Positions 1 to 64,000 of a stretch of DNA of 64,000 nt are shown here, piece after piece. The translations under genes were made by a program, and so were the position numbers. The DNA comes from Microcaldota archaeon (GTDB lineage: Archaea > Micrarchaeota > Micrarchaeia > Norongarragalinales > Norongarragalinaceae). The stretch spans positions 62,001 to 126,000 of the forward strand of contig JACQQD010000012.1 of the NCBI GenBank assembly GCA_016207165.1, read 5' to 3'. The notes beneath the pieces were generated by a model. That model did no database searches, was not told the DNA's origin, and saw nothing but the letters and a program-made list of their open reading frames with translations. Positions within the stretch are counted from its first letter, which is position 1. The number at the start of each line of letters is the position of its first letter.

Positions 1-1295
1 AATTTGTTTTCAACATCAACGTGCCCACCCGCGTGGGCTTCCAGACGCCGTTTACCAACATCACCATGGACTTAAACGTGCCGAACATGATGAAAGGCGA
101 GCCCGTCATTGCGGGCGGAACATTCCAGAACGAGGTATACGGCGACTTTCAGCCGGAACTGGACGTCTTGAATCAGGCGTTTGCCGAAGTCATGATGGAA
201 GGCGACGCGCAAGAAAGGGTGTTCACGTTTCCCATTCCCACGTACAACATCACGAAAAACTTCAATTGGGACGCGCCGGTCGTGAAAAACGTGTTCGAAA
301 TGACGGCCAAGTACGGCGTGCCATACTTTTCCAACTTTGTCAACTCCGACATGTCGCCGGAAGACGCCAGGAGTATGTGTTGTCGATTGAGGCTCGACAA
401 CCGGGAACTGCGCAAACGCGGCGGAGGACTCTTTGGAGCCAATCCGCTTACCGGAAGCGTGGGGGTCGTCACCATCAACTTACCCCGCATTGGCTTTACG
501 TGCAAGACCGAAGACGCGTACTTTGAAAAACTCGACGCCTTAATGGACTTGGCCAAAGAAAGCCTGGAAACCAAGCGCCACGTATTGGAAGGCTTCACGG
601 AAAAAGGGCTGTACCCGTATTCACGGTACTACCTGCGCGACATCAAAAGCCAGTTCGGCCAATACTGGAAAAACCACTTCGCCACCATCGGCCTCATTGG
701 AATGAACGAGTCCGTCCAGAACTTTTTGGGCGTGTCCATCGCCGACATCCAAGGCAAAGCCTTTGCACTCAAAATCCTCACCCACATGCGCAACCGCTTG
801 GGCCAGTACCAGGAGGAAACCGGAAACATCTATAACCTGGAGGCCACTCCCGGCGAAGGCACGTCGCACCGCTTGGCGCGGCTGGACGCCGCCATGCACC
901 CCGGCATCCGCGTGGCCAACCAAAACGCCGTCAACGTCCGCCAGGCCGCGGCATACTACACGAATTCCTCGCACCTACCCGTAGGCCACACGACGGACGT
1001 TTTCGAAGCCTTGGAACACCAAGACGAACTCCAAACCCAGTACACCGGCGGAACGGTGCTCCACGGATTTTTGGGAGAACAAGTCTCGGACTGGCGGACT
1101 GCCCGGGACTTGGTGCGCAAAATCGCGGAAAACTTCCACCTCCCGTACTTCACGTTGACACCCACGTTTTCCGTCTGCCCCAACCACGGGTACCTTGCGG
1201 GCGAGCATTTCTATTGCCCCACGTGCGACGAAGAAATCGGGTACGTTCAAGAAAAGGAGGAGAAAACCCATGGAAGCGCAATGCACCCCACATGA
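1..1295 (+). CDS. nrdD: Anaerobic (class III) ribonucleoside-triphosphate reductase, C-terminal part, 5' end outside window
   Basis: Reduces ribonucleoside triphosphates to deoxyribonucleotides by glycyl-radical chemistry. The frame is already open at base 3 (residues FVFNIN before VPTRVGFQTPFTNITMD), so the gene enters from the left. Family signatures are GSVGVVTINLPRIGF, the EATPGEGTSHRLARLD segment and, near the end, a zinc knuckle CPNHGYLAGEHFYCPTC. The protein stops about 20 residues after the knuckle, before the RVxGY glycyl-radical motif that normally closes NrdD. That motif is found in a separate small ORF at 1440-1580, so the enzyme appears split. nrdG follows, as expected for this family. 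Confidence 0.93.
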   Translation, partial: FVFNINVPTRVGFQTPFTNITMDLNVPNMMKGEPVIAGGTFQNEVYGDFQPELDVLNQAFAEVMMEGDAQERVFTFPIPTYNITKNFNWDAPVVKNVFEMTAKYGVPYFSNFVNSDMSPEDARSMCCRLRLDNRELRKRGGGLFGANPLTGSVGVVTINLPRIGFTCKTEDAYFEKLDALMDLAKESLETKRHVLEGFTEKGLYPYSRYYLRDIKSQFGQYWKNHFATIGLIGMNESVQNFLGVSIADIQGKAFALKILTHMRNRLGQYQEETGNIYNLEATPGEGTSHRLARLDAAMHPGIRVANQNAVNVRQAAAYYTNSSHLPVGHTTDVFEALEHQDELQTQYTGGTVLHGFLGEQVSDWRTARDLVRKIAENFHLPYFTLTPTFSVCPNHGYLAGEHFYCPTCDEEIGYVQEKEEKTHGSAMHPT

Positions 1296-1437
1296 AAACC
1301 TGGAAAACAAGCGAACGAAATGCGAAGTCTACAGGCCGCGGAACCGCGGGGGACACCTCCGCTTCGCTCCGGTTTCCCCCTCAGTTCTACGTTCCTCCGG
1401 ATCCCCCTTCCCACGAAAAGAGGACCAAGAGGTGTAA
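1270..1437 (+). CDS. Truncated first copy of the NrdD tail ORF (55 aa), no radical motif
   Basis: An ATG at 1270 sits 6-7 bases behind a strong GGAGGAG site (1257-1263), inside the end of nrdD in another frame. It reads MEAQCTPHENLENKRTKCEVY, the lead-in of the NrdD tail, and then runs into unrelated Arg/Pro-rich residues at base 1335, where the 41-bp repeat ends. It therefore lacks RVVGY. It looks like the original start of the detached tail gene, interrupted by a duplication/insertion. Whether the peptide is made is unknown. Confidence 0.45.
   Translation: MEAQCTPHENLENKRTKCEVYRPRNRGGHLRFAPVSPSVLRSSGSPFPRKEDQEV
1294..1334 (+). repeat. Direct repeat copy A, 41 bp, NrdD tail
   Basis: Identical over 41 bases to 1446-1486. 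The copies are offset by 152 bases, which is not a multiple of three, so copy A lies in the frame of the 1270 ORF and copy B in the frame of the 1440 ORF. The intervening 1335-1439 is GC-rich with a small palindrome (CCGCGGAACCGCGG near 1337) and has no recognisable gene. Confidence 0.95.
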
Positions 1438-1439
1438 GC

Positions 1440-1580
1440 ATGCAGGAAAACCTGGAAAACAAGCGAACGAAATGCGAAGTCTACAGCCGAGTCGTCGGAT
1501 ACCTTCGACCCGTAGACCAATGGAATGAAGGCAAGCAAGCCGAGTTCTCGGAACGCAAAACATACCGGGTCCAACCATGA
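1440..1580 (+). CDS. Detached glycyl-radical domain of class III ribonucleotide reductase (46 aa)
   Basis: The ATG at 1440 has its own GAGGTG site five bases upstream (1429-1434). The peptide contains KRTKCEVYSRVVGYLRPV followed by DQWNEGKQAEFSERKTY. In class III reductases RVxGY carries the radical glycine and the QWNxGKQxEF segment is the usual C-terminus. NrdD itself (ends 1295) lacks this part, so this small protein would have to supply the radical in trans. Its stop overlaps the nrdG start (ATGA), so reductase, radical domain and activase are translationally coupled. Start choice is firm because of the ribosome binding site. Confidence 0.8.
   Translation: MQENLENKRTKCEVYSRVVGYLRPVDQWNEGKQAEFSERKTYRVQP
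1446..1486 (+). repeat. Direct repeat copy B, 41 bp, NrdD tail
   Basis: Second perfect copy of 1294-1334. Here the repeat continues into the intact glycyl-radical sequence, so this is the copy attached to functional coding sequence. Confidence 0.95.
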
Positions 1581-2266
1581 GAATCGGCGGCTTCCAAAAG
1601 ACGACGCTGGTGGACTATCCCGGAAAAATCGCCTCGATCGTCTTTTTGTCGGGGTGCAACATGCGGTGCGGGTACTGCTACAATGCGCCGTTGGCCACAG
1701 GAAAACTGCCGGATTTAGGCGAGGAAAACGTTTTCCGCGAGATCTCTCAGAGAAAAAAGTACGTGGACGCCGTGGTCATCACCGGAGGCGAGCCCACGAT
1801 TTGGCCCGACCTGCCCCAACGCCTCCAACAACTCAAAAAAGAAGGGTTCCTGGTGAAGTTGGACACCAACGGCTTGAACCCCGAGAAACTCCGGCAAATC
1901 CTTGAATCCGGCGACGTGGACTTTGTCGCCATGGACGTCAAGGCGCCTTGGGCCAAGTACCAAGGCGTGTGCGGGGCCAGGCTTGACGAACGCCGCATCC
2001 ACGAAAGCATTGCCTTGCTTAAGCAAACCGGAGTGGACTACGAATTCCGAACCACCGTGGCACCCGGATTAACGCAGAACGATTTGCGCCGCATCGGCCA
2101 CATGCTTCTGCCGGCCAAGCGGTGGTTCCTGCAAGTGTTTCAGAAAACGGATTCCCTCATGGACCAAGGCGTCCTCACGCTTGCGGTCCTGACGCGGCAC
2201 CAAATCCATGACGTCGTCTTGGAATTCCAGGGAAGCTTCCAAGAATGCGCGCTTCGGGGCCCGTGA
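1577..2266 (+). CDS. nrdG: Anaerobic ribonucleotide reductase activating protein, radical SAM
   Basis: Generates the glycyl radical on NrdD using S-adenosylmethionine and a [4Fe-4S] cluster. The cluster motif CNMRCGYC (CxxxCxxC, Cys27/31/34) lies in the usual N-terminal position, followed by the SAM-binding GGEP at about residue 70. At 229 aa it has the length of the larger archaeal/bacterial NrdG-type activases (PflA/NrdG pyrimidine-RNR activator style), longer than E. coli NrdG. It overlaps the small radical-domain ORF by four bases, so its substrate is probably that peptide in complex with NrdD. Confidence 0.92.
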   Translation: MRIGGFQKTTLVDYPGKIASIVFLSGCNMRCGYCYNAPLATGKLPDLGEENVFREISQRKKYVDAVVITGGEPTIWPDLPQRLQQLKKEGFLVKLDTNGLNPEKLRQILESGDVDFVAMDVKAPWAKYQGVCGARLDERRIHESIALLKQTGVDYEFRTTVAPGLTQNDLRRIGHMLLPAKRWFLQVFQKTDSLMDQGVLTLAVLTRHQIHDVVLEFQGSFQECALRGP

Positions 2267-2270
2267 ACGC

Positions 2271-2278
2271 TTTTTAAG
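2271..2278 (+). promoter_or_regulatory. TATA box for the 2303 gene
   Basis: TTTTTAAG lies 25 bases before ATG 2303. It decides the start: the upstream in-frame ATG at 2279 would fall directly after the TATA box. Confidence 0.5.
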
Positions 2279-2302
2279 ATGGAATGCGTCATTGGACTGA
2301 CG

Positions 2303-3310
2303 ATGGCCAAACCCCACATTGCTTTCTTTGAACTGGAGCCATGGGAGAAAGGCTACTTCCAGAAAGCATTGACTGGATTCAACCTCCAATTCATTGACGG
2401 GCCTCTGAAACCCCAGGACATTTCCAAAGTCAAGGACGCCGACGCCATCGCCGCGTTCGTTTTCTCGAAATTCGACGCGGCCACCCTCAAAAAGCTCTCC
2501 AAACTCAAACTACTTTGCACCATGTCCACGGGCTTTGACCACGTGGACTTGAAAACCGCGAAAAAGCAAGGCGTCACCGTCTGCAACGTGCCGGAATACG
2601 GCTCGAACACCGTGGCCGAACACACGTTTGCCTTGCTGCTATCCATTTCCCGGAAAGTCCCGCAATCGCTTTCACGCATTCGGTTAAGCGATTTTTCGCG
2701 GGAAGGACTGCGGGGATTTGACTTGGCCGGAAAAACCATGGGCATCATCGGCATGGGCAAAATCGGCCGCCACGTGGCCCGCATCGCCCGCGGATTTGAA
2801 ATGAACGTGTTGGCCTGCGACCCGTTTCTGACGCAAAAAGAAGCCGAAATTTTATGCGTGGGCTGCGTGCCCCTCAAGAAACTGTTGTCCGAAAGCGACG
2901 TGATCACCCTCCACGCGCCCCTGACGGACAAGACACGCCACCTGATCAACACGCGAAACCTCAAACACGTCAAAAAAGGAGCCGTGCTCGTCAACACGTC
3001 GCGCGGCGCACTGGTTGAAACCCGCGCGCTTTTGGAAGGCCTCAAAAACGGCACTTTTTCGGCCTTGGGCTTGGATGTGTTGGAGGACGAAGGCGTCATC
3101 CAGGAAGAGAAAGCCTTGCTTCACCGCGCCTTTGCCGACAAAGTCAACTTGCGCCGCGTCCTAGAAGAACACGTGTTACTGGACTTGGAAAATGTGGTGG
3201 TCACGCCCCACAATGCCTTCAACAGCCAAGAGGCGCTGGAACGCATCCTGGACACCACGGCGGACAACATCAAGGCGTACTTCAAGAAAAAGCCCCGGAA
3301 CACCGTTTAA
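2303..3310 (+). CDS. D-isomer-specific 2-hydroxyacid dehydrogenase
   Basis: NAD(P)-dependent reduction of 2-oxoacids to D-2-hydroxyacids; the exact substrate (lactate, glyoxylate, phosphoglycerate) cannot be read from sequence. The 335-aa protein has the Rossmann motif GMGKIGRHVARIARG at about residue 150, the catalytic Arg in NTSRGALVE, the Glu in LDVLEDEG and the His in TPHNAF. The segment around ALLHRAFADKVNLRRVLEE resembles D-lactate-dehydrogenase-type members. It stands alone behind its own TATA box and no ACT domain follows, which argues against SerA. Confidence 0.88.
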   Translation: MAKPHIAFFELEPWEKGYFQKALTGFNLQFIDGPLKPQDISKVKDADAIAAFVFSKFDAATLKKLSKLKLLCTMSTGFDHVDLKTAKKQGVTVCNVPEYGSNTVAEHTFALLLSISRKVPQSLSRIRLSDFSREGLRGFDLAGKTMGIIGMGKIGRHVARIARGFEMNVLACDPFLTQKEAEILCVGCVPLKKLLSESDVITLHAPLTDKTRHLINTRNLKHVKKGAVLVNTSRGALVETRALLEGLKNGTFSALGLDVLEDEGVIQEEKALLHRAFADKVNLRRVLEEHVLLDLENVVVTPHNAFNSQEALERILDTTADNIKAYFKKKPRNTV

Positions 3311-3349
3311 ACGCAAACGCTTTAATCAGTCAACACCCGAAACAAGTCC

Positions 3350-3751
3350 ATGCACCTCGCCGTGTACGCCGGTAAAGAACCTGGAACATTAACCGCCCAC
3401 ATTCGGCCGCTCCAGAAAGTGCGGGCCCTGGAACGAGAAGTCAGCAAAAGCCGGGGAGAACTTAAGTTGGGCAACGAACTGAACAAGGTAAACATCACCG
3501 CAGCAAAGAAAAACGAGGAAGCAACCCGCGTCTTGCACTGGATACTGCAGCTAGTTGAAAACCACTTCGCCACGCAGGGACCCAACGCGGAAATCGGAGT
3601 CTTTTACGGTGGATTGGATTCGCACGAAAGCGAGCTTATTACCAGCATGATTCGAAACGCGAAATCCGCCGCCCAACTGGAAGAACAATTAAAGCGCGAG
3701 ACCACCAAGCCTACTGGAAAAGCGCAGGGCGGCTTTCGACTAATCAAATAA
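3350..3751 (+). CDS. Orphan protein, 133 aa (possible paralogue of 5320-5730)
   Basis: Not recognised. Soluble, no membrane segment, no Cys pair. Starts MHLAVYAGK and contains NHFATQGPNAEIG at residue 71 and GKAQGGF near the C-terminus. The same order and spacing (MHILVREGR, AHFRTNGPRAGIT at residue 70, AKIQGGL) is found in the protein at 5320-5730, so the two may be diverged copies of an unknown family. It converges with panC: stop and stop are adjacent at 3751/3752. Confidence 0.6.
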   Translation: MHLAVYAGKEPGTLTAHIRPLQKVRALEREVSKSRGELKLGNELNKVNITAAKKNEEATRVLHWILQLVENHFATQGPNAEIGVFYGGLDSHESELITSMIRNAKSAAQLEEQLKRETTKPTGKAQGGFRLIK

Positions 3752-4576
3752 TCAGACAACAAAAACGACGTTGTCAACCAACCGCGTTTTTCCAAGAAAA
3801 GCCGCCGCGGCCACCAGAACGCGGCCTTCCGGTTTTGAAACCGGTTCAAGCGTTTCCGCCGACGCCACACGAAAGTATTGGACGCGGAAACCGTTTTCCT
3901 CCAAAAAAAGTTTAGCCTCGTTTTCCACGTGGCGGGGTTTTTTTCCTTGGACGAGTTTTTTTTCCGCTTCCCTGAGAGCCGAATAAAGCAAGGGCGCTTT
4001 TTTTCTTTCTTGGTTGGAAAAATACACGTTTCGGCTGGACTTGGCCAACCCATCGATTTCCCGGATGGTGGGACAAACCACTACGTTCACGCCCAACTTC
4101 ATGGACTGAACCATTTCCTGGATGACCAAGAATTGTTGGAAGTCTTTCTGGCCAAAGTACGCCGTTTCCGGCTGAACGACATCGAATAGCTTCTTGACAA
4201 CGGTGCACACGCCGTCAAAATGCCCCGGTCGGAACTGGCCCTCCAAAGGAAGGGAAAGCGGGCCGGCGCGCACCGTGATTTCCGGCCCGTTTGGGTAGAG
4301 TTCCTGAACTGAAGGGGTGAACACCGCGTCCACGCCTTCCTTTTCCAGCATGTTCAAGTCACGGTCCAAATCGTGGGGGTACGCGTCGAAGTCTTCAGCT
4401 GGGCCAAACTGCGCAGGGTTGACGAAGATGCTTGCCACGGCAACGTCGTTTTCGTTTTTGGCGCGGCGGACGAGGCTTAAGTGGCCTTCGTGGAGAAAGC
4501 CCATGGTGGGAACGAACCCCGAGTTCTTGCCGTGCGCCCAGGCGCTCATTTGATTGGATTGCTTGAAAACCCACAT
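3752..4576 (-). CDS. panC: Pantoate-beta-alanine ligase (pantothenate synthetase)
   Basis: Joins pantoate and beta-alanine with ATP to give pantothenate. The 274-aa protein shows all family blocks: PTMGFLHEGH (HIGH-like nucleotide site, residue 23), FVNPAQFGPAEDFDAYPHD, FRPGHFDGVCTVV, YFGQKDFQQ and DGLAKSSRN (KMSKS equivalent). This is the bacterial-type enzyme; most archaea instead use pantoate kinase and phosphopantothenate synthetase. panB and a ketol-acid reductoisomerase lie 1.2 kb away on the same strand. The start follows the PIN toxin gene by six bases, so it may be cotranscribed with vapBC. Confidence 0.95.
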   Translation of the reverse strand: MWVFKQSNQMSAWAHGKNSGFVPTMGFLHEGHLSLVRRAKNENDVAVASIFVNPAQFGPAEDFDAYPHDLDRDLNMLEKEGVDAVFTPSVQELYPNGPEITVRAGPLSLPLEGQFRPGHFDGVCTVVKKLFDVVQPETAYFGQKDFQQFLVIQEMVQSMKLGVNVVVCPTIREIDGLAKSSRNVYFSNQERKKAPLLYSALREAEKKLVQGKKPRHVENEAKLFLEENGFRVQYFRVASAETLEPVSKPEGRVLVAAAAFLGKTRLVDNVVFVV

Positions 4577-4582
4577 GAAAAC

Positions 4583-4987
4583 TCATTTCAAAAGTTGCGC
4601 CAATTCGGCGATGGTAATCACCCTGATGGCCTGCTGGCGTTTTAGCTTTTTCTCTTGGCTGACAATGGGGCAACCCAGGGACATCGCCAAGGCGAAAAAG
4701 TCGACGTCGGCGGGGTCGGGACAAACGTCAAACGCCTTGGCGGTGCAGTGGGCATACGAGGATTTTGAAACGACGGAAACAGTTTCAGAAAGAGCCATGA
4801 CGCCCTGGAGAAGAGCATATCGTGAAACACCCATTCGCTCCGCGAATTCAGAAGCGTACTTGAAGAGTTCTTCAAAAAAGTAGTCGGGCACGTACAACTC
4901 AAGACGCGGATCCGTCAAAAGTCTTCGTGTCGAGCTGTCGCGAAGCAAAGCGGAAAAAAATACGTTGGAGTCAAGGACGAATTTCAT
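4583..4987 (-). CDS. PIN-domain toxin (VapC-like ribonuclease)
   Basis: A 134-aa PIN nuclease with the acidic residues expected of the fold: Asp6 in FVLDSNVF, Glu in FFEELF, and Asp in DPADVDFFALA. PIN toxins cleave RNA and are held by a cognate antitoxin. The start ATG overlaps the antitoxin stop by four bases (4984-4987). The GCPIVSQEKKL segment resembles the C-terminal half of the COG1569/COG4634 type of PIN proteins. Target unknown. Confidence 0.85.
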   Translation of the reverse strand: MKFVLDSNVFFSALLRDSSTRRLLTDPRLELYVPDYFFEELFKYASEFAERMGVSRYALLQGVMALSETVSVVSKSSYAHCTAKAFDVCPDPADVDFFALAMSLGCPIVSQEKKLKRQQAIRVITIAELAQLLK

Positions 4988-5211
4988 GGTGACGACCTAT
5001 GCCGCTTTGCAATCGCGGCATTGAGTCGCCTTCCTAACTCAATGGCATCTTTCTGGGTAAACTTAGATTTGGACGCCACTTCTTCCAAAAACTCCAGCTT
5101 GTCAATCTCGCTGGCAATGGCGTTTCGAAGCAGTCCACTCCAATTGACTTCCTCACGGGAATCCATCTTCTTTTTGAGGTCATCCGGGACGAAGACGCTG
5201 ACCGTAGCCAT
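4984..5211 (-). CDS. VapB-like antitoxin (75 aa)
   Basis: Starts MATVSVFVPDDLKKKMD and continues with a REEVNWSGLLRNAI helix typical of archaeal VapB-type ribbon-helix-helix antitoxins; the acidic/basic C-terminal half would wrap the toxin. It precedes and overlaps the PIN toxin gene (ATGA), the standard order. ATG 5211 is preferred; ATG 5220 is the alternative (adds MCV). Likely autoregulates the shared 5212-5319 divergent promoter. Confidence 0.82.
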   Translation of the reverse strand: MATVSVFVPDDLKKKMDSREEVNWSGLLRNAIASEIDKLEFLEEVASKSKFTQKDAIELGRRLNAAIAKRHRSSP

Positions 5212-5288
5212 GACACACATGGGTAAAAAGACATTTATAACATTTTCGCTACAAACGGAGTACCTGGACGACATGGAATGGAAGAAAG

Positions 5289-5297
5289 ATATAAAAA
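5289..5297 (+). promoter_or_regulatory. TATA box for the 5320 gene
   Basis: ATATAAAAA is 23 bases before ATG 5320 and supports that start rather than TTG 5314. Confidence 0.5.
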
Positions 5298-5319
5298 CGG
5301 CGAATGATCCCACTTGACC

Positions 5320-5730
5320 ATGCACATACTGGTTCGCGAAGGACGCGCAGGCGGGTTGAAACTGGAGGTACGGAAAGCAGCCGCGGTAAGGGAAGCAATC
5401 CGTCCCGGAAAGAAAGAGCAGCTGAACGCGGAGGAAACGCAATCGCTTCGGGGCGTAGGAATAATAAAAACGGTGCAGCTGGACAATCCCGGAAACCTGA
5501 AACTTACTCTGACCAAGCTCACCATCGCACACTTCAGGACAAATGGACCCCGCGCCGGAATAACGTTGGATGTCGCGCATCCGCACGCGATTTCCGCGGG
5601 AAACCTGAGAACGCAACTGCGGGAAGCCCGCGAGCTCGTCGTCAAAGGAAAACTGCACACGAAAGCCAAAATCCAAGGAGGCCTGGACAAATACATTGAA
5701 CGGGCGGCATCAAAACAAACAAATAGGTAG
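5320..5730 (+). CDS. Orphan protein, 136 aa (possible paralogue of 3350-3751)
   Basis: Not recognised. Basic, soluble, no membrane segment. Shares with the 3350 protein an MH start, a HFxTxGPxA block at residue 71 and a C-terminal KxQGG block at nearly the same spacing; overall identity is low, so the relationship is an inference. It faces panB tail to tail, as the 3350 gene faces panC. Confidence 0.6.
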   Translation: MHILVREGRAGGLKLEVRKAAAVREAIRPGKKEQLNAEETQSLRGVGIIKTVQLDNPGNLKLTLTKLTIAHFRTNGPRAGITLDVAHPHAISAGNLRTQLREARELVVKGKLHTKAKIQGGLDKYIERAASKQTNR

Positions 5731-6480
5731 TCAACGGAATCCGTGTTTTTCCTCGGGAAACTTTTTCTTCCGAACGTCCCGGACAAAGGATTCCACCGCG
5801 CTGCGGCTTTGGCCCTTGAGGTCGGCAAAGCGCTTGACGAATTTCGCGTCCAAGTCCGTGTAAAGCCCCAGCAAGTCCGGCAACACCAGCACCTGCCCGG
5901 AGCAATGCGGGCCCGCTCCAATGCCAATGGTCGGAATTTCAAGGGATTCCGTGATTTTCTTGGCCAACCCCGTCGGAATGCACTCCAACACGATCCAATC
6001 GCAGCCCGCTTTTTCCAGCGCCCGCGCGTCCTTGAGGATGGACTCGGCGGCTTGCGGGTCGCGGCCCTGGACTTCGTATTTTTCCAGCCATTGAGGCGTG
6101 AGGCCGACGTGGCCCATGACGGGCATGGTCCGCCAAACCTTGGAAACCGCCTTCAGGGTGGCGGGAGTCGCCCCTTCCATCTTGACGGCGTACGCCCCGA
6201 CGTCCTTGAATTTCTTGGCGTTTTGTTCCGCCTCCTCGACGGAGTCGTAGGAGTGAATCGGCATGTCGGCGATGACCGGCGTAATCTTTGCGCCCCGGCA
6301 CACGGCCTGGGTGTGCAACAGCATGGTCTCCAAGGACACGTGCTTGGTGTCCAAATCACCGTAGACCACCATGCCTACCGAGTCGCCGACCAGAAAATAG
6401 TCCGGCACGCCGTCAAGCGCCTTGGCAAAGGCGTAGTCGTAGCACGTTACCAACGCCAAGGGTTCGGACACAATAATCAC
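5731..6480 (-). CDS. panB: 3-methyl-2-oxobutanoate hydroxymethyltransferase (ketopantoate synthesis)
   Basis: Transfers a hydroxymethyl group from methylene-tetrahydrofolate or -tetrahydromethanopterin to 2-oxoisovalerate, giving ketopantoate. The 249-aa TIM-barrel protein has ALVTCYDYAFAKALD, FLVGDSVGMVVYG (metal-binding Asp), KMEGA, MGHVGLTPQ and GIGAGPHCSGQVLVLPDLLG. It is slightly shorter at the N-terminus than typical. It overlaps the ketol-acid reductoisomerase gene (stop 6477) by four bases, so these two genes are coupled and likely act in sequence. Confidence 0.95.
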   Translation of the reverse strand: MIIVSEPLALVTCYDYAFAKALDGVPDYFLVGDSVGMVVYGDLDTKHVSLETMLLHTQAVCRGAKITPVIADMPIHSYDSVEEAEQNAKKFKDVGAYAVKMEGATPATLKAVSKVWRTMPVMGHVGLTPQWLEKYEVQGRDPQAAESILKDARALEKAGCDWIVLECIPTGLAKKITESLEIPTIGIGAGPHCSGQVLVLPDLLGLYTDLDAKFVKRFADLKGQSRSAVESFVRDVRKKKFPEEKHGFR

Positions 6481-7448
6481 AACTTGAATTGCTTGCGCAC
6501 CCGGGCACCGGTGCGGTTAACGTCTTTCTCTTTTTCTTCTTCCAATAGGCGCTTGGTCTCTGGAAAATCGTTCTTGGACTCGTTGGAAAACGCGTTCATG
6601 AACGCGCCGGATTCCACGTCGTCCAAGACTTTTTCCAGGCGTTTTTTGGTTTCCGGGCCAACGGCCTCTTTTCCTTGCATCAAACCGCCGTATCCGGCGG
6701 CCGAAGAAACGTTTTCCAGCATGCCATCCAACCCTTTTTCCACGTACATTTGCGTCAAGGCGCGCAGTTCGTAAAGCGTTCCCAAGTACGCCATTTCCTT
6801 GGAGTAACCCCGTTTGACGAGCACATCGTAGGATTGACGGATGAGTTCAGGCACGCCGCCGCATAAGATGGCTTGTTCGCCGAACAAATCACAGACGGCT
6901 TCATCCCGAAACGAGGATTCAAAGACTCCGGCATACGTGAAGCCCTGCGCATGCGCGTAAGACAAAACGGTTTGGCGGGCGGAACCGGAAACGTCCTGGT
7001 GGACGGCGAAAGTGGCCACCACCCCGGTTTCATCCAAGAAACCCGAACGCACTTTCTTTCCAGGACCGCTTGGGGCCACCAAAACCACGTCGCAATTGTT
7101 CTCGGGTTTAACCCAACCGAAGTGGATGGGCGAGCCGTGGGCAAAGACCAAGGTTTTTCCCGCTGCATGCGGCTTGATTTGCTCGAACACACCGCTTTGA
7201 ACGATGTCAGGAACGAGCATGGAAAGAACATGGGCTTTTTTCGCGGCGTCCTGGAAGGAGGCGGTTTGAAACCCGTCTTTTCGGGCTTGCTCCAAGCTTT
7301 TGCCGGGCCGTCCGCCCACCACGACGTCAAAGCCGCCGTCCTTGAAGTTGGCCGCCTGCGCTCGGCCTTGGATGCCGTAGCCTAGAATCGCAATGGTTTT
7401 GCCGGTCAAGGCGTCCAGCGCCACGTCGTTTTCTCGGTAGACCTTCAA
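6477..7448 (-). CDS. ilvC: Ketol-acid reductoisomerase family enzyme, probable ketopantoate reductase
   Basis: A 323-aa class I KARI. The NADPH fold GYGIQGRAQAANF is followed by the specificity loop GGRPGKS; the C-terminal knotted domain has the metal-site block RDEAVCDLFGEQAILCGG, a YELRALTQMY helix and NVSSAAGYGG. KARI makes dihydroxy-isovalerate in branched-chain synthesis, but IlvC can also reduce ketopantoate to pantoate (known for bacterial IlvC). No other ilv/leu gene is present and the gene is fused into a panB operon near panC, so the ketopantoate role is preferred here. Start: TTG 7448 behind GGTGGG gives MKVYREN, matching the family's MKVYYD-type start. Confidence 0.85.
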   Translation of the reverse strand: MKVYRENDVALDALTGKTIAILGYGIQGRAQAANFKDGGFDVVVGGRPGKSLEQARKDGFQTASFQDAAKKAHVLSMLVPDIVQSGVFEQIKPHAAGKTLVFAHGSPIHFGWVKPENNCDVVLVAPSGPGKKVRSGFLDETGVVATFAVHQDVSGSARQTVLSYAHAQGFTYAGVFESSFRDEAVCDLFGEQAILCGGVPELIRQSYDVLVKRGYSKEMAYLGTLYELRALTQMYVEKGLDGMLENVSSAAGYGGLMQGKEAVGPETKKRLEKVLDDVESGAFMNAFSNESKNDFPETKRLLEEEKEKDVNRTGARVRKQFKL

Positions 7449-7482
7449 CGCATACCCACCAAGGTATCCGATGGACGGCCGG

Positions 7483-7491
7483 GCATAAATA
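7483..7491 (-). promoter_or_regulatory. TATA box of the ilvC-panB operon
   Basis: On the minus strand CTATTTATG lies about 35 bases before the TTG start at 7448. It excludes the longer upstream reading frame, which has no promoter or conserved residues. Confidence 0.45.
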
Positions 7492-7545
7492 GAAAAGTTT
7501 TTAACTCGTGATTTCAATTGTATTACAAAGTAAAGCGTGTTGGAT

Positions 7546-7860
7546 ATGGAATTGGTGACGATTTCAGCGCGAATCCCAAAAACGCTCAACGACGAGTTGG
7601 AGGCGTATGCCGAGCAGAACGGGTATGCCACCAAGACCGAAGTCTTGCGGGACTGGATTCGAAAGGAGTTGGCGATGCAAAGCGTGCGGGCCATGGCCGG
7701 GGCGTTAAAAGGAAAGGTCAAGAATCCGCCGAAATCGTTCTCCGCGTGGCGCAAGAAGCGGTGGGATGACGCGCTTGCAAAAGCAGGCGGGGACGAACAC
7801 CGAGCCGTCCAAATCCTGAGGCGGGAAGAAAAAGAAGCGTCAAAGGGTTTTCGATTCTAG
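7546..7860 (+). CDS. Ribbon-helix-helix antitoxin-like protein
   Basis: A 104-aa protein with an N-terminal RHH fold: VTISARIPKTLNDELEAYAEQN followed by a YATKTEVLRDWIRKEL helix. The basic C-terminal part (KNPPKSFSAWRKKRW) could be toxin-binding. It is convergent with, and overlaps by four bases, a PIN gene, rather than preceding it in an operon. ATG 7546 is chosen; GTG 7537 is also possible. Confidence 0.75.
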   Translation: MELVTISARIPKTLNDELEAYAEQNGYATKTEVLRDWIRKELAMQSVRAMAGALKGKVKNPPKSFSAWRKKRWDDALAKAGGDEHRAVQILRREEKEASKGFRF

Positions 7861-8282
7861 AGCCGGTCTAGGAATTCATTGAGCGACAACGATTTGCAAA
7901 AGGGCTTGGCCAACAACAAAAGCCGCCGGTCATTGCTTACCAGAACATCCAAGTGCTGACGGGCCAAGCAAACGTGCAGCCAATCATTCAAGCCCAGTTC
8001 ACCGGAAAACTGTTTGTTCAAGCGAATCGCCCAATCCAAGTCTGAACGCGTTTCTCGGAGCACAGACAATTTTCCTGCGCTCCGGAAGGAATCAAGGTGG
8101 TGCTGGAGCAGGAGCTTGGATTGCTCACCGCAGGCCAGTTGAATTTCTCTGAAACATATTTGAGAGGCGACAACCGAAAAACGACACGCAAGGCTCAATG
8201 CAAAGAATTGGTCAACCTGTTGCTCGTTTCGTTCTCCCAACAAATAGGCTACGTAAATGTTGGCATCTGGGTAAACCTTCAT
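7857..8282 (-). CDS. PIN-domain protein (VapC-like)
   Basis: A 141-aa PIN nuclease candidate: Asp6 in VYPDANIYVAYLLGE, Glu in CFREIQ, Asp in LGLNDWLHVCLA and Asp in VSNDRRLLLL. It lies tail to tail with an RHH protein, their stop codons overlapping in a CTAG palindrome at 7857-7860. A reverse-strand TATA (GTTTTTATGC, about 8322-8331) gives it its own promoter. The pairing with the RHH gene is an inference from position. Confidence 0.78.
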   Translation of the reverse strand: MKVYPDANIYVAYLLGERNEQQVDQFFALSLACRFSVVASQICFREIQLACGEQSKLLLQHHLDSFRSAGKLSVLRETRSDLDWAIRLNKQFSGELGLNDWLHVCLARQHLDVLVSNDRRLLLLAKPFCKSLSLNEFLDRL

Positions 8283-8361
8283 TGATGTTCCATGCGCGGC
8301 GTCCCAAACGGAAAACTAGGATGAGGCATAAAAACCCAAGGACGGGTCCTGGCCGGTGAAG

Positions 8362-8766
8362 CTACAAAATGAAGGCGTGCACTTGCTTGACGCCCTTGGC
8401 TTTCTTGACTTCGTGGTACAAGGCTTTCAAGCGAGAGGCGTTTCCTTCCGCCATGAGCACCTGGATGCAGGCGTTCTGGCTTTGCTGGTGCACGCTGGTG
8501 GACACTTCATCCTCAAAATCGTGCAACACATGATCCACGTCGTGCTCGTGGTGCTTGTCGTGGGATACCACGAAAACCACTTTGTGAAACCCATCCAGTT
8601 CGTCGACGAGCTTGTATTCGTTCAAAAGAGCTTCCAAGCCGGCGCGCAACAATTTGGACCGGTTGGAAAAACCCAGTTTTTTCTGCATGGCGGAAAGCGC
8701 GGTGAGCTGGCCAGCTGGCAGGGAAATGCTGAGCACCTCGGAATTGGGTTTGTTAAGTTGGGCCAC
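8362..8766 (-). CDS. NikR-like metal-responsive repressor
   Basis: A 134-aa protein with an N-terminal RHH DNA-binding domain (SEVLSISLPAGQLTALSAMQ) and a C-terminal ACT-like metal domain. NikR uses three His and one Cys for nickel. Here His82, His93 and Cys100 are in matching places, but the fourth ligand position (second His of HxH) is Gln95, and an additional His-rich loop HDKHHEHDVDH is present at 69-79. It is divergent from a ZIP transporter, so it probably controls zinc or another divalent metal. Start is GTG 8766; the nearby ATG 8779 is out of frame. Confidence 0.8.
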   Translation of the reverse strand: MAQLNKPNSEVLSISLPAGQLTALSAMQKKLGFSNRSKLLRAGLEALLNEYKLVDELDGFHKVVFVVSHDKHHEHDVDHVLHDFEDEVSTSVHQQSQNACIQVLMAEGNASRLKALYHEVKKAKGVKQVHAFIL

Positions 8767-8781
8767 AAAAAACCACCATAA

Positions 8782-8810
8782 TTAATAATTTTATAACCAA
8801 TATTTATTAA
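8782..8810. promoter_or_regulatory. Shared divergent promoter with NikR-type inverted repeat
   Basis: TTAATAA (8782-8788) and TTATTAA (8804-8810) form an inverted repeat with half-site centres 22 bases apart, close to the geometry of NikR operators. It covers the TATA elements of both the repressor (minus) and ZIP (plus) genes, so repressor binding would shut both. Confidence 0.5.
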
Positions 8811-8832
8811 CCCCGCCTTGAATGGAATTGCC

Positions 8833-9600
8833 ATGGTTCTGGAGTACATCTTGGCTGGCACCGTGGCTGTGGGTCTGGTGTCGTTGCTCGGCACGCTGGC
8901 GTTCAAAATAGGGGAAAAGCACTTGGAGCGGCTATTGTTTGTTTCCGTGAGTTTTGCCACCGGCGCGCTCTTGGGCGCCGCGTTTTTGGATCTGTTGCCG
9001 GAAGCCCTGGAGCAAGTTCCTGTCGCAAGCGGGCTGCTCTTGGTGCTGGGCGGCGTCTTGGCTTTTTTCACGTTCGAGAAGTTTATGTGGCACCACCACC
9101 ATGCCAGCCACCACCCGGAAAAAGGCAAGGCCAAAGCCGCCAAGGAAAAACCGTTGGGCTACCTGACGCTGGCTGGCAGCCTGACGCACAATTTTTTCGA
9201 CGGCGTGGCCATTGCCGCCGCATTCTTGGTGGACGTCCCGTTGGGCATCGCCACCACGTTGGCCATTGCCCTGCACGAAATCCCGCACGAGTTGGGCGAC
9301 GTGGGCCTGTTATTGTACAGCGGGTTCTCGCTTCAAAGAGCCACGTTGTTCAACCTGGCTACCGGGTTGACATCGGTGGCCGGCGGCGTGGCCTTCTTTT
9401 TGTTCGCTCCACACGTAAGCCAACTGGAAGCATACGCGCTGGCGTTCACGGGCGGCACGTTCATTTACATTGCCGCGGCGGACTTGGTTCCGGAACTGCA
9501 CAAGGAACACCACGGCCTTCGTTCCGTTGCGCAATTGGCCTTCATTCTGTTGGGCGTCGGCGTGATCTGGACAGTCGGCGTGCTGTTGGGGCACAGCTGA
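8833..9600 (+). CDS. ZIP-family divalent metal transporter
   Basis: A 255-aa membrane protein with about seven or eight helices. It has the two ZIP signature helices, LTHNFFDGVAIAAAF (TM4) and ALHEIPHELGDVGLLLYSG (TM5), which form the binuclear metal site, and a His-rich cytoplasmic loop MWHHHHASHHPEKGK. It imports zinc or a related divalent cation. ATG 8833 is chosen because it lies about 25 bases after the TATTTATT element; TTG 8818 is less likely. Adjacent NikR-like gene suggests metal-dependent regulation. Confidence 0.9.
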   Translation: MVLEYILAGTVAVGLVSLLGTLAFKIGEKHLERLLFVSVSFATGALLGAAFLDLLPEALEQVPVASGLLLVLGGVLAFFTFEKFMWHHHHASHHPEKGKAKAAKEKPLGYLTLAGSLTHNFFDGVAIAAAFLVDVPLGIATTLAIALHEIPHELGDVGLLLYSGFSLQRATLFNLATGLTSVAGGVAFFLFAPHVSQLEAYALAFTGGTFIYIAAADLVPELHKEHHGLRSVAQLAFILLGVGVIWTVGVLLGHS

Positions 9601-9660
9601 AACCCGCCGGCAGAAGAACACCAAAACGCATTAGAACAACAAGATTCGCCAAGCAAGAAC

Positions 9661-10257
9661 ATGAAACCCTTGAACGACGAGTTGTTGTGGAAAGGCGCGC
9701 CTTTCCTGGTCTTCGCCGCCTTCCTGGCGTTCTACGCTCTGACGCAGCCGTCGATTTCCTCCACCCGCATCTTCAGCAAGGCGTTTGCCGCCTCGGCGGT
9801 GATCGTGTTGAGCGCCAGCATCGGAATGACGGGGGTTGCCAAGGTTTGGCCGAAACACCGAAAAGGACTGGAACACCGAAAAAGCTGGGGAGTGGTCGGA
9901 TTTGTTTTTGCTTTTTCGCACGCCGCATTGGCGTTTTCCGACCCGCTCCTGTTTTTGCCGGAACTGGCGTCGTCACGGCAGAACGTGCGCATCGGGTTGA
10001 TGGCGTTGGTGATTTTTGCGGCGTTGGCCGTGACTTCCACGCGCTTCGCGGAAAAGGCGCTGGGAAAAAACTGGAAGAGAATCCAGCGCGCCGGATACGT
10101 GGCCTTGGCGCTCGTGTTAGCGGATGTGTTGGTGCTTGGAGACGGCACATTCGTGAAAACGCCGATCGGATTGGTGCTGGCGTTTGCGGCGTTGGGCGGC
10201 CTGGTGCTGGGCGTGCGCGGCTGGTTCGAAAGGGACCGTGGTTTTCGCGAGCTTTAA
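9661..10257 (+). CDS. Ferric-reductase-like membrane protein, degenerate heme ligands
   Basis: A 198-aa protein with six predicted helices resembling the ferric-reductase-like/MsrQ transmembrane domain. It is a paralogue of the next gene: the blocks LEHRKSWGVVGFVFAFSHA and KNWKRIQRAGYVALAL align with KSYRKALGLYGFLMAAGHV and LWKRIQLVGYAALLL. Only one intramembrane His (His87) is kept; the positions of the partner's His46 and His153 are not His here. It may be a non-heme subunit of a dimer. No NAD or flavin domain is present. Confidence 0.65.
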   Translation: MKPLNDELLWKGAPFLVFAAFLAFYALTQPSISSTRIFSKAFAASAVIVLSASIGMTGVAKVWPKHRKGLEHRKSWGVVGFVFAFSHAALAFSDPLLFLPELASSRQNVRIGLMALVIFAALAVTSTRFAEKALGKNWKRIQRAGYVALALVLADVLVLGDGTFVKTPIGLVLAFAALGGLVLGVRGWFERDRGFREL

Positions 10258-10282
10258 ATGCCGGGAACGCATCCAGTGTATT

Positions 10283-10975
10283 ATGCCGCAAACCCAGTAC
10301 GTCGAGAAAACCAAGTGGTGGGGGGCTCTTGGAATCGCGATTGCCACGTTCTTGGCGTTGTACTTGTACTTTGACGCGGGCTTGGACCCCAAATTGTTGA
10401 ACAAGGTCTACGCGCTTCACGCCGCAACACTCTTGACCCTGACGTTTCTGATCGGTTCCCTCTCGCGTTTCTGGCCGAAAATATTCAACCGCTATAAGTC
10501 GTACCGGAAAGCCTTGGGCCTGTACGGTTTTCTGATGGCCGCCGGCCACGTGTACACCGTTCTGGTACCCTTGGGCAAAAGCCCCAGCGGCTACCAGGCG
10601 TTGGCGGGGTGGGCCGCGTTCGCCGTGTTTTTGGTCATGGCAATCACGTCGAATGCGAAGACCGCCAAGCGATTGGGGTACGGGTTGTGGAAACGCATCC
10701 AATTGGTTGGCTACGCCGCCTTGTTGCTGGTGGGCGTCCACTTTTTTCTCGTGGAAACAAGAACCGGTGTTTTGAACCTCAACAGCATGCAAATCGTGGT
10801 GCTGGCCTTGGTTTTGTTGGCCGTGGTTTTGCGCATCGCCGCGTTCATAGCCGGCCCGCGTCAAAAGTTCACTTCGTACTACGACCACTTCAACGGCGAG
10901 GACGGAGAAGCACCCAACGTCAAGCCCACCGCTGGAAAAACAGCGAAAAAGAAAACCAGAAAAAAGAAGCCCTAA
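10283..10975 (+). CDS. Ferric-reductase-like transmembrane heme protein
   Basis: A 230-aa membrane protein, about six helices, of the ferric-reductase-like/MsrQ type. His46 (YALHAATLL), His89 (AAGHVYTV) and His153 (VGVHFFLV) lie in different helices and could hold heme b. The C-terminal tail is Lys-rich and cytoplasmic (TAKKKTRKKKP). ATG 10283 follows the preceding gene by 25 bases, so the two are probably one transcript. Likely role: passing electrons across the membrane, perhaps to the extracytoplasmic thiol enzymes encoded next door; this is inference. Confidence 0.68.
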   Translation: MPQTQYVEKTKWWGALGIAIATFLALYLYFDAGLDPKLLNKVYALHAATLLTLTFLIGSLSRFWPKIFNRYKSYRKALGLYGFLMAAGHVYTVLVPLGKSPSGYQALAGWAAFAVFLVMAITSNAKTAKRLGYGLWKRIQLVGYAALLLVGVHFFLVETRTGVLNLNSMQIVVLALVLLAVVLRIAAFIAGPRQKFTSYYDHFNGEDGEAPNVKPTAGKTAKKKTRKKKP

Positions 10976-11340
10976 CTATTCGCAGCGACTTTGGCGCCGT
11001 TGCGGTCAAAATACGCCTTGAGTTCCGCTTTTTGGGTCAAGCCCTCCAAGCGTTCGCCTTGGCCGTTGTCGGCGACGAACGTCGGCGTGCCCGTAATGCC
11101 GTACTGTTGCCACAACGCGGGCTGGGCGTTTAAATCCACGAGCTTGACGCGGTAGCCTTCCAACGCCAAGTCCTCCAAAATGGGTTTCTGCTGCTGGCAG
11201 AAGTGGCAGTCGTCGCGATAAAAGTACCACACCGGCGACTGGTCGGAGGCAAACTTGGACGCGCCGCCCGCCACACTCAAGGCGATGCCGGCCACGACGA
11301 TGACGGCGATGACGCCGAGCAAAATTATTTTTCCGTTCAT
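10972..11340 (-). CDS. Membrane-anchored thioredoxin-like protein
   Basis: A 122-aa protein with one N-terminal membrane anchor (IILLGVIAVIVVAGIALSVA) and an outward-facing thioredoxin fold. Active site DDCHFCQQQKP (CxxC) and the cis-proline motif GTPTFV are present. It overlaps the 10283 gene tail to tail by four bases and lies just downstream of a DsbA-like gene on the same strand. Likely a thiol-disulfide exchanger in the extracytoplasmic space. Confidence 0.85.
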   Translation of the reverse strand: MNGKIILLGVIAVIVVAGIALSVAGGASKFASDQSPVWYFYRDDCHFCQQQKPILEDLALEGYRVKLVDLNAQPALWQQYGITGTPTFVADNGQGERLEGLTQKAELKAYFDRNGAKVAANS

Positions 11341-11380
11341 AAGGTTTTCTTTCCTCCAAGACATGCTTTAAGGATTTCGA

Positions 11381-12313
11381 TTAACTCAAAACGCCTTCCG
11401 GTGGAGGGCACGCACCGCCCGTGGCGCCGTTTTCCGGGGTTTTGCCGGCCAGCGCGTCTTGAAACGCGGCCACACTTTGGGGGCCCACCAGCGTCACGTT
11501 GCCAAAGAAAAACGTGGGCGTGCCGTAAATGCCTGCCGCTTTTCCGGCGGAAACGTCGGCATCCAGACGTTGCTGTACGCGTGGGGAATCCAGGCACGCG
11601 TTAAAGGCGGAAACGTCCAATCCCAATCCATCCGCCAAGGCCACCAGGTTCTCGCGGTCGTGGTTGGGTTGCGCGTCAAACAAGGCATCGTGCATGGGCC
11701 AGAACGCGTTTTGCTCGTCGGCGCAGAAAGCGGCTTTCGCCGCCCAGTCGCTGTTTTCATGCGAAGGAATGGGAAGCACGCGGAACTCAAGTCGGACTTC
11801 CGGATGTGAAGCCAAGAATTCCTTGAGCGCGGGCTGGGTTTTCTTGGTGTACGGACACGAAAAACATCCTACTTCAAGCAACGCCGCCGAGCCGTTGCCC
11901 AGAGTCGGCCCCACGCCGGGGGCGATGGGTTTGAGTTGCGACGCGTCGGCATTGGCGCCCAACACCGCGTCAAACACGCAGAACGCCGAAGAGTCGGGTC
12001 CGTTGCAGTTGCCAAACGCCACGTAGTTGTACACCGAAAACGCGGAATACGCCAAACTGGCGAAAAACAGGAGTGTGAAGGCCACGGAAAGCAGTTGAAA
12101 GTTTTTGTTCAAAACCCGCGCCAAACCCGGGGAGACTTTCAGGACGCCCACCACGACTTGACCTTTCAGGCGCGTGTCAAAGCCCGTCTGGCAGGGACGA
12201 AGCGTGGCGGTTCGCGCCACGCAGTCCAAGGCTTCCTTGGCCAAAACGCGGTACTTGGCCGAGAAAATCCCCAGAACCCCGAAAACGATGAGGGCGACAA
12301 AGCAGAGAACCAT
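11381..12313 (-). CDS. DsbA-family thiol-disulfide oxidoreductase with membrane anchor
   Basis: A 310-aa protein. Two N-terminal helices (residues 2-17 and about 72-95) precede a DsbA-like thioredoxin domain with active site VGCFSCPYTKK, the helical insertion typical of DsbA, and cis-Pro in GTPTFFFGN. Additional Cys pairs in the linker (NCNGPDSSAFC) could form a second redox site, as in VKOR-linked DsbA proteins. Forms an operon with the smaller thioredoxin-like gene (40-base gap). Introduces or isomerises disulfides in exported proteins. Confidence 0.82.
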   Translation of the reverse strand: MVLCFVALIVFGVLGIFSAKYRVLAKEALDCVARTATLRPCQTGFDTRLKGQVVVGVLKVSPGLARVLNKNFQLLSVAFTLLFFASLAYSAFSVYNYVAFGNCNGPDSSAFCVFDAVLGANADASQLKPIAPGVGPTLGNGSAALLEVGCFSCPYTKKTQPALKEFLASHPEVRLEFRVLPIPSHENSDWAAKAAFCADEQNAFWPMHDALFDAQPNHDRENLVALADGLGLDVSAFNACLDSPRVQQRLDADVSAGKAAGIYGTPTFFFGNVTLVGPQSVAAFQDALAGKTPENGATGGACPPPEGVLS

Positions 12314-12382
12314 TCAGTAAACCCTGGAACAACAAGAAATGGAGGAAACCGCCTTTTATCCGTAACGGCGTTACGGCGTTAT

Positions 12383-12424
12383 AGCAAGACCGGCAAATTT
12401 CACGACGAATAGGCTGGTCTTGCT
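12383..12424. repeat. Inverted repeat (9-bp stem) upstream of rpiB
   Basis: AGCAAGACC at 12383-12391 pairs perfectly with GGTCTTGCT at 12416-12424. It immediately precedes the longer stem-loop at 12427-12473. The same two-hairpin arrangement occurs near 43310-43380. Confidence 0.7.
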
Positions 12425-12426
12425 AG

Positions 12427-12473
12427 ACAGCAAACCAAGACTATCGGCTTGGGAAACTTTCTTGGTTTGCTGT
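12427..12473. repeat. Dispersed stem-loop element, copy 1
   Basis: ACAGCAAACCAAG (12427-12439) pairs perfectly with CTTGGTTTGCTGT (12461-12473) around a 21-base loop ending GGGAAACTTT. The element recurs at 43310-43352 with the same stem and the same GGGAAACTT in the loop. It lies in the 12314-12555 gap, which holds no gene; the gap also contains tandem GTTACGGC units at 12362-12380. Confidence 0.85.
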
Positions 12474-12555
12474 AACCCACGCCCAAACCGCGTTACCCAA
12501 ACAAGGCGAACGTTAAAAACCGTCCAGCGCCCTAAACGTATTCAGGTAAACATTC

Positions 12556-12996
12556 ATGCTGTTTTTGGCAAGCGACCACGCAGGCTTTGCCTTGAAAGAA
12601 CGCCTCACCGCCCATTTACGCAAAAAAGGCGTCGCCTTCAAGGACTTGGGCACCCACTCGGAGGATTCCGTCGACTACCCGGATTTTGCGTTTGCGTTGG
12701 GCCAACACGTCGCCAAGTCCCCGGAAAACCGGGGCATCGGAATATGCGGAACCGGCATAGGCATCTGCATGGCGGCCAACAAGATACCCGGCATCCGGGC
12801 CGCCATGGTGTACAGCCTGGAGACGGCCAAACTGGCGCGCCAACACAACGACGCCAACGTGGCCTGTTTCGGTGGCCGCACCCAAAAACCCGCGGACGTA
12901 GTCAAGTGGATGGACGCGTTTCTTTCCACGCCACCCGATTCCGCAAAACGCCACCACCGCCGCGCCGAAAAAGTCACGCGCGCCCAACCAAGGTAA
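12556..12996 (+). CDS. rpiB: Ribose-5-phosphate isomerase B
   Basis: Interconverts ribose 5-phosphate and ribulose 5-phosphate. The 146-aa protein has SDHAGFALKE at the N-terminus, the active-site Cys in GIGICGTGIGICMAANK, and RAAMVYSLETAKLARQHNDANV. RpiB is mainly bacterial; archaea normally carry RpiA. The stop overlaps the rpe start (TAATG). The last 20 residues are a basic extension beyond the usual RpiB end. Confidence 0.93.
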   Translation: MLFLASDHAGFALKERLTAHLRKKGVAFKDLGTHSEDSVDYPDFAFALGQHVAKSPENRGIGICGTGIGICMAANKIPGIRAAMVYSLETAKLARQHNDANVACFGGRTQKPADVVKWMDAFLSTPPDSAKRHHRRAEKVTRAQPR

Positions 12997-13646
12997 TGTT
13001 CATGAAGACCTGGATTTGCCCGTCCCTGTTGGGAACCGACGAAAAAAACACGTTGCCGTGGGTGGAAAAACTGGATGGAAAAGTCGACGCGTTCCACGTG
13101 GACGTCATGGACAACCAGTTCGTGCCCAATTACACGCTGGACCGCTTTGCGCCACCGTTCATTTCGCAACTTCGAACCGTTTCCGAAAAACACGTGCACC
13201 TCATGACGGAAATCCCGTCCAAGTACTACAACGCGTACTTTGAAGCCGGTGCCACGTTGTTGGTCTTCCACCACGAAGCCGTGAAAAACCCGATCATTGA
13301 AATCAACGCCGTCCACAACTTTGGCCTGAAAGCCGGCGTGGCGTTAAAGCCAAAGACGCCCACCGACGTTCTGGAAGACTACATCCACAACGTGGACTGC
13401 GTGCTGGTCATGACCGTCGAGCCCGGCTTTGGAGGCCAGGCCTTCATGCCGGACATGCTGGACAAAATCCGTGAACTTCGCGAGAAACACGCTTCCCTGG
13501 ACATCATGGTGGACGGCGGCATCAACCTGGAAACCGGCAAAACGTGTTTGGAGGCCGGAGCCAACATGCTGGTCGCCGGCAACGGCATTTTTAATTCGAA
13601 AAACGTCATGCATACTGTGGAACAATTCAACGCGTTAAAGGAGTGA
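12996..13646 (+). CDS. rpe: Ribulose-phosphate 3-epimerase
   Basis: Interconverts ribulose 5-phosphate and xylulose 5-phosphate. The 216-aa TIM barrel has [22 protein letters not shown] (metal and catalytic Asp), [19 protein letters not shown] and [10 protein letters not shown] with the catalytic Asp. ATG 12996 overlaps the rpiB stop; ATG 13002 is an alternative. Rare in archaea as a whole; part of an rpiB-rpe-tal operon. Confidence 0.93.
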
Positions 13647-13651
13647 TTTCC

Positions 13652-14296
13652 GTGAAATTCTTTTTGGACACCGCCATGGTTGACGAAATCAAGACGGCCA
13701 ACGATTGGGGCATCCTGGATGGCGTGACGACCAACCCGTCGCTCGTCTACAAGTCCGCCCGGCCGTTTAAAGAAGTGGTCAAGGAGATCGCATCGATTGT
13801 CAACGGGCCCGTGTCCGCTGAAGTGACGACGCTTACGGCGCCGGAAATGGTCAAGCAAGGATTGGAACTGTCGAAAATCGCGGACAACATCTTCGTCAAG
13901 CTGCCTACAACGACCGAGGGCGTGAAAGCCTGCAAGGCGTTGTCAGCCAAAAAAATCCCCATCAACGCCACCCTCATTTTTTCCGCCTCCCAGGCCTTGA
14001 TCATGGCGAAAGCCGGTGCATCGTTTGTTTCGCCGTTCATCGGGCGGTTGGACGACGTTTCCGAAGACGGCATGCAATTGATCCGCGACATCCGCCAAAT
14101 TTACGACAACTACGACATTCAAACCGAAATCCTTACCGCCTCGGTGCGCCACCCCATGCACGTGGTTGAAGCCGCCAAGATTGGGTCGGACATCGCCACC
14201 ATGCCGTTTAAAGTCATGGAACAACTCTTCCACCACCCCTTGACGGACATCGGCTTGGACAAGTTCATGGCGGATTTCAAAAAGAGCAAGGCGTGA
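13652..14296 (+). CDS. tal: Transaldolase (TalC/MipB type)
   Basis: Moves dihydroxyacetone units between sugar phosphates in the non-oxidative pentose-phosphate pathway. The 214-aa subunit has the short-form signature: MKFFLDTA start, GVTTNPSLV, Schiff-base Lys in [29 protein letters not shown] and [15 protein letters not shown] 13652 is chosen because AAAGGAG (13637-13643) lies eight bases upstream and the encoded MKFFLDTA is the family start. Confidence 0.94.
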
Positions 14297-14302
14297 ATTG
14301 AA

Positions 14303-14881
14303 TTGGAAAGTGTTCCACTGCTTTCGCGAAAGGCGTTGGCGCACTGCGAAAAAACGGCGGAGGCATTGGGCAAACATTTGCAATCGGGCCAAACGGTTCA
14401 GCACACCAATTATCCCAACCCCGAACAAAGCGATTTTGATTCTCCCAACGTAGTGAACATGCATTTTCCTGAATCACAAAACCGGGAAGAATTCGGAGAA
14501 ATAAAGTCGGGCGTAAGAAAAGTCCTGGAACGACACGGCTTTGAATTCGTCTTGGACGAAAGGATGCCGTCAATCATGGACGCCATGATTCAAGCGCTTG
14601 GAATCAAAGACATCCAAGAAGCCGTGCAAGGCCGCCCCGGCGGAGAATTGTTCGCGCGGTTCATGTCGGGTCCAGAAGAGCGAAGGATCCTATTTCTGCA
14701 CCGGGAACACCCCGTTGGCGTCCAGATTGAAACGCACAAGGCGTTTTACGGGCCAAGCCCGATCCTGCGAATCACGTTCATCCATGGACAAAAAGTCCAA
14801 GAAGAACAAGGCACAACGTGGCAACCCATCAACTTCGTCCCGAAAGCCATCCGAAAACTGCGGCAAACTATTCTTGGCTGA
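14303..14881 (+). CDS. Orphan protein, 192 aa
   Basis: Not recognised. Soluble alpha/beta-looking protein without Cys clusters or membrane segments. Only a TTG start (14303) is available near the transaldolase stop, and no clear ribosome site is seen, so the start is uncertain. It ends against a toxin remnant on the other strand. Confidence 0.5.
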   Translation: MESVPLLSRKALAHCEKTAEALGKHLQSGQTVQHTNYPNPEQSDFDSPNVVNMHFPESQNREEFGEIKSGVRKVLERHGFEFVLDERMPSIMDAMIQALGIKDIQEAVQGRPGGELFARFMSGPEERRILFLHREHPVGVQIETHKAFYGPSPILRITFIHGQKVQEEQGTTWQPINFVPKAIRKLRQTILG

Positions 14882-14887
14882 AGAAAA

Positions 14888-14989
14888 TCAAACAAACGGA
14901 TTGACGGCCAAAATTCCAGGAATCTTGGCGAAGTCATCCGCGTTTTCCGTGTAGATGGTGTCGACTCCGTTTTCCATCATGGCGGCGGC
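14888..14989 (-). pseudogene. C-terminal remnant of a VapC/PIN toxin
   Basis: On the minus strand the frame directly after the antitoxin stop reads AAAMMENGVDTIYTENADDF then AKIPGILAVNPFV and stops. This is the C-terminal end of many archaeal VapC toxins (IYTENxxDFxxIPGIxxxNPF). The N-terminal acidic residues are missing, so most of the toxin has been deleted, leaving the antitoxin as an orphan. Confidence 0.65.
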
Positions 14990-15217
14990 TTAACCTTTCT
15001 CGGAACTCCGAAGGGCAAGCTGTTTTTCAAAATTCCGTTTTATTCGCTCAGTACGCCGGGCCTCACGTTTTTCTTTCTCCAAGTAATCGATGTACCAAAG
15101 CATTATTTCGCTGGCGGTCTTGACCATGAACCCTTTGCTTCTGCCGTAGCGGCGTTTCGCCTCTTTTTCAAGAAGGCGACGGGTTCTGGAGTTCAGCTTT
15201 AAGTAGACTCGGGGCAT
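14990..15217 (-). CDS. VapB-like antitoxin, orphan (75 aa)
   Basis: Starts MPRVYLKLNSRTRRLLEKEA with a helix-rich basic remainder. Directly followed on the same strand by a truncated toxin (14888-14989), which is the basis for the assignment. ATG 15217 is preferred over upstream start MFCFWFC because it follows a TATA-like ATTAATAC about 25 bases away. Confidence 0.6.
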   Translation of the reverse strand: MPRVYLKLNSRTRRLLEKEAKRRYGRSKGFMVKTASEIMLWYIDYLEKEKREARRTERIKRNFEKQLALRSSEKG

Positions 15218-15238
15218 GCAAAACCAAAAGCAAAACAA

Positions 15239-15263
15239 GTATTAATAATCGCGGTTCAATACG
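15239..15263 (-). promoter_or_regulatory. Conserved upstream element (copy near antitoxin/transketolase)
   Basis: Read on the minus strand, a CCGTATTGAACCGCGATTAT block precedes the antitoxin start by about 25 bases. A nearly identical block, with two or three changes, precedes the aCPSF1 gene at 24841-24865. Confidence 0.4.
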
Positions 15264-15288
15264 GCTAGCTCCAACTAGACTGAATGCC

Positions 15289-16143
15289 ATGGACAAGAAA
15301 AAAATCCACGAACTAAAGCTTAAGGCCAACACGCTGCGCCAAGACGTGATCACCACCTTGTTGGCGGCCGGAGCCGGCCACACCGGAGGCCCGTTGGGAA
15401 TGGCCGACGTGTTTTCCGCGTTGTATTTCCACTTTGTCAAGCACGACCCCAAGAAACCGCATTGGGACGGACGCGACCGGGTGGTTTTGTCCAATGGCCA
15501 CATCTGCGCCATCTTGTATTGCGCCTTGGCGGAATCCGGTTACTTGCCAAAAGAAGAACTCAAGACGTTTCGGAAAATCAATTCACGGCTTCAAGGCCAC
15601 CCCAACCGAAGCGACTTGCCGGGAGTGGAGACTTCGGCGGGAAGCTTGGGCCAAGGCATTTGTGTCGCAGTTGGAATGGCGTTGGCCGGGAAGCTGGACA
15701 AGAAGCCGCACACCGTGTACGCGCTCATGGGCGACGGGGAACTCAACGAAGGCGCGTGCTGGGAAGCATTCCTGAATGCGCACAAGTTCAAACTCGACAA
15801 TTTGCTGGTCATGGTGGACCGAAACGACATTCAAATCGACGGCTTTGGCCACGACGTATTGCCGTTGGACCCGTTGCCAGACAAGTTCAAAGCCTTCGGG
15901 TTTGACGTTTTTGAAGGAAACGGCAACGACATGGAGCAAGTGGTGAAAACAACGGAGAAGGCGCTGAAAACCAAGAACGGCAAACCCCGCGTCATTTTGT
16001 GGAGAACAACGATGGGAAAAGGCGTGGACTTCATGGAGAATTTGCCCAAATGGCACGGCATTCCGCCGACCCAAGAGCAAGCCGACGAAGCCCTCAAGCA
16101 ACTGCGAGCGCAACGAACAAAACTGGAGGCGGAAAAGCCGTGA
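15289..16143 (+). CDS. tkt: Transketolase, N-terminal subunit
   Basis: Thiamine-diphosphate-binding half of a split transketolase (284 aa). Motifs: AGHTGGPLGMADVFSALYF, LSNGHICAILYCALAESG, HPNRSDLPGVETSAGSLGQG and the TPP site MGDGELNEGACWEAFLNAHK. Transfers two-carbon ketol units in the pentose-phosphate pathway. Split transketolases are common in archaea. The stop overlaps the start of the C-terminal subunit gene (GTGA), ensuring equal synthesis. Confidence 0.95.
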   Translation: MDKKKIHELKLKANTLRQDVITTLLAAGAGHTGGPLGMADVFSALYFHFVKHDPKKPHWDGRDRVVLSNGHICAILYCALAESGYLPKEELKTFRKINSRLQGHPNRSDLPGVETSAGSLGQGICVAVGMALAGKLDKKPHTVYALMGDGELNEGACWEAFLNAHKFKLDNLLVMVDRNDIQIDGFGHDVLPLDPLPDKFKAFGFDVFEGNGNDMEQVVKTTEKALKTKNGKPRVILWRTTMGKGVDFMENLPKWHGIPPTQEQADEALKQLRAQRTKLEAEKP

Positions 16144-17123
16144 ACGCCTCCAAGACCCTGCACCCGGCGTTGTTTGACAAACCGGAAAAGAAAGCCACGC
16201 GCGACGCCTTCGGCGAAGCGCTTTTGGAGTTGGGGAAACAAAATCCAAACGTCGTGGCGCTCACCGCGGATTTGGGCGAGTCGGTGCGCACAGCGGCCTT
16301 TGAGAAAGCCTTTCCGGAACGGTTCTTCGAGGTCGGCATCTGCGAGCAATTCATGATGGCCGCCGCCGCGGGATTGGCGTTGGAAGGAAAGATTCCGTTT
16401 GCCACCACGTTTGCCAACTTCGGTTCCGGGCGCGTGTACGACCACGTGCGGCAAAGCGTGTGCTACAACCGCGCCAACGTCAAGATCGCCGTCACCCACG
16501 CCGGATTGACTCTGGGGGAGGACGGCGCCACGCACCAAATGTTGGAAGACTTGGGCATGATGCGAACGCTTCCGCACATGACGGTGGTCAACCCCTGCGA
16601 CTTTATCGAGACAAGGAAAGCCACGTTCGCAGTTGCAACTTGGAAAGGGCCATGCTATTTGCGCATGGGCCGAAGCGGCGTGCCCATGATCACTACCGAG
16701 CAAACGCCTTTTGAAATCGGGAAATCCAACGTGCTTCTGGAAGGCTCCGACGCGTCCATTGCCGCGTGCGGCGTGATGGTCTATCCCGCGTTGGTGGCCG
16801 CCAAGGAACTGGAGGAAAAACACAAGATATCCGTGGAGGTCGTCAACCACCACACCTTGAAGCCGTTTGACGCCAAACAATTGGTCAAATCCGCGAAAAA
16901 GTGCGGGGCACTGGTGACCGCGGAAGAACACCAGCGCACTTCAGGTTTGCGCGCCGCGTGCGCGGAAGTCTTGTCCGAAAGCCTTCCGACGCCCATCCAG
17001 TACGTGGCCGTGGAGGATTCGTTTGGCGAGTCCGGCAAGCCCGACCAGCTTTTAGAAAAGTACGGCTTGACTACCGCCAGCATCGTCAAAAAGGCGCTGG
17101 CCGCCGTGAAGATGAAAAAATAG
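16140..17123 (+). CDS. tkt: Transketolase, C-terminal subunit
   Basis: The 327-aa partner carries the pyrimidine-binding and C-terminal domains: ATRDAFGEALLELG, LTADLGES, ERFFEVGICEQFMMAAAAGLA (catalytic Glu), VTHAGLTLGEDGATHQMLED and DSFGESGKPDQLLEKYGLT. GTG 16140 overlaps the stop of the first subunit gene. Acts as a heterotetramer with it. Confidence 0.95.
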   Translation: MNASKTLHPALFDKPEKKATRDAFGEALLELGKQNPNVVALTADLGESVRTAAFEKAFPERFFEVGICEQFMMAAAAGLALEGKIPFATTFANFGSGRVYDHVRQSVCYNRANVKIAVTHAGLTLGEDGATHQMLEDLGMMRTLPHMTVVNPCDFIETRKATFAVATWKGPCYLRMGRSGVPMITTEQTPFEIGKSNVLLEGSDASIAACGVMVYPALVAAKELEEKHKISVEVVNHHTLKPFDAKQLVKSAKKCGALVTAEEHQRTSGLRAACAEVLSESLPTPIQYVAVEDSFGESGKPDQLLEKYGLTTASIVKKALAAVKMKK

Positions 17124-17169
17124 CTGCACCGGGCAACAAGCATATAACGGCGGAATACGACGTTTTTCC

Positions 17170-17766
17170 ATGCACTCGTGGGTCGCAAAAGCACGGGAAA
17201 ACCTATTTGGCCTAAGGATGCTGGGAGAAAAAGTTGACGCGGAAAGCCGGCGGGTAGCCCGAGAATTGACCTTGCAGTCCGGCCGACCGTTGGGCGAGGC
17301 GGTGCGTTGGTGGCTGCGTCTGCAAGGAGTACAGAAAATCGGGGAGCTGCCTTTCCACGGGCTCCCGAAAGAGATCAGGGAAATTGTTGAATCCGCCGTA
17401 TTCGAGCGCGTGAGACGGAACAAAATGGCGCTGGTCGGCGGAGCTGGAATCGCGGCGGGAAAGGCGTTGACCGCAATGGAGCCGACGGGGCCATATCTTG
17501 AACTGGGGGCATTAAGCGGCGCATTGGCGGCCGTGGAATCCCCGGAAGCGCACCGACGGTACCAGGCCCGCGTAAGGGAACTTGGCGATACACTGCGAAA
17601 GCATGAGCAGGAACTAGAACGGCATGGAATCGTGCTCGGCGATTACACGCATGTTGCCATCGGCGGGTATGGCGACGTGTACCTTCTGCGGGAAAACCCC
17701 AAAACTCCGGTGCAGCGCGCGTTTCGAAGCCAACCACTGCGCACGTACGTGGCACGGATTAAATAA
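17170..17766 (+). CDS. Orphan protein, 198 aa, with hydrophobic centre
   Basis: Not recognised. The N-terminal third is charged and helical; residues about 84-120 (ALVGGAGIAAGKALTAMEPT and beyond) are Gly/Ala-rich and weakly hydrophobic; the remainder is charged. A TATA-like CATATAACGG (about 17140-17149) lies 20-30 bases before ATG 17170. Confidence 0.5.
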   Translation: MHSWVAKARENLFGLRMLGEKVDAESRRVARELTLQSGRPLGEAVRWWLRLQGVQKIGELPFHGLPKEIREIVESAVFERVRRNKMALVGGAGIAAGKALTAMEPTGPYLELGALSGALAAVESPEAHRRYQARVRELGDTLRKHEQELERHGIVLGDYTHVAIGGYGDVYLLRENPKTPVQRAFRSQPLRTYVARIK

Positions 17767-17789
17767 GCCTTGATTCTTCCAAAGCATGC

Positions 17790-18782
17790 ATGGAAAGAAA
17801 GACGGCGCTGTACATCGGTTCGTGCACCGTGGACGTGAACGCCACGTCCTGCTTCATCCAGCCGCGCATGCGGACGCACCACCGGCACACCGAAAAATTC
17901 GTGGAATTGTCTTTCGCGTCCAAGACTTCGTTGGACGACGTTTCCGTGACTACCGGGGGCTCGGCCGCCAATTCGGCGTACACCACGAAAGTATTGGGCT
18001 CCAACGTGGACCTGGTTTGCGCGGTGGGCGATGACTTGTTCGGAGACTTGGTGTTGGACGACTTCAAAAAGTCGTATATTCCGACGCGTCACATCCAGCG
18101 ATTCAAAGGAAAAAAGACGGCGGTGGGCATCAATTTGCTGTGCGAATCCGGTGAAAAAACCAATTTGGTGTTCAAGGGGGCGACGGACGCGTTGGAGGCG
18201 ACGGCCTTGCCGGAATCCAGCGTCAAGGCGGCGGACATCGTGGTGTGCACGTCGCTTTCAAGCCCCGCGAATTTTCGGCTGTTCGAAAAAGCCTTGCATT
18301 TCGCGCGGTGGCACCAAAAACCTTTCGTGTTCGCGCCGTCCATTACCATGCTGCGCGCCCGGAAAACGGACCTCGACTCCATGCACGGCCATTTCGACGT
18401 CGTGGTCATGAACCACGAGGAAGCAGGCTACTACACCGGTTCTAAAAAGCCATTGGAGGCGTTGCACGAATTGCCTGGAAAACTCAACGTCATGACGTGG
18501 GACGCCAACGGAACGTTCGTGGAATACGGCGGACTGCGACTGCACGTTCCCACCTTGAAAGTCGGCGTCAAGGACACGACGGGCGCGGGGGATTCGTTCA
18601 CCGGCGCGCTGGTGCATGGCTTGTTGTCGCATGGCAACATCGTGAAAGCCGTCCAGTTGGCAACCGCCGTGGCGTGCCTGAACATCACGCAAGTCGGCGC
18701 CAAAGTGCAGGGTTCCAAAGCCGATATCCACGCGTTTTTTGGAAAAAGCCTCTCCAAACTCAAACCCAAAAAAGTTCGGTAA
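17790..18782 (+). CDS. PfkB-family sugar or nucleoside kinase
   Basis: A 330-aa ribokinase-fold kinase with the N-terminal GGSAANSAYTTKVLG signature and the C-terminal anion hole/catalytic Asp motif DTTGAGDSFTGALVHG. Substrate cannot be read: ribose, adenosine or fructose-type sugars are possible. Next to the pentose-phosphate genes a pentose or nucleoside substrate is attractive but only inferred. The first 45 residues carry an unusual His/Arg-rich insertion (RMRTHHRHTEK). Confidence 0.88.
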   Translation: MERKTALYIGSCTVDVNATSCFIQPRMRTHHRHTEKFVELSFASKTSLDDVSVTTGGSAANSAYTTKVLGSNVDLVCAVGDDLFGDLVLDDFKKSYIPTRHIQRFKGKKTAVGINLLCESGEKTNLVFKGATDALEATALPESSVKAADIVVCTSLSSPANFRLFEKALHFARWHQKPFVFAPSITMLRARKTDLDSMHGHFDVVVMNHEEAGYYTGSKKPLEALHELPGKLNVMTWDANGTFVEYGGLRLHVPTLKVGVKDTTGAGDSFTGALVHGLLSHGNIVKAVQLATAVACLNITQVGAKVQGSKADIHAFFGKSLSKLKPKKVR

Positions 18783-18794
18783 CCGGTTGTAAAC

Positions 18795-19655
18795 ATGGCG
18801 TGGTTCTTGTTCGCCTTGGTTTCGGCGGCCGCGCACGCGGGATACAATTTGTCCAGCAAGCAACTGGTGTCTAAAGTGGACCCCTACGTCGTGGCGGCGT
18901 TGGTGGCAAGCGTTGCCGCGTTTTTTTCGTGGGCCGTCGTCTTGGCTACAGGCATTCCGGCCTTGGGAGAAAAGTTCTGGATGGCGCTGGGAATTGAAGT
19001 CGTCATTGAATCCTTGGCACTGGGTTTTTACTTGAAGGCGCTGGAAAAAACGGATGTGTCGCTGGCCGTACCGCTCTTGGCGCTCACGCCGGCACTTCTT
19101 TTGGTGACCAGTCCCGTGATTACAGGCGAATCCATTTCAAGCCAAGGCGTGCTGGGAGTGGGTTTGGCGGTGGTCGGCACGTACGTGTTGGCCATGGATC
19201 CAAAGCACAAAGGACTGCTATCCCCGTTTTCCCGCTTGGCGTCGGACAGCGGCATGCGGTGGATGCTCTTGACGGCGATGATGTACAGCCTCACCGCCAA
19301 TTACTACAAACTCGTCGTGGTCAACTCCAATGCCGTGCTTACTTCCGCGGTGCTTGAATCCAGCGCCGCCCTGGTTTTTTCAGCCGTGGCATTGATTGAA
19401 GCCAAACGCTGGAAGCCCGCCAAAAAAATGATTCGCACCGTGGCCGCCAGCGGCTTTTTGGCAAGCCTGGGCGGCATCGCGTTGGCAACTGCGTTGACCA
19501 CCGGCTTGACGCCCTTGGTCATCTCGATTCGGCGGTTGAGCATTCCGGCCACCGTGCTCTTGGGTCACCGCGTTCTAAGCGAAGGACAATTCAGGCAACG
19601 CATGCTGGCGTCCCTGATTCTGGTGGCCGGAGCCGTCCTGATTCTGACGGCCTGA
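18795..19655 (+). CDS. EamA/DMT-family permease
   Basis: A 286-aa membrane protein with about ten helices in two EamA repeats (first repeat residues 1-135, second from about 155). Drug/metabolite transporter family; substrate unknown. Starts 13 bases after the PfkB kinase, so the pair may form an uptake-phosphorylation or export unit. Confidence 0.82.
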   Translation: MAWFLFALVSAAAHAGYNLSSKQLVSKVDPYVVAALVASVAAFFSWAVVLATGIPALGEKFWMALGIEVVIESLALGFYLKALEKTDVSLAVPLLALTPALLLVTSPVITGESISSQGVLGVGLAVVGTYVLAMDPKHKGLLSPFSRLASDSGMRWMLLTAMMYSLTANYYKLVVVNSNAVLTSAVLESSAALVFSAVALIEAKRWKPAKKMIRTVAASGFLASLGGIALATALTTGLTPLVISIRRLSIPATVLLGHRVLSEGQFRQRMLASLILVAGAVLILTA

Positions 19656-19735
19656 AATCGTTCGACGGGTACGCAGGTCTTGAAATGCAAAGAAGTAAAA
19701 AACGGCATGCCAATCCGTTTGCTTGCTGAAGCACA

Positions 19736-20824
19736 ATGACACGGTCGGGACCCAGACTCAGCGTTGAACACCAACAGCGGATGCGGGAAGTGTTCGCTGG
19801 CCTGTCGGATGACGCCCGCCGCGACTGGGTGGACAGTCGCAACCCCATCCTGTATCCGACGCATCTTAAATTGGACGCTCCCCTGCTAACTCGGCGGCTC
19901 CAGCTGGCGTACGATTTATCCAGACGACACGGCGTCCCGCTTGAAGTCAGCGACGTTCGGCCCCATCTCCTCTTGAATGACGAAGCATTCCAACAAGCCA
20001 TTCGGGGGACGATTGGCTTGGCCAATTCAGCCAGGTATAAGCCCGTAAGCCGGCATCCTACACTTTCACGAATTCGACAACGAACGGAAGAAGGATATGA
20101 GCCCAAGAAAACCAGGACCCAAGTCGTCATGCCCGACGCTTCATTGGCATACAACGAATTGCTTGAATACGCCGAATTGGACGACAAACAGCGGTTGGCT
20201 GCCGAGTGCATCGTGCGAGGATTCAAGCCGGAGTACATTCACGGCTTGTTGACGGAACGGATGAACCGGGAACCGTTTGACTTGAATTATTTTAAGCGGG
20301 TCCTAATTCCGGGGGTCGGAGAAAAACTGCGGGCCCGCGTGGTCCTGCTCATGGCCAAAAAGGGGTACCGTTGGATGGACGCCATCCGAGTGGCGCGAGG
20401 ACAAAAAAAGGCTAAGCGTTATTCGGGAAGCCTGCCGTTGGCGTGGGCGCTCATGAAAGGAAAAACCCGGCACGTCGAAGCCCTGTTTCATGCCGCGAGT
20501 CTAAGTCCCATGGAGGAATACACGGCCTGGCTTCGAATCGTTGGCGCAACTCAAGAAGAAATCATCAAGCATTTCAAGGAGGATTTGGGCCGAAGGGCTT
20601 CACGAAGCTCCATATCACAGAATATCCGCCGTGCCAACGACAAAATCATTGACTTGCTTTACCAGCACGATATCTACGTCACAAGTCAAGTGGACGAAAA
20701 CACGGAAGGATTCAAAATTCCACGATTGGTGAACTTGGCATGCCATCTTCTTCGGGAAAAATATGGCGACACGCCGTTCCGGGTCTTACCAGGCTTAGGG
20801 CGACAAGCCAATCACGCGGAATAG
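19736..20824 (+). CDS. Orphan protein, 362 aa, possible helix-turn-helix near C-terminus
   Basis: Not recognised. Charged, soluble, rich in Arg. The segment VGATQEEIIKHFKEDLG followed by SRSSISQNIRRAND looks like a helix-turn-helix of the sigma/terminase type, suggesting DNA binding, but no family is assigned. The end overlaps the convergent membrane acyltransferase gene by 30 bases. Confidence 0.5.
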   Translation: MTRSGPRLSVEHQQRMREVFAGLSDDARRDWVDSRNPILYPTHLKLDAPLLTRRLQLAYDLSRRHGVPLEVSDVRPHLLLNDEAFQQAIRGTIGLANSARYKPVSRHPTLSRIRQRTEEGYEPKKTRTQVVMPDASLAYNELLEYAELDDKQRLAAECIVRGFKPEYIHGLLTERMNREPFDLNYFKRVLIPGVGEKLRARVVLLMAKKGYRWMDAIRVARGQKKAKRYSGSLPLAWALMKGKTRHVEALFHAASLSPMEEYTAWLRIVGATQEEIIKHFKEDLGRRASRSSISQNIRRANDKIIDLLYQHDIYVTSQVDENTEGFKIPRLVNLACHLLREKYGDTPFRVLPGLGRQANHAE

Positions 20825-21514
20825 GAGTAGCAACCCGACCAAAACGGGTTGGTGGACGAGGTATACGGCCAAGGCGTTTTTCCCAAGGAAATCAAGCGCG
20901 TCGAACAAGGCGTGGGCGGGCCGGGGTGAAGGAATCCGCGTAAAGGGGTTCATGGTTTGCGCCATGAAAATGCCAAGCAGAACGATGCCAAACCAAGGAA
21001 TCAAGGGGTAATAGTCCAACGTATAGAATCCGGCGGGCGGCAAGCCCAGCCACAAGAAAAGCGGCGTGTCTGGGCGGGCAAGGCCAGAAAGCCAGAACCC
21101 CAGTGCCACCACCAATGCGGCCAGCCCTAAATTCAGCCATGCGGGAAGTTCCGTGAAGAAATAGCCGATCAAAACGGCGACGGCAATGAAGTGGATGATT
21201 CCAAAAACAATGGCGCCTTTTCCCGGATAAATCGAAGTGGCCAGGGTGATGAGCAAAGCGATTCCGGCCAAAGCCAGCACGCGTTGGAGGTTCTTGGAAA
21301 GCGGGACCCCCCGGATTTTGGAGAGGAGCAAAGACACGCCCACCAGGCTCAAAAACATGAAGGCGATGACGCGTTGGAAGACGAGAAAAAAGCCCGTCGA
21401 AAAATCGATTTGGATAAAACCCAAGTAGTTCAAATCGAAGAAGAAATGGTAGGCGATCATGAGCGCCACCGCCAATCCGCGGGTGACGTCGACTTCCCAG
21501 AATCGCTTTTTCAT
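20795..21514 (-). CDS. DUF1624/HGSNAT-like membrane acyltransferase
   Basis: A 239-aa protein with about seven helices beginning RFWEVDVTRGLAVALMIAYHFFFDLNY. The conserved Asp-x-x-Arg-G and the following His correspond to the heparan-alpha-glucosaminide N-acetyltransferase/OpgC-type membrane acyltransferases. Probably acylates a sugar in the envelope. Stands alone between converging and diverging neighbours. Confidence 0.8.
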   Translation of the reverse strand: MKKRFWEVDVTRGLAVALMIAYHFFFDLNYLGFIQIDFSTGFFLVFQRVIAFMFLSLVGVSLLLSKIRGVPLSKNLQRVLALAGIALLITLATSIYPGKGAIVFGIIHFIAVAVLIGYFFTELPAWLNLGLAALVVALGFWLSGLARPDTPLFLWLGLPPAGFYTLDYYPLIPWFGIVLLGIFMAQTMNPFTRIPSPRPAHALFDALDFLGKNALAVYLVHQPVLVGLLLLFRVIGLSP

Positions 21515-21572
21515 ATGCGACAGGTCAGGGAGCGCAACGCATTAAATGCGCCGGGTTTACACCATAAAATCC

Positions 21573-21992
21573 ATGCAGTACCGAAAAGACGAAAACGGGT
21601 TCGTGGTGGTCTTGGAGAAAGGCGAAAAGGTGGTGGAGAGCCTGAACGCCTTCTTCAAGAAGGAGGGCATCCGCGGAGGGCTCGTTTCCGGCATTGGGGC
21701 GTTGGACCAAGCGGAACTGATGAGCTACGATGTTGAGGCCAAAAGGTACGTTTCGAAAATCTTTCAAGGCGAGTTCGAGTTGTGCGCGTTGGCGGGCAAC
21801 GTGACGGAAAAAGGCTTGCACGCGCACGTGACTCTGGCGGGCGTCATGGGGAAGAATGAAACGTGTTTCGGCGGCCACTTAAAAGAAGGCCGCGTCCTGG
21901 TGACCGGAGAGTTCTTCGTGATCCCATTTGCATCCATCCGGAAAGAGTACCGCCCCGCCATGGGCTTAGACGTGATGGACCTGAATGGCTAG
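21573..21992 (+). CDS. PPC (DUF296) domain protein
   Basis: A 139-aa single-domain protein of the plant-and-prokaryote-conserved fold, found alone in bacteria and archaea and with AT-hooks in plants. Motifs: FVVVLEKGEKVVESLNAF, GGLVSGIGALDQAEL, LHAHVTLAG and CFGGHLKEGRVLVTGEFFV, the His residues being the presumed metal/ligand site. ATG 21573 is used because ATTAAATG at 21541-21548 looks like the TATA box; ATG 21546 would fall within it. Confidence 0.85.
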   Translation: MQYRKDENGFVVVLEKGEKVVESLNAFFKKEGIRGGLVSGIGALDQAELMSYDVEAKRYVSKIFQGEFELCALAGNVTEKGLHAHVTLAGVMGKNETCFGGHLKEGRVLVTGEFFVIPFASIRKEYRPAMGLDVMDLNG

Positions 21993-22363
21993 TTCATGTT
22001 TTTGAGGTATTCCAGCGTCACGCTGTAGACGAACGCGAGGATGCCCACCATGATGGCCAGCACTCCGTTGGCGCTGGTGGGTCGGTTGGTGACCGTCAGA
22101 AAACCCAGGATCAAGATGACCACGGCAAAGGCGGCCACCAGCGTGATGCGGGCGGCTTTGCCAGCCAAAAGCTCGGTGCGCTCATCGCTTTTGATGACGT
22201 CCTTGGACATGACTTCCCGCCAGACGTAAAGGCCTCCGGCAATCAGCAAGCCGAACAAGAGAACGGAGAACGCCAACGGGTCCAGGTCGTAGCGGGACAC
22301 GTAGACTTGGTACAGGACCAAGGTGAAGACCGCGGAGATGAGGATGTTTCGGATTCGCACCAT
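21989..22363 (-). CDS. DUF2178-type membrane protein
   Basis: A 124-aa protein with four predicted helices and a conserved cytoplasmic loop SKDVIKSDERTELLAGKAAR, typical of DUF2178 proteins. Paired with an XRE-type regulator immediately upstream (two-base gap), the usual context of this family, where the membrane protein may modulate the regulator. Function unknown. Confidence 0.8.
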   Translation of the reverse strand: MVRIRNILISAVFTLVLYQVYVSRYDLDPLAFSVLLFGLLIAGGLYVWREVMSKDVIKSDERTELLAGKAARITLVAAFAVVILILGFLTVTNRPTSANGVLAIMVGILAFVYSVTLEYLKNMN

Positions 22364-22365
22364 TG

Positions 22366-22563
22366 TTACGCCTCAAATATCTTTTCAATGGGCTCCTTAA
22401 AAATGTGCGATAACTTGAAGGCCAACTCCAAAGACGGGTTGTACTTGCCGTTTTCTATAGCCAGAATGGTTTGGCGCGTCACGCCGGCTTTGCGCGCCAA
22501 GTCGTCCTGCGTCATTTTCTCGCGGGCACGCAATTCGCGCAAGTGGTTCTGCATGTAAAACAT
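22366..22563 (-). CDS. XRE-family helix-turn-helix regulator (65 aa)
   Basis: A minimal Cro/CI domain: LRELRAREKMTQDDLARKAG, VTRQTILAIENGKYNPS and LAFKLSHIFKEPIEKIFEA. This is the short type normally found with a small membrane protein. The start lies about ten bases after TTAAATAG (22572-22580), suggesting a leaderless message. TTTACAT sequences at its own start and in the upstream gap (22694-22732) are candidate operators. Confidence 0.88.
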   Translation of the reverse strand: MFYMQNHLRELRAREKMTQDDLARKAGVTRQTILAIENGKYNPSLELAFKLSHIFKEPIEKIFEA

Positions 22564-22610
22564 TATTTACATGGACTATTTAAGGCGTTGCAATTTCTGG
22601 AAAAAATGAA

Positions 22611-22694
22611 GTCGGGGTCCGCCAACCGGCGGCCCCGAAGTTCGTCGAGGGGTTCTTTCGTATCAGGGAGGGCCCGTGAAAACCCAACCCCGAT
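22611..22694 (+). ncRNA. Candidate structured RNA with closing stem
   Basis: TCGGGGT (22612-22618) pairs with ACCCCGA (22687-22693), enclosing about 68 bases with an internal hairpin CCGCC-AACC-GGCGG (22619-22632). Size is tRNA-like but no T-arm or D-arm consensus is present. Strand is uncertain. No known family recognised. Confidence 0.3.
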
Positions 22695-22733
22695 GTAAAG
22701 TATATTTTACATTATGTATATAAAGCTTTACAT
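22694..22733. promoter_or_regulatory. AT-rich palindromic promoter/operator
   Basis: Contains GTAAAGTATATTTTAC, a TATATAAAG element at 22717-22725 and ATGTAAAG/CTTTACAT arms about 30 bases apart. Together with a TTTACAT at the XRE start this may be the regulator's binding site. The rest of the gene-free stretch to 22935 holds no convincing gene; a 16-codon ATG frame at 22831-22881 behind GGGTGGGAG is the only candidate. Confidence 0.4.
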
Positions 22734-22935
22734 TTGCGGCCGGGGCCATTGAACCCGCATAGAGCCTCAATTCCACAAAAAAGAAGAAAAACACGCCGAC
22801 TCGTACAAGTCAGTTAGAGGGTGGGAGCCTATGGAAAAAAGACCTTACCAACACGCTGAAGAGTTGGGCTTGGGCGAGTAAAGCGCCACGCTAGAGTCCC
22901 GGGCACACGGATTCGTGGGCAACGGACAAGAAAAT

Positions 22936-24822
22936 TCAACGCAACCGAATGGAATCCAGGTTCATGGGTGCGCGGGTTTCGATGCGCATCATTCGGTTGA
23001 CGGTGCGGGCGAACTCGTCGGTTTTGGCTTCGTCGCCGTGCATGGTGAACACGCGTTGCGGCCGGGGACGAAGGTTCCGCAGGAACGCCAGCAATTGGCT
23101 TCGATCGGAATGCCCGGAGTAGCCGTCGATGGTGTGCACTTGCATGTTGACTTTAAGTGCGTCGAGTTTCTGGCGCTCGTTTAAGATCGGCACTTCCCGT
23201 TCGCCGGACTGGATGCGGCGTCCCAGGGTCATGGCGCCTTGGTAGCCGACGAACAAAAGCGCGTTTTTGGGGTCGTGCGCCATCATCTTGAGGTACTCCA
23301 CGGAAGAACCGCCGGACAACATGCCGGAAGGAGCCAAAATCACGCAGGGTTCCTCGCTTTCGACAATGGCTTTGCGTTCTTTGGACGTGGCGTGCTTGAA
23401 CATGGGATTGTCAAACGGCGAATTGTTTTGCAGAATCCGGCGCTGGACGTTGCGTCGCAGGTATTCGGGGTAAACGGTGTGGATGGCCGAGGCCTCTTTG
23501 GACATGCCGTCGATGAACACGGGAATGTTTTCCTGTTGCAAGCGGTTTTCCAGCGACACCATGAGTTCTTGGGCTCGGCCGACGGCGAACACGGGAATCA
23601 ATACTTTGCCGCGGTTGGCGGTGACTTCCCGCACCGTCTGCGCAATGCGTTCCTCGCATTCGTCGTACCTTGGCAGAAGGTCGTTCTTGCCGCCGTACGT
23701 GGACTCAATCAAGAGCGTTTCGATGCGGGGAAAGCGCGTCTCCGCAGGATCAAGCAGGCTTGTTCGGCCGTATTTGATGTCGGCGGTAAAGACCAAATTG
23801 TGCAGGCCTTCGCCGATGTGCAAGTGCACTTGCGCGGAGCCCAGGATGTGGCCGGCGTTGTGGAACGTGAAGCGGACTTCGGGAGTCACGTCGGTGACTT
23901 CGCCGTAATCGCGCACGATCATGTGGTTGAGTTGTTTCTTGATGTCTTTTTCGCCGTACGGACAGCCTTTTCCTTCGGCGTTCATGACTTTGAGGCAGTC
24001 TTGTTGAAGCAGGATGGACAAGTCGCGGGTGGGCGGCGTGCAATAGACGGGTCCGTCGTAGCCATACGCATACAGGTACGGCAAGAACCCGGAGTGGTCT
24101 AGGTGGGCGTGGCTCAAGATGACGGCGTCCAATTGCTCCAACGCCAGGTTCATGGCGTTGAGGTACGGGTACGCGCGGGTGGCGTCCGACGTGTCCGTGT
24201 TCATGCCGCAATCCACCAACACGTTGCTTTTGGGGGTCTGCAACAGCATGCAGGTGCGCCCCACTTCCTTGAAGCCGCCCAGCATCGTGATTTTGATCCA
24301 GTCGCAGGACCCCGACGGCAGCACCATTTTTTTTCCTAACGTGTTGAGGAACTTCTTGCGCTGGTCCGACGAGGACAGCAAGGCGCTTCGGATGGCGCGC
24401 TCCGTTTCGCTGGGAGACGTCGGCGCGCGCAGGACGCGGGGCGACCAACCCGTGTTCAAGACGATTTGCTTCAACACGAGGCCGCCTTTGCCGATGACCA
24501 AACCCGGTTTGAGGGCTTCAATGACGACTTCGTTGAAAACGGGGTCAAACCGCAATTCCTGCACGCCGGCATCGACGGGAACGATTTCCTTGATTTTGGC
24601 CTCCGCCGAGCTTGGGGCCATGAGTTCCGAGGAGTCCACGCGCAAGAGCACTTTCTTTCGTACTTTCGAGGCAATCTTGGTGATGAGGTGCTCGTCGGAG
24701 TAAAACGACTTGATGTTCTTGACGTAGATGACGACTTGGGGGCCTTCAAACTCGAGTTTAGTCAACTCGCAGTCCGGTGGCAGGACGCTTTGGACGGCGG
24801 CTTGCATTTCCTTGAGATCCAT
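22936..24822 (-). CDS. fttA: aCPSF1/FttA transcription termination ribonuclease (KH, MBL, beta-CASP)
   Basis: The universal archaeal CPSF73-like factor that terminates transcription by 3' end cleavage. In the 628-aa protein two N-terminal KH-type domains (GLVIGKGGLVLKQ at about residue 106) precede a metallo-beta-lactamase core with LSHAHLDHSGFLPYL and a beta-CASP domain ending IDGYSGHSDRSQL. The metal ligands HxHxDH, the later His in FHNAGHILGSA and the Asp in TADIKYG are all present. Gene order with psmB is seen in other archaea. Confidence 0.96.
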   Translation of the reverse strand: MDLKEMQAAVQSVLPPDCELTKLEFEGPQVVIYVKNIKSFYSDEHLITKIASKVRKKVLLRVDSSELMAPSSAEAKIKEIVPVDAGVQELRFDPVFNEVVIEALKPGLVIGKGGLVLKQIVLNTGWSPRVLRAPTSPSETERAIRSALLSSSDQRKKFLNTLGKKMVLPSGSCDWIKITMLGGFKEVGRTCMLLQTPKSNVLVDCGMNTDTSDATRAYPYLNAMNLALEQLDAVILSHAHLDHSGFLPYLYAYGYDGPVYCTPPTRDLSILLQQDCLKVMNAEGKGCPYGEKDIKKQLNHMIVRDYGEVTDVTPEVRFTFHNAGHILGSAQVHLHIGEGLHNLVFTADIKYGRTSLLDPAETRFPRIETLLIESTYGGKNDLLPRYDECEERIAQTVREVTANRGKVLIPVFAVGRAQELMVSLENRLQQENIPVFIDGMSKEASAIHTVYPEYLRRNVQRRILQNNSPFDNPMFKHATSKERKAIVESEEPCVILAPSGMLSGGSSVEYLKMMAHDPKNALLFVGYQGAMTLGRRIQSGEREVPILNERQKLDALKVNMQVHTIDGYSGHSDRSQLLAFLRNLRPRPQRVFTMHGDEAKTDEFARTVNRMMRIETRAPMNLDSIRLR

Positions 24823-24840
24823 GAAAAAATACCTTGAAAA

Positions 24841-24865
24841 AATAATCGCGATTCAAAACGGTTAA
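24841..24865 (-). promoter_or_regulatory. Conserved upstream element (copy before aCPSF1)
   Basis: On the minus strand a CCGTTTTGAATCGCGATTAT block lies about 20 bases before the aCPSF1 start. It matches the element at 15239-15263 in all but a few positions. Confidence 0.4.
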
Positions 24866-24939
24866 CGGCCAAACGTTCTTTCCGAGCGCGGGAAAAAAAT
24901 CAAATCGCGCAACGCTTCGCACACAAACACAGTCAACGC

Positions 24940-25566
24940 TTACGAGGACAATAGACCCGAAGCGGCCTGCATGGGCAGGCGCTTGACGCCTTCCGCTGTA
25001 ATGACCACGGCGTCGATGCCCTCGCCCGTGGCGGCATCCCGCTTCATGGCGGCGTGCACGGCCTTGGTGGCAATTTTGACGGCGTCCGCCTCGGACAGGT
25101 TTTCCTTGTAGTTGGCGTCCAAATACCCGTATGCCGTCACGGAGCCGGAACCAGTGGAAACGTAGTTTTCCTGGATGAGGCCGCCGAGGGGATCCAAGTC
25201 AAACAATTGCGGCTGTTCGTCGTACCCCGCCACGATGAGTTGGACGAAGTAGGGAAAATACTTGTTGCCTTGCAGGATGTTGGACAAAAGCGTGGCCGCG
25301 CCTTTCACGGAAAGGGGCGCCCCCTTGTTGTGGTGGTACAATTGGAGTTCCGCGCGCATGACGCGCACCAGGGTTTGGGCGTCGCCGACGCTGCCTGCCA
25401 ACGTCAACGCCATGCGATCGGAAATGGGGTGGATCTTGTCCACGCCTTTTCCGGCAATGAAAAAGCCCATGGAGGCGCGTTTGTCAGCGGCCAAAATCAC
25501 GCCGTCCTTGAAGACCAAACCCACAGTGGTGGTGCCTTTCAAGGGTTCCTTGTAAAAATCGGTCAT
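24940..25566 (-). CDS. psmB: Proteasome subunit beta
   Basis: Catalytic subunit of the 20S proteasome. A short propeptide MTDFYKEPLKG precedes the Thr nucleophile in TTTVGLVFKDGV; Asp and Lys of the catalytic triad are in ILAADKRAS, and GSGSVTAYGYLD is the conserved Ser/Asp block. 208 aa is standard. The alpha subunit is at 59629, 34 kb away in the superoperon. Confidence 0.96.
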   Translation of the reverse strand: MTDFYKEPLKGTTTVGLVFKDGVILAADKRASMGFFIAGKGVDKIHPISDRMALTLAGSVGDAQTLVRVMRAELQLYHHNKGAPLSVKGAATLLSNILQGNKYFPYFVQLIVAGYDEQPQLFDLDPLGGLIQENYVSTGSGSVTAYGYLDANYKENLSEADAVKIATKAVHAAMKRDAATGEGIDAVVITAEGVKRLPMQAASGLLSS

Positions 25567-25652
25567 TGATGCGTTTACCTTTCAGGTAGCGGGTTAAGCT
25601 ACAGGATTGCTAACAGCAGTATGCTTCGGCAAAATATTTAAACGTATGTCTT

Positions 25653-26351
25653 TTAGCGCACGGGCTGGTAGTCTGAAAAGCTCTTGCGCCACAGCGTGTA
25701 TTGAACCCAGTTCTGGAAGTGGAAACCGACGAACCGCGTGTAGCCCCATTCGCGGATTCGGCGGGGCGAAATGTAGGCCACGGCGTCTTTCACGAAGACG
25801 TTTTTCCCGTGGCGAAGCGCGCGCTTCTGCAAGTCGACGTCCTCGGCCGTTACCAAGTCGGTGTTGAAGCCGCCGATTTGGTGGAAGACGTCGGCGCGGA
25901 TGGCCAAATTGGATCCGGCACCGGTGGGGTGCCCCAAACGCAAGGCGACTTGAAAGACTTTGGGCATGACGCGGTCGGCCATAAAGTGTTCCACGCGCGT
26001 GGATTCGGACAACAAAATCTTGCCGTGGGTGCAGGCCACCCCCGGGTCGGCAAAGGGGCGGAGCAAGTCCAACAGCCAGTCTTTGGGGTAGCGGGCGTCC
26101 GCGTCGGCAAACACCAGCCATTGGCCTTCCGCGGCCAGGGCCCCTGCTTGGCGGCCAGCCGCAATGGTGCGCTTTTTCTCTACGATGACTTTGTCGGCCA
26201 ACGCATGCGCCAATTCCTGGGTGCCGTCCTGGCTTTGGCCGTCGGCGACGATGATTTCGTCGGCGGCAAAGGACTGGTTTCGAAGGGAAGCCATGCAACG
26301 GGAAAGCGATTTTTCCTCGTTGTACGTGGGCACGATGACGGAAACGTTCAT
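25653..26351 (-). CDS. Family 2 glycosyltransferase
   Basis: A 232-aa GT-A fold transferase: VSVIVPTYNEEKSLSRCM at the N-terminus, IIVADGQSQDGT and the metal-binding VFADADARYP. A partly hydrophobic C-terminal portion may associate with the membrane. Acceptor unknown; probably surface glycan or glycolipid. Divergent from scpA, with no glycan cluster around it. Confidence 0.85.
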   Translation of the reverse strand: MNVSVIVPTYNEEKSLSRCMASLRNQSFAADEIIVADGQSQDGTQELAHALADKVIVEKKRTIAAGRQAGALAAEGQWLVFADADARYPKDWLLDLLRPFADPGVACTHGKILLSESTRVEHFMADRVMPKVFQVALRLGHPTGAGSNLAIRADVFHQIGGFNTDLVTAEDVDLQKRALRHGKNVFVKDAVAYISPRRIREWGYTRFVGFHFQNWVQYTLWRKSFSDYQPVR

Positions 26352-26407
26352 GAATGGTTTGGGAAGGAGGGCACTAAAAAAGGTACCCCGCCTGGGCCCG
26401 CCGCCGA

Positions 26408-26418
26408 GTATTTATACG
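26408..26418 (+). promoter_or_regulatory. TATA box for scpA
   Basis: GTATTTATACG is 33 bases before ATG 26451 and excludes the long upstream open frame. Confidence 0.5.
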
Positions 26419-26450
26419 CGGAATGCGTACCCCAATGCGACCCACAACCC

Positions 26451-27128
26451 ATGGATTTGGTTAGCTTCGTCGTGCAACCGACTTGGAAGGAAATGCTCCT
26501 GGAACTGGTTAGCACCGAGCAGATGGACCCGTGGGACGTGGACGTCGGCCTCATCGCCGAGAAATACCTGGAAAACGTCAAGGCGTTCCAAGCCTTGGAC
26601 CTGCGCACTCCCGCCAACGTGATTCTGGCCGCGTCGCTTTTGTTGCGCTTCAAGTCCGAGAACCTCATGGTTGAAGAAGAAGGCGACGTGGACACGTTCG
26701 AGGAAAGCCGGTTGCAGGACGAGGCGTTGCCGGAACTGGTCTTCCGCATCAACCGGCCCCGCCGCCGGCGCGTGACGTTGGACGAATTGATGAAGTCCAT
26801 GGAGGCCGTCATGCGGAAGGGCCGCAAAACGCCTCCGCCGCGAAAAGCGTTTCTGCCGGCGATGCTGGTGCACGTGGGCGAAGAGGACATGGACCAGAAA
26901 ATGAACGCGGCGTTTGAAAAAGTGTTGTCCAAAAAGGACGGCGAAGGCGTGGTCTTGTTCTCGGATTTGTTGGAAGAAAAGACGCCGGAGCACGTCGCCA
27001 AACAACTCTTGCCGGTGCTGCACTTGGTGCAGGAACAGAAAGTCAACGCGTGGCAGGACGAGTTCTTCGGGGAAATATTCATTCAAGTCATTGAACAAAA
27101 AGCCGTTGCGGACGCGGAGAACAATTAA
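26451..27128 (+). CDS. scpA: Segregation and condensation protein A
   Basis: Kleisin subunit that bridges SMC heads in chromosome condensation. The 225-aa protein has DPWDVDVGLIAEKYLENVKA and ANVILAASLLLRFKSENL near the N-terminus and a C-terminal winged-helix region (VVLFSDLLEEKTPEHVAKQLLPVLHLVQEQKV and beyond). SMC is not in the window. The membrane protein gene at 27133 follows after four bases. Confidence 0.88.
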   Translation: MDLVSFVVQPTWKEMLLELVSTEQMDPWDVDVGLIAEKYLENVKAFQALDLRTPANVILAASLLLRFKSENLMVEEEGDVDTFEESRLQDEALPELVFRINRPRRRRVTLDELMKSMEAVMRKGRKTPPPRKAFLPAMLVHVGEEDMDQKMNAAFEKVLSKKDGEGVVLFSDLLEEKTPEHVAKQLLPVLHLVQEQKVNAWQDEFFGEIFIQVIEQKAVADAENN

Positions 27129-27132
27129 ACCT

Positions 27133-27906
27133 ATGGGAGTGCAACGGAGAATCGCGTTGGCGTTTTTGGTGGGACTGGTATCCCTGTCCACGTTCGCATT
27201 TTGTGTCTCGTATTCGGTGCAAAGCGTGGGGTTGGATGAAAAGGTGTGGCTCAACGCCATTGAAGAATCGGGGGCGGTAGACCAGTTGCTGGCCCACAGC
27301 GGCTTGGGCGGGCAGGTTTCCCCGGAGCTGGTCAAGCGCATCCTGTCCAAAGAATGGATTGACGGCCAGACCAAAAACCTGGTGCACAACGTGTTGTCTT
27401 ACGTCAAAGGCGAAAGCGCGAACTTGGAACTCATCGTGGACTTGACGGAGCCTAAAGAACGGTTGCAAGCACTGGGGTTGGGCCAGTTGGATGCGGTCAA
27501 GGACGTGCCGGATCGCATTGACTTGGCGCAACGGCCCGGAGCCAAAGAAGGCGTTGACCAGTTCCGCCAATACGTGCAGGCCCTGCAAACGGCGGTTATG
27601 GCCAGCATCGTCATGGCGCTTCTTTCCATCGCCGCGCTGGTGCTTTGGGCGAAAGACGCCAAGTCCAAGGTGCGGCTGCCGTCCACGGGGCTCATGCTTG
27701 GCGGCTTGAACGCGTTGCTGCTGGCCTTCGTGTTGGGTGAAGTCATCCAGAAGAATTTGCCGTCGGAATTTCAGGTTGCGGCACAGGCCATCATCGCGCC
27801 GTTGTTGGGTTCGGTCAACACGTGGGCCGCCGCGTTCGTGGTCATTGGGGTTTTGGGGTTGGCGGCAAGCCACTGGTTCGTGAAAAACGACTCAAAAGCG
27901 GCCTAA
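27133..27906 (+). CDS. Membrane protein of unknown family, 257 aa
   Basis: One N-terminal helix or signal anchor (residues 7-27), an extracytoplasmic region of about 120 residues, then three C-terminal helices (about 155-175, 188-208, 232-252). No motif recognised. Cotranscribed with scpA; its last 65 bases overlap the convergent HerA-like gene. Confidence 0.65.
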   Translation: MGVQRRIALAFLVGLVSLSTFAFCVSYSVQSVGLDEKVWLNAIEESGAVDQLLAHSGLGGQVSPELVKRILSKEWIDGQTKNLVHNVLSYVKGESANLELIVDLTEPKERLQALGLGQLDAVKDVPDRIDLAQRPGAKEGVDQFRQYVQALQTAVMASIVMALLSIAALVLWAKDAKSKVRLPSTGLMLGGLNALLLAFVLGEVIQKNLPSEFQVAAQAIIAPLLGSVNTWAAAFVVIGVLGLAASHWFVKNDSKAA

Positions 27907-29284
27907 ACGTAACGCGTTTCTTGGCTTGGTGCGCCTGCGAGACGATGACTTGGCTTTCCAGAACGTCCAACTCCAACGTGGCCTCAGCGAAAAAGTCGGC
28001 CTCGTGTTCGCAGGACACAGCCAACGCTACGCTTGGGGACACGGCGTGCTGAACGCGGCTGGATAGGGCGGAGGCGGGCGCATCAAACACGGCCAGAACC
28101 GCGCCAGGATACGGCGGACTCTCAAGCGTCCGAAGCAGGGACAAGGCGAAAAGTTCCGCCACCGCCGGAGAGAGGCCCTGCAAGTCGACGTAATGCGCTT
28201 GGCCGAAGCCGGAAGACCACGGTTGCCTGAATTCATTGACGGGATTGGCGCCAAACGTGGAGGGAAACGCTTTCTGGATGACGCGCAAGGCGCGGAGGGT
28301 TTTTTGGATGGCGTACTGGGGCGTGTCGCGCGAGTCAGACATTTTCTCGATGCGTCCGACGAGGTCCTCCAAAGACGAGGCGTCCGCGTACACGCGGTCC
28401 AAAACCGGACGGACTTGGGCGTCGTTGACGCCCAACATGGTCGCAAACCAGTCTAAGTCCACGGCGCGCAAGTCGATGGACAAGCCCTTGCCGGGCACGT
28501 AGGCCTTGAAGGGAAACGGATGGGTTTGGGTTAAACCGAATTTCTCAAGGTCTTTAGGAGACGGATCGGTTTGCTGGAGTCCCGAGAAAACGCCGGAGCC
28601 ATCGAAAACTAGGACGGGAACTCCGGCGGACAGAACGCCTTCGGCCAAGGCTTGCAGGATCGGAAGCCGGTCGGCGTGCGTTTTCCCCAGCACTTTGGTG
28701 CGCAACAAGGCGGACACCGGCAAAAACACGCCCTGGTTGTCGGCGTCCAGACCCAAAAGCATGCGGCCAGCCTTGGAAGTCGCGGCAGGAGTGTGGTCTT
28801 TGGGGACGCCGGATAGGGCGAACAACGTCAGGGGGTCGCCAAAAAGAACATCCATTTCCGGGTCGCTGGCATGGGGTTCCCGTACCTGGAAGTCAAAGGT
28901 GGCCGCGGCGTCCATGACGATTTTCGTGGAGCCCTCCAGTTCCTGGTGCTGGCGCTGCAACGCCGAGACCAATTCGCTTTGGTTGTAGGGCACGTAGTAC
29001 GGCGTGGCCTCCAAAAGCAAAAACTTGGTTCGCTTGCCGGAAGCGATTTTCTCGATGAAGGTAATCTCTTTCTGCTGGGAAGTCGCAAACGCGTCGGTGC
29101 GGCCGTCCACCAAGAGCGGGCGCTTGAGTAAAACCAGGATGCCGTTGACTTTCTCGTCCGTCTTGTCAAAAACGGTGAGCATCACGAGGTTTTCCGCGTT
29201 GGTGTACACACTCACGGGGTGACCGGACCACTGGGCGGAGGCGATGCGGGACCAAGGCCCAAAAGGCAGGCTCACGTCAGACAT
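27842..29284 (-). CDS. HerA/FtsK-like protein with degenerate nucleotide-binding motifs
   Basis: A 480-aa protein. Residues 170-240 follow the HerA/DUF853 layout: AGRMLLGLDADNQGVFLPV, then TKVLGKTHADRLPILQAL where GxTGSGKT would stand, then GVLSAGVPVLVFDGSGVF. A later block HYVDLQGLSPAVAELFALSL and AVLAVFDAPASALSS corresponds to the HerA 'IDLSGL' and Walker B region. The Walker A Lys/Thr context and the Walker B Glu are lost, so ATP hydrolysis is doubtful. The family assignment is from pattern reading. ATG 29284 is chosen; the upstream extension has no support. Confidence 0.55.
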   Translation of the reverse strand: MSDVSLPFGPWSRIASAQWSGHPVSVYTNAENLVMLTVFDKTDEKVNGILVLLKRPLLVDGRTDAFATSQQKEITFIEKIASGKRTKFLLLEATPYYVPYNQSELVSALQRQHQELEGSTKIVMDAAATFDFQVREPHASDPEMDVLFGDPLTLFALSGVPKDHTPAATSKAGRMLLGLDADNQGVFLPVSALLRTKVLGKTHADRLPILQALAEGVLSAGVPVLVFDGSGVFSGLQQTDPSPKDLEKFGLTQTHPFPFKAYVPGKGLSIDLRAVDLDWFATMLGVNDAQVRPVLDRVYADASSLEDLVGRIEKMSDSRDTPQYAIQKTLRALRVIQKAFPSTFGANPVNEFRQPWSSGFGQAHYVDLQGLSPAVAELFALSLLRTLESPPYPGAVLAVFDAPASALSSRVQHAVSPSVALAVSCEHEADFFAEATLELDVLESQVIVSQAHQAKKRVTFRPLLSRFSRTSGLPPTPKPQ

Positions 29285-29340
29285 ACAGTCAAACAGCAAG
29301 GCGGGGAAATTAATAAACGCTTCAACGATGCAAGCAATAC

Positions 29341-29658
29341 GTGGACAAATACGCCAAGTTGCTGGCCAGCCTCGCCATTGACGCGCTGGGCTTCGTGGCC
29401 TTTGGGGCAACGGAGTTCGGCGACCTTTTATGGGCCCCCGTCTCCGCGCTTTGCATCGCGCTTTTGTACCACCGCGATTTTTACACGTTTTTGGGCTTTA
29501 CCGAAGAGATTCTACCCGGAGCCGACGTCGTGCCTACCGCCACCATCGCGTGGCTGGACGAGAACGGGTTCCTGAATATTTTCCACAAAAAGCAAACCTC
29601 CCATCGCCGAGAAGGGCCGCTTCACGGAAAAAACCGGACTATCACCCTGGCTGACTAA
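29341..29658 (+). CDS. Small membrane protein, 105 aa
   Basis: Two predicted helices (about residues 8-25 and 30-45) followed by a short soluble tail with DVVPTATIAWLDENG. GTG start at 29341 after an AATTAATAAA TATA-like sequence at 29307-29316. Divergent from the HerA-like gene; function unknown. Confidence 0.6.
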   Translation: MDKYAKLLASLAIDALGFVAFGATEFGDLLWAPVSALCIALLYHRDFYTFLGFTEEILPGADVVPTATIAWLDENGFLNIFHKKQTSHRREGPLHGKNRTITLAD

Positions 29659-29699
29659 AGAATAATTTTTATAAAAAATATTCCTATAAGAATATAGGG

Positions 29700-29937
29700 G
29701 CCTTTTTCTTTGCAAACCGCCACAGAACCATCGGGGCGATGAGGACACTAATCCGGTCGCCCCAGGGGAACCCAGGTTCCCCTTGGCACGCCCTGCGCCT
29801 CGACCCCTCCTGACGCACGATTTCACAAGATACGTTCTTTAAGCACGAGCCAAAAATCAATACGGGGCGATGAGGACACTGTCCCAGACCGAGTCAACAC
29901 TGTGACGACCAAGGTAGCTGCCTAGCCCCTTTTTTTC
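29700..29937 (+). ncRNA. Candidate structured RNA region with repeated 18-mer
   Basis: No gene lies in 29659-29921. A TTTATAAAAA element (29669-29678) could start transcription near 29700. CGGGGCGATGAGGACACT occurs at 29732-29749 and again at 29863-29880. The first copy is closed by GGGGCGA/TCGCCCC (29733-29739/29757-29763) and followed by a hairpin GGGGAACC/GGTTCCCC (29765-29772/29775-29782). The second copy's GGGGC pairs with GCCCC at 29925-29929, followed by T7, an archaeal-type terminator. ATGAGGA resembles a C box, but no clear D box is seen. Confidence 0.35.
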
Positions 29938-30599
29938 ATTTCCGGAAGCCGAAGCGCATGGCCCAAAAGGGCTTGAACAATCTGGTTGCGCGCCAACTCA
30001 TCCAGCGGGTGGCCGTCGGGGTGCAACACAAGCGCGCTGCGGTCACTGAAACGGGACACGAAATCCAAAAACGCATGCCACGCGTTTACGGGCGTCGGAC
30101 CCGCGGCCAAGTCGGACTGGTAGTGGACGGGTAAGTGATGCGTGGCCATACGCCATTCGGACTCCGACCCATCGTAGGCGTTGGTTCGCTTCAGTGCTAC
30201 GACGACTTGGGCCACGTCGTTGTGGGGGTCAAACCCGCGTGCCTGGGGACTCCGTCGGGGGTGCCGGTATGCCAGCGTCAATTCGTAATCATCCAGTGAA
30301 GCCAATTTACCTTTGAACGTCCAGGCGCGAACGGAGTCGCCTTTTACGACGTTGGGAAACCAGTGGTAAATGGATTGAAAGCGGCTGTGGTGTAGGCGGG
30401 GCGGATCCCTCGGCCAGGTGCGGCGCAGGTTGTCCAAAAGGTCACCCAAATCGTAAAATCCGTCCATTTCCAGGGTCGCGGAAACGCGCGCGCGGGCATC
30501 GCGGTTAAGTCCATCCAGACGCGAAAGCCGACGGGCGCCGTCTGACAACCGCCCTTGATGAGATGCCGGCCTTGCTGCGGGACGCTCTTGGAAATCCAT
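29922..30599 (-). CDS. Orphan protein, 225 aa
   Basis: Not recognised. Arg- and His-rich soluble protein, no membrane segment; blocks include SIYHWFPNVVKGDSVRAW and YRHPRRSPQARGFDPHND. Stands behind the HTH gene on the same strand with an 18-base gap, so may be cotranscribed with it, although a TATA-like ATACTCGTTTAT lies at its start. Confidence 0.55.
   Translation of the reverse strand: MDFQERPAARPASHQGRLSDGARRLSRLDGLNRDARARVSATLEMDGFYDLGDLLDNLRRTWPRDPPRLHHSRFQSIYHWFPNVVKGDSVRAWTFKGKLASLDDYELTLAYRHPRRSPQARGFDPHNDVAQVVVALKRTNAYDGSESEWRMATHHLPVHYQSDLAAGPTPVNAWHAFLDFVSRFSDRSALVLHPDGHPLDELARNQIVQALLGHALRLPEMKKRG
29930..29936 (+). terminator. Oligo-T terminator after GCCCC stem
   Basis: Seven T residues directly follow the 3' arm of the GGGGC/GCCCC stem; poly-T is sufficient for intrinsic termination in archaea. 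Confidence 0.4.
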
Positions 30600-30617
30600 A
30601 AACGAGTATACGGAAAC

Positions 30618-31295
30618 TTAGCGTTCGCGTTTTTTGTTCTTTCGCTTTTCGTCTTCGACGCACACCAGGCCCTGGACAATCAGGTTGCCCAAGGCGGTGG
30701 GCCGAACGGAAAGGCGTCCCTTGTGGCGTGCGACGTCCACCAAGCCCAAGGTGACCAAGCCCGGTTTTTGGTTGGAGCCGTGCACGTGGTACGTGACCAG
30801 CGGCAGACTCATGCTCAACGCCTTGGACATGGACTCCAGGGAATCCACGCCGCCGCGGCTGACCAGAAAGCGAAGCATCTCGGACTTGCGCTCCGACAAC
30901 GCATGATAATAGGAGAACTTCATGATGGGGTACGCGATGATGGCACCGTCAGACAGTCCAATGGCCTGCACCCCGTTGACAAACGCGGCGCTAAGCATGA
31001 TGCAGGAGCTTTGGTGGTCCGCGTCGACGTTCAAGATCAGCCGGTCGCCGCCGGCACCCTCGGAAAGACGCGCCACGGATTCGAAAACCGTTTCAAACGT
31101 CAGGCAATCCAGTCCAACCAAATCCGCCCGCACGTTGGATTGGGACAACGCCACTTGCAGTGACTCGGCTTTGCGTTGGTGGCGGGGTTCAAACAGCAAG
31201 ACGATTTTCCGGGAGGGAAAACGCTGCAACCCCAATTCCAGGACGTCCTTGACATCGGAATCCGGTCCCACCACTGCCACCATCACGTTGGCCAT
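30618..31295 (-). CDS. HFX_2341-type regulator: CARF-like domain plus winged helix
   Basis: A 225-aa protein with an N-terminal Rossmann-like ligand domain (ANVMVAVVGPDSDVKDVLEL, then FPSRKIVLLFEP and GDRLILNVDADHQ) and a C-terminal winged helix (SKALSMSLPLVTYHVHGSNQ through LVDVARHKGRLSVRPTALGN). This matches the standalone CARF-like archaeal regulators, although no CRISPR array or cas gene is in the window. ATG 31295 is chosen over 31307. Confidence 0.65.
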   Translation of the reverse strand: MANVMVAVVGPDSDVKDVLELGLQRFPSRKIVLLFEPRHQRKAESLQVALSQSNVRADLVGLDCLTFETVFESVARLSEGAGGDRLILNVDADHQSSCIMLSAAFVNGVQAIGLSDGAIIAYPIMKFSYYHALSERKSEMLRFLVSRGGVDSLESMSKALSMSLPLVTYHVHGSNQKPGLVTLGLVDVARHKGRLSVRPTALGNLIVQGLVCVEDEKRKNKKRER

Positions 31296-31397
31296 GTTTT
31301 GACCCAACGCAAAGCGACTATTAAAGTTTGGGTTTAACTTCAGGGATTGGCCTGAACTAGCAAACCGGCTTTAAGCAAGAAGATCCAAAACGGTTGT

Positions 31398-31961
31398 ATG
31401 GCCGTGGAATTGGACGCCAACGCCTTCAAAGCGTTGTCTTCCGAAAGGCGAGTGGAAATCCTCAAAGCGCTCTCCAAAAAACCCAGGAGTCTCACGTCCC
31501 TGGCGCACGAACTGAAGTTGAGCGTGCAGGCCACCGACGAGCACCTTCGCAAACTGGAGTCCGCGGGACTGGTGCAAAAAAGCAAGCACGCCAAGTGGAC
31601 GTATTACGCGCTTGACGCGAAAGGCGCCGCGCTTTTGGCCCCCAACCGCCAACCCGTGTACGTGCTGTTGAGCATTTCGATTCTGCTGTTGGCCGCCGCG
31701 GGCTTGACGTGGCTGGATGGCGACCGCCTCGTCGCATACGCGGCACAAACGGGTGTCGCGGAAAGCAAGGCCGTCGCCCAGGACGCCGAGCCGCTGGCCG
31801 CCGCGGCGCCGGCGGAAGCATCCGACGCACGCACGGCGGAAATCCAAGCCGAAAGCGCGCCGACGCCATCCGGTTTTCCGTGGGCGTACGCGCTGGGTTT
31901 TTCGGGCTTCGCGTTTTTGTTGGCGGCCGTCATCGCGTGGCACCGGCAGAACCAGAACTGA
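31398..31961 (+). CDS. ArsR-like winged-helix protein with membrane tail
   Basis: A 187-aa protein: N-terminal ArsR-type winged helix (LSSERRVEILKALSKKPRSL, then SVQATDEHLRKLESAGLV, KWTYYALDAKG) and two C-terminal helices (residues 79-98 and about 163-182) joined by an Ala/Glu-rich loop of about 60 residues. A membrane-tethered transcription factor of a type frequent in archaea. It precedes two cation/proton antiporters by 68 bases and could regulate them; that link is inference. Confidence 0.82.
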   Translation: MAVELDANAFKALSSERRVEILKALSKKPRSLTSLAHELKLSVQATDEHLRKLESAGLVQKSKHAKWTYYALDAKGAALLAPNRQPVYVLLSISILLLAAAGLTWLDGDRLVAYAAQTGVAESKAVAQDAEPLAAAAPAEASDARTAEIQAESAPTPSGFPWAYALGFSGFAFLLAAVIAWHRQNQN

Positions 31962-32028
31962 ACGCTTGGATTGAACCGTGGAAATGCCCTGGCCTTGGAT
32001 TTAAAAGTTCGGGTTACTAAGTCAAGGC

Positions 32029-33282
32029 ATGGTTGAAGTTGGCATATTCCTGATTGGGGCCATCATTTTCATCGGATTCGTCGGGACGTACTTGTTTGAA
32101 CGCACCAAGATTCCCGACGTGCTTTTGCTGATGGTCATCGGCATCCTGTTGGGGCCGGTGTTTCGCATCGTCGACGTGAACTTTTTGTTTCCGTTGGCGC
32201 CGTTTTTCGGGGCCGTGGCCCTCATCGTCATCTTGTTTGACGGCGGCCTGAACATGAACTTGTTCAAAGTCATCGGCGAATTGGCGCCGGCAACCGTGTT
32301 CACGGTCTTATGTTTTCTGGGTTGCGTGGCGGCTACGGGAGCCATTTTGACGTGGGGATTCGGGTGGAACGTGTGGCACGCGCTTTTGCTGGGAGTCATT
32401 TTGGGCGGAACCGCCAGCAACGTCGTCATTCCCATCGTATCGAAATTGACGGTTTCCGATGAAACCAAGACCATCCTGAGCTTGGAGTCGGCTTTGAACG
32501 ACACGCTGACCATCGTGGGCGCCATCGCGTTGGTGGAAGTCATCGCCACGAACTCCGTGGACGTGCAAAGCGTGTCAAACGCCATTTTGGGCGCGTTTTC
32601 CATTGCCGCGGTGGCCGGCGTGGTGGCCGGCCTTGCGTGGCTTAAATTTTTGGAGTACTTCCACGAGAAAAGCTTCGGCTACATGCTGACGTTGGCGGCG
32701 TTGTTCGTCCTTTACGCCGCGGTGGAGTCCGTGAAGGCCAACGGAGCCATTGCCGTGCTGGTGTTTGGGTTGATTTTGGGCAGCTCCAACCAGTTGATGC
32801 GCTTCATCGACGGCAAGAAAAAGCCGTTGGAAATGGAGGGACCCCTCAAGCGGTTCCACACCGAAATCTCGTTTTTCATCCGCACGTTCTTCTTCGTGTA
32901 CACCGGCATCCTGCTTGACTTGACGGCCATTACGGGGCCGGTGGCCGTGGTTTCCCTGGCGGTGCTGGTCGGCCTTTTCGCGTCCCGCCGGCTCGTCGTG
33001 GAACTGTTTTCCCGGTTTTCCAGAAGAATTGAACCTTACAAGATGCTCATGACCGTCATGATGCCCAGGGGTTTGGCCATGGCGGTGTTGATTTCCATTC
33101 CCAGTTCGCGGGGAATCCAGGTGCCGGGCTTTGAAGCCATCGGCCTCTTGATTCTGCTTTTGACCAACCTCTTGGCGACCGTGGGAATTTTTGCGTACGA
33201 ACGCGGCAAAGGACTGGCGCGGCCCGCGCTTTTCTCGGGCGCATCGCGTCCCCGCGTGCTGAGCCAACGGGTGAAGCGATAA
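32029..33282 (+). CDS. Cation/proton antiporter, NhaP/CPA1 type
   Basis: A 417-aa membrane protein with about twelve helices: LLMVIGILLGPVFRIV, LFDGGLNMNL and the ion-site helix SLESALNDTLTIVGAIAL, where Asn-Asp is the CPA1 signature. Exchanges sodium or potassium for protons. Its stop directly abuts the start of the next antiporter gene (33283), so the two are made from one message. Confidence 0.88.
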   Translation: MVEVGIFLIGAIIFIGFVGTYLFERTKIPDVLLLMVIGILLGPVFRIVDVNFLFPLAPFFGAVALIVILFDGGLNMNLFKVIGELAPATVFTVLCFLGCVAATGAILTWGFGWNVWHALLLGVILGGTASNVVIPIVSKLTVSDETKTILSLESALNDTLTIVGAIALVEVIATNSVDVQSVSNAILGAFSIAAVAGVVAGLAWLKFLEYFHEKSFGYMLTLAALFVLYAAVESVKANGAIAVLVFGLILGSSNQLMRFIDGKKKPLEMEGPLKRFHTEISFFIRTFFFVYTGILLDLTAITGPVAVVSLAVLVGLFASRRLVVELFSRFSRRIEPYKMLMTVMMPRGLAMAVLISIPSSRGIQVPGFEAIGLLILLLTNLLATVGIFAYERGKGLARPALFSGASRPRVLSQRVKR

Positions 33283-34467
33283 ATGGCATCCCCTGGAGTT
33301 GACGTGTTATCCACCATCGAATTCCAGATCAGTTTGTTCTTGTTCGTGGCTTTGCTGGGGTACTTTATTTCCACGCGCATCGGACAAAGCGTGGTCATCG
33401 GCGAAATTTTCGTCGGCATCGTCGTGGGCCCAAGCATTTTAGGGTTGATCACGTACACGGACTTCATCCAGAATTTAGCGACGATGGGCGCCATCTTTTT
33501 GTTGTTCGTCGTCGGACTTCAAACCAAGTTCAAGGAAATCTACAACCTGCGCGCCATCGTGATTGCGTTAGTAGGAGTGGTGGTGCCGTGGATTGGCGGC
33601 TACGCCGTGGCGCAACTGTTCGGCTTTCCGGTGGGCCAAGCCATCTTCGTCGGAACCGCCATGACGGCCACATCCATCGCCATCACCGCGCAAGTGCTCA
33701 AAGAAATGGGTAAACTGGACACCCCGGCTGCCAACGCCATCATCGGCGCGGCCGTGATCGATGACGTGCTGGCGCTTTTGGCGCTGTCCCTCACCCGCGA
33801 GTTTTTGACCCACAGCATCGACGTGAACAGCATCGTAATCAGCATCGCCATCGCGTTTCTGTTCCTGTTTTTCGGAGTATTGCTTGGGACGCGCGTCATC
33901 AACCCGTATTTGGAGCGGTTTGACAAGTGGGCCAACAAGCACGGCGTGGAAAAAGCCACGTTTTTGGCCGCCATCGCCTTTGCCTTTGCGTATGCCTTGG
34001 TGGCTGAAGTCGTGGGCCTTTCTGCAATCGTGGGCGCCTTCATTGCCGGAGTATCCCTGGAGTCTCTCAAGATCCACAGCTACCGGGAAGGATCGGAGTA
34101 TCTGGAAGCCATCTTCGCGGCCATCTTCTTTGTGTCTCTCGGCGTCCTTTTGGATGCGTCGGCGTTGGCTTCCGTGGCGCCGTTCATCATCGCCTTAACG
34201 TTGGTGGCCATTGTAACAAAGGCCATTGGTTGCGGCGTTCCGGCACGGCTCATGGGACTGAACACGACGGAATCCATGATCGTGGGCCTTGGCATGGTGC
34301 CGCGAGGCGAAATCGCCATCATCGCCGCCTTGATCGGCTTGACGCAGGGATTCATCACCCAGGAAATCTATTCCGCCGTAATCGTGGTCAGCTTGTTAAC
34401 GACCATCGTGACCCCCATCTTTATCGGCCGGCTTTTTGAGTCCAAGGCTTACAAAGTCAAAGCGTAG
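33283..34467 (+). CDS. Cation/proton antiporter, KefB/NapA (CPA2) type
   Basis: A 394-aa membrane protein with about twelve helices. The Asp-Asp pair in AAVIDDVLALLAL is the CPA2 electrogenic signature; GEIFVGIVVGPSILGL and GMVPRGEIAIIAALIG are also typical. No C-terminal TrkA domain. Starts immediately after the NhaP-type stop with no gap. Confidence 0.88.
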   Translation: MASPGVDVLSTIEFQISLFLFVALLGYFISTRIGQSVVIGEIFVGIVVGPSILGLITYTDFIQNLATMGAIFLLFVVGLQTKFKEIYNLRAIVIALVGVVVPWIGGYAVAQLFGFPVGQAIFVGTAMTATSIAITAQVLKEMGKLDTPAANAIIGAAVIDDVLALLALSLTREFLTHSIDVNSIVISIAIAFLFLFFGVLLGTRVINPYLERFDKWANKHGVEKATFLAAIAFAFAYALVAEVVGLSAIVGAFIAGVSLESLKIHSYREGSEYLEAIFAAIFFVSLGVLLDASALASVAPFIIALTLVAIVTKAIGCGVPARLMGLNTTESMIVGLGMVPRGEIAIIAALIGLTQGFITQEIYSAVIVVSLLTTIVTPIFIGRLFESKAYKVKA

Positions 34468-34475
34468 ACCGGATT

Positions 34476-34625
34476 TCAGAAAATGGGTGCACCGCTTAGA
34501 AAGCCGTTCATGTGCAGCAACCCGTAGACGGTGCCGAAAAACAGAACGAAATTTTCAGGCGATATGTCGCCAGTGACCGCTAAAAGCGCGGTGATGGCAA
34601 AAAGGATCTTGAAGTACAGGTCCAT
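34476..34625 (-). CDS. Small hydrophobic protein, 49 aa
   Basis: Reads MDLYFKILFAITALLAVTG then DISPENFVLFFGTVYGLLHM and a short tail ending SGAPIF; two short hydrophobic segments. A TATA-like sequence (AATAAAAAC on the minus strand, about 34645) lies about 25 bases upstream. Unknown function. Confidence 0.5.
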   Translation of the reverse strand: MDLYFKILFAITALLAVTGDISPENFVLFFGTVYGLLHMNGFLSGAPIF

Positions 34626-34674
34626 AACGGAAAACCTGGAAAGACCAGTTTTTATTCATTTTGAAGTGGTAAAT

Positions 34675-34872
34675 TCGGCTGGTTTTCGTGGACGAGGTGG
34701 ACGGAAGCGTTTCCAAGTCCAGGGTTTCGCGGACGCGTTTCTCGGCGGCCTGCAACAAGGCTTGCGGACCGGGTTTGGGGACCCCTTATTGTCGACGCCT
34801 TGCACCCAAACCACGCCCACATGCAACGCCCGAAAAACGCCGAAAAATCGCCGGATCGATGCGAAACTCCAT
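34675..34872 (-). pseudogene. Frameshifted B3/4-domain gene (PheT-related)
   Basis: On the minus strand ATG 34872 begins MEFRIDPAIFRRFSG; after a frame change the text reads HVGVVWVQGVDNKGS; after another, ALLQAAEKRVRETLDLETLP. Together these reproduce the start of standalone B3/4-domain proteins, which resemble the editing region of phenylalanyl-tRNA synthetase beta. At least two frameshifts and loss of the C-terminal part make it a pseudogene. A promoter-like TTTAATAGG remains upstream (about 34905-34913). Confidence 0.6.
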
Positions 34873-34945
34873 ACGATTGCTTCCCCGCATTCTTGCGGCT
34901 TGAAACCTATTAAAGCGTGGCCCGCGTTGTTCAATCCGGTTTTCC

Positions 34946-37639
34946 ATGACGCTATTTCACGCGAAAAAGGTTGCCGAGGCGTTTTCGGACCTGGAATCTG
35001 GACCGGAAGGGTTGAGCGAAAAAGAAGCTGAAAAACGCCTCCGGCGCTTCGGCCCCAACGAAATCGCTTCCAAGAAAAAGGCCACGGCGCCCCGCATTTT
35101 TTTGGCCCAGTTCACCAACCCCCTCATCGTGCTTTTGGTGTTCGCCGGCTTGCTTTCGTTAGCGCTGGGCGAAGAAGTGGAGGCATCCGCCATTTTCGGC
35201 ATCATCATCCTGAACGTCGCGCTAGGCTTCCACCAAGAGTTTCGCGCCGAAAAGGCGTTGGAAGCGCTGGAAAAGATTTCGGCGCCGGAGGCCAACGTCG
35301 TTCGCGACGGCAAACCGATGCGCATTGCGGCCAGCCAAATCGTTTCCGGCGACGTCCTGGTCTTGGAAGCCGGAGACATCGTGGCCGCCGACGCGCGGGT
35401 GCTGGAAGCCCAGTTTTTGCAGGTGGACCAAGCGGCCTTGACGGGCGAATCCATGCCATCGGCCAAGACATCCAACGTGTTGGCCTCCAAAAGGCCCTTG
35501 GCGGACCAGAAAAACATGGTGTTTCGCGGCACGACCGTCACGTACGGCAAAGGCCGGGCGCTGGCTGTGGCCACAGGCTCCAACACTGAATTCGGAAAAA
35601 TCGCGTCGTCGCTTTCAGAGACCAAAGACGAGCCCACGCCGCTGGAGCGGAAGTTCTCGCAGTTAACCAAGCAAATCGGCGTGATGGCGGGCGGACTGGT
35701 GGCCGCGGTCTTCATCTTGGGAAGCCTCCAAGGCAGCCTGTCCGTGGAACAAATGCTCTTGTTTTCGCTGGCGTTGACGGTTTCGACCATCCCCAGTTCG
35801 TTGCCCATCATCGTCACAGTGAGTTTGTCGTTGGGAGCCCACCACCTGGCCCAAAAAAACATGCTCGTCAAGAAATTGACGGCCGCCGAAAGCCTAGGCT
35901 CCGTAACCGTCATTTGTTCAGATAAGACCGGGACGCTGACGAAAAACGAGATGACGGTGACCAAGCTTTACGCCAACGGCACCACGTACGACGTGAGCGG
36001 GTCAGGCTACGCACCCCACGGATCCATTTCCGCGGAAGGCCGGGCCGCCAACGCCAAAAGCCTCGAGCCCCTGTTCTTGGCGGCGTACCTGTGCAACAAC
36101 GCCGACTTGCAGCAAAGCGGTTCCACGTACAAGATCGCCGGCGACCCCACGGAAGGCGCCTTGGTGGTATTGGCCAGAAAAGCGGGGTTGCACGCCACGG
36201 AACTCAAGACGCGCTTGGAACGCTTGGAAGAACTGCCATTTGACTCCGACCGAAAACGCATGACCGTCATCTACGAGAACCGCAGGAGCAAGAGGAAGGA
36301 GGCGTTCGTCAAGGGCGCGCCGGATTTGCTTCTCCGACACTGCACGCACGTGTTGGAGAACGGCAGGCCACGGAAACTCACGCCCAAAGACCGAAAGGAA
36401 ATCCTGGCGCAAAACCACGTCTTCGGGCAAAACGCATTGAGGGTGTTGGCGCTGGCGTGGCGTGACGTCTCCAACATCAGGAAACCAACCGTCCAGGACG
36501 TGGAGAAAGACTTGGTTTTCTTGGGTTTGGCCGGCATGATGGACCCGCCGCGAGAGGAAGTGCCTTACGCCGTCAAGCGCTGCAATTCCGCCGGCATTTC
36601 CGTCTTGGTCATCACCGGCGACCATCCGACCACAGCCAAAGCCGTGGCCCGCGACATTGGCGTGTTCCGGGACGGCGACGGCATGCTCACCGGGGAACAA
36701 CTCGATGAAATGACGGACGCAAAATTGGACGAATGCATTTCAACGGTTCGCATCATCGCCCGGGCGCTCCCCATCCAGAAACTGCGCGTCGTGGAAGCAT
36801 TGCAACGAAAAGGCCACGTGGTGGCCATGACGGGCGACGGCGTGAACGACGCGCCAGCGTTAAAGAAAGCCGACATCGGAGTGGCCATGGGCAAGACGGG
36901 AACGGACGTGGCCAAGGAAGCGGCCAAGACCCAGTTGGTGGACGACAACTTCGCCAGCATCGTCAACGCCGTGGCCGAGGGACGCAACATTTACGACAAG
37001 ATCATCAAGTCCGCCAAATACCTGCTGTCCTGCAACACCGGCGAAATCGTTTCGGTGTTCACCGCGATCCTGCTTCGCTTCCCGTTGCCGCTTTTGCCCC
37101 TCCAACTGCTTTTGATGAACTTGTTGACCGACGAACTGCCGGCCCTGGGATTGGGCACCGAGGGCGCGGAAAAAGACGTCATGGAGCGAAAACCCAGAGA
37201 CCCCAAGGCCACGCCGTTGGGAACGACGGCGTTCGCCTCGATTTTGCTGTTCGGCGCCGTCATGGCCGTCGGCACGCTTTTCATGTTCCAGCAGTTCCTC
37301 GGCGAGAGCCTGGCCAAGGCGCAGACCGCCGCGTTTACCACCCTGGTCTTATTCCAATTGTTCGCCGTTCTGTCCAGCCGGTCAAGCCAGGTCCTGCACA
37401 AGCTGAACCCATTGACCAACAAGAACCTGCTTGCCGGCATTCTGGCGTCTTTAACCATTCAGGTTACCGTGGTGCATTACGGACCCCTGCAAGCCATTTT
37501 CGGCACCGTGGACTTGGAGATAGGGGAATGGCTGTTTATTGCGGGAGTGGCCAGCCTAGGCTTTTTGGCCATGGAGGTCAGCAAGGCCCTCACCCAATAC
37601 CTGGAAAACCCGCAACGAATTAAAGCGCTTTCGCCGTAG
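34946..37639 (+). CDS. P-type cation-transporting ATPase (P2-like)
   Basis: An 897-aa pump: N-terminal cation-ATPase domain, TGES in the actuator domain (ALTGESMPSAK), phosphorylation site CSDKTGTLTKNEMTV, and the hinge MTGDGVNDAPALKKADIGVAMG. M5 (NTGEIVSVF) and M6 (MNLLTDELPALGLG) retain the Asn, Glu, Thr and Asp of calcium pumps. In M4 the usual PEGLP is PSSLP, so one calcium ligand is missing and the transported ion is uncertain. Probably exports Ca2+, Mn2+ or Na+. Confidence 0.9.
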   Translation: MTLFHAKKVAEAFSDLESGPEGLSEKEAEKRLRRFGPNEIASKKKATAPRIFLAQFTNPLIVLLVFAGLLSLALGEEVEASAIFGIIILNVALGFHQEFRAEKALEALEKISAPEANVVRDGKPMRIAASQIVSGDVLVLEAGDIVAADARVLEAQFLQVDQAALTGESMPSAKTSNVLASKRPLADQKNMVFRGTTVTYGKGRALAVATGSNTEFGKIASSLSETKDEPTPLERKFSQLTKQIGVMAGGLVAAVFILGSLQGSLSVEQMLLFSLALTVSTIPSSLPIIVTVSLSLGAHHLAQKNMLVKKLTAAESLGSVTVICSDKTGTLTKNEMTVTKLYANGTTYDVSGSGYAPHGSISAEGRAANAKSLEPLFLAAYLCNNADLQQSGSTYKIAGDPTEGALVVLARKAGLHATELKTRLERLEELPFDSDRKRMTVIYENRRSKRKEAFVKGAPDLLLRHCTHVLENGRPRKLTPKDRKEILAQNHVFGQNALRVLALAWRDVSNIRKPTVQDVEKDLVFLGLAGMMDPPREEVPYAVKRCNSAGISVLVITGDHPTTAKAVARDIGVFRDGDGMLTGEQLDEMTDAKLDECISTVRIIARALPIQKLRVVEALQRKGHVVAMTGDGVNDAPALKKADIGVAMGKTGTDVAKEAAKTQLVDDNFASIVNAVAEGRNIYDKIIKSAKYLLSCNTGEIVSVFTAILLRFPLPLLPLQLLLMNLLTDELPALGLGTEGAEKDVMERKPRDPKATPLGTTAFASILLFGAVMAVGTLFMFQQFLGESLAKAQTAAFTTLVLFQLFAVLSSRSSQVLHKLNPLTNKNLLAGILASLTIQVTVVHYGPLQAIFGTVDLEIGEWLFIAGVASLGFLAMEVSKALTQYLENPQRIKALSP

Positions 37640-37648
37640 TTGGTGGGC

Positions 37649-38134
37649 ATGGCACGCATACCCCTGGAACAGGCGCGATTGCGGGAAGTCGGACTTCACG
37701 CCGAATTCGAGGAATTGTCCCGCCGCCAGCAACGCGAGGGACTCTTCGAGCGCGGGCAACGCGAAAAAGCCGTGGCCCAAGAAGCCATGGCCGCCCGCGA
37801 CGTCCGCATCTGGCTGGAATTTCAGGAACAAGAACGGCAAGCCGAAGCGCTTCGGGAACAAGAAGAGTTTCAACGAATGTTCGCACGCACGGAACTGGAA
37901 AGAAAATTGAGCGAGGCCTTCGACCAATCCATCGCACGAGAGCACCTGAAGCTAATCGAGGGGGAAATCAGAAACCACCCACAAACACGCAAGTTCCTGC
38001 AGTCCTCGCCCGTCAACGCCGATGGCCGTCGTGTTTTCGTCCACCCGGAAGCCGTGAAATGGGCGTTGTGGGCCGCAGGACACCGGCAAAAACTGCTGGA
38101 ACGCTTAATGAAAGCGGGGGATAAAGCCGCATGA
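37649..38134 (+). CDS. Charged coiled-coil protein, 161 aa, unknown
   Basis: Almost entirely helical and rich in Gln, Glu and Arg up to residue 105; a conserved-looking C-terminal block VFVHPEAVKWALWAAGHRQ follows. ATG 37649 is preceded by GGTGGG. It overlaps the pgk start by four bases (ATGA), hence translational coupling. No family recognised. Confidence 0.55.
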   Translation: MARIPLEQARLREVGLHAEFEELSRRQQREGLFERGQREKAVAQEAMAARDVRIWLEFQEQERQAEALREQEEFQRMFARTELERKLSEAFDQSIAREHLKLIEGEIRNHPQTRKFLQSSPVNADGRRVFVHPEAVKWALWAAGHRQKLLERLMKAGDKAA

Positions 38135-39381
38135 CTCAGAAAGAATTCTTGACCATGGACGACTTTCAACCGGAAGGAAAAACCGTGTTGTTGCGCGTGG
38201 ACATCAACTCCGCCATCGAAAACGGCAAGATCCAGGATTCACAGCGCATGGCCGCCCACGCGCAAACCATCGCGGAGTTGTCGGGCAAAAACGCCAAAGT
38301 CGTGGTACTGGCGCACCAGGGAAGGCCGGACAAAAAAGACTTTCTGCGGTTGGACCAACACGCCAAACTATTGCAAAAACACGTCAAACGCCAAGTCCGC
38401 CACGTCCACGACGTGTCCGGAAAAGAAACGCTTAAACGCATCCGGAAAATGGCGAACGGCAAAATCGTACTGCTTGAGAACGTGCGCATGCTTTCCGAAG
38501 AGGAACTGGACTCCAAGAAAAAAGCGTTCAAGGACATGCTTTTCGTCCAAGAGCTCTCGTCGGTCTGCGACGTGTTCGTCAACGACGCCTTTTCCGTGGC
38601 GCACCGCGCCCAGGCCTCCAACATCGGCTTCGCGGAAACCCTGCCTTCCTACGCCGGCCGCGTCATGCAGCGAGAATACGAAGCCATCCAGAAAGCCACC
38701 CGCCACGCCGCCAAGCCCCGCATCCACTTGTTGGGCGGCGGAAAACCCGACGAACCGCTGGCGTTGATGGAGTACGCCCTGCAGAACGGAAAAGCCGACC
38801 GCATCCTGACGTCCGGGGTCCTCGGCGAACTCTGTTTGTTGGCGAAAGGAAGGAAACTCGGCCCCAAGGAAAAATGGCTGGACCAAGAAGGGTATTTGGC
38901 GTATTTGCCGCGCGTGGCCAAGCTGGTGGAACAATTCGGGGACGCCATCGACGTTCCCGGCGACTTTGCGTACGCCGACGCCGACGGCATCCGCGTGGAA
39001 GTCAAACTCGAAGAATTGCCGTCCACCGAAAAACCGGTGTTTGACATCGGCTCCAACACCGCCTCCGCGTACGCCCGCGAAATCCGAACCGCCCAAACCG
39101 TTTACTTGAAAGGCCCCGTCGGAAAATACGAGGAAAAAGCCTTTGAACTGGGCACCCGACGCATGTTGGAGGCCATGACGGAGTGCAAGGGATTCACGTT
39201 GTTAGGCGGCGGACACACCATCACCGCGATTGAGAAATTCGGTTTCCCCTTCAAGAAGTTCTCGCACGTGTCCTTGGCCGGCGGCGCGCTTTTGGAAATG
39301 CTTCAAGGCAAACCCCTCCCCGCCTTGGAGGCCCTCAAAGCCTCGGCGCGCCAGGTCGCCTACGCCCAGAAAAGCGGTTAA
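38131..39381 (+). CDS. pgk: Phosphoglycerate kinase
   Basis: Transfers phosphate between 1,3-bisphosphoglycerate and ADP. The 416-aa protein has VLLRVDINSAIENGKI, VVLAHQGRPDKKDFLRL, DVFVNDAFSVAHRAQAS, HLLGGGKPDEPLA, FDIGSNTASAYA and TLLGGGHTITAIEKFG. It is of the archaeal type (Ile-Asn-Ser in place of the bacterial DxNVP). Coupled to the coiled-coil gene before it; no other glycolytic gene is adjacent. Confidence 0.95.
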   Translation: MTQKEFLTMDDFQPEGKTVLLRVDINSAIENGKIQDSQRMAAHAQTIAELSGKNAKVVVLAHQGRPDKKDFLRLDQHAKLLQKHVKRQVRHVHDVSGKETLKRIRKMANGKIVLLENVRMLSEEELDSKKKAFKDMLFVQELSSVCDVFVNDAFSVAHRAQASNIGFAETLPSYAGRVMQREYEAIQKATRHAAKPRIHLLGGGKPDEPLALMEYALQNGKADRILTSGVLGELCLLAKGRKLGPKEKWLDQEGYLAYLPRVAKLVEQFGDAIDVPGDFAYADADGIRVEVKLEELPSTEKPVFDIGSNTASAYAREIRTAQTVYLKGPVGKYEEKAFELGTRRMLEAMTECKGFTLLGGGHTITAIEKFGFPFKKFSHVSLAGGALLEMLQGKPLPALEALKASARQVAYAQKSG

Positions 39382-39405
39382 AGAAAGAAAAACATTCATT
39401 CACCC

Positions 39406-39576
39406 ATGGAAAAAATCAGTTCGTTCACCCGGCTCTTGTTTTCCGTCATGATCGGGTTGCTCTTGTTGTTAGGCGCATGGGATGACGCCTCCTTCATTTT
39501 GGCCTTGGTCGTCGGCGGCCTCATCATCGCCTACATCAACGGTTACGAATTGCCGCATTCCGTCTGGGAATCGTAG
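39406..39576 (+). CDS. Small membrane protein, 56 aa
   Basis: MEKISSFTRLLFSVMIGLLL continues into a first helix, then ASFILALVVGGLIIAYI forms a second; ends YELPHSVWES. It follows pgk by 24 bases. Unknown function. Confidence 0.55.
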   Translation: MEKISSFTRLLFSVMIGLLLLLGAWDDASFILALVVGGLIIAYINGYELPHSVWES

Positions 39577-39638
39577 AACCGCAGAAAAGGCAAAACAAGG
39601 GAAAGCTAGCTTTATTACTCGTTGACGAATAGGAATTT

Positions 39639-40418
39639 ATGAACCCGCTTCAAGAAAACGCACGCGCTCACGAAAAGCGTATAGGCCCACTGCTGGGAAC
39701 GGAAAGCGCCATAAGGGCATCCCATTACTACTTGTTTGCAGGCGAAGTGGACAAAGCCATCGATGCCGTAGAAAAAGCAGCGCAACTCAAACGGAAGAAC
39801 CCAATTCTTCACGGCATCGCCACGCTTCTTGGGAAAGCATCGTTTCAAACCCTGTTTTCAAGTGAAGACAGAGAATACTTTCGACGCCACACGGCACCCT
39901 ACTTGAAAGAAAACGTATGGGTGCAGTTGCTTCAAAAGCATCGTGACAAGTTACCTGCCATTGTGTTAAGTATCATTAAAGACAAAACGCTTCAAGCAAG
40001 AGTACAGCAAGTAGTCCAAAAAATCATCCGCGAAAACCTAGAGGAGTCTGGTGATCCATTTGAGATCCACCGGCATGCCCGAATTCCAGCGGAGCTACAG
40101 TACGCGGCATGGTTGGAGGACTGGCAATCCAACCGAGGAAGGCAACCTCCCAACGAACTAAAGGAAACAGAAATTCAGCGAAACCTGGAAAGGCAAAGCG
40201 AGTTTTTCGGGCAAGGACCAGTGCCACCAGACTACTTCGGCTACATCCTCAAGCGGAGTCCACAACAAATCCTCGAAACCAACAGAATCAATCCAGTCCC
40301 AAATCAAAGCACACTCGAGAGACTATTCAACGATACGCATCCAGAAACACGAGTTTCAAAAAGACTCGTTGAAATCGTGAAGACCACGGGGTTCCTGATA
40401 AAGAAGCACATGCCATAG
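39639..40418 (+). CDS. Orphan protein, 259 aa, AT-richer than its surroundings
   Basis: Not recognised. Helical N-terminal part with a possible repeat-like segment (YYLFAGEVDKAIDAVEKAAQ), then charged residues. The codon third positions carry visibly more A/T than flanking genes, so recent acquisition is possible. The following 40419-40594 gap contains a small inverted repeat (TACC/GGTA at 40425-40435) and the pyrH promoter. Confidence 0.5.
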   Translation: MNPLQENARAHEKRIGPLLGTESAIRASHYYLFAGEVDKAIDAVEKAAQLKRKNPILHGIATLLGKASFQTLFSSEDREYFRRHTAPYLKENVWVQLLQKHRDKLPAIVLSIIKDKTLQARVQQVVQKIIRENLEESGDPFEIHRHARIPAELQYAAWLEDWQSNRGRQPPNELKETEIQRNLERQSEFFGQGPVPPDYFGYILKRSPQQILETNRINPVPNQSTLERLFNDTHPETRVSKRLVEIVKTTGFLIKKHMP

Positions 40419-40560
40419 CCGCGTACCTCTGGTACGGAGGCCACGGCCAAGGAATATCCTCGCTTCCCATGGCGGTTTACATGCATCGGATGGCGGGATT
40501 CACTTAAACGTCTTCGGACCCGGGCTTAGAAACAGCAAGCACGCACTTCCGTCCACCACA

Positions 40561-40569
40561 TTTATAGCA
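40561..40569 (+). promoter_or_regulatory. TATA box for pyrH
   Basis: TTTATAGCA lies 26 bases before ATG 40595. Confidence 0.5.
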
Positions 40570-40594
40570 TGGAATTGCCTGAAACCATTCAACC

Positions 40595-41263
40595 ATGAAA
40601 ACCACCGTGATTTCCCTGGGCGGCTCGCTATTGGAAGGAGGCTACGCCAAATCGTTTGCCGCCTTGCTGAAACCCATTTTGTCCAAAACCAAGTTCGCCA
40701 TCGTCACCGGCGGAGGCCAAAAAGCGGGAGCGTACGCCGAAACCGCACGCCAAAAGACGGAAAGCGAGTTTTGGGCGGATGAAGCCGCAATCAAAGCCAC
40801 GCGCGAAAACGCGGGGGCACTCATTACGGCGTTTGGAACAAACGCGTGGCCGAACGTCTTGACGTACCCTACGCAAGTGGTGGCCGCCCTCAAGCAAAAA
40901 AAGGTGGCCGTTTCCGGCGGGTTTCTGCCGGGCATCACCACGGACGCGTGCGCCGTCCTGTTGGCAGAGGCCTTGGGCGCCAAGCGGATCGTCAACGTCT
41001 CGAAAGTCGACGGCATTTACGACAAGGACCCCAAAAAATTCAAGGAGGCCAAGCGCTTCGACATTATTTCGCACGCCGAACTGCTTCGGCTGGCATCCCA
41101 GTATGACGACCGCAAGGCAAGAACCAACTTCTTGTTCGACGTGGTGGCCGCCAAGCTTTGCGCGCGCTCCAACATCCAAGTGGATTTCGTCTCCGGCTTG
41201 GACTTGAGTGGCGTGGCAAACGCCGTGCAAGGAAAACCTTTTTCAGGCACGAAAGTCCGCTAG
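40595..41263 (+). CDS. pyrH: UMP kinase, archaeal type
   Basis: Phosphorylates UMP to UDP. The 222-aa amino-acid-kinase-fold protein has VISLGGSLLEGG, AIVTGGGQKAGAYAE, SGGFLPGITTDACAVLLAEALGA and VSKVDGIYDKDPKKFKEAK, and is of archaeal length. Behind its own TATA box; converges with the GPN-like gene. Confidence 0.9.
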   Translation: MKTTVISLGGSLLEGGYAKSFAALLKPILSKTKFAIVTGGGQKAGAYAETARQKTESEFWADEAAIKATRENAGALITAFGTNAWPNVLTYPTQVVAALKQKKVAVSGGFLPGITTDACAVLLAEALGAKRIVNVSKVDGIYDKDPKKFKEAKRFDIISHAELLRLASQYDDRKARTNFLFDVVAAKLCARSNIQVDFVSGLDLSGVANAVQGKPFSGTKVR

Positions 41264-41269
41264 GCGGCG

Positions 41270-41827
41270 TCAACCTTTTCTCAGCGCCAACTGGTGCAAT
41301 TCCACGAAGCCCTCGCGTTCCCACGCGTTGACGAAAACCCCGTGGCTTTGCCGGGGCGTCTGCAATGAAAACAAGGAAAGCGTTTTCTGCTGTCCGGTAA
41401 GGCGCTGGCGTTGGTTGACCACGTTCAACGCGTCCACGCCCAACGCGTCGGAAACGGCTTTGGCCAAGGACGCCGTCACCGGCTCGGCGGTAACCAGCCA
41501 CGCTTCGTCGCAGAACCTCGGAAGTCTTGAAAACAGAAACCAGTCCAAGCCCGACGGAGCGTCCAACAACACCACGTCCGCCTTGAAAGAAGACACTTCG
41601 TCTTGAAAGGTCTTGTCGCGCACGGCTTTTTGAACGGTTTCCTCCGAGTCCGTGCCCCGGAAGAAATGCCGGACATCCAAGTCGGGCACAAACGAAAGGC
41701 GTTTGGCGGCGGGGTCCAAGTGAACGGTCTTGACGGAAACGCCTTTGTGCTGGAGGTATTTGGAAAAGGTGTAGACCAGTAAACTTTTTCCGACGGCGTG
41801 CGGGCCGCACACCAGGATGCGATTCAT
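41270..41827 (-). CDS. P-loop NTPase of the GPN-GTPase/ATP-binding family, GPN motif absent
   Basis: A 185-aa protein with Walker A VCGPHAVGKSLLV, a VKTVHLDPAAKRLSFVPDLDVRHFF stretch that parallels the GPN-loop GTPases (LDPAxExLxYxPDxDIR), and VVLLDAPSGLDWF as Walker B. The Gly-Pro-Asn insertion that defines the family is missing and the protein is about 60 residues shorter, so the biochemical role is open. ATG 41827 is chosen. Confidence 0.6.
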   Translation of the reverse strand: MNRILVCGPHAVGKSLLVYTFSKYLQHKGVSVKTVHLDPAAKRLSFVPDLDVRHFFRGTDSEETVQKAVRDKTFQDEVSSFKADVVLLDAPSGLDWFLFSRLPRFCDEAWLVTAEPVTASLAKAVSDALGVDALNVVNQRQRLTGQQKTLSLFSLQTPRQSHGVFVNAWEREGFVELHQLALRKG

Positions 41828-41985
41828 GTCAAAGAATTGCCGGTGCACCGTATATAGGGCTTTTGAAAACCGGGGAGGAAGACGACCTCACAGAGCCACA
41901 GGACAAGCGGGCCTTCCAAAACCAAAACGAGTCGTGAAGCTCACCGGAAACTTATTCTAGCGAGCGCAAGTTACTTGTGTTGGAA

Positions 41986-43299
41986 ATGGTGAACGGAAGC
42001 GGCGGACCTGCGCCGCAACCCAAATGCAAATTCCTCTTCGTCTCGCTCGAGGGCCTCATCCACGACTTGGCCTGGCAAGTGCAGAAAGAAGGCCATGACG
42101 TCCGGTACTACATCAAGGCCGCAGACCAAAAAGACGTCGGCGATGGATTCGTGCCCAAAACCGACGATTGGAAAGAGCAAAAAGATTGGGCCGACGTCAT
42201 CGTGTTTGACGACATCGGCTTTGGCGAGGAAGCCGACCGCCTGCGCAAGAGCGGCAAACTCGTCGTCGGTGGATCGGTATATACAGACCGGCTGGAGGAC
42301 GACCGCGAATTCGGCCAGTCCGAACTGAAAGAAGCCGGGGTCACGACCTTGGCGCGGCACAACTTTTCCGACTTTGACGAAGCCGTTTCGTTCGTGAAAG
42401 AAAATCCCGGCCGCTACGTGATCAAGCCATCGGGTGCGGCCCAGAACGAAAAAGAACTGTTGTTCATCGGCCAGGAGGAAGACGGCAACGACATCATCGA
42501 CGTGCTTGAGCACTACAAGAAGGCGTGGTCCAAGAAAATCAAGCAGTTCCAAATCCAGAAGTTCGCCCACGGCGTGGAAGTCGGCGTCAGCGCATTCTTC
42601 AACGGCTACGAATTCATGTTCCCCGTTCACGTCACCTTCGAGCACAAGCGCATGTTTCCCGGGGAAATCGGGCCCAACACCGGGGAAATGGGCACGTCCG
42701 CATTCTTTTCAAATCCCAACAAGCTGTTTGAATACACGCTGGCCAAAATGCGCGATAGACTCGCGGCGTGCCGTTACGTGGGCTACATCGACTTGAATTG
42801 CATCGCCAACGCACGCGGCGTCTACCCACTGGAATTCACCGCCCGTTTCGGGTATCCCACCATCCACCTGCAGATGGAAGGCGTCACGTCCGGCTGGGGC
42901 GACTTTCTGTACCAATTGGCCTCCGGGCAGAAGGCCGAACTGAAGACCAAGAATGGCTTCCAAATCTGCGTGGTCATCGCGGTTCCACCGTTTCCATTCG
43001 AAGATCCGGCCGCGTTCAAGAAGTACTCGGAGGATGCGACGATTTTATTCAAAAAACCCAGCCGCGAAGGCGTCCATCCCGGCGACGTGAAAGTGGACGC
43101 CGACGGCGACTGGCACTTGGCCGGCAACTCCGGCTACGCGCTCATCATCACCGGCTCGGGCACCACCATGGAAGACGCCCGCAAACAAGCCTACAGCCGC
43201 GTCGAGAACATCATGATTCCCAACATGTTCTACCGCACCGACATCGGCGAGCGCTGGCGAACGGACGGCGACAAGCTTCTGACCTGGGACTACCTGTAA
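41986..43299 (+). CDS. PurD-like ATP-grasp ligase
   Basis: A 437-aa protein resembling phosphoribosylamine-glycine ligase: an N-terminal preATP-grasp region, RYVIKPSGAAQNEKELLFIG, FQIQKFAHGVEVGVSAFFNG, GEIGPNTGEMGTSAFF, IDLNCIANARGVYPLEFTARFGYPT and a C-terminal rudiment-hybrid domain. The N-terminal part lacks the usual VLVVGxGxREHA start, and no other purine gene is near. It could act on another amino compound. Confidence 0.7.
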   Translation: MVNGSGGPAPQPKCKFLFVSLEGLIHDLAWQVQKEGHDVRYYIKAADQKDVGDGFVPKTDDWKEQKDWADVIVFDDIGFGEEADRLRKSGKLVVGGSVYTDRLEDDREFGQSELKEAGVTTLARHNFSDFDEAVSFVKENPGRYVIKPSGAAQNEKELLFIGQEEDGNDIIDVLEHYKKAWSKKIKQFQIQKFAHGVEVGVSAFFNGYEFMFPVHVTFEHKRMFPGEIGPNTGEMGTSAFFSNPNKLFEYTLAKMRDRLAACRYVGYIDLNCIANARGVYPLEFTARFGYPTIHLQMEGVTSGWGDFLYQLASGQKAELKTKNGFQICVVIAVPPFPFEDPAAFKKYSEDATILFKKPSREGVHPGDVKVDADGDWHLAGNSGYALIITGSGTTMEDARKQAYSRVENIMIPNMFYRTDIGERWRTDGDKLLTWDYL

Positions 43300-43309
43300 T
43301 TTTTAGCTT

Positions 43310-43352
43310 ACAGCAAACCAAGAAAAGAGTCGGGAAACTTCCTTGGTTTGCT
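43310..43352. repeat. Dispersed stem-loop element, copy 2
   Basis: ACAGCAAACCAAG (43310-43322) and CTTGGTTTGCT (43342-43352) form an 11-bp stem around a loop containing GGGAAACTT. The stem and loop sequence repeat those at 12427-12473. A second hairpin GCAAGC/GCTTGC follows at 43362-43380. Located between the PurD-like gene and the end of aguA. Confidence 0.85.
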
Positions 43353-43409
43353 ATAGCCAAAGCAAGCGGCCTAAGCTTGCGCCACACTAAACGGGTTTGG
43401 GGAGTGCTC

Positions 43410-44414
43410 TTAGGCGGGTTGTTGTTGGGTGGCGCAGTGAAACGTTCCCAGTCCTTGCACCACGCTTCGGCCGTCGATTAAAACCACGTCGGATTCCGGA
43501 AACCACTCCTTCAAAATGGATCGGGCCTCTTGGTCTTTGGGTTGGTCAAAAGAAGGAAGGATGATGGTGCCGTTGGCAATGTAAAAATTCAAGTAAGACG
43601 CCGGAAGCGCTTGGCCGTCGACTTGCATGGGGTCCGGCATCGGCATTTCCGCCAGGTTGAACTTGAAGGACGTGGCGTATCGCTCCAAACGCCGCTTGTT
43701 TTCGTTGAGGGCCTTGTAGTTGGCGTCGCCTTTTTCGGCGACGGCGTACAAAATGGTGTTGGGGTTGAGAAAGCGCGCGACGTCGTCGACGTGGCCGTCG
43801 GTGTCATCGCCTTGGATTCCTTCGCCCAGCCACAACACGTGCGTGAAACCCAAATGCGTCTTGAGTTTGCCTTCAATTTGTTTCCTGGAAAGCAAGGGGT
43901 TCCGGTTTCGGTGCAGTAGGCATTGCTCGGTGGTCAAACACAGTCCGGCGCCGTTGGAGTCGATGGAACCGCCTTCCAAGACCATGGACACCGTGCGGTG
44001 GGGAACGCCCGCCAATTCCGCGATTTTCTGGTTGAGTCCTCGGTCCGCCAAGTGGCCGTGGTACTTGCTTCCCCAGGCATTGAATTCAAAGCACGTCGCC
44101 AACAAAGTGCCTTGGTCTTCAACGGAAAAAAAGGATTCCTTGACGAACACGGGGCCGGTGTCGCGGAGCCACACGTCGGCGGTTGGAACCGGGTGGATGA
44201 CGACGTGGCGGTGGTTCCTGACTTCCAACGGGATGCGTGGGAACAGCCTCTCCGGCGCCAGCAAGTTCACGGTTTCCCCGCGGCCGATCTCGAAAACCAG
44301 TTGAGTCCAGATTTTCTCGACTTCTTCCAAGTCGGGAAACGTCAGCGCGTCATGCGGCCACGCCAGCCACGTGGAGGCATGGGCCTCCCATTCCCCGGGG
44401 AAACGCACGGCCAT
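43410..44414 (-). CDS. aguA: Agmatine deiminase
   Basis: Converts agmatine to N-carbamoylputrescine. The 334-aa protein has the guanidine-modifying fold signatures: FPGEWEAHASTWLAWPHD, LRDTGPVFV, LEGGSIDSNGAG, EGIQGDDTDGHVDDVARF (catalytic His/Asp) and the nucleophilic Cys in LGTFHCATQQQPA. Its partner amidase is encoded six bases upstream on the same strand, so together they make putrescine. Confidence 0.95.
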   Translation of the reverse strand: MAVRFPGEWEAHASTWLAWPHDALTFPDLEEVEKIWTQLVFEIGRGETVNLLAPERLFPRIPLEVRNHRHVVIHPVPTADVWLRDTGPVFVKESFFSVEDQGTLLATCFEFNAWGSKYHGHLADRGLNQKIAELAGVPHRTVSMVLEGGSIDSNGAGLCLTTEQCLLHRNRNPLLSRKQIEGKLKTHLGFTHVLWLGEGIQGDDTDGHVDDVARFLNPNTILYAVAEKGDANYKALNENKRRLERYATSFKFNLAEMPMPDPMQVDGQALPASYLNFYIANGTIILPSFDQPKDQEARSILKEWFPESDVVLIDGRSVVQGLGTFHCATQQQPA

Positions 44415-44420
44415 GGCAGG

Positions 44421-45284
44421 TTACACCAAGAAACGGTGAAGCAAGTCACCGTAGGAGTCGATGCGGCGGTCGCGCAGGAAAGGCCATCCGTGGCGTTGGA
44501 CGGAAATGGCGTCCAAATCGCATTCCGCAACGAGGACTTCCTCTTTTTCAAGGCTGGCTTCCGCCAGGATGCGTCCCGAAGGCGCGGCAACCAGGGAGTG
44601 ACCCCAGAACGTCAAATCGTCTTCGTTGCCGACCCGGTTGGCGGCGGCGACAAAGACGTTGTTGGCGATGGCGTGGCTTTGATGCATGGTCTTCCAGGCG
44701 TTGAGTTGGTCGGGCCGGTTTTGCTTGGCTTCGTTTTTGTGCCAGCCGATGGCCGTCGGGTAAAACAGGATGTCGGCGCCTTTAAGCGAAGTGATGCGCG
44801 CGGCTTCAGGGTACCACTGGTCCCAGCAAATCAGGATGCCGAGTTTCCCGTGCGGGGTGTCCACTACGCAGTAGCCTTTGTCGCCTTCCGCGAAATAGTA
44901 TTTCTCGGAAAAGCTGTGCGCGTCCTGGGGAACGTGCATTTTGCGGTAGTGCCCCGCCATTTTTCCTCGGGGGTCCAAAACGATGGCGGAATTGAAGTAC
45001 ACGCCAGGCGCGCGTTTTTCGAAGAGGGGGGCGACAAGGTAAAGCTTGTGCTTTTTCGCCATGGGCGAGAGCGCCTTGAAAGTGGGGCCTTGCAGGGGTT
45101 CGGCGTAATCGAAAAACGCCTCGTCTCCACGCTGGGGGAAATAGGGGGAACGGTACAACTCCTGGAGGCAGACGACGTGCGCCTTTTTTTGCGCCGCCTG
45201 CTCCACCAGGTGGACGGCTTTTTCCACGTTTTTTTCGGCGTCCCAACTGGCGGCAAACTGGATGACGGCGACGTTGGTCTTCAT
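44421..45284 (-). CDS. aguB: N-carbamoylputrescine amidase
   Basis: Hydrolyses N-carbamoylputrescine to putrescine, CO2 and ammonia. The 287-aa nitrilase-fold protein shows the Glu-Lys-Cys triad: VCLQELYRSPYF, GHYRKMHVPQD and GILICWDQWYPEAAR, plus the substrate-type motif YFAEGDKGY. First gene of the aguBA operon; a bacterial/plant-type route. Confidence 0.95.
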   Translation of the reverse strand: MKTNVAVIQFAASWDAEKNVEKAVHLVEQAAQKKAHVVCLQELYRSPYFPQRGDEAFFDYAEPLQGPTFKALSPMAKKHKLYLVAPLFEKRAPGVYFNSAIVLDPRGKMAGHYRKMHVPQDAHSFSEKYYFAEGDKGYCVVDTPHGKLGILICWDQWYPEAARITSLKGADILFYPTAIGWHKNEAKQNRPDQLNAWKTMHQSHAIANNVFVAAANRVGNEDDLTFWGHSLVAAPSGRILAEASLEKEEVLVAECDLDAISVQRHGWPFLRDRRIDSYGDLLHRFLV

Positions 45285-45376
45285 GAAAGCAAAAATTGCC
45301 GGCGGACTCTTAAGAGGTTTTCGTTGGGGGGTGGGCGGAAGCGCCTTAAAGCATGGAGGCGTGGAGGGAGGTAATC

Positions 45377-46264
45377 ATGGAAAAGCGGCTGACGTTTCTA
45401 CGAACACTCATCGAAATTTTCAGGAAGGGAGGGCGCAAACCCTGTGCCTCGGTCGTGATTCCGGCCAGGGATGCGGAGAAAACCATTGAGCGCGTGGTGG
45501 ATGCGGCCAAGAAATCGAGGTTCACCCGGGAAGTGCTGGTCGTAGACGGGTTTTCAGGCGACCGCACGCGGGAGCGCGCCGAAAAAGCGGGGGCCAAAGT
45601 CATTCAACAGAGCCGGAAAAAGTATCCGGGCAAAGGCATCGCCCTAAGAGACGGGTTGGAGGCAGCGGAAAACGAATTCGTGGTGTTCGTCGACGCGGAC
45701 ATCGACAACCTGTCACCGCGAAAAATCGATGAATTGGTGGAGCCGCTGGTGGAAGGCCAAGCGGATTTCGTCAAAGCCAATTACGCCCACAAGAAAGGAC
45801 GGGTCACGGAATTGGCCGCCAAGCCCTTGCTTCGGCTGTTTTTTCCGGAGGCGACCGCGTTCGGGTATCCTCTGAGCGGCGAAATGGCGGGCAGAAAAAC
45901 GGTGTTGAAATCCATTGAATTCGAGGAGGATTGGGGGGTGGACGTCGGCATTCTCCTGGATTTGTTGAAAAAAAACGCGCGAATCACGGAAGTGGACTTG
46001 ACGTACAAACAGCACCCCCAAAAAGAATTAGAGGACTTGGGCGCCATGGCGTTTCAAGTGTCCAAAGCCATCCTGCGACGAGCGAAAGCCTGGGGGCGGT
46101 GGAAGTCCACCAAAGAATTACGCGTCATGGAGGACATCGAGGAAGGCTTGGAGGAAGCGCTGGAGGACGCGGCGGATAAAAAGCGGCCGTGGCGCACTGG
46201 AAAGCCCAGAAAACCTGGAACCCGGCTCAAGGCACGAAACCGCCCTGGCATGCGAAGCCTTTAA
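45377..46264 (+). CDS. gpgS: Glucosyl-3-phosphoglycerate synthase-like glycosyltransferase
   Basis: A 295-aa GT81-like transferase: ASVVIPARDAEKTIERVV, DGFSGDRTRERAEKAGA, GKGIALRDGLEA, VFVDADIDNLSPRKI, ADFVKANYAHKKGRVTELAA, LLRLFFPEATAFGYPLSGE and YKQHPQKELEDLGAMA. This succession follows GpgS, which adds glucose to 3-phosphoglycerate for the compatible solute glucosylglycerate. ATG 45377 lies behind GGGAGGT. The phosphatase of the pathway is not evident nearby. Mannosyl transfer is an alternative. Confidence 0.75.
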   Translation: MEKRLTFLRTLIEIFRKGGRKPCASVVIPARDAEKTIERVVDAAKKSRFTREVLVVDGFSGDRTRERAEKAGAKVIQQSRKKYPGKGIALRDGLEAAENEFVVFVDADIDNLSPRKIDELVEPLVEGQADFVKANYAHKKGRVTELAAKPLLRLFFPEATAFGYPLSGEMAGRKTVLKSIEFEEDWGVDVGILLDLLKKNARITEVDLTYKQHPQKELEDLGAMAFQVSKAILRRAKAWGRWKSTKELRVMEDIEEGLEEALEDAADKKRPWRTGKPRKPGTRLKARNRPGMRSL

Positions 46265-46308
46265 ATGGCAAAATCCGTCTTAACCTCGTTAAGTGGAGGG
46301 GGTTTCCT

Positions 46309-46701
46309 ATGAGAAAGTGGGTAGGGTTATTGGTTCTTTTTGGCGTGTTGTTATTCGGCTGCGCGTCACCGCAAGCCCCGCAAAACACGCAGGCGCCGGC
46401 CACGGCCGCGGTGGTGTCCGGAGGGGTCCAGGAAATTTCCATGACCGCCAAGTCGTTTGAGTTCAGTCCCGCCACATTCACCGTCAAAAAAGGCGTGCCC
46501 GTCAAGCTGACCATCACGTCAGAGGACGTCGAGCATGGGTTTTCGATTTCGGAGTTCAACGTCAACGCCAAGTTGCAGCCCGGACAGGCTACCGTCGTTC
46601 AGTTCACGCCGGACAAGGCCGGGCAATTCACGTTCTTCTGCTCCGTGGTCTGCGGTGCGGGCCACGGCGGCATGAACGGCAAACTCGTCGTCACGGAGTG
46701 A
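46309..46701 (+). CDS. CuA-type cupredoxin lipoprotein
   Basis: A 130-aa exported protein: signal peptide with lipobox LLFGC, Thr/Ala/Pro linker, then a cupredoxin domain. EHGFSI supplies the first His, and FFCSVVCGAGHGGMNG gives the C-x3-C-x3-H-x2-M pattern of the binuclear CuA site of cytochrome oxidase subunit II and nitrous oxide reductase. No transmembrane hairpin of true CoxB is present. A strong GGAGGGGG site precedes the ATG. Electron carrier or copper carrier outside the membrane. Confidence 0.88.
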   Translation: MRKWVGLLVLFGVLLFGCASPQAPQNTQAPATAAVVSGGVQEISMTAKSFEFSPATFTVKKGVPVKLTITSEDVEHGFSISEFNVNAKLQPGQATVVQFTPDKAGQFTFFCSVVCGAGHGGMNGKLVVTE

Positions 46702-46708
46702 GCGGAAC

Positions 46709-47230
46709 ATGAACGCCGTCGGTAAAATCATTGCCGCGTGGGGCCTGGTCATCGCCTTGGCGTGGAGCTACCTGCACGTGGACAAAATCAATTTTTTCGG
46801 CACCGGGTTCACGACGTCGGCCATGGTTTGGTGGACGGTGCTCATGGTGGCGCTGGTGCTGGCCACGTACAAGTGGTTTCCCAACGCCAAACAGAACAAG
46901 GTCGTGCACGCGTGGACCTTGATTTTGGCGGTGGGGCTCTTGGTCAACTACTTGAATTTGTACAACATCCTGCCGGCCAGCCTGCAATTGTATAGCTACT
47001 ACCACACGTGGCTGTTGTTGGGAGCCATCGGCTTTGCCTATACCGCCATGAAGTGGACGCCGAAATCCGCGCCGATTTACTGGACGGCGGCGGGACTCAA
47101 CGCGTTGCTCTTGGTGTACGCGTTGGTGGCCGTGACGGACCCGTTTTTCAACGCGTATTCGCTTTTGTTGGCGGGCCTGGTGCAAGGCGTGCCGACGTTG
47201 GTTGACGGCCTCGTCAACTACAACGGGTAG
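46709..47230 (+). CDS. Six-helix membrane protein, unknown
   Basis: A 173-aa protein with six predicted helices (about residues 5-23, 38-55, 66-85, 98-113, 121-141, 148-165). His23, His66 and His100 lie at or near helix ends and might bind heme or copper. It sits between two redox lipoproteins with gaps of seven and three bases, so it is probably their membrane partner. No family recognised. Confidence 0.7.
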   Translation: MNAVGKIIAAWGLVIALAWSYLHVDKINFFGTGFTTSAMVWWTVLMVALVLATYKWFPNAKQNKVVHAWTLILAVGLLVNYLNLYNILPASLQLYSYYHTWLLLGAIGFAYTAMKWTPKSAPIYWTAAGLNALLLVYALVAVTDPFFNAYSLLLAGLVQGVPTLVDGLVNYNG

Positions 47231-47233
47231 AAA

Positions 47234-47830
47234 ATGAAGGCGTACCTGGCGTTCATGGTGCTGGCCGCGGCATTGGTCTTCGGCTGCACGGCACCCGCTA
47301 ACGCCACGGCGACGCCGACGGCCACAGCATCCCCTGCAATACAAACCTCAAGCGCGACGCCAGCCGTTACAGCAACCGTTGACGTTCAAGCCGAAATGGA
47401 CGCCATGATGGAGGAAAACGGCGTGGGCACGTCCATGGGTCAAGGGCAAATGACGGCGTCCCAACGCGAAGCCATGGCGGAAAACGCCGGTTCCGGCAAC
47501 GTTCTTTTTGGTCCCAACGCCTTCCAGCGGGTGCAATACGACATGCAAGGCAGCGTGTCAATTACCGAACGCGACGGAAAGAAGTTCCTCACGTTCTCGG
47601 AGGACTTTTCCACGCGCGCGGGTCCACGGCTCGTGGTGCGCTTGACGAAAACATCGGCGCCCACGTCGGTCTCTGCATTGGACTCGCAAGAACACGTGCT
47701 TTTGCATGACCTCATCGACGTGCAAGGCTACCAGGAATACGAGTTGCCGGCGGATTACGATCAATACGATGCTGTCATCGTGTTCTGCGAGCCCTTCCGC
47801 GTGATTTGGGGTTACGCTTCCCTGAAGTAA
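47234..47830 (+). CDS. DM13-domain lipoprotein
   Basis: A 198-aa exported lipoprotein: lipobox ALVFGC, a long Thr/Ala linker, then a DM13 domain: SGNVLFGPNAFQRVQYDMQG, FLTFSEDFSTRAGPRLVVRL, and YELPADYDQYDAVIVFCEPF with FRVIWGYASL. DM13 domains are proposed to take part in electron transfer, often with a conserved Cys such as that in IVFCEPF. Third gene of the redox set. Confidence 0.82.
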   Translation: MKAYLAFMVLAAALVFGCTAPANATATPTATASPAIQTSSATPAVTATVDVQAEMDAMMEENGVGTSMGQGQMTASQREAMAENAGSGNVLFGPNAFQRVQYDMQGSVSITERDGKKFLTFSEDFSTRAGPRLVVRLTKTSAPTSVSALDSQEHVLLHDLIDVQGYQEYELPADYDQYDAVIVFCEPFRVIWGYASLK

Positions 47831-47838
47831 CCATTACC

Positions 47839-48135
47839 ATGGGCGCCGCATACTTCTCCTATTTGCTGGCGGTGCTCTTGGGCACGTTGGCCCTCTGTTT
47901 TTTCTTCCGGATTCGTATTCCCGTCCGGCGGGCCTTGACGGCCGTTTTTCCAGCGGCACTCTTGTTTGTCGCCTGGGACGCGTGGGCGGTTTTCCGGGGG
48001 CATTGGACGTTCAACCCGGATGCCGTACTGGGAATTTTCATTGGCAACCAGCCGCTTGAGGAAATCGCGTTTTTCTTCGTGATTCCGTTTTTCTACATTA
48101 CGGTTTGGGAAATCGCGAAAGCCAAGGTGAAATGA
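47839..48135 (+). CDS. crtYc: Lycopene cyclase subunit, CrtYc type
   Basis: A 98-aa membrane protein with three helices and the QPLEEIAFFFVIPF block, the PxE(E) motif conserved in the small-subunit lycopene cyclases. Works as a heterodimer with the next protein to close the ionone ring. ATG 47839 is nine bases after the DM13 gene stop. Similar domains are fused in haloarchaeal and Sulfolobus CrtY. Confidence 0.85.
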   Translation: MGAAYFSYLLAVLLGTLALCFFFRIRIPVRRALTAVFPAALLFVAWDAWAVFRGHWTFNPDAVLGIFIGNQPLEEIAFFFVIPFFYITVWEIAKAKVK

Positions 48136-48435
48136 GTGGAGTACACGTTCGTCTCGTTGGGCATGCTGATCCTGGCCGCGGGGCTTAACATGGCGTACAA
48201 TCCCGCGTTCCGCAGAAGAAAAACCGTGCTGGTGGCCGTGTCCATGGCGGCCTTGGCGCAAGTGGTTTTCGACAACGTGACGGTGGCGGCGGGGTTCTGG
48301 GAGTTTAACGACGCGGCGACGTTGGGCATCCGCATCCCGTTCATGCCGTTGGAAAACCTTTTCTTCGGTTTGGCGTTGTTTTTGTTCACGATTTTTTTCT
48401 TTGAGCACTTCAAAAATCAGGGAAAATCGGATTGA
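48136..48435 (+). CDS. crtYd: Lycopene cyclase subunit, CrtYd type
   Basis: A 99-aa membrane protein with three helices and the parallel motif FMPLENLFFGLALFLF. GTG start directly follows the crtYc stop without a gap. The end overlaps the convergent crtI gene by 19 bases. Whether the ring is beta or epsilon cannot be decided. Confidence 0.85.
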   Translation: MEYTFVSLGMLILAAGLNMAYNPAFRRRKTVLVAVSMAALAQVVFDNVTVAAGFWEFNDAATLGIRIPFMPLENLFFGLALFLFTIFFFEHFKNQGKSD

Positions 48436-49883
48436 ATGCGGTGGACCACGTTGTCCGCCGAAAACAAGACGATGGGGATGCCTGAACCGGGGTGCGTGGA
48501 GGCCCCGACGAAATACAGGTTCTTGATTCGGGGGTCGCGGTTCTGCGGCCGGAAAAACGCGCTTTGCGTCAAGGTCGGCGACAGGCCGAACGTGGATCCC
48601 CACTCCAACCCGAACCGGTCTTTCCAGTCTTGTGGGGTCACGATCTTCTGGAACGCGAAATCGGAGTCCTCCAAATCCAGGCCCAGCCACGCGTTGATTT
48701 TGCCCAAAACGGTTTTACGAAAAGCGGGCGCGGCTTGGTTCCAGTCGATGCCGGCCTGCAAGTTGGGCACCGGCACCAAAACATACAATCCATCGCATCC
48801 ATCCGGCGCCATTTCGGGAAACGTCTTGGACGCGCAACACAAGTAAATTCCGGGGTCGGAAGGCAGGCGCTTGGCGTCAAAAAGGTCCTGCATGCCTTTG
48901 GCAAAGTCTTCCGGAAGCAAAAACGCGTGGTGCTTCAACGGGAGCTTGCGTTTTACGCCGAAATACATCATGAACGCGCTGCACGACGGATCCAGTGTTC
49001 GCTTTTGTACTGGGCTTTGGCCTTTGGAAAGCAGGTGGGCGTAGGCGAAAGGCAAGTCCGCATTGCAGAGCACCACGTCCGACTCAAAAAAGCTTCCATC
49101 GGCCAAGCGAACTCCCTTCGCTTTTCCGTCCTCAACCACGATTTCGGAAACGGTTTGATTGGTTTGGATTCGGACGCCTTTCTTGTCAGCGATTTTTTTG
49201 AGGGCCACCGCGATCTGGTAAAGGCCGCCTTTCACAGTCCACACGCCTTGGGTGGCTTCCACGTACTGAATCAAACTGTACGCCGCCGGAATCTTCGCGG
49301 GCGAGCCGCCGACGTAAATGCTTTGAAACGACAAGGCGGCGCGGATTCTTGGGTTCTTAAAAAAGCGGGCGACGTGGTCGGAATACGAGCCGGACAAACC
49401 CACCGCGAAAAAGGCTTGGGCGGCCTTCACGGAGAGAAAGTCGGAGAGGCGGTGAACGTTGCGTTGGAGAAAAAAGTCAAGGGCCGCGTCGTAGTGCTTC
49501 TTGCTTTCAGCCAAATAGTCGCCGTACCGGGCCGCGTCACGGGGGTCCACGCGCGACAAATCGGATTTCGTTTTTTGGACGTCGGAGCTGAGCGACAGCT
49601 TTTCGCCGGGAGAAAAATACACGTCGTAGACGGGGTCGATGGATTCAAGCGCGACATGGTCCTCCAACCGCTGGCCCAGGCGCTCAAAAGCATGACGCAG
49701 GACGTCGGGCATCAGCAACAACGTGGGTCCGGCGTCAAAAGCGAATCCGTCTTGCGTGAAGCCGTAGAGCCGGCCGCCCGTAACCGCGTTCTTCTCGAAA
49801 ACCGTGACGTCGTGGCCTTTCTGGGCCAGGAGGCTGGAAGCGTAAAGCCCGCCCAATCCGGCTCCAATCACGGCAATGCGCAT
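48417..49883 (-). CDS. crtI: Phytoene desaturase
   Basis: FAD-dependent conversion of phytoene to lycopene. The 488-aa protein begins with the dinucleotide fold IAVIGAGLGGLYASSLLAQKG then FEKNAVTGGRLYGF, and ends with the CrtI signature FFRPQNRDPRIKNLYFVGAS followed by THPGSGIP. ATG 49883 puts the GxGxxG where expected. Transcribed with crtB upstream of it on the same strand. Confidence 0.94.
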   Translation of the reverse strand: MRIAVIGAGLGGLYASSLLAQKGHDVTVFEKNAVTGGRLYGFTQDGFAFDAGPTLLLMPDVLRHAFERLGQRLEDHVALESIDPVYDVYFSPGEKLSLSSDVQKTKSDLSRVDPRDAARYGDYLAESKKHYDAALDFFLQRNVHRLSDFLSVKAAQAFFAVGLSGSYSDHVARFFKNPRIRAALSFQSIYVGGSPAKIPAAYSLIQYVEATQGVWTVKGGLYQIAVALKKIADKKGVRIQTNQTVSEIVVEDGKAKGVRLADGSFFESDVVLCNADLPFAYAHLLSKGQSPVQKRTLDPSCSAFMMYFGVKRKLPLKHHAFLLPEDFAKGMQDLFDAKRLPSDPGIYLCCASKTFPEMAPDGCDGLYVLVPVPNLQAGIDWNQAAPAFRKTVLGKINAWLGLDLEDSDFAFQKIVTPQDWKDRFGLEWGSTFGLSPTLTQSAFFRPQNRDPRIKNLYFVGASTHPGSGIPIVLFSADNVVHRIQSDFP

Positions 49884-49907
49884 GCAGGGAAACGGGACGG
49901 AGTACAA

Positions 49908-50672
49908 CTAAAGGGTTTGCGCGACCGCGGCTTTGGGCGTCTCCAAGATCTTCGCGTACGACGACAGGCACGCCACGGCACAGGCCCGCGTGGATCGGGG
50001 TACCAGCGCCAAGCCTGGCTTGGCCGAAGCGTAATGGTCGCGGGCTTTCGCGGAAAGAATGCGAAGCACGGCTTGAGTTTCATGGGGCGCCTTGTTTTCA
50101 ATGACGTCGGCGGGCGTTGCCCCGAATTCCGCCAACAAGTCTTCCGGCAGGTAAACGCGGCCCAACTTCGCGTCCTCCGCCACGTCGCGCACGATGTTGG
50201 TCAACTGCATGGCCAAACCCAGTTTCACGGCGTACGCGTCCGCCTGCGCTTTAGCGCCCAACACGCGCGTCACCATGAGGCCCGGCACGGACGCGACCTG
50301 ATAAGAGTATTGCTCCAAGTCGGAAAGCGTGGCGAATCCCTGGAAATTCAAGTCCTTGGCCACGCCGTCCAAGACGTCCAGAGGCAACTTCGCTGGAATG
50401 GAAAAGTCCAAAACGGTTTGAATGAACGCGGCCAGAACGGGATTGGCGGGTCGTCCATCAAGGCCTGCTTGGACGGCTTGCCGCCAGCGGGCGAAGTGTT
50501 CGGCGCGGTTGGATAACGGCTCGTCGGCGAGGTTGTCCGTCACGCGGCAAAAGGCGTACACGGCGCAGGCCGCTTGGCGTTGCGGTAACGGCAGAAGCGT
50601 GGAGGCCTGGTAAAAGCGCGATCCATAGCGCTTCGTGATGCGTTGGCACTGCGCAAAAACCGATTCCGCCAT
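49908..50672 (-). CDS. crtB: Phytoene synthase
   Basis: Condenses two geranylgeranyl diphosphates to phytoene. The 254-aa protein has both Asp-rich motifs, VTDNLADEP and NIVRDVAEDAKLGRVYLP, and YAFCRVTD. Archaea make geranylgeranyl diphosphate for lipids, so the substrate is available. First gene of the crtB-crtI operon. Confidence 0.94.
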   Translation of the reverse strand: MAESVFAQCQRITKRYGSRFYQASTLLPLPQRQAACAVYAFCRVTDNLADEPLSNRAEHFARWRQAVQAGLDGRPANPVLAAFIQTVLDFSIPAKLPLDVLDGVAKDLNFQGFATLSDLEQYSYQVASVPGLMVTRVLGAKAQADAYAVKLGLAMQLTNIVRDVAEDAKLGRVYLPEDLLAEFGATPADVIENKAPHETQAVLRILSAKARDHYASAKPGLALVPRSTRACAVACLSSYAKILETPKAAVAQTL

Positions 50673-50741
50673 AAGCAAACAAACGTAGGAGCCAACGCGT
50701 TAAAAACAGAGTAGGGGAACTGCCTTTTTTTCAGGCGCGGG

Positions 50742-51473
50742 TTACTTCTTCTCGGCTTTGGGCTTGGCGTCGCCCTTGGCCGGGGCGGCAGGCTTGGCGT
50801 CGGCTTTCTCGCCTTCCTTGCCTTCCAAAGGCTTGGCGGCCTCGCCAGCGGCACCCTCAGCAGCCGGAGCCGCTTCCACTTTGGCTTCTTCCACGACTTT
50901 CTTGCGGAAGGACACCACGCCGCGGGCTTTCTTGTCGATGTTCCACTGCTCATTGGAAATGTCTTTGATGATCAGCGTGAACGCGCCGGACAGCTTGAGT
51001 TGTCCGCGCTTGAACGCGGTTTTGGCCACGGGCAACGCCGCCTTCAGCACTCGGGCGCGGAACACGGCCTCGCCAGCACCGATGCGCGCCATCCGCCCCT
51101 TGGGCCGGCCAAACGCCAGCTTCATGCCCTTGGAAATGCGGTCCGCGCCGGCCACGCCCAAGTTGGTGTGTTCGCGCAAGACGAGGTGCGGGTACTTGAG
51201 CACTTGCAGGAAAAATTGGTCGATGAGCGCTTTTTCCATGACCTTATTGATGGCTTGGCGGGCGGCTTCCAAGGAGTTGTCGCGCAACTGGATGGGTTTG
51301 TCGGGCACCAAATCAATTTCCAAGTCGAAGTACTGGTCGGAGCCCATGTTGAATTGGCGGACTTTGACGTTGGGCGCGCCCTTGACGTACGATTTCCGGG
51401 GCTTTTTCTTGGAGATGCGGGCCCACGGCTGGCCTTTGACTTCGCGGCACGTTCTGGCTGGACGCAAACCCAT
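50742..51473 (-). CDS. rpl10e: Ribosomal protein L10e (uL16 family) with long acidic/basic tail
   Basis: Large-subunit protein at the A site/central protuberance. The N-terminal 175 residues are standard (GLRPARTCREVKGQPWARISKKKPRKSYV begins it; ALIDQFFLQVLKYPHLVLREH and RMARIGAGEAVFRAR follow). An additional tail of about 65 Ala/Glu/Lys/Pro-rich residues brings the length to 243, where archaeal L10e is usually about 175. Confidence 0.94.
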   Translation of the reverse strand: MGLRPARTCREVKGQPWARISKKKPRKSYVKGAPNVKVRQFNMGSDQYFDLEIDLVPDKPIQLRDNSLEAARQAINKVMEKALIDQFFLQVLKYPHLVLREHTNLGVAGADRISKGMKLAFGRPKGRMARIGAGEAVFRARVLKAALPVAKTAFKRGQLKLSGAFTLIIKDISNEQWNIDKKARGVVSFRKKVVEEAKVEAAPAAEGAAGEAAKPLEGKEGEKADAKPAAPAKGDAKPKAEKK

Positions 51474-51580
51474 GATGTCATTACCGAATAAGGACTTGAA
51501 CTGACGAAAATCAGCGGTTAACTGATTGCGTGAAGCCGTTTAAAAGCTTATTGGGATCGTTAAAGCGCCAAAGAAAAAAG

Positions 51581-51588
51581 CTATAAAT
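51581..51588 (+). promoter_or_regulatory. TATA box for the 51611 gene
   Basis: CTATAAAT lies 23 bases before ATG 51611. Confidence 0.5.
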
Positions 51589-51610
51589 CCAGAGGGGTGT
51601 TCTAAAGCCC

Positions 51611-52453
51611 ATGAAATCTTTTCGCTACACCGGACTTTTACACCGGGTGATGAGAGAAGAAGCGCACATGGATGCCGACCCGGATTTGAAGGCCCATCGC
51701 TTCCGAGAAGCATTGTACGGCGCACTGTCTGCATACCATCACGTGATAAACGCACTGGACGCAAAACGCAGAGCACGCGAAGACCGGGGAAACCCCTCTT
51801 CGGAAGAGCTAGAAGAAATGCTTGAACTTGCCCAACGCGCCAAGGTACTACACGAAGCGGCCGTGTCCAAGCTAACCGGAGGGTACGTTTACGCCGGAGC
51901 CCATTTAACGGAAACCGAGCGTTTGGCGAAGCGGTTTGAGCAATACGCGTCAACCATTGCCACGCCGGGAAAAAAAAGGGGAGTCGTCCACTGGGACGTC
52001 AAGCCGGAAGTGCTGGCCGATTTTGGAATAGACGCGGAGGCCCTTGAAAGATCGATAGCGGAGGAAAGTAAAGCCAGTAAAAAGTACGCCCGACAGCGGC
52101 TTTCAAACCTCCAAGAAGTCGAAACCGTCGCCGGACGACTTCGTTCCATGATGAACGTGGTCGACGGTGAAGAACTGGAGACGTTGGGCCATGAAATTCG
52201 CCGCATGGAGGAGAAGCTTGACCACCTGAAATGGGTTGAAAGCAAGGACGGGGCGCACGCGGAAGAAGTTGAACGCCGAAGGCCATACGGCCAGGTTCGG
52301 GGAGTCATCCAGCAACTCTCCACACTGGCCAAAAAGGCCCAACGAGCGCTGTTGGCTCACGGAGTCGAAGGCTTTGATCCACGATTTGAACGAAAAATTG
52401 TGGCCGAACGAAGCCTACGGCTCGACCAGGAAGGAGAGGAAGCAAAGGCGTAA
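51611..52453 (+). CDS. Orphan coiled-coil protein, 280 aa
   Basis: Not recognised. Charged and predominantly helical, with long heptad-like stretches such as HEIRRMEEKLDHLKWVESKD. It ends 64 bases before zwf and may share its transcript. Confidence 0.5.
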   Translation: MKSFRYTGLLHRVMREEAHMDADPDLKAHRFREALYGALSAYHHVINALDAKRRAREDRGNPSSEELEEMLELAQRAKVLHEAAVSKLTGGYVYAGAHLTETERLAKRFEQYASTIATPGKKRGVVHWDVKPEVLADFGIDAEALERSIAEESKASKKYARQRLSNLQEVETVAGRLRSMMNVVDGEELETLGHEIRRMEEKLDHLKWVESKDGAHAEEVERRRPYGQVRGVIQQLSTLAKKAQRALLAHGVEGFDPRFERKIVAERSLRLDQEGEEAKA

Positions 52454-52517
52454 GCAAATTCGTCATTCGCCAAAGAACCTTGGACTTAAAAGCTGGCTCG
52501 TCGTTTCATTTTCCGGC

Positions 52518-53846
52518 ATGGCGAAGAAGACCCTCGTGATTTTCGGCATCACCGGCGACTTGGCGTCCCGGAAACTCTTGCCCGCGCTTTGGAACGGCTT
52601 TCTGAACGGAAGATTCAAGGACCTCTCCATTTGGGGCGTGGGGCGCAAGCCTTGGGGCAACGCGGGTTTGCACAAGAACGCGAGGGAAGTCTGCGAACCG
52701 AAGGACGAGAAGGCGTGGCAGGCGTTCGAGAAAAAACTCGAGTTTTTCCGGGTGGACGTGGAAGACGAAAAGGAATTCAACGGATTCTGCGAAAAACTCG
52801 ACGGACGGAGCGATTTGTTGTTCATGCTGGCCACGTTGCCTTCGCTGTACGAGAAGATATCGGCGCGCCTGGGAAAACTCGAAAACAAGGGGTACCGGCG
52901 CTTGATGATTGAAAAGCCGTTCGGCCACGACTTGAAATCCGCGCGGGCGCTGCACGCGGAACTCGCCAAGGATTTCGGAGAGGAAGTCTACCCCATGGAC
53001 CACTACCTTGGCAAAAGCGCGGTCCGCAACATCGTGGTCCTGCGTTTTTCCAACCCGTTGTTTGAACCGGTGTGGAACAACCAGTACATTCAAAGCGTGC
53101 AAATCATCCAAACCGAGCAACAAGGCGTCGGACACCGGGCGGCGTTTTACGACGAAACCGGGGCGTTGAAAGACATGGTGCAGTCGCACCTGGTGCAAAT
53201 GCTGGCGCGCGTGGCCATGGAGTGCCCCAAGAAGTGGGTGCCCGCGGAAGTGGCCAAAGAGAAAGCCATCGTCTTGGAGGCGTTGCGTCCCAGCGACGAC
53301 ATCGTTTTCGGCCAGTACGCCGGCTACGAAAAGGAAGTCGGGCACGCTTCCAACACGGAAACGTTCGTGGCACTGAAGGCCTTCATCGACACGCCCCGCT
53401 GGAAGGGCGTGCCCTTCTATTTGCTGGCCGGCAAGAACCTGGAGTCCCGCTTCGCGCAAATCGTCATCACCTTCAAACCCATGCACTACAACGTGCCCGC
53501 GCTTCCAAGTACGTTAACCATCACCCTTCAACCCGAAGAAAAATTCATTCTGAAAGTCAACCTCAAGCGCGCCGGGGAATCGGAACTGGAGCCGTTCAAG
53601 ATGGAGTACTGCGAATCCTGCGAAATCCGTCCCCGCTCGCCGCAGGCCTACGAAGTGCTCTTCGAGGAAGCGCTGGAAGGCAAGAAGACGTTTTTCACGT
53701 GGTGGCCGGAAATCGAGGCGGCGTGGGAGTTCGTCGAAGCCGTCCAAAAGAAAGCCAAGGGCAAAAAGCCGTTGACGTACAAACCCGGCTCGCCGATTCC
53801 CAAAGCCGCCGAAAAAATCGTGGACTGGAAAGAGTACGGCGAGTAG
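52518..53846 (+). CDS. zwf: Glucose-6-phosphate 1-dehydrogenase
   Basis: Oxidises glucose 6-phosphate to 6-phosphogluconolactone with NADP. The 442-aa protein has VIFGITGDLASRKLLPALW (GxTGDLA coenzyme motif), MIEKPFGHDLKSA, the catalytic DHYLGKSAVRNIVVLRFSN, and the ETFVALKAFIDTPRWKGVPF to LAGKNL block. This classical Zwf is scarce in archaea. Slightly shorter than the usual 480-490 aa. With rpiB, rpe, tal and tkt at 12.5-17 kb it indicates an oxidative pentose-phosphate route; 6-phosphogluconate dehydrogenase is not in the window. Confidence 0.95.
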   Translation: MAKKTLVIFGITGDLASRKLLPALWNGFLNGRFKDLSIWGVGRKPWGNAGLHKNAREVCEPKDEKAWQAFEKKLEFFRVDVEDEKEFNGFCEKLDGRSDLLFMLATLPSLYEKISARLGKLENKGYRRLMIEKPFGHDLKSARALHAELAKDFGEEVYPMDHYLGKSAVRNIVVLRFSNPLFEPVWNNQYIQSVQIIQTEQQGVGHRAAFYDETGALKDMVQSHLVQMLARVAMECPKKWVPAEVAKEKAIVLEALRPSDDIVFGQYAGYEKEVGHASNTETFVALKAFIDTPRWKGVPFYLLAGKNLESRFAQIVITFKPMHYNVPALPSTLTITLQPEEKFILKVNLKRAGESELEPFKMEYCESCEIRPRSPQAYEVLFEEALEGKKTFFTWWPEIEAAWEFVEAVQKKAKGKKPLTYKPGSPIPKAAEKIVDWKEYGE

Positions 53847-53848
53847 AA

Positions 53849-54775
53849 TTACACCAGCGACTCAAGCATTACGCAACGCCGGCAAATGGCCGCCGAACTG
53901 TGCTCGCCGCACACCGTGCAAGTTCCGGCTTGATGGTTTTCCACGGGTTTGGGAAGTTTTTCTTTGATTTTAAGGAAGGATTGCAGGACGTTGAACTTGG
54001 AGCCGGGATGGCGTTTTTCCACATCATTTAGGAAGTCCTTGACTTGGCCGCGGAACGCTTCGGCGCTGTAGGGGCATTCCGCCAAGTGGAAGGGCAAGTC
54101 GTTGACCACGCAATACAAGGCGCACTCTTTTTCCAAGTTGTAGACCAGCGGCTTGACGCGCTGGACGAACTTTTCCTGCGCCGACGTGCCGGAAACCACG
54201 CCGAACCGCTCAAAGCCTTCCGCGTCCCCCCTCAAGAAATTCATCAACACGGTTTGTGCCACGTCGTCGGCGTTGTGGCCGACCGCCAGCTTGCTGGCGC
54301 CCACCATGCGCGCGGCCTTGTTCAAAGAATCCTTTCGGAGCACGCCGCACACGCCGCACGAGCGAAAACCCAGGTTTTTGTCGTCTCGGATTTTCATGAT
54401 GGAATCCATGGAATGTCCGGCGAGTTCCTGGTAGGAGACGGTGGTCAACTGCAGACCCAGTTTCTCACAGAGCTGCTCGGCGTATTTTGTGGACTCGTCC
54501 CGGTAACCGGCAATGCCTTCATCCACCAAAATCGGCCGGAGTTCAAACCCCACTTTCTTTCCGAGCTTGAAAAGAACGTAAAGCAAAGCGGCGCTGTCCT
54601 TTCCCCCGGAAATCCCAACGGCCACCACGTCACCGCGTTCAAACAACTTGAACTCGCGTTGCGCCCGGGCCACTTTTTTTTCGAACAAATGCGTAAAGCA
54701 CCGGCCGCATAAATCCAAGTTCGCGTAATCCAGCCGCAAGACGGCTTCGCGCTTGCATTTCGAGCAGGAAATCAT
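53849..54775 (-). CDS. ncsA: tRNA 2-thiouridine synthesis protein, TtuA/Ncs6 family
   Basis: Adenylates and thiolates tRNA uridine. The 308-aa protein has an N-terminal zinc ribbon (CSKCKREA, CGRCF), the PP-loop GISGGKDSAALLYVLF, Cys residues of the iron-sulfur site in FRSCGVCGVLRKDS, and a C-terminal second zinc motif CTVCGEHSSAAICRRC. Sulfur normally comes from a thiocarboxylated ubiquitin-like protein; one is encoded at 56422. ATG 54775 is chosen. Confidence 0.88.
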   Translation of the reverse strand: MISCSKCKREAVLRLDYANLDLCGRCFTHLFEKKVARAQREFKLFERGDVVAVGISGGKDSAALLYVLFKLGKKVGFELRPILVDEGIAGYRDESTKYAEQLCEKLGLQLTTVSYQELAGHSMDSIMKIRDDKNLGFRSCGVCGVLRKDSLNKAARMVGASKLAVGHNADDVAQTVLMNFLRGDAEGFERFGVVSGTSAQEKFVQRVKPLVYNLEKECALYCVVNDLPFHLAECPYSAEAFRGQVKDFLNDVEKRHPGSKFNVLQSFLKIKEKLPKPVENHQAGTCTVCGEHSSAAICRRCVMLESLV

Positions 54776-54834
54776 AAGCCATCGTAGTATCCAAAGAGGT
54801 TCTTTAAAAGCGCGGTGCGCCTTCAAGACACGGC

Positions 54835-55422
54835 ATGGTTCTTGAAGAATTGGAGGCCGCGCTCTTGCAACCCGTTTTGGAGTTGATCCGATCCTGGGGC
54901 GAGTGGGGCATTTTAGTCGGCATGTTTTTGGAGTCCTCCATCGTCCCGATTCCCTCGGAGGCCGTCTTGGTTACCGCCGGCGCCCTCGGGTTTTCGCCGT
55001 TGACCGTCGCCATCTTCGGCACCATCGGCTCGACGTTGGGAGGCGTGGTGGGCTACTACATCGGGAAAAAAGGCGGAAGACCGGTGGTGGACAAAGTCGG
55101 GCCCTACCTTTTGGTGACCCAAGACAAAGTCATGCGCGCCGAGAAAGCCTTCGGCAAATACGGGGGCTGGACGATTCTCGTGGCGCGCCTCATCCCGTTC
55201 GTGCCGTTCAAGGTATTCTCCATCACGTCCGGGATTCTGAAGTTTGACCTCAAGACGTTCACGGTATTCACCCTCATCGGAACGTTTCCCAGAGCGCTTC
55301 TGCTGGCGTGGATCGGAGTGCAAATCATCCAGTACCAAGCGTATTTTTACTACTTCATTTTCGGCGTGATGGTGGCCGGACTTTTGGCGTATTACCTCAA
55401 CAAGAAGTACAAGTGGTTTTAG
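54835..55422 (+). CDS. DedA/SNARE-associated family membrane protein
   Basis: A 195-aa protein with about five or six helices. Family motifs: GMFLESSIVPIPSEAVLVTAG, FGTIGSTLGGVVGYYIGKKG, FGKYGGWTILVARLIPFVPF. DedA proteins take part in phospholipid flipping and envelope maintenance. It converges with a 69-aa membrane protein gene, overlapping by four bases. Confidence 0.88.
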   Translation: MVLEELEAALLQPVLELIRSWGEWGILVGMFLESSIVPIPSEAVLVTAGALGFSPLTVAIFGTIGSTLGGVVGYYIGKKGGRPVVDKVGPYLLVTQDKVMRAEKAFGKYGGWTILVARLIPFVPFKVFSITSGILKFDLKTFTVFTLIGTFPRALLLAWIGVQIIQYQAYFYYFIFGVMVAGLLAYYLNKKYKWF

Positions 55423-55628
55423 GCGCCGAAATCTTCCAGCAACCGCCTAAGTTCCCGGCTGGCCGCCAACAAGCCCAGCACGCCGGCGATGAAAAGGGCC
55501 AACGCGATTTGGTCGAAGGGCTTGGGAAACCAGCCGAACAGGGACCCGACCAAAAGCACGACCATCAAACCCGCAACCAGGTACAAAACCGGGGTGCGCA
55601 GGGCCACCTGCCAAACAGGATGCTTCAT
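55419..55628 (-). CDS. Small membrane protein, 69 aa
   Basis: Two predicted helices (LYLVAGLMVVLLVGSLFGWF and FDQIALALFIAGVLGLLAA) and a basic tail. Unknown. Leaderless-type start: TTTAAATGACG lies just upstream on the minus strand. Confidence 0.55.
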   Translation of the reverse strand: MKHPVWQVALRTPVLYLVAGLMVVLLVGSLFGWFPKPFDQIALALFIAGVLGLLAASRELRRLLEDFGA

Positions 55629-55681
55629 GAAAAAAGAACGTCTTGACGTCATTTAAATTCACCGGCCCCAACGTATGCCGT

Positions 55682-56107
55682 ATGGTTGAACAACGCCAAA
55701 GCGTGGGCGTGGTCTTGTACCGGCAAAACGGTCCGCAGCGGCAATACCTCGTGCTACACTACGCCGCCGGCCACTGGGACTTTCCCAAAGGCGGCGTGGA
55801 GCAAGGCGAATCCGAAGAGCAAACCCTCCGCCGGGAATTGCTGGAGGAAACCGGCATTTCCGACGTTCAAATCCATCCGGGGTTCCGCGACGCGTTTTCC
55901 TATTTTTTCCGCGAGAAAGGCGAACTGGTCCGAAAAACGGTTTCTTGGTTCATCGGGAAAACCGCCGCCTCGGACGTGAAACTCTCCTTTGAGCACAAAG
56001 ACTTCGCGTGGCTGTCCTTTCAAGAAGCCATGGAAAAGCTCACGCACAAGAACGCCAAGCAACTCTTGGAAAAGGCGGCCGCATTTTTGACCAAGCAAGC
56101 AACATAA
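55682..56107 (+). CDS. NUDIX hydrolase
   Basis: A 141-aa protein with the NUDIX box GGVEQGESEEQTLRRELLEE (continuing TGI), and DFPKGGVEQGE resembling diadenosine-tetraphosphate hydrolases. Cleaves a nucleoside diphosphate linked to another group; Ap4A is the likeliest substrate. ATG 55682 is chosen. Confidence 0.9.
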   Translation: MVEQRQSVGVVLYRQNGPQRQYLVLHYAAGHWDFPKGGVEQGESEEQTLRRELLEETGISDVQIHPGFRDAFSYFFREKGELVRKTVSWFIGKTAASDVKLSFEHKDFAWLSFQEAMEKLTHKNAKQLLEKAAAFLTKQAT

Positions 56108-56176
56108 GCAATTCTTGCACAACCAAAAACCTGATGCCGCGTACCGTTTTAAGCCAAGCCGTCAAAAAAAAATTCC

Positions 56177-56425
56177 ATGAAACGCAGTCAAACCAAAGCC
56201 GGGCCATCGAAACGCCAACTGAGAATTTCGTTCCAGTGCATGTTTTGCGGAAAAACCATCGAAGAAAAACAACCCGACCCATGCATCGTCATTTTATGTT
56301 CTGGCTGGGATACCCCCGGAGAAAAACCGTTGAACCAACAATGCTATTGCCACGCGGCCTGTTTGAGACAAGTCGCGCATCAATCCGTGCCGTTGTACGT
56401 CCTTGACCGACAACGAAAGGATTAG
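56177..56425 (+). CDS. Small cysteine-rich protein, 82 aa, probable zinc binder
   Basis: CMFC, PDPC and CYCHAAC motifs could form one or two zinc sites. Not assigned to a family. The end overlaps the convergent ubiquitin-like gene by four bases. Confidence 0.55.
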   Translation: MKRSQTKAGPSKRQLRISFQCMFCGKTIEEKQPDPCIVILCSGWDTPGEKPLNQQCYCHAACLRQVAHQSVPLYVLDRQRKD

Positions 56426-56622
56426 CCGCCGTAAATGATGCCGACGAAACGCAGTTCGTCGCCTTCCTTCAAAACGGTTTTCGGGTGCACGAGGTTGCCG
56501 TTGACCTGAACAAAGAACGTCTCGTCATTCACATCGTGGGCGTCAATGACGTCCTGGACGGTCTGGCCGTCGGGGATGTCAAGAAACTTCGCTTGGTTGT
56601 CGGTGACCCATTGCACGCGCAT
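56422..56622 (-). CDS. Ubiquitin-like sulfur carrier (SAMP2/MoaD/ThiS fold)
   Basis: A 66-aa beta-grasp protein ending in the di-glycine tail RFVGIIYGG required for adenylation and thiocarboxylation or for conjugation. GQTVQDVIDAHDV and NGNLVHPKTVLKEGDELRF are typical. Likely sulfur donor for the TtuA/Ncs6 enzyme at 53849 and perhaps a protein modifier for the proteasome. Confidence 0.8.
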   Translation of the reverse strand: MRVQWVTDNQAKFLDIPDGQTVQDVIDAHDVNDETFFVQVNGNLVHPKTVLKEGDELRFVGIIYGG

Positions 56623-56764
56623 ACGACCGTCATGGTTGAACCCGATTTAACGCTTCGCCTGAACGGTCAATCCACAACCTTTAAAGCCCCAAACGCCATG
56701 CAACAAGACGTACATGTCGGGTAAGCGCTTTTCAGCGGTTCATGCTGAACGGGTTCGTTAGCCC

Positions 56765-56787
56765 CCGACGGTCGAGAAGACCGTCGG
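56765..56787. promoter_or_regulatory. Hairpin in the L15e leader
   Basis: CCGACGGTC (56765-56773) and GACCGTCGG (56779-56787) form a perfect 9-bp stem with a GAGAA loop, 38 bases before the rpl15e start. It is placed where an r-protein leader structure or small regulatory RNA might lie. Confidence 0.45.
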
Positions 56788-56824
56788 TTCGCTCAAAAGC
56801 CGCCGGAATACAGGTGAATGAAAA

Positions 56825-57406
56825 ATGGGTTACGCCAAATACGTCAGGGCCTCCTTTGCAAAATCCGCGAAAGAACGGTCCGAAAGTTACACGCTGCGCT
56901 TGCGCAAGTGGCGCAAACAACCGGTCGTCAACCGCGCCGACGGGCCCACCAACCCGGTGCGCGCCCGCGAACTGGGCTACAAAGCCGCGCCGGGATACGT
57001 GATTGCCCGCGTGCGCATCCGCCGCGGACGCCACCGCCGACGCCAGCCGGACTTGGGGCGAAAACCGGGCCGCAACCGCAAACGCGTCGAGCCCGGACGT
57101 GAATTGAAGTGGTACGCCCAAAACCGCGCGGCGCGCCGATTCGCCAACCTCACGCCAGTCAACGCGTACTGGGTGGGCGAAGACGGAGTGTACAAGTATT
57201 TTGAAGTCATCCTGCGGGACGACAACGCCTCAACTCCAAACGCGTACCGCCAAGCCAAGAAGGCGGAAGCCGAAAAAATCAAGGCCGTGGCGTTGCAGCC
57301 CAGGGCACCCAAGGAGGCGCCGGCGAAAAAGAAGGCGGCACCCAAGAAATCCAAGGCCGATGCGGCGATAAAACCCCAAAGACAAGTCGCCGTGGCCACG
57401 GCGTGA
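56825..57406 (+). CDS. rpl15e: Ribosomal protein L15e with altered C-terminus
   Basis: Opens the superoperon. The first 145 residues are canonical (WRKQPVVNRADGPTNPVRARELGYKA, VRIRRGRHRRRQPDLGRKPG, RELKWYAQNRAARRFANL, VNAYWVGEDGVYKYFEVIL). The usual L15e end with its RGLTSAGKK-type motif is absent; instead there is an Ala/Lys/Pro-rich tail. Total length (193 aa) is unchanged. Confidence 0.93.
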   Translation: MGYAKYVRASFAKSAKERSESYTLRLRKWRKQPVVNRADGPTNPVRARELGYKAAPGYVIARVRIRRGRHRRRQPDLGRKPGRNRKRVEPGRELKWYAQNRAARRFANLTPVNAYWVGEDGVYKYFEVILRDDNASTPNAYRQAKKAEAEKIKAVALQPRAPKEAPAKKKAAPKKSKADAAIKPQRQVAVATA

Positions 57407-57442
57407 AAGCCTTCTTAAGCGCATTCGGCGTATAAGCGCTGT

Positions 57443-58204
57443 ATGACGCGACGCGCGTTTCTGGAAAAAACCGCGAAAAAAGCGGGCAAGCTCCTCATGG
57501 AGCACTTCGGTGGCAACGTCCACGCCCGAGAAAAGGCCGTCAAAGACTGGATCACGGACGCGGATTTGGCGGCCGAGGAACTGATTTTAAAGGAAATTCG
57601 GGACAGCCGGTTTGACGCGCCTGTGCTCTCGGAAGAGCATGGAGGCCATTGGAAGGACGAGGACACGTTCTGGATCATTGACCCGCTGGATGGCACCATG
57701 AATTTCGCCATCCAGAACCCCTTGTTCGGGTTGAACATCGCCTACGTTCAGAACGGGAAACCCCAGGCGGCCGTCACGTTCTTGCCGTACCTGCGGGAAC
57801 TGTTTTACGCGGAAAAGGGCCGCGGCGCGTGGCTGAATGGGAAAAAAATTTCCTGTCCCAGAAAACCCCTCAAGCAAAGCATCGTGTTTGCCACGTTCAG
57901 CTACGCTTCGCAGAAAAGCATCGAAGACGGCTTGTTTTACGAAGAGCGTTTGGCCAAGAAGGCCTTGCGCGTGCGGAATCCCGGCGCGCTTTCCATGGGG
58001 CTTTCCTACGTCGCGTGCGGGCGGTACGGGGGAGTGGTGCACCATGCCGCCACGGCGTGGGACATCACCGCTGGCGCGCTTTTAATCCAGGAGGCGGGTG
58101 GAAAGGTAACGGATTTCCGCGGAAAACCATTCGACCCGTTCATGCCGACGCTGTGCGCCGGAAACGCGCAAAACCACGCCGAATTGCTCAAGGCGATCCA
58201 ATGA
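57443..58204 (+). CDS. suhB: Inositol monophosphatase/fructose-1,6-bisphosphatase family protein
   Basis: A 253-aa Mg-dependent phosphatase: EEHGG, WIIDPLDGTMNFAIQNP and AATAWDITAGALLIQEAGG, with DAD in the N-terminal helix region. Archaeal members act on inositol phosphate and often fructose 1,6-bisphosphate. Overlaps the Rpp30-like gene start (ATGA). Confidence 0.9.
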   Translation: MTRRAFLEKTAKKAGKLLMEHFGGNVHAREKAVKDWITDADLAAEELILKEIRDSRFDAPVLSEEHGGHWKDEDTFWIIDPLDGTMNFAIQNPLFGLNIAYVQNGKPQAAVTFLPYLRELFYAEKGRGAWLNGKKISCPRKPLKQSIVFATFSYASQKSIEDGLFYEERLAKKALRVRNPGALSMGLSYVACGRYGGVVHHAATAWDITAGALLIQEAGGKVTDFRGKPFDPFMPTLCAGNAQNHAELLKAIQ

Positions 58205-58710
58205 AGAAATGCACGGACTTGCACGTTGGCCCAGGCGCCAAAGCCTTCGCCGAATCCTTGGGCTGGCAAGTCCGGGGGCCGGCCACCGTCTTTCTGGATA
58301 CCGACCAAGACGGCGGACGCGTAAAGAAGGGAGACGCCGTGGCGTCAATCAATTCGATGGGACTTAGGAAAGCCGCGAAAAAACAGGTGCTGGTGGACCC
58401 CACGCACGTGGTGCGCTTCGAAAAAGACGAGGGGCTGGTGCGCGCCGTGGCGGAAACACCCAGCGCCTTTGAGTTGCCGTTGCGGCTTTTGCTTCACGCC
58501 TCCGGCCGCAGGCGGGCGCGGCTGGTTGAAGCCTACAAGGCGTTCTGGGCGCTCTGCCAGAAGCGAAAGGCGAAGTGGTTTATCACCAGCCAAGCGGAAA
58601 ACGCGTGGGACGTCAAGCACCCGCGGGAGGTCTTGGCCATCATCCAGCAATTCGGCCCCTCCAAACTCCAGGCCCAACAAATGCTGGAAGAGGCGGGAAC
58701 GTGGCCGTGA
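58201..58710 (+). CDS. rnp3: RNase P protein subunit Rpp30 (Rnp3), short form
   Basis: Protein subunit of the tRNA 5'-processing RNase P. At 169 aa it is shorter than the usual 210-230. Matching features: CTDLHV start, LLHASGRRRARLVEAYKAFW, and the terminal WFITSQAENAWDVKHPREVL followed by QQFGPSKLQAQQML, which mirrors the SGA-x-WD-RSPRxL end of Rpp30. The position between L15e and Pop5 in the superoperon supports it. Confidence 0.75.
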   Translation: MKKCTDLHVGPGAKAFAESLGWQVRGPATVFLDTDQDGGRVKKGDAVASINSMGLRKAAKKQVLVDPTHVVRFEKDEGLVRAVAETPSAFELPLRLLLHASGRRRARLVEAYKAFWALCQKRKAKWFITSQAENAWDVKHPREVLAIIQQFGPSKLQAQQMLEEAGTWP

Positions 58711-59252
58711 ACTTGTTGTTCGTCACCTCCAACGCCTCCAAGGTCCGGGAAGCCAAGCACGCCTTGGGCCCAAATTGGAAGGTGACGCACAAGAACCTGG
58801 ATGTGCCGGAAGTCAAGACGGAGTCCATGGAAGAAACCATTCAACGAAAGGCGGAAACCGCGTTTTCGTTGGTGAAAAAACCCGTCTTGGTGGAAGACAC
58901 CGGGTTTTTTTTGGACGCGTACCCGAATTTTCCGGGCACGTACACCAAGTTCTGCATTAAGCGCATCGGCTTGGACGGTTTTCTCAAGTTGCTGGAAGGA
59001 AAAAACCGTCAAGCCGGGTTTGAAACCTGGCTGGGCTACCACGACGGCCAAAACGTGCGGACGTTTACCGGTTCCGTGAAAGGGTCCGTGGCGGACAAAC
59101 CCAGGGGAAAAGCGGCGGAAAAACTGCCGTACGACCTGATTTTCATTCCGCAAGGCGAAAAACGGACGTACGCGGAAATGCCTTTGGCGGAAAAGCAAGA
59201 AACCTCGCACCGGGCCAAGGCGTTTGCCGCATTGAAAAAGGCGTTTCCATGA
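58707..59252 (+). CDS. rdgB: XTP/dITP pyrophosphatase (Ham1/RdgB)
   Basis: Hydrolyses non-canonical purine triphosphates. The 181-aa protein has LLFVTSNASKVREAKHALG, PVLVEDTGFFLDAYPNFPGTYTK and DLIFIPQGEKRTYAEM. GTG 58707 overlaps the rnp3 stop and the stop overlaps the rnp2 start, so it is wedged between two RNase P subunit genes with coupled translation. Confidence 0.93.
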   Translation: MNLLFVTSNASKVREAKHALGPNWKVTHKNLDVPEVKTESMEETIQRKAETAFSLVKKPVLVEDTGFFLDAYPNFPGTYTKFCIKRIGLDGFLKLLEGKNRQAGFETWLGYHDGQNVRTFTGSVKGSVADKPRGKAAEKLPYDLIFIPQGEKRTYAEMPLAEKQETSHRAKAFAALKKAFP

Positions 59253-59542
59253 GGGAAAAAAAAAGGTACATCCTGGTCAAGGCGGAAGGCCTCAGCCCAG
59301 CCGAGGTCCAGCAATGCGTTCAAGCCGCCCTCCAGGAGTGGCTGGGCGAAAAAGGCGTGGCGTTGGCCCGCGCGCGATTCGTTCGGGACGAGCCCGGCGG
59401 CGCATGGGTGAAGTGCTCGACGAAGGCGTTGGAGGATACGGTGGCCGCGTTGGCCCTCAAACGGTTCTTCAAAGGAAAAGACGTGGCCCTTCGCACGGTT
59501 TTGGTGGCGGGCAGCGTTCCCAAGGCCGCCAAGAAAGTTTAA
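59249..59542 (+). CDS. rnp2: RNase P protein subunit Pop5 (Rnp2)
   Basis: A 97-aa protein with MREKKRYILVKAEG at the start and KCSTKALEDTVAALALKRFF, RTVLVAGS near the end, as in archaeal Pop5, the partner of Rpp30. Starts at an ATGA overlap with rdgB. Confidence 0.85.
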   Translation: MREKKRYILVKAEGLSPAEVQQCVQAALQEWLGEKGVALARARFVRDEPGGAWVKCSTKALEDTVAALALKRFFKGKDVALRTVLVAGSVPKAAKKV

Positions 59543-59569
59543 AAAGCGGTTTGGACCTTAATCTCGTGT

Positions 59570-59598
59570 AAAAAGAGAGAAAAACTGACGCTCTTTTT
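59570..59598 (+). promoter_or_regulatory. Hairpin in the psmA leader
   Basis: AAAAAGAG (59570-59577) pairs with CTCTTTTT (59591-59598), ending in T5, between rnp2 and psmA. It might act as a partial terminator or processing site dividing the superoperon. Confidence 0.4.
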
Positions 59599-59628
59599 GG
59601 ATTCAATTCTGAGGTGAAATCCCAAGTC

Positions 59629-60336
59629 ATGTATCCGCCTTCCCAAGCGGCGTACGACCGAGCGATCACCGTGTTTTCGCCGGATGGACGCCTGTTCCAA
59701 GTCGAGTACGCGCGCGAAGCCGTCAAAACCGGTTCCACGAGCATTGGCATCGTCTGCAAGGACGGCATTGCCTTGATGGCGCACAAGCGCGTGTCGTCCC
59801 CGCTTTTGATTGGCGGGTCCACGGAAAAGATTTTCTCCATCGACCAGCACATCGCCGCCGCCTCCAGTGGATTGGTGGCTGACGCCCGAAAACTCGTGGA
59901 CTTTTCACGGGTCGAAGCCCAGAAGCACCGCCTGACGTTTGACGAAGAGATTCCCGTTGAACTCTTGGCCAAGAACATCGGCGACCACATCCAATTCTAC
60001 ACCCAGTACGCCGGAGTCCGGCCTTACGGCGTGTCGTTTTTGATTGCCGGCGTCGACGGAGGGTTGAGGTTGTTTGAAACCGATCCCTCGGGCGCCTTGT
60101 TTGAGTTCAAGGCCACGGCCATCGGCTCCGGCAAAAAGGCCGTCGAGGAAATCCTGGAAAAGGAGTACCGCGACGACATGAGTCTTTCAGACGGCGTTAA
60201 ACTGGGGATGAAGGCCCTGAAAAAAGTCGTGGAAGAAAAACTGTCCCCCGCCATGGTGGACTTGGCGCTGGTGAAAGCCGACGACCACAAGGTCCACAAA
60301 GTCGGCAGAGACCAGAAGGCCCAGTGGATGTCGTAG
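59629..60336 (+). CDS. psmA: Proteasome subunit alpha
   Basis: Forms the outer rings and gate of the 20S proteasome. The 235-aa protein starts MYPPSQAAYDRAITVFSPDG and continues with RLFQVEYAREAVKTGSTSIG, the alpha-subunit signature; GVRPYGVSFLIAGVD follows. ATG 59629 is preferred over GTG 59614 by family length. Confidence 0.96.
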   Translation: MYPPSQAAYDRAITVFSPDGRLFQVEYAREAVKTGSTSIGIVCKDGIALMAHKRVSSPLLIGGSTEKIFSIDQHIAAASSGLVADARKLVDFSRVEAQKHRLTFDEEIPVELLAKNIGDHIQFYTQYAGVRPYGVSFLIAGVDGGLRLFETDPSGALFEFKATAIGSGKKAVEEILEKEYRDDMSLSDGVKLGMKALKKVVEEKLSPAMVDLALVKADDHKVHKVGRDQKAQWMS

Positions 60337-60341
60337 GGATC

Positions 60342-61031
60342 ATGGCTGGCATCGAGAACACCTTGATCGCGCGCTACGACAAGAATTCAAACCACTTCGA
60401 GATCCTCGTGGATCCCAAGAACGGCTACGACTTCAAACGCGGCGCGAAAAAAGACTTCGCAAACGTCTTGGCCTTTGACGAGGTGTTCAAGGACGCCAAG
60501 AAAGGCGAACGCCATTCGCCGTCCGTGATCCAAAAAGAATTCGGCACCACGGACGTACAGCAGGTGGCGCAAAAAATCCTCCGCGAAGGGGAACTGCAGC
60601 TGACCACGGAGCAACGACGCAAAGCCGTGGCGGAAAAGCACGCGCAACTGGTGGCGCTCATCGCGAAAAACGTGATGGACCCGCGCACCAAGACGCCGCA
60701 TCCGCCGGCGCGCATCGAAGCGGCCCTGGAAGAGGCGCGATTCCAGGTGGACGCCTTCAAGAAACCGGAGGAAGAATTGGAGGCCGCCATTGACGCCATC
60801 CGGGAAATCATCCCGGTGAGCACCGAACACGTCAAGGTGGCGGTGCGCATTCCGGCGCCGTATGCGGCCAAGTGTTATGGCATGATCAAGGAATTCGGAA
60901 TCCAAAAAGAGGAGTGGGCCAACGACGGCTCATTGTTGGTGGTAGTAGAAATGCCGGCGGGCGTGCAGGGCGCGTTTTACGACCGCCTGAACAACGCCAC
61001 CGCCGGAAACGCCGAAACCAGGAGGCTTTAA
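60342..61031 (+). CDS. sdo1: SBDS/Sdo1 ribosome maturation protein
   Basis: Releases the anti-association factor from the 60S-type subunit. The 229-aa protein shows the three-domain layout: IENTLIARYDKNSNHFEILVDP, then FDEVFKDAKKGERHSPSVIQKEFGTTD, then RIEAALEEARFQVDAFKKPEEE and a C-terminal ferredoxin-like domain. ATG 60342 lies five bases after the psmA stop. Confidence 0.95.
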   Translation: MAGIENTLIARYDKNSNHFEILVDPKNGYDFKRGAKKDFANVLAFDEVFKDAKKGERHSPSVIQKEFGTTDVQQVAQKILREGELQLTTEQRRKAVAEKHAQLVALIAKNVMDPRTKTPHPPARIEAALEEARFQVDAFKKPEEELEAAIDAIREIIPVSTEHVKVAVRIPAPYAAKCYGMIKEFGIQKEEWANDGSLLVVVEMPAGVQGAFYDRLNNATAGNAETRRL

Positions 61032-61032
61032 A

Positions 61033-61641
61033 ATGAATGAAATGATTTTCCCAGGCGATCTCGTGGCCGACCACGAACAGCACATTCCGGGATGCTACAC
61101 GGAAAACGGAAAAACGTACGCGGCGACGCTGGCGCTTCGCCAGAACGACCACGTGGTTCCCCTCAAGGGCCAGTACGTGCCGCGCGTGGGCGAAGAAGTC
61201 GTCGGCATCGTCACGGACGAGCGCTTTTCGGGGTACACCCTGGAACTGAATTCTCCGTACGAAGGCGACTTGAGCACGCGCGAAACCCGCGAAGAACTCA
61301 AACTCGGGGCGGTCGTGGCCTGCAAGATTCTGGCGGTCAACGAAGTCAAAATGGCCACCCTCGTGGAACCGCATCCCCTGCCGGAAGCGATTTTAGTCAA
61401 GATGGAGGCTGTCAAGGTGCCCCGGCTGATCGGCCGCAACGGCAGCATGCTGGACGTCATCCAAAAGCACACGCAAAGCCAGATCACGGTGGGCAAGAAC
61501 GGCTACGTCGCCATCTCCGGGGGCGACACCAAGCTGGCGGTGGACGTGGTGGAAAAAATCGAACGCGAATCGCATGTTCCGGGTTTAACGGACCGCGTCA
61601 CGAAAATGCTTGAACACAAATCAGGTGAAATGCATGGTTGA
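61033..61641 (+). CDS. rrp4: Exosome RNA-binding cap protein Rrp4
   Basis: Caps the archaeal exosome and feeds RNA. The 202-aa protein has an N-terminal domain (FPGDLV), an S1 domain (PRVGEEVVGIVTDERFSGY) and a KH domain with RLIGRNGSMLDVI. Starts right after sdo1 and overlaps rrp41 by eight bases. Confidence 0.95.
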   Translation: MNEMIFPGDLVADHEQHIPGCYTENGKTYAATLALRQNDHVVPLKGQYVPRVGEEVVGIVTDERFSGYTLELNSPYEGDLSTRETREELKLGAVVACKILAVNEVKMATLVEPHPLPEAILVKMEAVKVPRLIGRNGSMLDVIQKHTQSQITVGKNGYVAISGGDTKLAVDVVEKIERESHVPGLTDRVTKMLEHKSGEMHG

Positions 61642-62380
61642 AAAAGAAGACTTATTCAAGAACGGCAAGCGCTGGGACGGGCGCACGCCCACGGACCTGC
61701 GGACTCCCTTGGCCATCACGGCTGGCGTGCTCAAACGCGCGCAAGGTTCAGCCATGATCGAATGGGGCAAAAACAAGGTTTTGGCCGCCGTCTACGGCCC
61801 ACGCGAAGTGTTCCCGAAACACTTGGCGGACCCCGCCAAGGCCATCATCAACGCCCGCTACATCATGGCGCCGTTTTCAGGACTGGATGACCACGGTCGC
61901 TCCGGCCCCAACCGCCGCAGCATTGAAATTTCCAAAGTCGCCAAGCACGTGTTTGAAAACGCGATCCTGGTGGAGCAATTCCCAAAAACCATGATCGACG
62001 TGTACATGGAAGTCCTGCAGAGCGACGGCGGCACGCGCGTGTCGGCCATCACCGCGGCCTCCGTGGCGTTGGCGGACGCCGGCATCCCCATGCGGGACCT
62101 GCCCGTCGGCATGAGCGCCGGAAAAGTCGGCGACGCCATGCTGTTGGACTTGGACAAATACGAGGACAACCTGGGTGACAGCGACATTCCGACGGTGATA
62201 CTGCCGCGGACCGGGGAAATCTTGTTGTCCCAAATGGACGGCATGCTCTCGAAGAAGGACGTCAACGACGCGTTTGACCTGATGTTTGAAAACGCGAAGT
62301 TCGTCCGCGAAAAACAGTTGCAGGCCCTTCGTGACCGCTACGAGAAAGTTGAAGCCCAAGTACAAGGTGAAAACGCATGA
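61634..62380 (+). CDS. rrp41: Exosome catalytic subunit Rrp41
   Basis: RNase PH-fold phosphorolytic 3'-5' exoribonuclease. In the 248-aa protein the phosphate/RNA-binding GRSGPNRRSIEISKV and LQSDGGTRVSAITAASVALADAGI are present, with catalytic acids in LDLDKYEDNLGDSDIPTV. Pairs with Rrp42 in a hexameric ring. Overlaps the rrp42 start (ATGA). Confidence 0.96.
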   Translation: MVEKEDLFKNGKRWDGRTPTDLRTPLAITAGVLKRAQGSAMIEWGKNKVLAAVYGPREVFPKHLADPAKAIINARYIMAPFSGLDDHGRSGPNRRSIEISKVAKHVFENAILVEQFPKTMIDVYMEVLQSDGGTRVSAITAASVALADAGIPMRDLPVGMSAGKVGDAMLLDLDKYEDNLGDSDIPTVILPRTGEILLSQMDGMLSKKDVNDAFDLMFENAKFVREKQLQALRDRYEKVEAQVQGENA

Positions 62381-63153
62381 TTTTAGACCAAGTCAAGAAA
62401 AATTTCATCCAGCAAAAAATCCAGGACGGCGAACGCGAGGACGGCCGCGGGTTTTTTGACTACCGGCCCATCCGCATCCAGAAAGGATTCGTTCCGAACG
62501 CGGAAGGAAGCTGCCTGGCCCAAATCGGCGACACGAAAGTGCTTTGCGGCGTCAAGTTCGACGTCATGGCGCCGTTTGCCGACCGGCCCGAGGAAGGCGT
62601 GTTCATGACGAACGCGGAATTCGCGCCGTTGGCGCACCCCGACTTCCATCCCGGACCGCCCAACGAAGACAGCATCGAACTGGCGCGCGTGGTGGACCGC
62701 GGCATCCGCTCGGCAGAGTTGCTGGACGTCAAAAACATGTTTTTGGAGGAAGGCAAGGTCTTGGGATTGTTCGTCGACTTGTACATCCTGGACCACGAAG
62801 GCAACCTCATGGACACCGCCGCGCTGGCGGCCATGGGAGCGCTTTTGGACACGAAAGTACCCAAATACGAGGGCGGCAAGATCGTCCGAAACGAGTTCCT
62901 GGGGCCGCTGAAGCTCTCCGACACGGTGGTGACCACCTCGTTTGAACGCATCGGCTCCCAAATCATCGTGGACGCCGCGCCCGCCGAGGAAACCGCAAGC
63001 TCCGGACGACTGACCCTGGGAACCGCGGACGGCGACTTGATCTGCGCGACGCAGAAAAGCGGCCGCGCCGGCATCACCCGTCCACAATACGATGAAATGA
63101 TGGACGTGGCCTTCCAGAAACACGGGGAACTGGCCGACGCACTGAAGGGTTGA
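62377..63153 (+). CDS. rrp42: Exosome structural subunit Rrp42
   Basis: The inactive RNase PH-like partner of Rrp41 (258 aa): EDGRGFFDYRPIRIQKGFVP, CGVKFDVMAPFADRPEEGVF, PPNEDSIELARVVDRGIRSAE, DLYILDHEGNLMDTAALAA. Completes the ring. Confidence 0.95.
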   Translation: MILDQVKKNFIQQKIQDGEREDGRGFFDYRPIRIQKGFVPNAEGSCLAQIGDTKVLCGVKFDVMAPFADRPEEGVFMTNAEFAPLAHPDFHPGPPNEDSIELARVVDRGIRSAELLDVKNMFLEEGKVLGLFVDLYILDHEGNLMDTAALAAMGALLDTKVPKYEGGKIVRNEFLGPLKLSDTVVTTSFERIGSQIIVDAAPAEETASSGRLTLGTADGDLICATQKSGRAGITRPQYDEMMDVAFQKHGELADALKG

Positions 63154-63159
63154 TTGCAC

Positions 63160-63387
63160 ATGCACGGATACGGAGTTCGGATTCGGAAAAAAGTCGCGGC
63201 CGTAAAGGCACTGACCGTCGCCAAGCACCCCTGCCCGTTCTGCGGCAAGCAGGCGGTTCGGCGCGAAAGCACCGGCATTTGGAAGTGCCGCAGCTGCGGA
63301 GCCGAGTTCGCCGGCGGCGCGTACACGCCGCAAACCGAAGTCGGAGACGCGGCCAAAAAAGCCGTGGATACGCTCCAACAATCCTAG
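63160..63387 (+). CDS. rpl37ae: Ribosomal protein L37Ae
   Basis: A 75-aa zinc-ribbon protein: [33 protein letters not shown] and CRSC, then [11 protein letters not shown] 63160, six bases after the rrp42 stop. Its place after rrp42 matches the archaeal exosome superoperon. Confidence 0.93.
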
Positions 63388-63413
63388 GCGGCCATTTCCA
63401 GAAAGGGAATTGG

Positions 63414-64000
63414 ATGGGCTTTGCCTGGTTTGCATGCGGCTTTGACGACTACACATACCAGCGGCGCGAAGAGCAACCCGAAAACGTCGGCGCCATGCTG
63501 CGGGAAGCGCACGCCATCTTGGACGCGCGCCACGTCAATTTTGCGCCCCTTGAAACCGAAAAAATAAAAGCCGTGGCCCCAAGGCGTTCATCCCCCGACG
63601 CGTTCATCAGCCACGTCAAAACCCTGAAACTGGGGGAACTCTGCAAACAATTGCACGGATTCGTCACGTACACAATGCCCACGGACGAGGCCTTGCTCAA
63701 GAAAATCGGCGACCCCGACGAAGTCGCCGTCTGCGCCTACCTCCACTACGCCTTCCGTTCAGTGTTTCCAAAGCATTTGCCTCCCAAGACAGCCTACGAC
63801 AAAAAAGAAGTGCGCTTGGCCGCGGACCTGGGCGACTGGACGGTCGTCAAAAAAGTCAATTTAGAAGCCGCTGAACGAAAAGAAGTGTTCTCCGCCCTTT
63901 GCAGCATGCGGTCCGTGGCGGAACGAAAAGCCATGGAGTTCACTCCTGGTTTTGAAGAATTCAATAAAACCCTTCACGCGGCCCTGGAGCCGTTTCCGGA
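63414..64000 (+). CDS. Unknown protein, 3' end outside window
   Basis: ATG 63414 opens a frame that runs to the window end (195 codons seen): MGFAWFACGFDDYTYQRREE, then LKLGELCKQLHGFVTYTMP, DEVAVCAYLHYAFRSVFPKHL. Codon use is like the superoperon genes. No family recognised; it lies where DNA-directed RNA polymerase subunit P or prefoldin genes often follow, but does not resemble them. Confidence 0.6.
   Translation, partial: MGFAWFACGFDDYTYQRREEQPENVGAMLREAHAILDARHVNFAPLETEKIKAVAPRRSSPDAFISHVKTLKLGELCKQLHGFVTYTMPTDEALLKKIGDPDEVAVCAYLHYAFRSVFPKHLPPKTAYDKKEVRLAADLGDWTVVKKVNLEAAERKEVFSALCSMRSVAERKAMEFTPGFEEFNKTLHAALEPFP

Follow-up and report, generated by a model that had tools for sequence, protein, structure and literature searches.

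A class III ribonucleotide reductase with its glycyl-radical tail encoded as a separate small protein

We analysed a window of 64,000 nucleotides from an archaeal MAG (assembly GCA_016207165.1, contig JACQQD010000012.1, here C12), which begins at genome position C12:62001, inside the gene for the anaerobic ribonucleotide reductase (RNR) NrdD. The features at the start of the window are summarized in Table 1. The NrdD reading frame ends soon after the zinc knuckle and lacks the glycyl-radical motif RVxGY, which is instead carried by a separate open reading frame of 46 codons located between the NrdD body and nrdG. This small ORF, referred to here as the tail, contains KCEVYSRVVGYLRPVDQWNEGKQAEF and matches only the last 32 positions of the Pfam NRDD profile. 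A profile search of the whole genome (1.27 Mb, 12 contigs, 90% complete) revealed one NrdD body and one tail. The complete body gene scores 607 bits against the NRDD profile (cut-off 26.2). The genome also holds one class I/II RNR large chain (PF02867), located on another contig.

Table 1. Features at the junction of nrdD and nrdG, in window coordinates.
Position	Strand	Feature	Basis
1..1295	+	nrdD body, 3' part; gene starts upstream of the window at about C12:61187-61235; ends in TGA 1293-1295 without the radical motif	PF13597 positions 142-532 of 562 (partial because the window starts inside the gene); NF006126, 675 bits, cut-off 548; genome context
378..383	+	adjacent Cys pair of SMCCRL, the probable place of the radical cysteine	invariant in split and fused alignments
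1176..1226	+	zinc knuckle C-x2-H ... C-x2-C, CPNHGYLAGEHFYCPTC; all four candidate ligands on the body (form A)	sequence
1256..1272	+	GGAGG (1256-1260) and ATG 1270, probable older start of the tail gene, overlapping the end of nrdD; frame now ends at 1437 in the insert	sequence; inference
1291..1334	+	first copy of the 44-nt direct repeat (duplicated tail 5' region)	sequence comparison
1335..1442		108-nt insert between the repeat copies; 1339-1412 matches a dispersed repeat element of this genome	sequence comparison
1429..1434	+	GAGGTG ribosome-binding site of the tail gene, 5-nt spacing to ATG 1440	sequence
1440..1580	+	tail gene, 46-aa glycyl-radical protein; predicted radical glycine codon 1497-1499; stop TGA 1578-1580	PF13597 positions 531-562, E 3.9e-11; invariant R-x2-GY-x-RP
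1443..1486	+	second copy of the 44-nt direct repeat, inside the tail gene	sequence comparison
1577..2266	+	nrdG, radical-SAM activase; ATG 1577 overlaps the tail stop (ATGA)	TIGR02495 (NrdG2), 188 bits, cut-off 131

The 144 bases between body and tail have a composite structure that was not noted in the original prediction. A direct repeat of the start region of the tail brackets an insert, the core of which belongs to a dispersed GC-rich element with relatives elsewhere in the genome and the genus. The older-looking start reads MEAQCTPHENLENKRTKCEVY, and is now cut off from the tail by the insert. We infer that the tail was probably already separate, overlapping the end of nrdD, and that the element later duplicated its start. 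The element (about 65-110 bp) is repeatedly flanked by long direct duplications of the neighbouring DNA (window 1335-1442; loci L004 1440-1607, L157, L158 and L160), and the variable length of these duplications (about 41-44, 44, 62, 22 and 20 nt) is unlike an ordinary fixed-length target duplication. Folding of the insert as single-stranded DNA gave no unusual structure. A second case of repeats of the 5' region of the tail was found in relative G057, where the gap between body and tail (L026 1217-1360) holds two 58-nt copies resembling the start of the tail gene.

The insert and the duplication, together with the presence of another RNR and the reliance on a single MAG assembly, raise the possibility that nrdD was broken by the repeat element and is a pseudogene, or that the split is an assembly artefact. 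We consider this very unlikely. Both sister assemblies (G001 and G002) show the same split, and sister genomes and many unrelated lineages have it without this insert. The tail has regained a ribosome site and is conserved, with dN/dS values of 0.04-0.15 in close pairs and up to 0.26 in wider ones. However, dS is saturated in several pairs, and recent relaxation after the insert cannot be excluded. Because the genome encodes another RNR, loss of NrdD function could be tolerated there.

The split is much wider than this genome, as the original prediction had suggested it might be. Among relatives, body and tail are separate in genomes G000-G003, G006, G009-G013, G019, G020, G048 and G057. In a survey of 295 genomes of the class, 46 have an NRDD hit above the cut-off, of which 33 are split, 11 are only fused and 2 are partial. 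A scan of bacterial and archaeal genomes returned 80 loci, with split ones from Patescibacteria, Acetothermia, Chloroflexi, Desulfuromonadales, Thermodesulfatator, Muiribacteriota, Elusimicrobium, Planctomycetota and others. Deposited records show the same arrangement in Cupriavidus necator H16, Bradyrhizobium, Paracoccus, Thiothrix and Sulfuricurvum, with the small gene named nrdD or ‘hypothetical protein’. On a tree of 127 NrdD bodies from archaea and bacteria, built without the tail columns, 50 are split and at least 18 changes of state are needed (shuffled labels: mean 39.5, minimum 31). The number of changes is approximate, because one gene (L027) is partial and interrupted, and the tree is a quick one. 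The split state is thus inherited in clades, but has arisen or reverted many times.

Other variations of the gene were observed as well. In G020 (L027 and L032; G020:C61:19494-23298), NrdD is interrupted by two long in-frame insertions, probably inteins, and is also split from its tail. In G003, G018 and G021 (L023, L014 and L016, respectively), an NrdR-like zinc ribbon and ATP cone precede NrdD in one open frame, an apparent NrdR-NrdD fusion. In the Deltaproteobacterium Meg22_1012_Bin_147 (L080, near 5430-5591), a fused NrdD has a degenerate radical motif (TEIHTGVIPYGRPIRQWHPRKD), in which the usual RVxGY is lost or altered.

In the window, body and tail happen to lie in the same frame with a single TGA between them, and fused relatives exist, which could suggest that the two ORFs are joined during expression by a programmed frameshift, stop read-through or RNA splicing. 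The comparison among relatives makes this highly improbable. The frame of the tail relative to the body is 0, 1 or 2, and differs between the congeners G009 and G010, while the distance between the two runs from -77 to +254 nt. Nearly every archaeal tail, and many bacterial ones, have a Shine-Dalgarno-like site 3-9 nt before the start codon. The stretch between body and tail in the window is a repeat insert and not conserved, and no intron-like Rfam match was found. Together with the low dN/dS, these observations indicate that the tails are independently translated and conserved. The order body-tail-nrdG is kept wherever nrdG could be located.

Fused relatives carry a variable linker between the zinc knuckle and the radical loop, and the split falls in this linker. 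The barrel residues are invariant in split and fused forms. Two forms of the split can be distinguished by the zinc ligands. In form A, as in the window, all four knuckle ligands are on the body, whereas in form B the body lacks the fourth ligand and the tail has a Cys five residues before its EVYSR motif. Of 44 scored pairs, none of the 34 with CxxC in the body has this tail Cys, while 5 of the 10 without it do (Fisher p = 2e-4, although the sequences are related and therefore not independent), and the other five bodies carry CPYxH instead. Five more pairs read by eye fit, so that in about 10 pairs the fourth ligand sits on the tail. An inter-chain zinc site is therefore predicted in form B. 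AlphaFold2 models of chains read through the stop (L103; window 3-1577) place most of the tail confidently (block pLDDT mostly 84-91), with the junction at low confidence, and the best Foldseek matches to the L103 model are class III RNRs. Because fused homologues were present in the alignment and the linker is artificial, the models show compatibility only.

The best explanation, which we hold with high confidence, is that the locus encodes a two-chain class III RNR. The separately initiated glycyl-radical segment proposed in the original prediction is supported, although activity across two chains is inferred. In this account, the large chain supplies the ATP cone, the catalytic barrel with its cysteines and, in form A, the whole zinc knuckle, and the 46-aa chain supplies the glycyl-radical loop and the C-terminal strap. 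The small chain is inferred to dock into the barrel where the fused tail normally sits, to receive the glycyl radical from NrdG, and to pass it to the barrel cysteine at each turnover. Physiological data support this account: nrdDG of C. necator H16, which is split, is reported to be essential for complete denitrification (PMC2864759, citing Siedow 1999), although this result is taken from the citing paper and concerns nrdDG as a unit, not the tail alone. In addition, five relatives with split NrdD show no class I/II RNR, with the reservation that MAGs are incomplete. Since O2 cleaves NrdD at the radical glycine (PMC3019208), we hypothesize that the separation may be advantageous by turning the oxygen-labile part into a cheap replaceable piece.

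Unexpectedly, many viral contigs carry only the tail. A search of viral contigs with the tail profile gave 80 best loci (L163-L242), of which 63 are stand-alone ORFs (about 40-150 aa) with no NrdD body or nrdG in the flanks examined, 14 are fused, 1 is split with a body and 2 lie at contig ends. All 40 viral contigs searched whole (10-100 kb) contained only tails, but the contigs are mostly fragments, and a body elsewhere in a given virus is not excluded. Flanks of several hold terminase, head, tail or endolysin genes. Some of the stand-alone tails carry an extra N-terminal zinc-ribbon-like CxxC...CxxC part, and one contig (L187/L208) has two different tails. The ANMV-1 virus (L050 3210-3644) and the Allochromatium vinosum plasmid pALVIN01 (L045 3474-3683) show the same; the plasmid gene encodes a 69-aa tail with no NrdD body or nrdG in the 7 kb examined. 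An ANME-1 virome study lists NrdD among viral auxiliary genes (PMC9894754).

The stand-alone tails, and the precedent of GrcA/YfiD for pyruvate formate-lyase (PMC8683613), leave room for a different interpretation, in which the small protein is a spare part for another, intact NrdD, and the tail-less body is inactive or does something else. For the cellular operons this is very unlikely, because no other NrdD was found in this genome, the body keeps its barrel residues, body, tail and nrdG stay together, and the zinc ligands are complementary between chains in form B. We speculate that NrdD glycyl-radical tails form a family of exchangeable radical-carrier proteins: many cells encode the tail apart from the enzyme, and viruses of anaerobes carry the tail alone, so that after infection or oxygen damage a viral tail docks on the NrdD body of the host (split, or cleaved at its glycine) and restarts dNTP synthesis. 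We regard this scenario as about as likely as not. The viral tails point to a possible, apparently undescribed way for viruses to affect host dNTP supply in anoxic habitats.

In the literature that we consulted, class III RNR is described as an enzyme with the radical glycine in the same chain as the barrel, and a family-wide analysis from 2022 suggested that split domains may be distinct to class II RNRs (PMC9669993). We found no description of a separate NrdD radical domain in cells or viruses, in searches that mostly did not cover subscription literature, although automated annotation already has the pieces. The split explains why some of these genes are annotated as small ‘nrdD’ or ‘hypothetical’ pieces. 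A recurrent two-chain form would provide a natural, dissociable system for studying activation by NrdG, radical transfer and oxygen damage.

The system shares with class III RNR NrdD (PF13597; NCBIfam NF006126/PRK08270) the barrel, cysteines, ATP cone, zinc knuckle, RVxGY motif and neighbouring nrdG, but the radical motif is on a separate 46-aa chain instead of at the C-terminus of the same chain. The comparison with GrcA/YfiD made in the original prediction is only partly apt. In both cases a small free glycyl-radical protein acts, or here is predicted to act, on a large barrel chain, but GrcA belongs to a different enzyme family and repairs an enzyme that has its own radical domain, whereas the cellular tails are the only radical domain, and are obligatory rather than spare; the viral stand-alone tails are the closer parallel. 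In the split class II RNR NrdJa/NrdJb (PMC4520616, PMC9669993), an RNR alpha chain is also divided into two polypeptides near its C-terminus. However, class II uses adenosylcobalamin, and the part split off there is an IscU-like/zinc-finger C-terminus, not a radical domain. Finally, nrdD coding sequences are found in pieces in phages (the T4 intron and the fragments in Aeromonas phage phiAS4; PMC3653736), but those are isolated insertions or breaks, whereas the division described here is stable, recurrent and independently translated, and occurs at one place.

What the first reader, a model, noticed from the sequence alone, without database searches (positions are those of the whole stretch)
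8362..9600. NikR-like regulator with a changed metal ligand, divergent from a ZIP transporter and sharing a NikR-geometry operator
The nickel site has one His replaced by Gln95 and an additional His-rich loop, and the target gene is a ZIP transporter. TTAATAA and TTATTAA half-sites with centres 22 bases apart cover both promoters. This suggests a NikR-derived zinc (or other metal) uptake switch.
Basis: partly seen in the sequence, partly recalled or inferred. Interest (0 to 1): 0.6.

Follow-up and report, generated by a model that had tools for sequence, protein, structure and literature searches.

The report
NikR-like zinc-uptake switch in Micrarchaeota
In this uncultivated tiny archaeon, a protein of the nickel-sensor (NikR) fold most likely switches a zinc importer gene on and off through a DNA site that recurs with the same kind of regulator in dozens of related genomes, so a known sensor fold seems to have been turned to another metal across a whole phylum.

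Summary
Window 8362-8766 (-) encodes a ribbon-helix-helix/NikR_C protein, divergent from a ZIP transporter (8833-9600 +). Between them lie TTAATAA (8782-8788) and TTATTAA (8804-8810), exactly 22 bp apart: the only exact copy in the 1.27-Mb genome.

Relatives occur in 95 of 295 genomes of the same phylum (Micrarchaeota) and form a clade apart from five canonical NikRs. They sit beside one of three importers: ZIP (about 26), ZnuA-ZnuC (17), or an unannotated "HGxTPDEHTWPITFSYA" membrane protein (25), exchanged repeatedly across the tree. The 22-bp operator occurs in 57 of 86 upstream regions (shuffles: 0.015) and in 76/94 genomes with the regulator but 18/196 without (odds ratio 42). In several genomes it lies in trans before ZIP, ZnuA, CbiM or the new importer.

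Its reasoning is not: Gln95 does replace one ligand, but ZIP-linked relatives often keep all four NikR ligands, so the substitution does not mark the change of target, and the "His-rich loop" is a non-conserved helix start. Zinc is the best guess; no metal was measured.

The parts
8362..8766 (-). NikR-like metal-responsive repressor, 134 aa (GTG start; SD-like GGTGG on the minus strand at 8777-8773)
   Evidence: Pfam NikR_C 9.1e-9; AlphaFold model pLDDT 91; best PDB match HpNikR-DNA complex 6mrj, E 1.7e-9
8611..8733 (-). ribbon-helix-helix DNA-binding domain (residues 12-52)
   Evidence: RHH_3 0.014, below cut-off; fold match to full-length NikR; S13 and S15 of the DNA-contact strand in 85/87 relatives, with Ile/Val where EcNikR has Arg3
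8377..8562 (-). NikR_C (ACT-like) metal-sensing domain, residues 69-130
   Evidence: PF08753 9.1e-9; NikR C-terminal domains aligned at about 1.2-2 angstrom rmsd
8521..8523 (-). His82, equivalent of EcNikR His76
   Evidence: alignment; His in 78/87 relatives
8488..8490 (-). His93, equivalent of EcNikR His87
   Evidence: invariant, 87/87
8482..8484 (-). Gln95, at the position of EcNikR His89
   Evidence: His in 63/87, Gln only in the three genomes of this genus
8467..8469 (-). Cys100, equivalent of EcNikR Cys95
   Evidence: Cys in 73/87 relatives
8782..8810 (.). operator TTAATAA-N15-TTATTAA (two near-palindromic TTAWTAA half-sites 22 bp apart)
8799..8810 (+). AATATTTATTAA: candidate TATA element of the ZIP promoter overlapping the right half-site; 22 bp lie between it and the ATG
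   Evidence: position relative to ATG 8833, similar distance (21-23 bp) in several relatives; TATA role inferred
8789..8796 (-). TTATAAAA: candidate TATA element of the regulator gene inside the operator spacer
   Evidence: sequence only; inferred
8833..9600 (+). ZIP metal importer, 255 aa
   Evidence: Pfam Zip 3.1e-41; BbZIP structures 1.8e-7
9187..9204 (+). HNFFDG (from His119), TM4 metal-site motif of ZIP
   Evidence: read from the translation; aligned with BbZIP HNLPEG
9274..9300 (+). HEIPHELGD (from His148), TM5 metal-site motif of the LIV-1 type
   Evidence: read from the translation; subfamily assignment from knowledge

Best explanation
The pair is a metal-uptake switch, most likely for zinc. 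The NikR-like protein forms a tetramer whose C-terminal domains bind the metal through His82', His93 and Cys100, with Gln95, water or another residue as fourth ligand. When loaded, its two ribbon-helix-helix dimers bind TTAATAA and TTATTAA 22 bp apart. The site overlaps the TATA region of the ZIP gene and lies beside the regulator's own start, so binding blocks basal transcription factors and turns off both the importer and the regulator. When the metal is scarce the protein lets go and ZIP is made. Shown here by computation: gene pair, fold, operator, and their conservation in cis, in trans and by co-occurrence across Micrarchaeota. Inferred: tetramer, metal-dependent repression, TATA occlusion, zinc.
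For: Fold and domains are those of NikR. Divergent or co-directional ZIP in about 27 of 87 family members. Other members sit beside ZnuA-ZnuC (17; Pfam ZnuA up to 8e-86) or a new membrane protein (25); the labels need at least 7 to 9 changes each across starred branches of the regulator tree, e.g. sisters L056 (ZnuA) and L065 (ZIP), so one regulator type controls alternative importers. Of the ZnuA proteins whose site is covered, 11 of 16 have the three-His (zinc-type) ligand set. Operator: 57/86 upstream regions against 0.015 in shuffles; 58/68 loci with an adjacent importer within 450 bp; genome co-occurrence odds ratio 42, p 1e-34, reversed control 0.8. In trans, the operator precedes ZIP (G184), ZnuA-ZnuC (G179, G084), the new importer (G025) and CbiM (G023, G183) away from the regulator. 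Own genome: single exact operator; no ZnuA, CbiM, NicO, NiFe hydrogenase, prismane/CODH, or Fur-family protein above cut-off. The ZIP has the HNxxD...HExxH motifs known from zinc-transporting LIV-1 ZIPs (knowledge).
Against: No metal binding, DNA binding or expression was measured. ZIP and ZnuA-family importers can also carry Mn, Fe or Co; 5 of 16 ZnuA homologues have Glu as third ligand. CbiM (Ni/Co) and FeoB (Fe) neighbours appear in a few genomes. Nine of 26 ZIP-linked regulators keep the full NikR His3Cys set, which favours nickel in characterised NikRs. The genome is about 90% complete.
Confidence: 0.7

Rival explanations
1. The protein is an ordinary nickel sensor and the ZIP and other partners import nickel or cobalt; the operator differs only by drift.
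For: NikR fold; most relatives keep His3Cys; CbiM is a target in three lineages; in a Thermoplasmata MAG the canonical-looking NikR lies divergent from a NiCoT-like gene.
Against: No NiFe hydrogenase, CODH/prismane, CbiM or NicO homologue found in this genome; 66 of 94 regulator-bearing genomes lack a clear NiFe hydrogenase homologue and the association is weak; ZnuA-ZnuC and ZIP dominate as identifiable partners.
Confidence: 0.14
2. It senses manganese or iron and represses a broad-range ZIP.
For: ZIP and A-1 ABC importers include Mn/Fe carriers (knowledge); FeoB beside the operator in G023 and near it in G184; 5/16 ZnuA homologues with a Glu third ligand.
Against: Cys/His ligands suit Zn, Ni, Co better than Mn or Fe; 11/16 ZnuA homologues are three-His; the ZIP metal-site motifs are LIV-1 type.
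Confidence: 0.12
3. The A/T-rich half-sites are only TATA elements of two back-to-back promoters, not an operator.
For: The right half-site overlaps the expected TATA position of ZIP; the intergenic region is 29% G+C in a 56% G+C window.
Against: The fixed 22-bp spacing (62 pairs against at most 21 at any other spacing), conservation across families, and co-occurrence of site and regulator genome by genome, with the reversed pattern showing none.
Confidence: 0.04

Closest known systems
NikR (E. coli, H. pylori, P. horikoshii)
   Same: RHH + NikR_C architecture and fold, His/His/Cys ligand positions, two half-sites about two helical turns apart, importer as target
   Different: Gln at the third His position here; Ile/Val instead of EcNikR Arg3; operator TTAWTAA-N15-TTAWTAA, not GTATGAT or GTGTTAC (PMC545781); targets ZIP, ZnuA-ZnuC and a new importer; separate clade in a tree with five canonical NikRs
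Zur (Fur family) zinc uptake regulator
   Same: predicted role: repress high-affinity zinc importers when zinc is sufficient
   Different: unrelated fold (winged helix); no Fur-family protein above cut-off in this genome
NikR-NiCoT / NikR-NikMNQO gene pairs
   Same: regulator divergent from, or near, its importer (PMC545781, PMC2667541)
   Different: nickel/cobalt importers there; zinc-type importers here
BbZIP / LIV-1 type ZIP transporters
   Same: Pfam Zip fold and TM4/TM5 metal-site motifs
   Different: regulated here by a NikR-fold protein

Membership tests
NikR (nickel-responsive regulator) | N-terminal RHH and C-terminal NikR_C domain in one about 130-aa protein | tested here: met
   (RHH below the Pfam cut-off, fold clear)
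NikR (nickel-responsive regulator) | His3Cys high-affinity nickel site | tested here: not met
   three of four: His82, His93, Cys100 kept, the His89 position is Gln95
NikR (nickel-responsive regulator) | curated NCBIfam NikR score cut-off | tested here: not met
   best 57.6 bits against 111
NikR (nickel-responsive regulator) | groups with characterised NikRs in a tree | tested here: not met
   separate from E. coli, H. pylori, P. horikoshii and Thermoplasmata-type NikRs, split support 100/99; long branches, few reference sequences
NikR (nickel-responsive regulator) | two-half-site operator with about 20-22 bp spacing | tested here: met
   22 bp; the half-site sequence differs
NikR (nickel-responsive regulator) | targets nickel importers or nickel enzymes | tested here: not met
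   target is ZIP; no NiFe hydrogenase, CODH/prismane, CbiM or NicO homologue found in the genome
NikR (nickel-responsive regulator) | nickel-activated DNA binding | not testable with these tools
   needs protein
ZIP (SLC39) transporter | Pfam Zip above cut-off with TM4 HN and TM5 HE metal-site motifs | tested here: met
   142 bits against 35.1; HNFFDG and HEIPHELGD
Zur (Fur family) | Fur winged-helix domain | tested here: not met
   the regulator matches NikR_C and RHH only

The most novel reading that the evidence does not exclude
Across Micrarchaeota a clade of NikR-fold repressors with its own operator (TTAWTAA-N15-TTAWTAA) does the work of Zur, controlling interchangeable zinc importers: ZIP, ZnuABC and a so far unannotated membrane family with the signature HGxTPDEHTWPITFSYA, which would be a new class of zinc importer.
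Probability: 0.5. Interest if true: 0.72.

Novelty: new variant of a known kind. Interest (0 to 1): 0.62.

Why it matters
Eight searches of the paper library (NikR with zinc, ZIP, archaea, DPANN or ribbon-helix-helix; Micrarchaeota with zinc; archaeal zinc-uptake regulation) showed no paper, by title or abstract, that describes a NikR-family protein controlling ZIP or ZnuABC; most subscription papers are not in that library. If right, the nickel-sensor fold has been re-targeted in both operator sequence and metal, giving a natural series (HHHC, HHQC, HHNC, HHDC, HHHG) for studying how a sensor's metal choice evolves. It also supplies an exact, testable operator that predicts regulon members from sequence alone in uncultivated DPANN archaea, and it points to a new importer family.

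Tried and rejected
Gln95 as the cause of the metal switch: rejected, because ligand type does not follow partner type. The His-rich loop as a conserved extra site: rejected. Chance A/T-rich repeats: rejected. A wider regulon in this genome: two-mismatch sites are as many as for the reversed control (6 against 6). The third importer as a NiCoT homologue: no similarity by profile comparison with one NiCoT-like protein, no Pfam or NCBIfam family above cut-off, and its structure model was too poor to use (pLDDT 46). A 20-sequence alignment was too divergent for the genome-contig scan; a closer six-sequence alignment worked. Operators that first seemed missing in L008, L012, L019 and L043 lie upstream of a small ORF. 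Some non-adjacent operator matches (G223 two, G275 two, G148) have no recognised transporter beside them and may be chance.

Full report
What is there. The minus strand at 8362-8766 encodes 134 aa that match Pfam NikR_C (9.1e-9) with a weak RHH_3 match; NCBIfam NikR models align over the whole length but far below their cut-offs (57.6 bits against 111). An AlphaFold model from 18 sequences has mean pLDDT 91, and its best solved match is the H. pylori NikR-DNA complex 6mrj (E 1.7e-9), with NikR C-terminal domains superposing at about 1.2-2 angstrom. The divergent gene 8833-9600 is a ZIP transporter (Pfam 3.1e-41; BbZIP structures 1.8e-7) with HNFFDG and HEIPHELGD metal-site motifs.

Ligands. 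In an alignment of 87 family members with E. coli NikR, His82, His93 and Cys100 stand at EcNikR His76, His87 and Cys95, and Gln95 at His89. The alignment needs a one-residue shorter loop before the Cys; relatives without that gap (L039, L040, L042) fix the register. But His93 is invariant, His82 is kept in 78 and Cys100 in 73, while the Gln95 position is His in 63 and N, D, Q, S, K, E, Y or V in the rest. ZIP-linked regulators have HHHC (9 of 26), HHNC (4), HHQC (3) and others, and ZnuA-linked ones are similar. So the substitution does not track the target. The His cluster at 69-79 lies at the end of a strand and start of a helix in the model and is not conserved.

The family. A search of 295 genomes of the same phylum gives relatives in 95. 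Named relatives in GTDB genomes are nearly all Candidatus Micrarchaeota, with more distant, canonical-looking NikRs in Thermoplasmata-type MAGs. In a tree the micrarchaeal proteins separate from E. coli, H. pylori, P. horikoshii and Thermoplasmata-type NikRs (100/99), with the caution that some branches are long and columns few. The DNA-contact strand carries Ser13 and Ser15 in 85/87 and Ile/Val where E. coli NikR has Arg3, which fits a changed operator (inference).

The partners. Beside the regulator are ZIP (about 26), a ZnuA-type binding protein, usually followed by a ZnuC-type ATPase (17), or a membrane protein with the signature HGxTPDEHTWPITFSYA (25); a CbiM-like gene occurs once (L093) and a downstream ZIP once (L057). 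ZnuA and the ABC ATPase are confirmed by Pfam; the third family matches no Pfam or NCBIfam model above cut-off. Each partner label needs at least 7 to 9 changes forced by well-supported branches, and close sisters differ (L056 ZnuA, L065 ZIP). Exchange of two classical zinc importers, and of the third family, under one regulator type suggests that all three carry the same metal. Eleven of 16 ZnuA proteins with the site covered have the three-His (zinc-type) ligands, five have Glu (the meaning of the ligand sets is from knowledge).

The operator. TTAWTAA pairs at 22 bp occur in 57 of 86 upstream regions against a mean of 0.015 and a maximum of 1 in 200 dinucleotide shuffles; 22 bp is by far the commonest spacing (62 pairs; next 21). 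With 450 bp examined, 58 of 68 regulators beside an importer have it, against 5 of 19 without such a neighbour. Across 290 genomes the exact operator is present in 76 of 94 with the regulator and 18 of 196 without it (odds ratio 42, p 1e-34), while the reversed control pattern shows none of this (0.8). These counts treat related genomes as independent, so the p-value is overstated, but the contrast with the control is not explained by base composition. In trans, the operator lies before the new importer (G025), ZnuA-ZnuC (G179, G084), CbiM with FeoB alongside (G023), CbiM (G183) and ZIP (G184), away from the regulator gene. Five further non-adjacent matches have no recognised transporter. In the window's genome it is unique.

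Promoter geometry. The operator's ZIP-side edge is separated from the ZIP start codon by 22 bp in the window and by 21-23 bp in several relatives, which puts AATATTTATTAA where the TATA element of a leaderless archaeal transcript would lie. A TTATAAAA facing the regulator lies in the spacer. Occlusion of TBP/TFB at both promoters is the simplest reading; transcription starts are not known.

Which metal. The genome, about 90% complete, shows no NiFe hydrogenase, prismane/CODH, CbiM, NicO or ZnuA homologue, and only a sub-threshold Fur hit. A second ZIP gene lies about 2.4 kb beyond the right end of the window and has no exact operator. NiFe hydrogenase homologues are in only 28 of 94 regulator-bearing genomes. 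Zinc is favoured by ZIP plus ZnuA; Ni/Co by CbiM and by the retained His3Cys in many relatives; Fe by two FeoB neighbours. HpNikR itself binds zinc tightly but responds poorly to it (PMC7949043), so the allostery must differ if zinc is the cognate metal.

Compared with what is known. Known NikR operators are GTATGAT or GTGTTAC repeats and known targets are nickel/cobalt importers or nickel enzymes (PMC545781, PMC2667541). Eight library searches turned up no NikR-family zinc regulator, though most subscription papers are not held. By the tests made it works like NikR in architecture and geometry, and like Zur in predicted role, but fails the His3Cys, curated-score, tree and target tests for being a NikR in the strict sense. 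Verdict: a real, conserved and probably undescribed variant of the NikR kind; zinc specificity about 0.65.

Noticed in passing
L161:2817-3893 (-), L130:1963-2910 (-), L142:2854-3810 (+) and other loci: Unannotated polytopic membrane protein family (HGxTPDEHTWPITFSYA signature, weak LysE similarity) recurring beside the regulator in 25 loci; candidate new metal importer.
   Followed up: partly
L008, L009, L012, L019, L043, between operator and regulator gene: A conserved ORF of about 50 codons (KKGNESLAIG...CPxC...NGxREKL) sits between operator and regulator in several genomes and is probably co-transcribed.
   Followed up: partly
window 7857-8282 (-); also downstream of the regulator in L034 and L035: A PIN-domain gene lies just downstream of the regulator on the same strand and keeps this place in three genomes of the genus; a small ORF with a CopG/VapB-like start (7537-7860 +, no Pfam match) converges on it.
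   Followed up: no
window 9661-10975 (+): Two neighbouring membrane ORFs after ZIP; the first (9661-10257) matches Ferric_reduct (2.5e-7) and, below cut-off, MsrQ heme-binding subunits.
   Followed up: no
G084:C14:19171-19311 (-): A broken regulator copy (one TAG, only the N-terminal part matches) lies beside an operator that faces ZnuA-ZnuC; an intact regulator is elsewhere in the genome.
   Followed up: no
L164, about 3322-3735 (+) and 2130-3377 (-): Thermoplasmata MAG: canonical-looking NikR divergent from a NiCoT-like gene, with GTAACAC-type repeats in between; an outgroup arrangement for comparison.
   Followed up: partly

What the first reader, a model, noticed from the sequence alone, without database searches (positions are those of the whole stretch)
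29659..29937. Repeated 18-mer with hairpins: possible new small RNA pair
CGGGGCGATGAGGACACT occurs twice 131 bases apart in a gene-free region; each copy starts a stem (GGGGCGA/TCGCCCC; GGGGC/GCCCC), a perfect 8-bp hairpin lies between, and T7 follows the second. Downstream of the second copy, a CCGA and a GTGACGA give weak C/D-box-like spacing (12 bases from ATGAGGA to CCGA). The pair could be tandem guide RNAs or an undescribed family.
Basis: partly seen in the sequence, partly recalled or inferred. Interest (0 to 1): 0.5.

Follow-up and report, generated by a model that had tools for sequence, protein, structure and literature searches.

The report
Dispersed hairpin element swapping gene ends
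The repeated 18-mer is the broken-off start and the intact copy of one archaeal guide-RNA gene, separated by a tiny folded element that is scattered through related genomes and is usually followed by a second copy of the gene end it interrupted.

Summary
The 18-mer pair is real (29732-29749, 29863-29880) but is not a pair of guide RNAs. Copy 2 begins a box C/D-type guide RNA (29863-29929, then T7) with relatives in 91 of 196 genomes. Copy 1 is the stump of the same gene in its native upstream context: sister genome G002 has one gene copy and no element there. Between them lies a ~54-nt folded element (29755-29808), found 65 times in 6 of 117 related genomes, all of one family; a 66th copy was added by hand. 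Its helices covary as an H-type pseudoknot, and a 3' tract covaries in parallel with one helix strand, as in a triple helix. In 55 of 66 copies the sequence before the element recurs after it. In 34 coding cases stump and rebuilt copy differ mostly synonymously (89 of 120 differing codons; 24.7 expected), so they look like different alleles, not a decayed duplication. Best reading: a non-autonomous mobile mini-element that interrupts genes near their ends and comes with a replacement gene end. The enzyme is unknown; the searched Rfam stretches gave no match to the element.

The parts
29732..29749 (+). 18-mer copy 1: stump of the C/D guide-RNA gene (box-C part), left in the native upstream context
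   Evidence: Exact copy; the 90 nt before it align with the region before the single C/D gene of G002 (score 23.5, 0 of 500 shuffles as high)
29750..29754 (+). five junction bases AATCC that do not match the rebuilt copy
   Evidence: 17 of the 55 flanked copies have 4-6 such bases, 31 have none
29755..29808 (+). core of the dispersed folded element: P1a 29755-29759, P2 29764-29772/29775-29783, P3 29785-29788/29796-29799, P1b 29789-29793, 3' tract 29804-29808
   Evidence: Model R1, 75.7 bits; 65 copies in 6 of 117 genomes; pair counts; parsing
29809..29862 (+). spacer between element and rebuilt gene; aligns neither with G002's upstream region nor with the region before copy 1
   Evidence: 110 of 500 and 160 of 500 shuffles as high
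29863..29929 (+). box C/D-type guide RNA gene (contains 18-mer copy 2): box C ATGAGGA 29870-29876, guide 29877-29888, D' CCGA 29889-29892, C' GTGACGA 29902-29908, guide 29909-29920, D position CCTA 29921-29924 (degenerate), stem GGGGC/GCCCC
   Evidence: Alignment with 7 relatives; 91 of 196 genomes; box names by position in that alignment
29930..29936 (+). T7 run after the terminal stem, possible terminator
   Evidence: Sequence; termination not tested

Best explanation
A ~54-nt non-autonomous mobile element has interrupted a box C/D guide-RNA gene after the first 18 bases of its conserved start. The stump (copy 1) stays behind the native upstream region; the element is followed by a short spacer and a complete second copy of the gene (copy 2). 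The same order (stump, element, second copy of the interrupted gene end) recurs at most of the 66 known copies in one archaeal family. Shown: dispersed copies, a covarying pseudoknot fold, flanking copies of the target in 55 of 66, uninterrupted loci in a sister genome, and a mostly synonymous difference between stump and second copy. Inferred: the mobile unit is the folded core plus a gene end from another lineage, installed by break repair or recombination at a T-Y-Y-N4 site; insertions survive where a working gene is rebuilt. The core probably acts as folded RNA or single-stranded DNA recognised by an unidentified enzyme acting in trans.
For: 65 copies in 6 of 117 genomes, all in one family; none outside it in 301 genomes of the phylum. 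55 of 66 have a flanking repeat above 99% of 780 mismatched pairs; in 54 of the 55 the stump ends 0-6 nt before P1a. Before the junction of the 31 copies without extra bases: T at -7 in 21, pyrimidine at -6 in 26 and at -5 in 28. In 34 of 55 the rebuilt part holds the start or stop of a frame that runs on past the junction. 89 of 120 differing codons synonymous, random 24.7, at most 40 of 120 in 2000 trials. No element at the G002 and G008 C/D loci or at G002 V-ATPase D. L109 (G008) has two elements in a row, both behind the same stump end CCCCAC. Pairs: 91.2% of cells paired, 74.9% shuffled, at most 65.8% slid; 10 of 14 pairs change on both sides.
Against: No mobility enzyme was found. 11 of 66 copies have no repeat above the control threshold; 12 of 55 had no clear gene end and 9 no frame. 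31 of 120 differing codons are non-synonymous, with 2 stops in stumps. The third P1 pair fails in 22 of 48 forms, the fourth P3 pair in 12, and the number of pair types is not above shuffles (85 of 500). Single copies fold only modestly better than shuffles (z -2.0 to -0.9, one extended copy -3.7). No donor allele was identified; the UPF0147-like alleles of G000 and G001 gave only a weak cross-pattern. In the V-ATPase D case the second copy, not the stump, is nearer to G002.
Confidence: 0.66

Rival explanations
1. Ordinary transposition with long target-site duplications (about 25-110 nt) that later diverged by mutation.
For: Several flanking repeats are perfect: 38, 43, 49, 29 and 25 nt (L101, L144, L125, L103, L099).
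Against: A stump is no longer a working gene, yet differences are mostly synonymous. No reverse transcriptase (RVT_1) in 12 genomes, G008 not among them.
Confidence: 0.17
2. Site-specific recombinase (tyrosine integrase) product: tiny integrative elements or remnants with diverged attachment copies in gene ends.
For: Gene-end and tRNA placement resembles integrase targets (recalled). All 4 element-rich genomes (G000, G001, G002, G008) have PF00589, against 1 of 6 other family members searched. One junction was used twice (L109).
Against: The same integrase family (about 50-63% identical) is in G004, G012 and G013, where R1 found no element; no element in the 12 integrase loci held. Targets share only a loose T-Y-Y-N4 pattern.
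Confidence: 0.1
3. Passive GC-rich hairpin repeat that is a hot spot or end point of homologous allele exchange, without mobility of its own.
For: Alleles on the two sides differ; yeast mitochondrial GC clusters behave partly so (PMC4478555, abstract and outline).
Against: Precise stump ends, a shared junction pattern and a conserved fold; absent from sister loci.
Confidence: 0.05
4. One reading: two tandem small guide RNAs of an undescribed family.
For: Copy 2 is a conserved guide RNA.
Against: Copy 1 shares the 18-mer and a weak flank with copy 2 and runs into a dispersed element; one model match in the genome.
Confidence: 0.02

Closest known systems
Mobile endonuclease ORFs forming gene hybrids in fungal mitochondria (atp6, atp9, cox2, nad3; PMC3630166, abstract and passages seen)
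   Same: Insert near a gene end, a second gene end beside the insert, two ends that differ in DNA; horizontal origin proposed there.
   Different: Those inserts encode endonucleases (about 1 kb at atp6), act at C-terminal ends and sit in mitochondria; this core is ~54 nt, non-coding, archaeal, at gene starts and stops and tRNA genes.
Mitochondrial GC clusters and double-hairpin elements (PMC4478555 abstract and outline; PMC2800124 and others in listing)
   Same: Short GC-rich folded mobile repeats without genes.
   Different: Palindromic there; here a pseudoknot with a parallel tract and long gene-end copies.
Archaeal box C/D sRNAs (Rfam sR44, sR39, sR-tMet, sR9)
   Same: Box layout and size of copy 2; weak matches, E 0.43, 0.74, 2.9, 0.74.
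   Different: All below gathering scores; other guides; degenerate D box in the window.
Integron attC sites and cassettes (listing only; details recalled)
   Same: Possible recognition by fold rather than sequence.
   Different: No array, no cassette gene; attC box sequences were not searched for.

Membership tests
Box C/D guide RNA (copy 2) | C, D', C' and D boxes at guide spacing | tested here: inconclusive
   C, D', C' present with 12-nt guides; D position is CCTA in the window, CTGA or similar in several relatives
Box C/D guide RNA (copy 2) | Conserved guides across relatives | tested here: met
   ACTGTCCCAG invariant in the 8 aligned, GTA-x-CT too; 91 of 196 genomes have a model match
Box C/D guide RNA (copy 2) | Complementarity to rRNA or tRNA target | tested here: inconclusive
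   Best 23S sites reached by 42 and 66 of 300 shuffled guides; 16S model found nothing in this genome; tRNAs not tested
Box C/D guide RNA (copy 2) | L7Ae/fibrillarin binding and methylation | not testable with these tools
   Needs experiment
MITE-type transposon relic | Short fixed-length target duplication | tested here: not met
   Rebuilt side 27-199 nt, median 60, n 55
Retroelement moved by reverse transcriptase | Reverse transcriptase in the genomes | tested here: not met
   0 of 12 genomes, G008 not included
IS200/IS605 TnpB-associated RNA | TnpB in element-rich genomes | tested here: not met
   PF07282 absent in G000 and G001, present in G002, G003, G008 and others
Tyrosine-integrase integrative element | Integrase gene in or beside the element | tested here: not met
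   No R1 match in 12 integrase loci; but all 4 element-rich genomes carry an integrase, so action in trans is open
Known structured RNA family | Rfam match of the element | tested here: not met
   None over 29755-29808 at E up to 10; none in 6 further loci at E up to 0.1

The most novel reading that the evidence does not exclude
A new class of prokaryotic selfish element: a ~50-nt pseudoknot with a triple-helix-like tail that moves as folded RNA or single-stranded DNA, breaks genes at T-Y-Y-N4 sites near their ends and repairs them with another lineage's allele of the gene end that it brings along, so that it can settle in essential genes at little cost and swaps alleles between species.
Probability: 0.4. 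Interest if true: 0.87.

Novelty: new variant of a known kind. Interest (0 to 1): 0.68.

Why it matters
If right, compact archaeal genomes host a mobile element smaller than a tRNA that escapes selection by coming with a replacement for what it breaks, and that leaves stumps of replaced alleles behind. It would give a direct record of allele exchange in uncultured archaea, pose the question of which enzyme recognises the fold, and warn that repeated RNA motifs can be insertion scars.

Tried and rejected
Tandem guide-RNA pair: rejected, copy 1 is a stump. Known RNA family: none for the element. Reverse transcriptase: 0 of 12 genomes (G008 not among them). TnpB: does not follow the element. Integrase: co-occurs with element-rich genomes but the same family is also in G004, G012 and G013 without R1 matches; not excluded. 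Viral or plasmid carrier: three viral contigs patterns gave 0, 0 and 1; the one match (L218) is 27 bits inside an open frame of a phage-like contig and I take it for chance; no match in phages or plasmids. The 17-mer in genome contigs gave 23 stretches, 17 of them in actinobacteria by title and one in a Thorarchaeota contig; not followed. Guide targets in 23S rRNA: not significant. A suspected reciprocal allele exchange at the UPF0147-like gene was only weakly supported.

Literature: searches in open-access PMC papers listed no description of such an element that I recognised from titles and abstract starts; subscription papers and most preprints are not held, so this is no proof of absence. 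Read: passages of PMC3630166, abstract and outline of PMC4478555; all else listings.

Counts to weigh: pairs were first counted on 33 of 48 distinct trimmed forms picked by hand, then on all 48; only the latter is used. 62 of 66 copies were parsed; left out are 2 without a parse and 2 with a 12-base P3 stretch. One of the 48 forms is probably shifted by a base. Trimmed forms lack the P2 loop and, in the A type, three single bases. Shuffles do not remove relatedness among copies. In one search the longest frame was taken blindly; L087 is by my reading the wrong frame. In one search minus-strand loci were turned by a motif, the control contained a few high scores (up to 38.2), and one short copy (G000:C8:6368) failed the motif check but was kept. 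Model R1 searches over 40 genomes use stricter filters and miss weak copies.

Full report
What was checked. The 18-mer CGGGGCGATGAGGACACT lies at 29732-29749 and 29863-29880 and, with up to three mismatches, nowhere else in the 1.27-Mb genome held. I take the organism for an archaeon: the archaeal 23S model matches (that model also rings in bacteria), and V-ATPase, thermosome and UPF0147-like proteins are recognised from memory.

Copy 2 is a guide RNA. A DNA search of 98 relatives split the region into two unlike parts. The 3' part, about 29863-29930, matches single sites in other genera and families; 8 aligned sequences share TGA-x-GA, ACTGTCCCAG, C-x-GA, a second TGA-x-GA and GTA-x-CT. A sequence-only model finds it in 91 of 196 genomes, in 7 of the 11 family members, and once in this genome. 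Rfam gives only weak C/D matches. The window's D box is degenerate (CCTA), so activity of the second guide is uncertain. No 23S target is supported, and no 16S gene was found.

Between the copies lies a dispersed element. The middle part, 29754-29811, matches many sites in this genome, two others of its genus and G008 of the family. Model R1 finds 65 copies in 6 of 117 relatives: 12 in G000, 24 in G001, 9 in G002, 17 in G008, 2 in G006, 1 weak in G005. One more in G000 (L144), seen, was added by hand: 66. Among 301 genomes of the phylum 5 had matches, all of this family. Weaker copies exist that those searches missed, for instance beside V-ATPase D in G001 (L160, 28 bits).

Its fold. 62 of 66 copies parse as 5'-P1a-CCCC-P2 hairpin-TGG-P3a-P1b-P3b-CCTC-tract. 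P1 (for example CTAAG with CTTAG, GTAAG with CTTAC, GCAAG with CTTGC, GTAAT with ATTAC, CGGAT with ATCCG; GGTCG with CGCCC, CGGCC or CGACC) crosses P3: an H-type pseudoknot. On all 48 distinct forms 91.2% of cells pair (74.9% shuffled; at most 65.8% slid), 10 of 14 pairs change on both sides, and the covariation score is 0.334 against 0.088. Against this, the third P1 pair fails in 22 of 48 forms, the fourth P3 pair in 12, and the number of pair types is not above shuffles (85 of 500). The 3' tract follows the purine strand of P2 in parallel complement (GGGAG with CCCTC, GGAGG with CCTCC): 12 A-T matches in positions 1-5 against a shuffled mean of 3.0, none of 5000 as high. Parallel pyrimidine tracts are the recalled mark of a major-groove triple helix; runs of C+ would need protonation, so the triple is an inference. 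Single copies fold only modestly better than shuffles.

Its flanks. In 55 of 66 copies the sequence before the element recurs after it, above 99% of 780 mismatched pairs. In 54 of these the stump ends 0-6 nt before P1a (31 at 0, 4 at 1, 2 at 3, 17 at 4-6). A pyrimidine-rich triplet and four variable bases precede the junction (for the 31 at 0: T at -7 in 21, Y at -6 in 26, Y at -5 in 28). The rebuilt side is 27-199 nt long, median 60; in 34 of 55 it holds the start or stop of a frame that runs on, 9 have no frame and 12 are unclear. 16 of 66 copies have a predicted tRNA within 250-350 nt, some only with an intron allowed. The same gene is hit in different species: V-ATPase D in G000 and G008, an anthranilate-synthase-like gene in G001 and G002, a ThiI-like and a UPF0147-like gene in G000 and G001 (names recalled).

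Stump and second copy look like different alleles. In 34 coding cases, 6 of them without a coding difference, differences fall 31/12/97 on codon positions; 89 of 120 differing codons are synonymous, where random placement gives 24.7 and at most 40 in 2000 trials; 31 are not, and 2 stumps carry a stop. At L098 the part next to the junction is identical and the differences lie further out. Repeated events occur: L109 in G008 has two elements in a row behind the same stump end CCCCAC, and L151 has three different N-termini of one gene by my reading, with a partial element match at 5823-5851.

The window's locus fits. In G002 the upstream gene (52% identical) and the downstream ArsR-type gene flank one C/D gene; G008 has the upstream gene and one C/D gene; neither locus has an element. 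The region before copy 1 aligns with G002's upstream region, the spacer before copy 2 does not. So element, spacer and a second start of the gene were added at the native locus.

How it most likely works. A break at a T-Y-Y-N4 site in a gene end is repaired with a template that carries the core and another lineage's gene end: the left side stays native, the right side is foreign. This explains differing alleles, identity next to the junction through resection, and gene-end placement through selection for rebuilt genes. It is inferred; no donor allele was identified. The enzyme is missing: no reverse transcriptase, TnpB does not follow the element. An integrase occurs in all 4 element-rich genomes and in 1 of 6 other family members searched, but its family also occurs where R1 finds no element and not beside elements; it remains a candidate. 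The closest described analogue I saw is the gene hybrids left by mobile endonuclease ORFs in fungal mitochondria (PMC3630166, passages).

Verdict. I file it as a new variant of a known kind (small folded mobile elements), with a fair chance that it is a kind of its own.

Noticed in passing
window 29922-30599 (-) and 29341-29658 (+): Two frames without Pfam matches beside the locus; the first has no match in 59 other genomes and its stop overlaps the end of the guide RNA.
   Followed up: partly
L095 (G001:C11:708-761): An element copy lies inside a predicted tRNA gene where an intron would be (ARAGORN intron mode calls tRNA-Phe, by my reading tRNA-Ser), without a flanking repeat.
   Followed up: partly
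L109 (G008:C81): Two elements in a row with the same stump end CCCCAC; the second carries a long extra hairpin stretch.
   Followed up: partly
L060/L061/L130 (G001): Three copies share a ~60-nt extra hairpin stretch in the P2 loop.
   Followed up: no
L079 (G000:C8:1228-4623): The 23S match spans 3396 bases for a 2987-position model, so it may hold insertions; no 16S match in this genome.
   Followed up: no
window 29660-29700: AT-rich stretch with a CCTATA-AGAA-TATAGG hairpin before copy 1, partly shared with G002.
   Followed up: no
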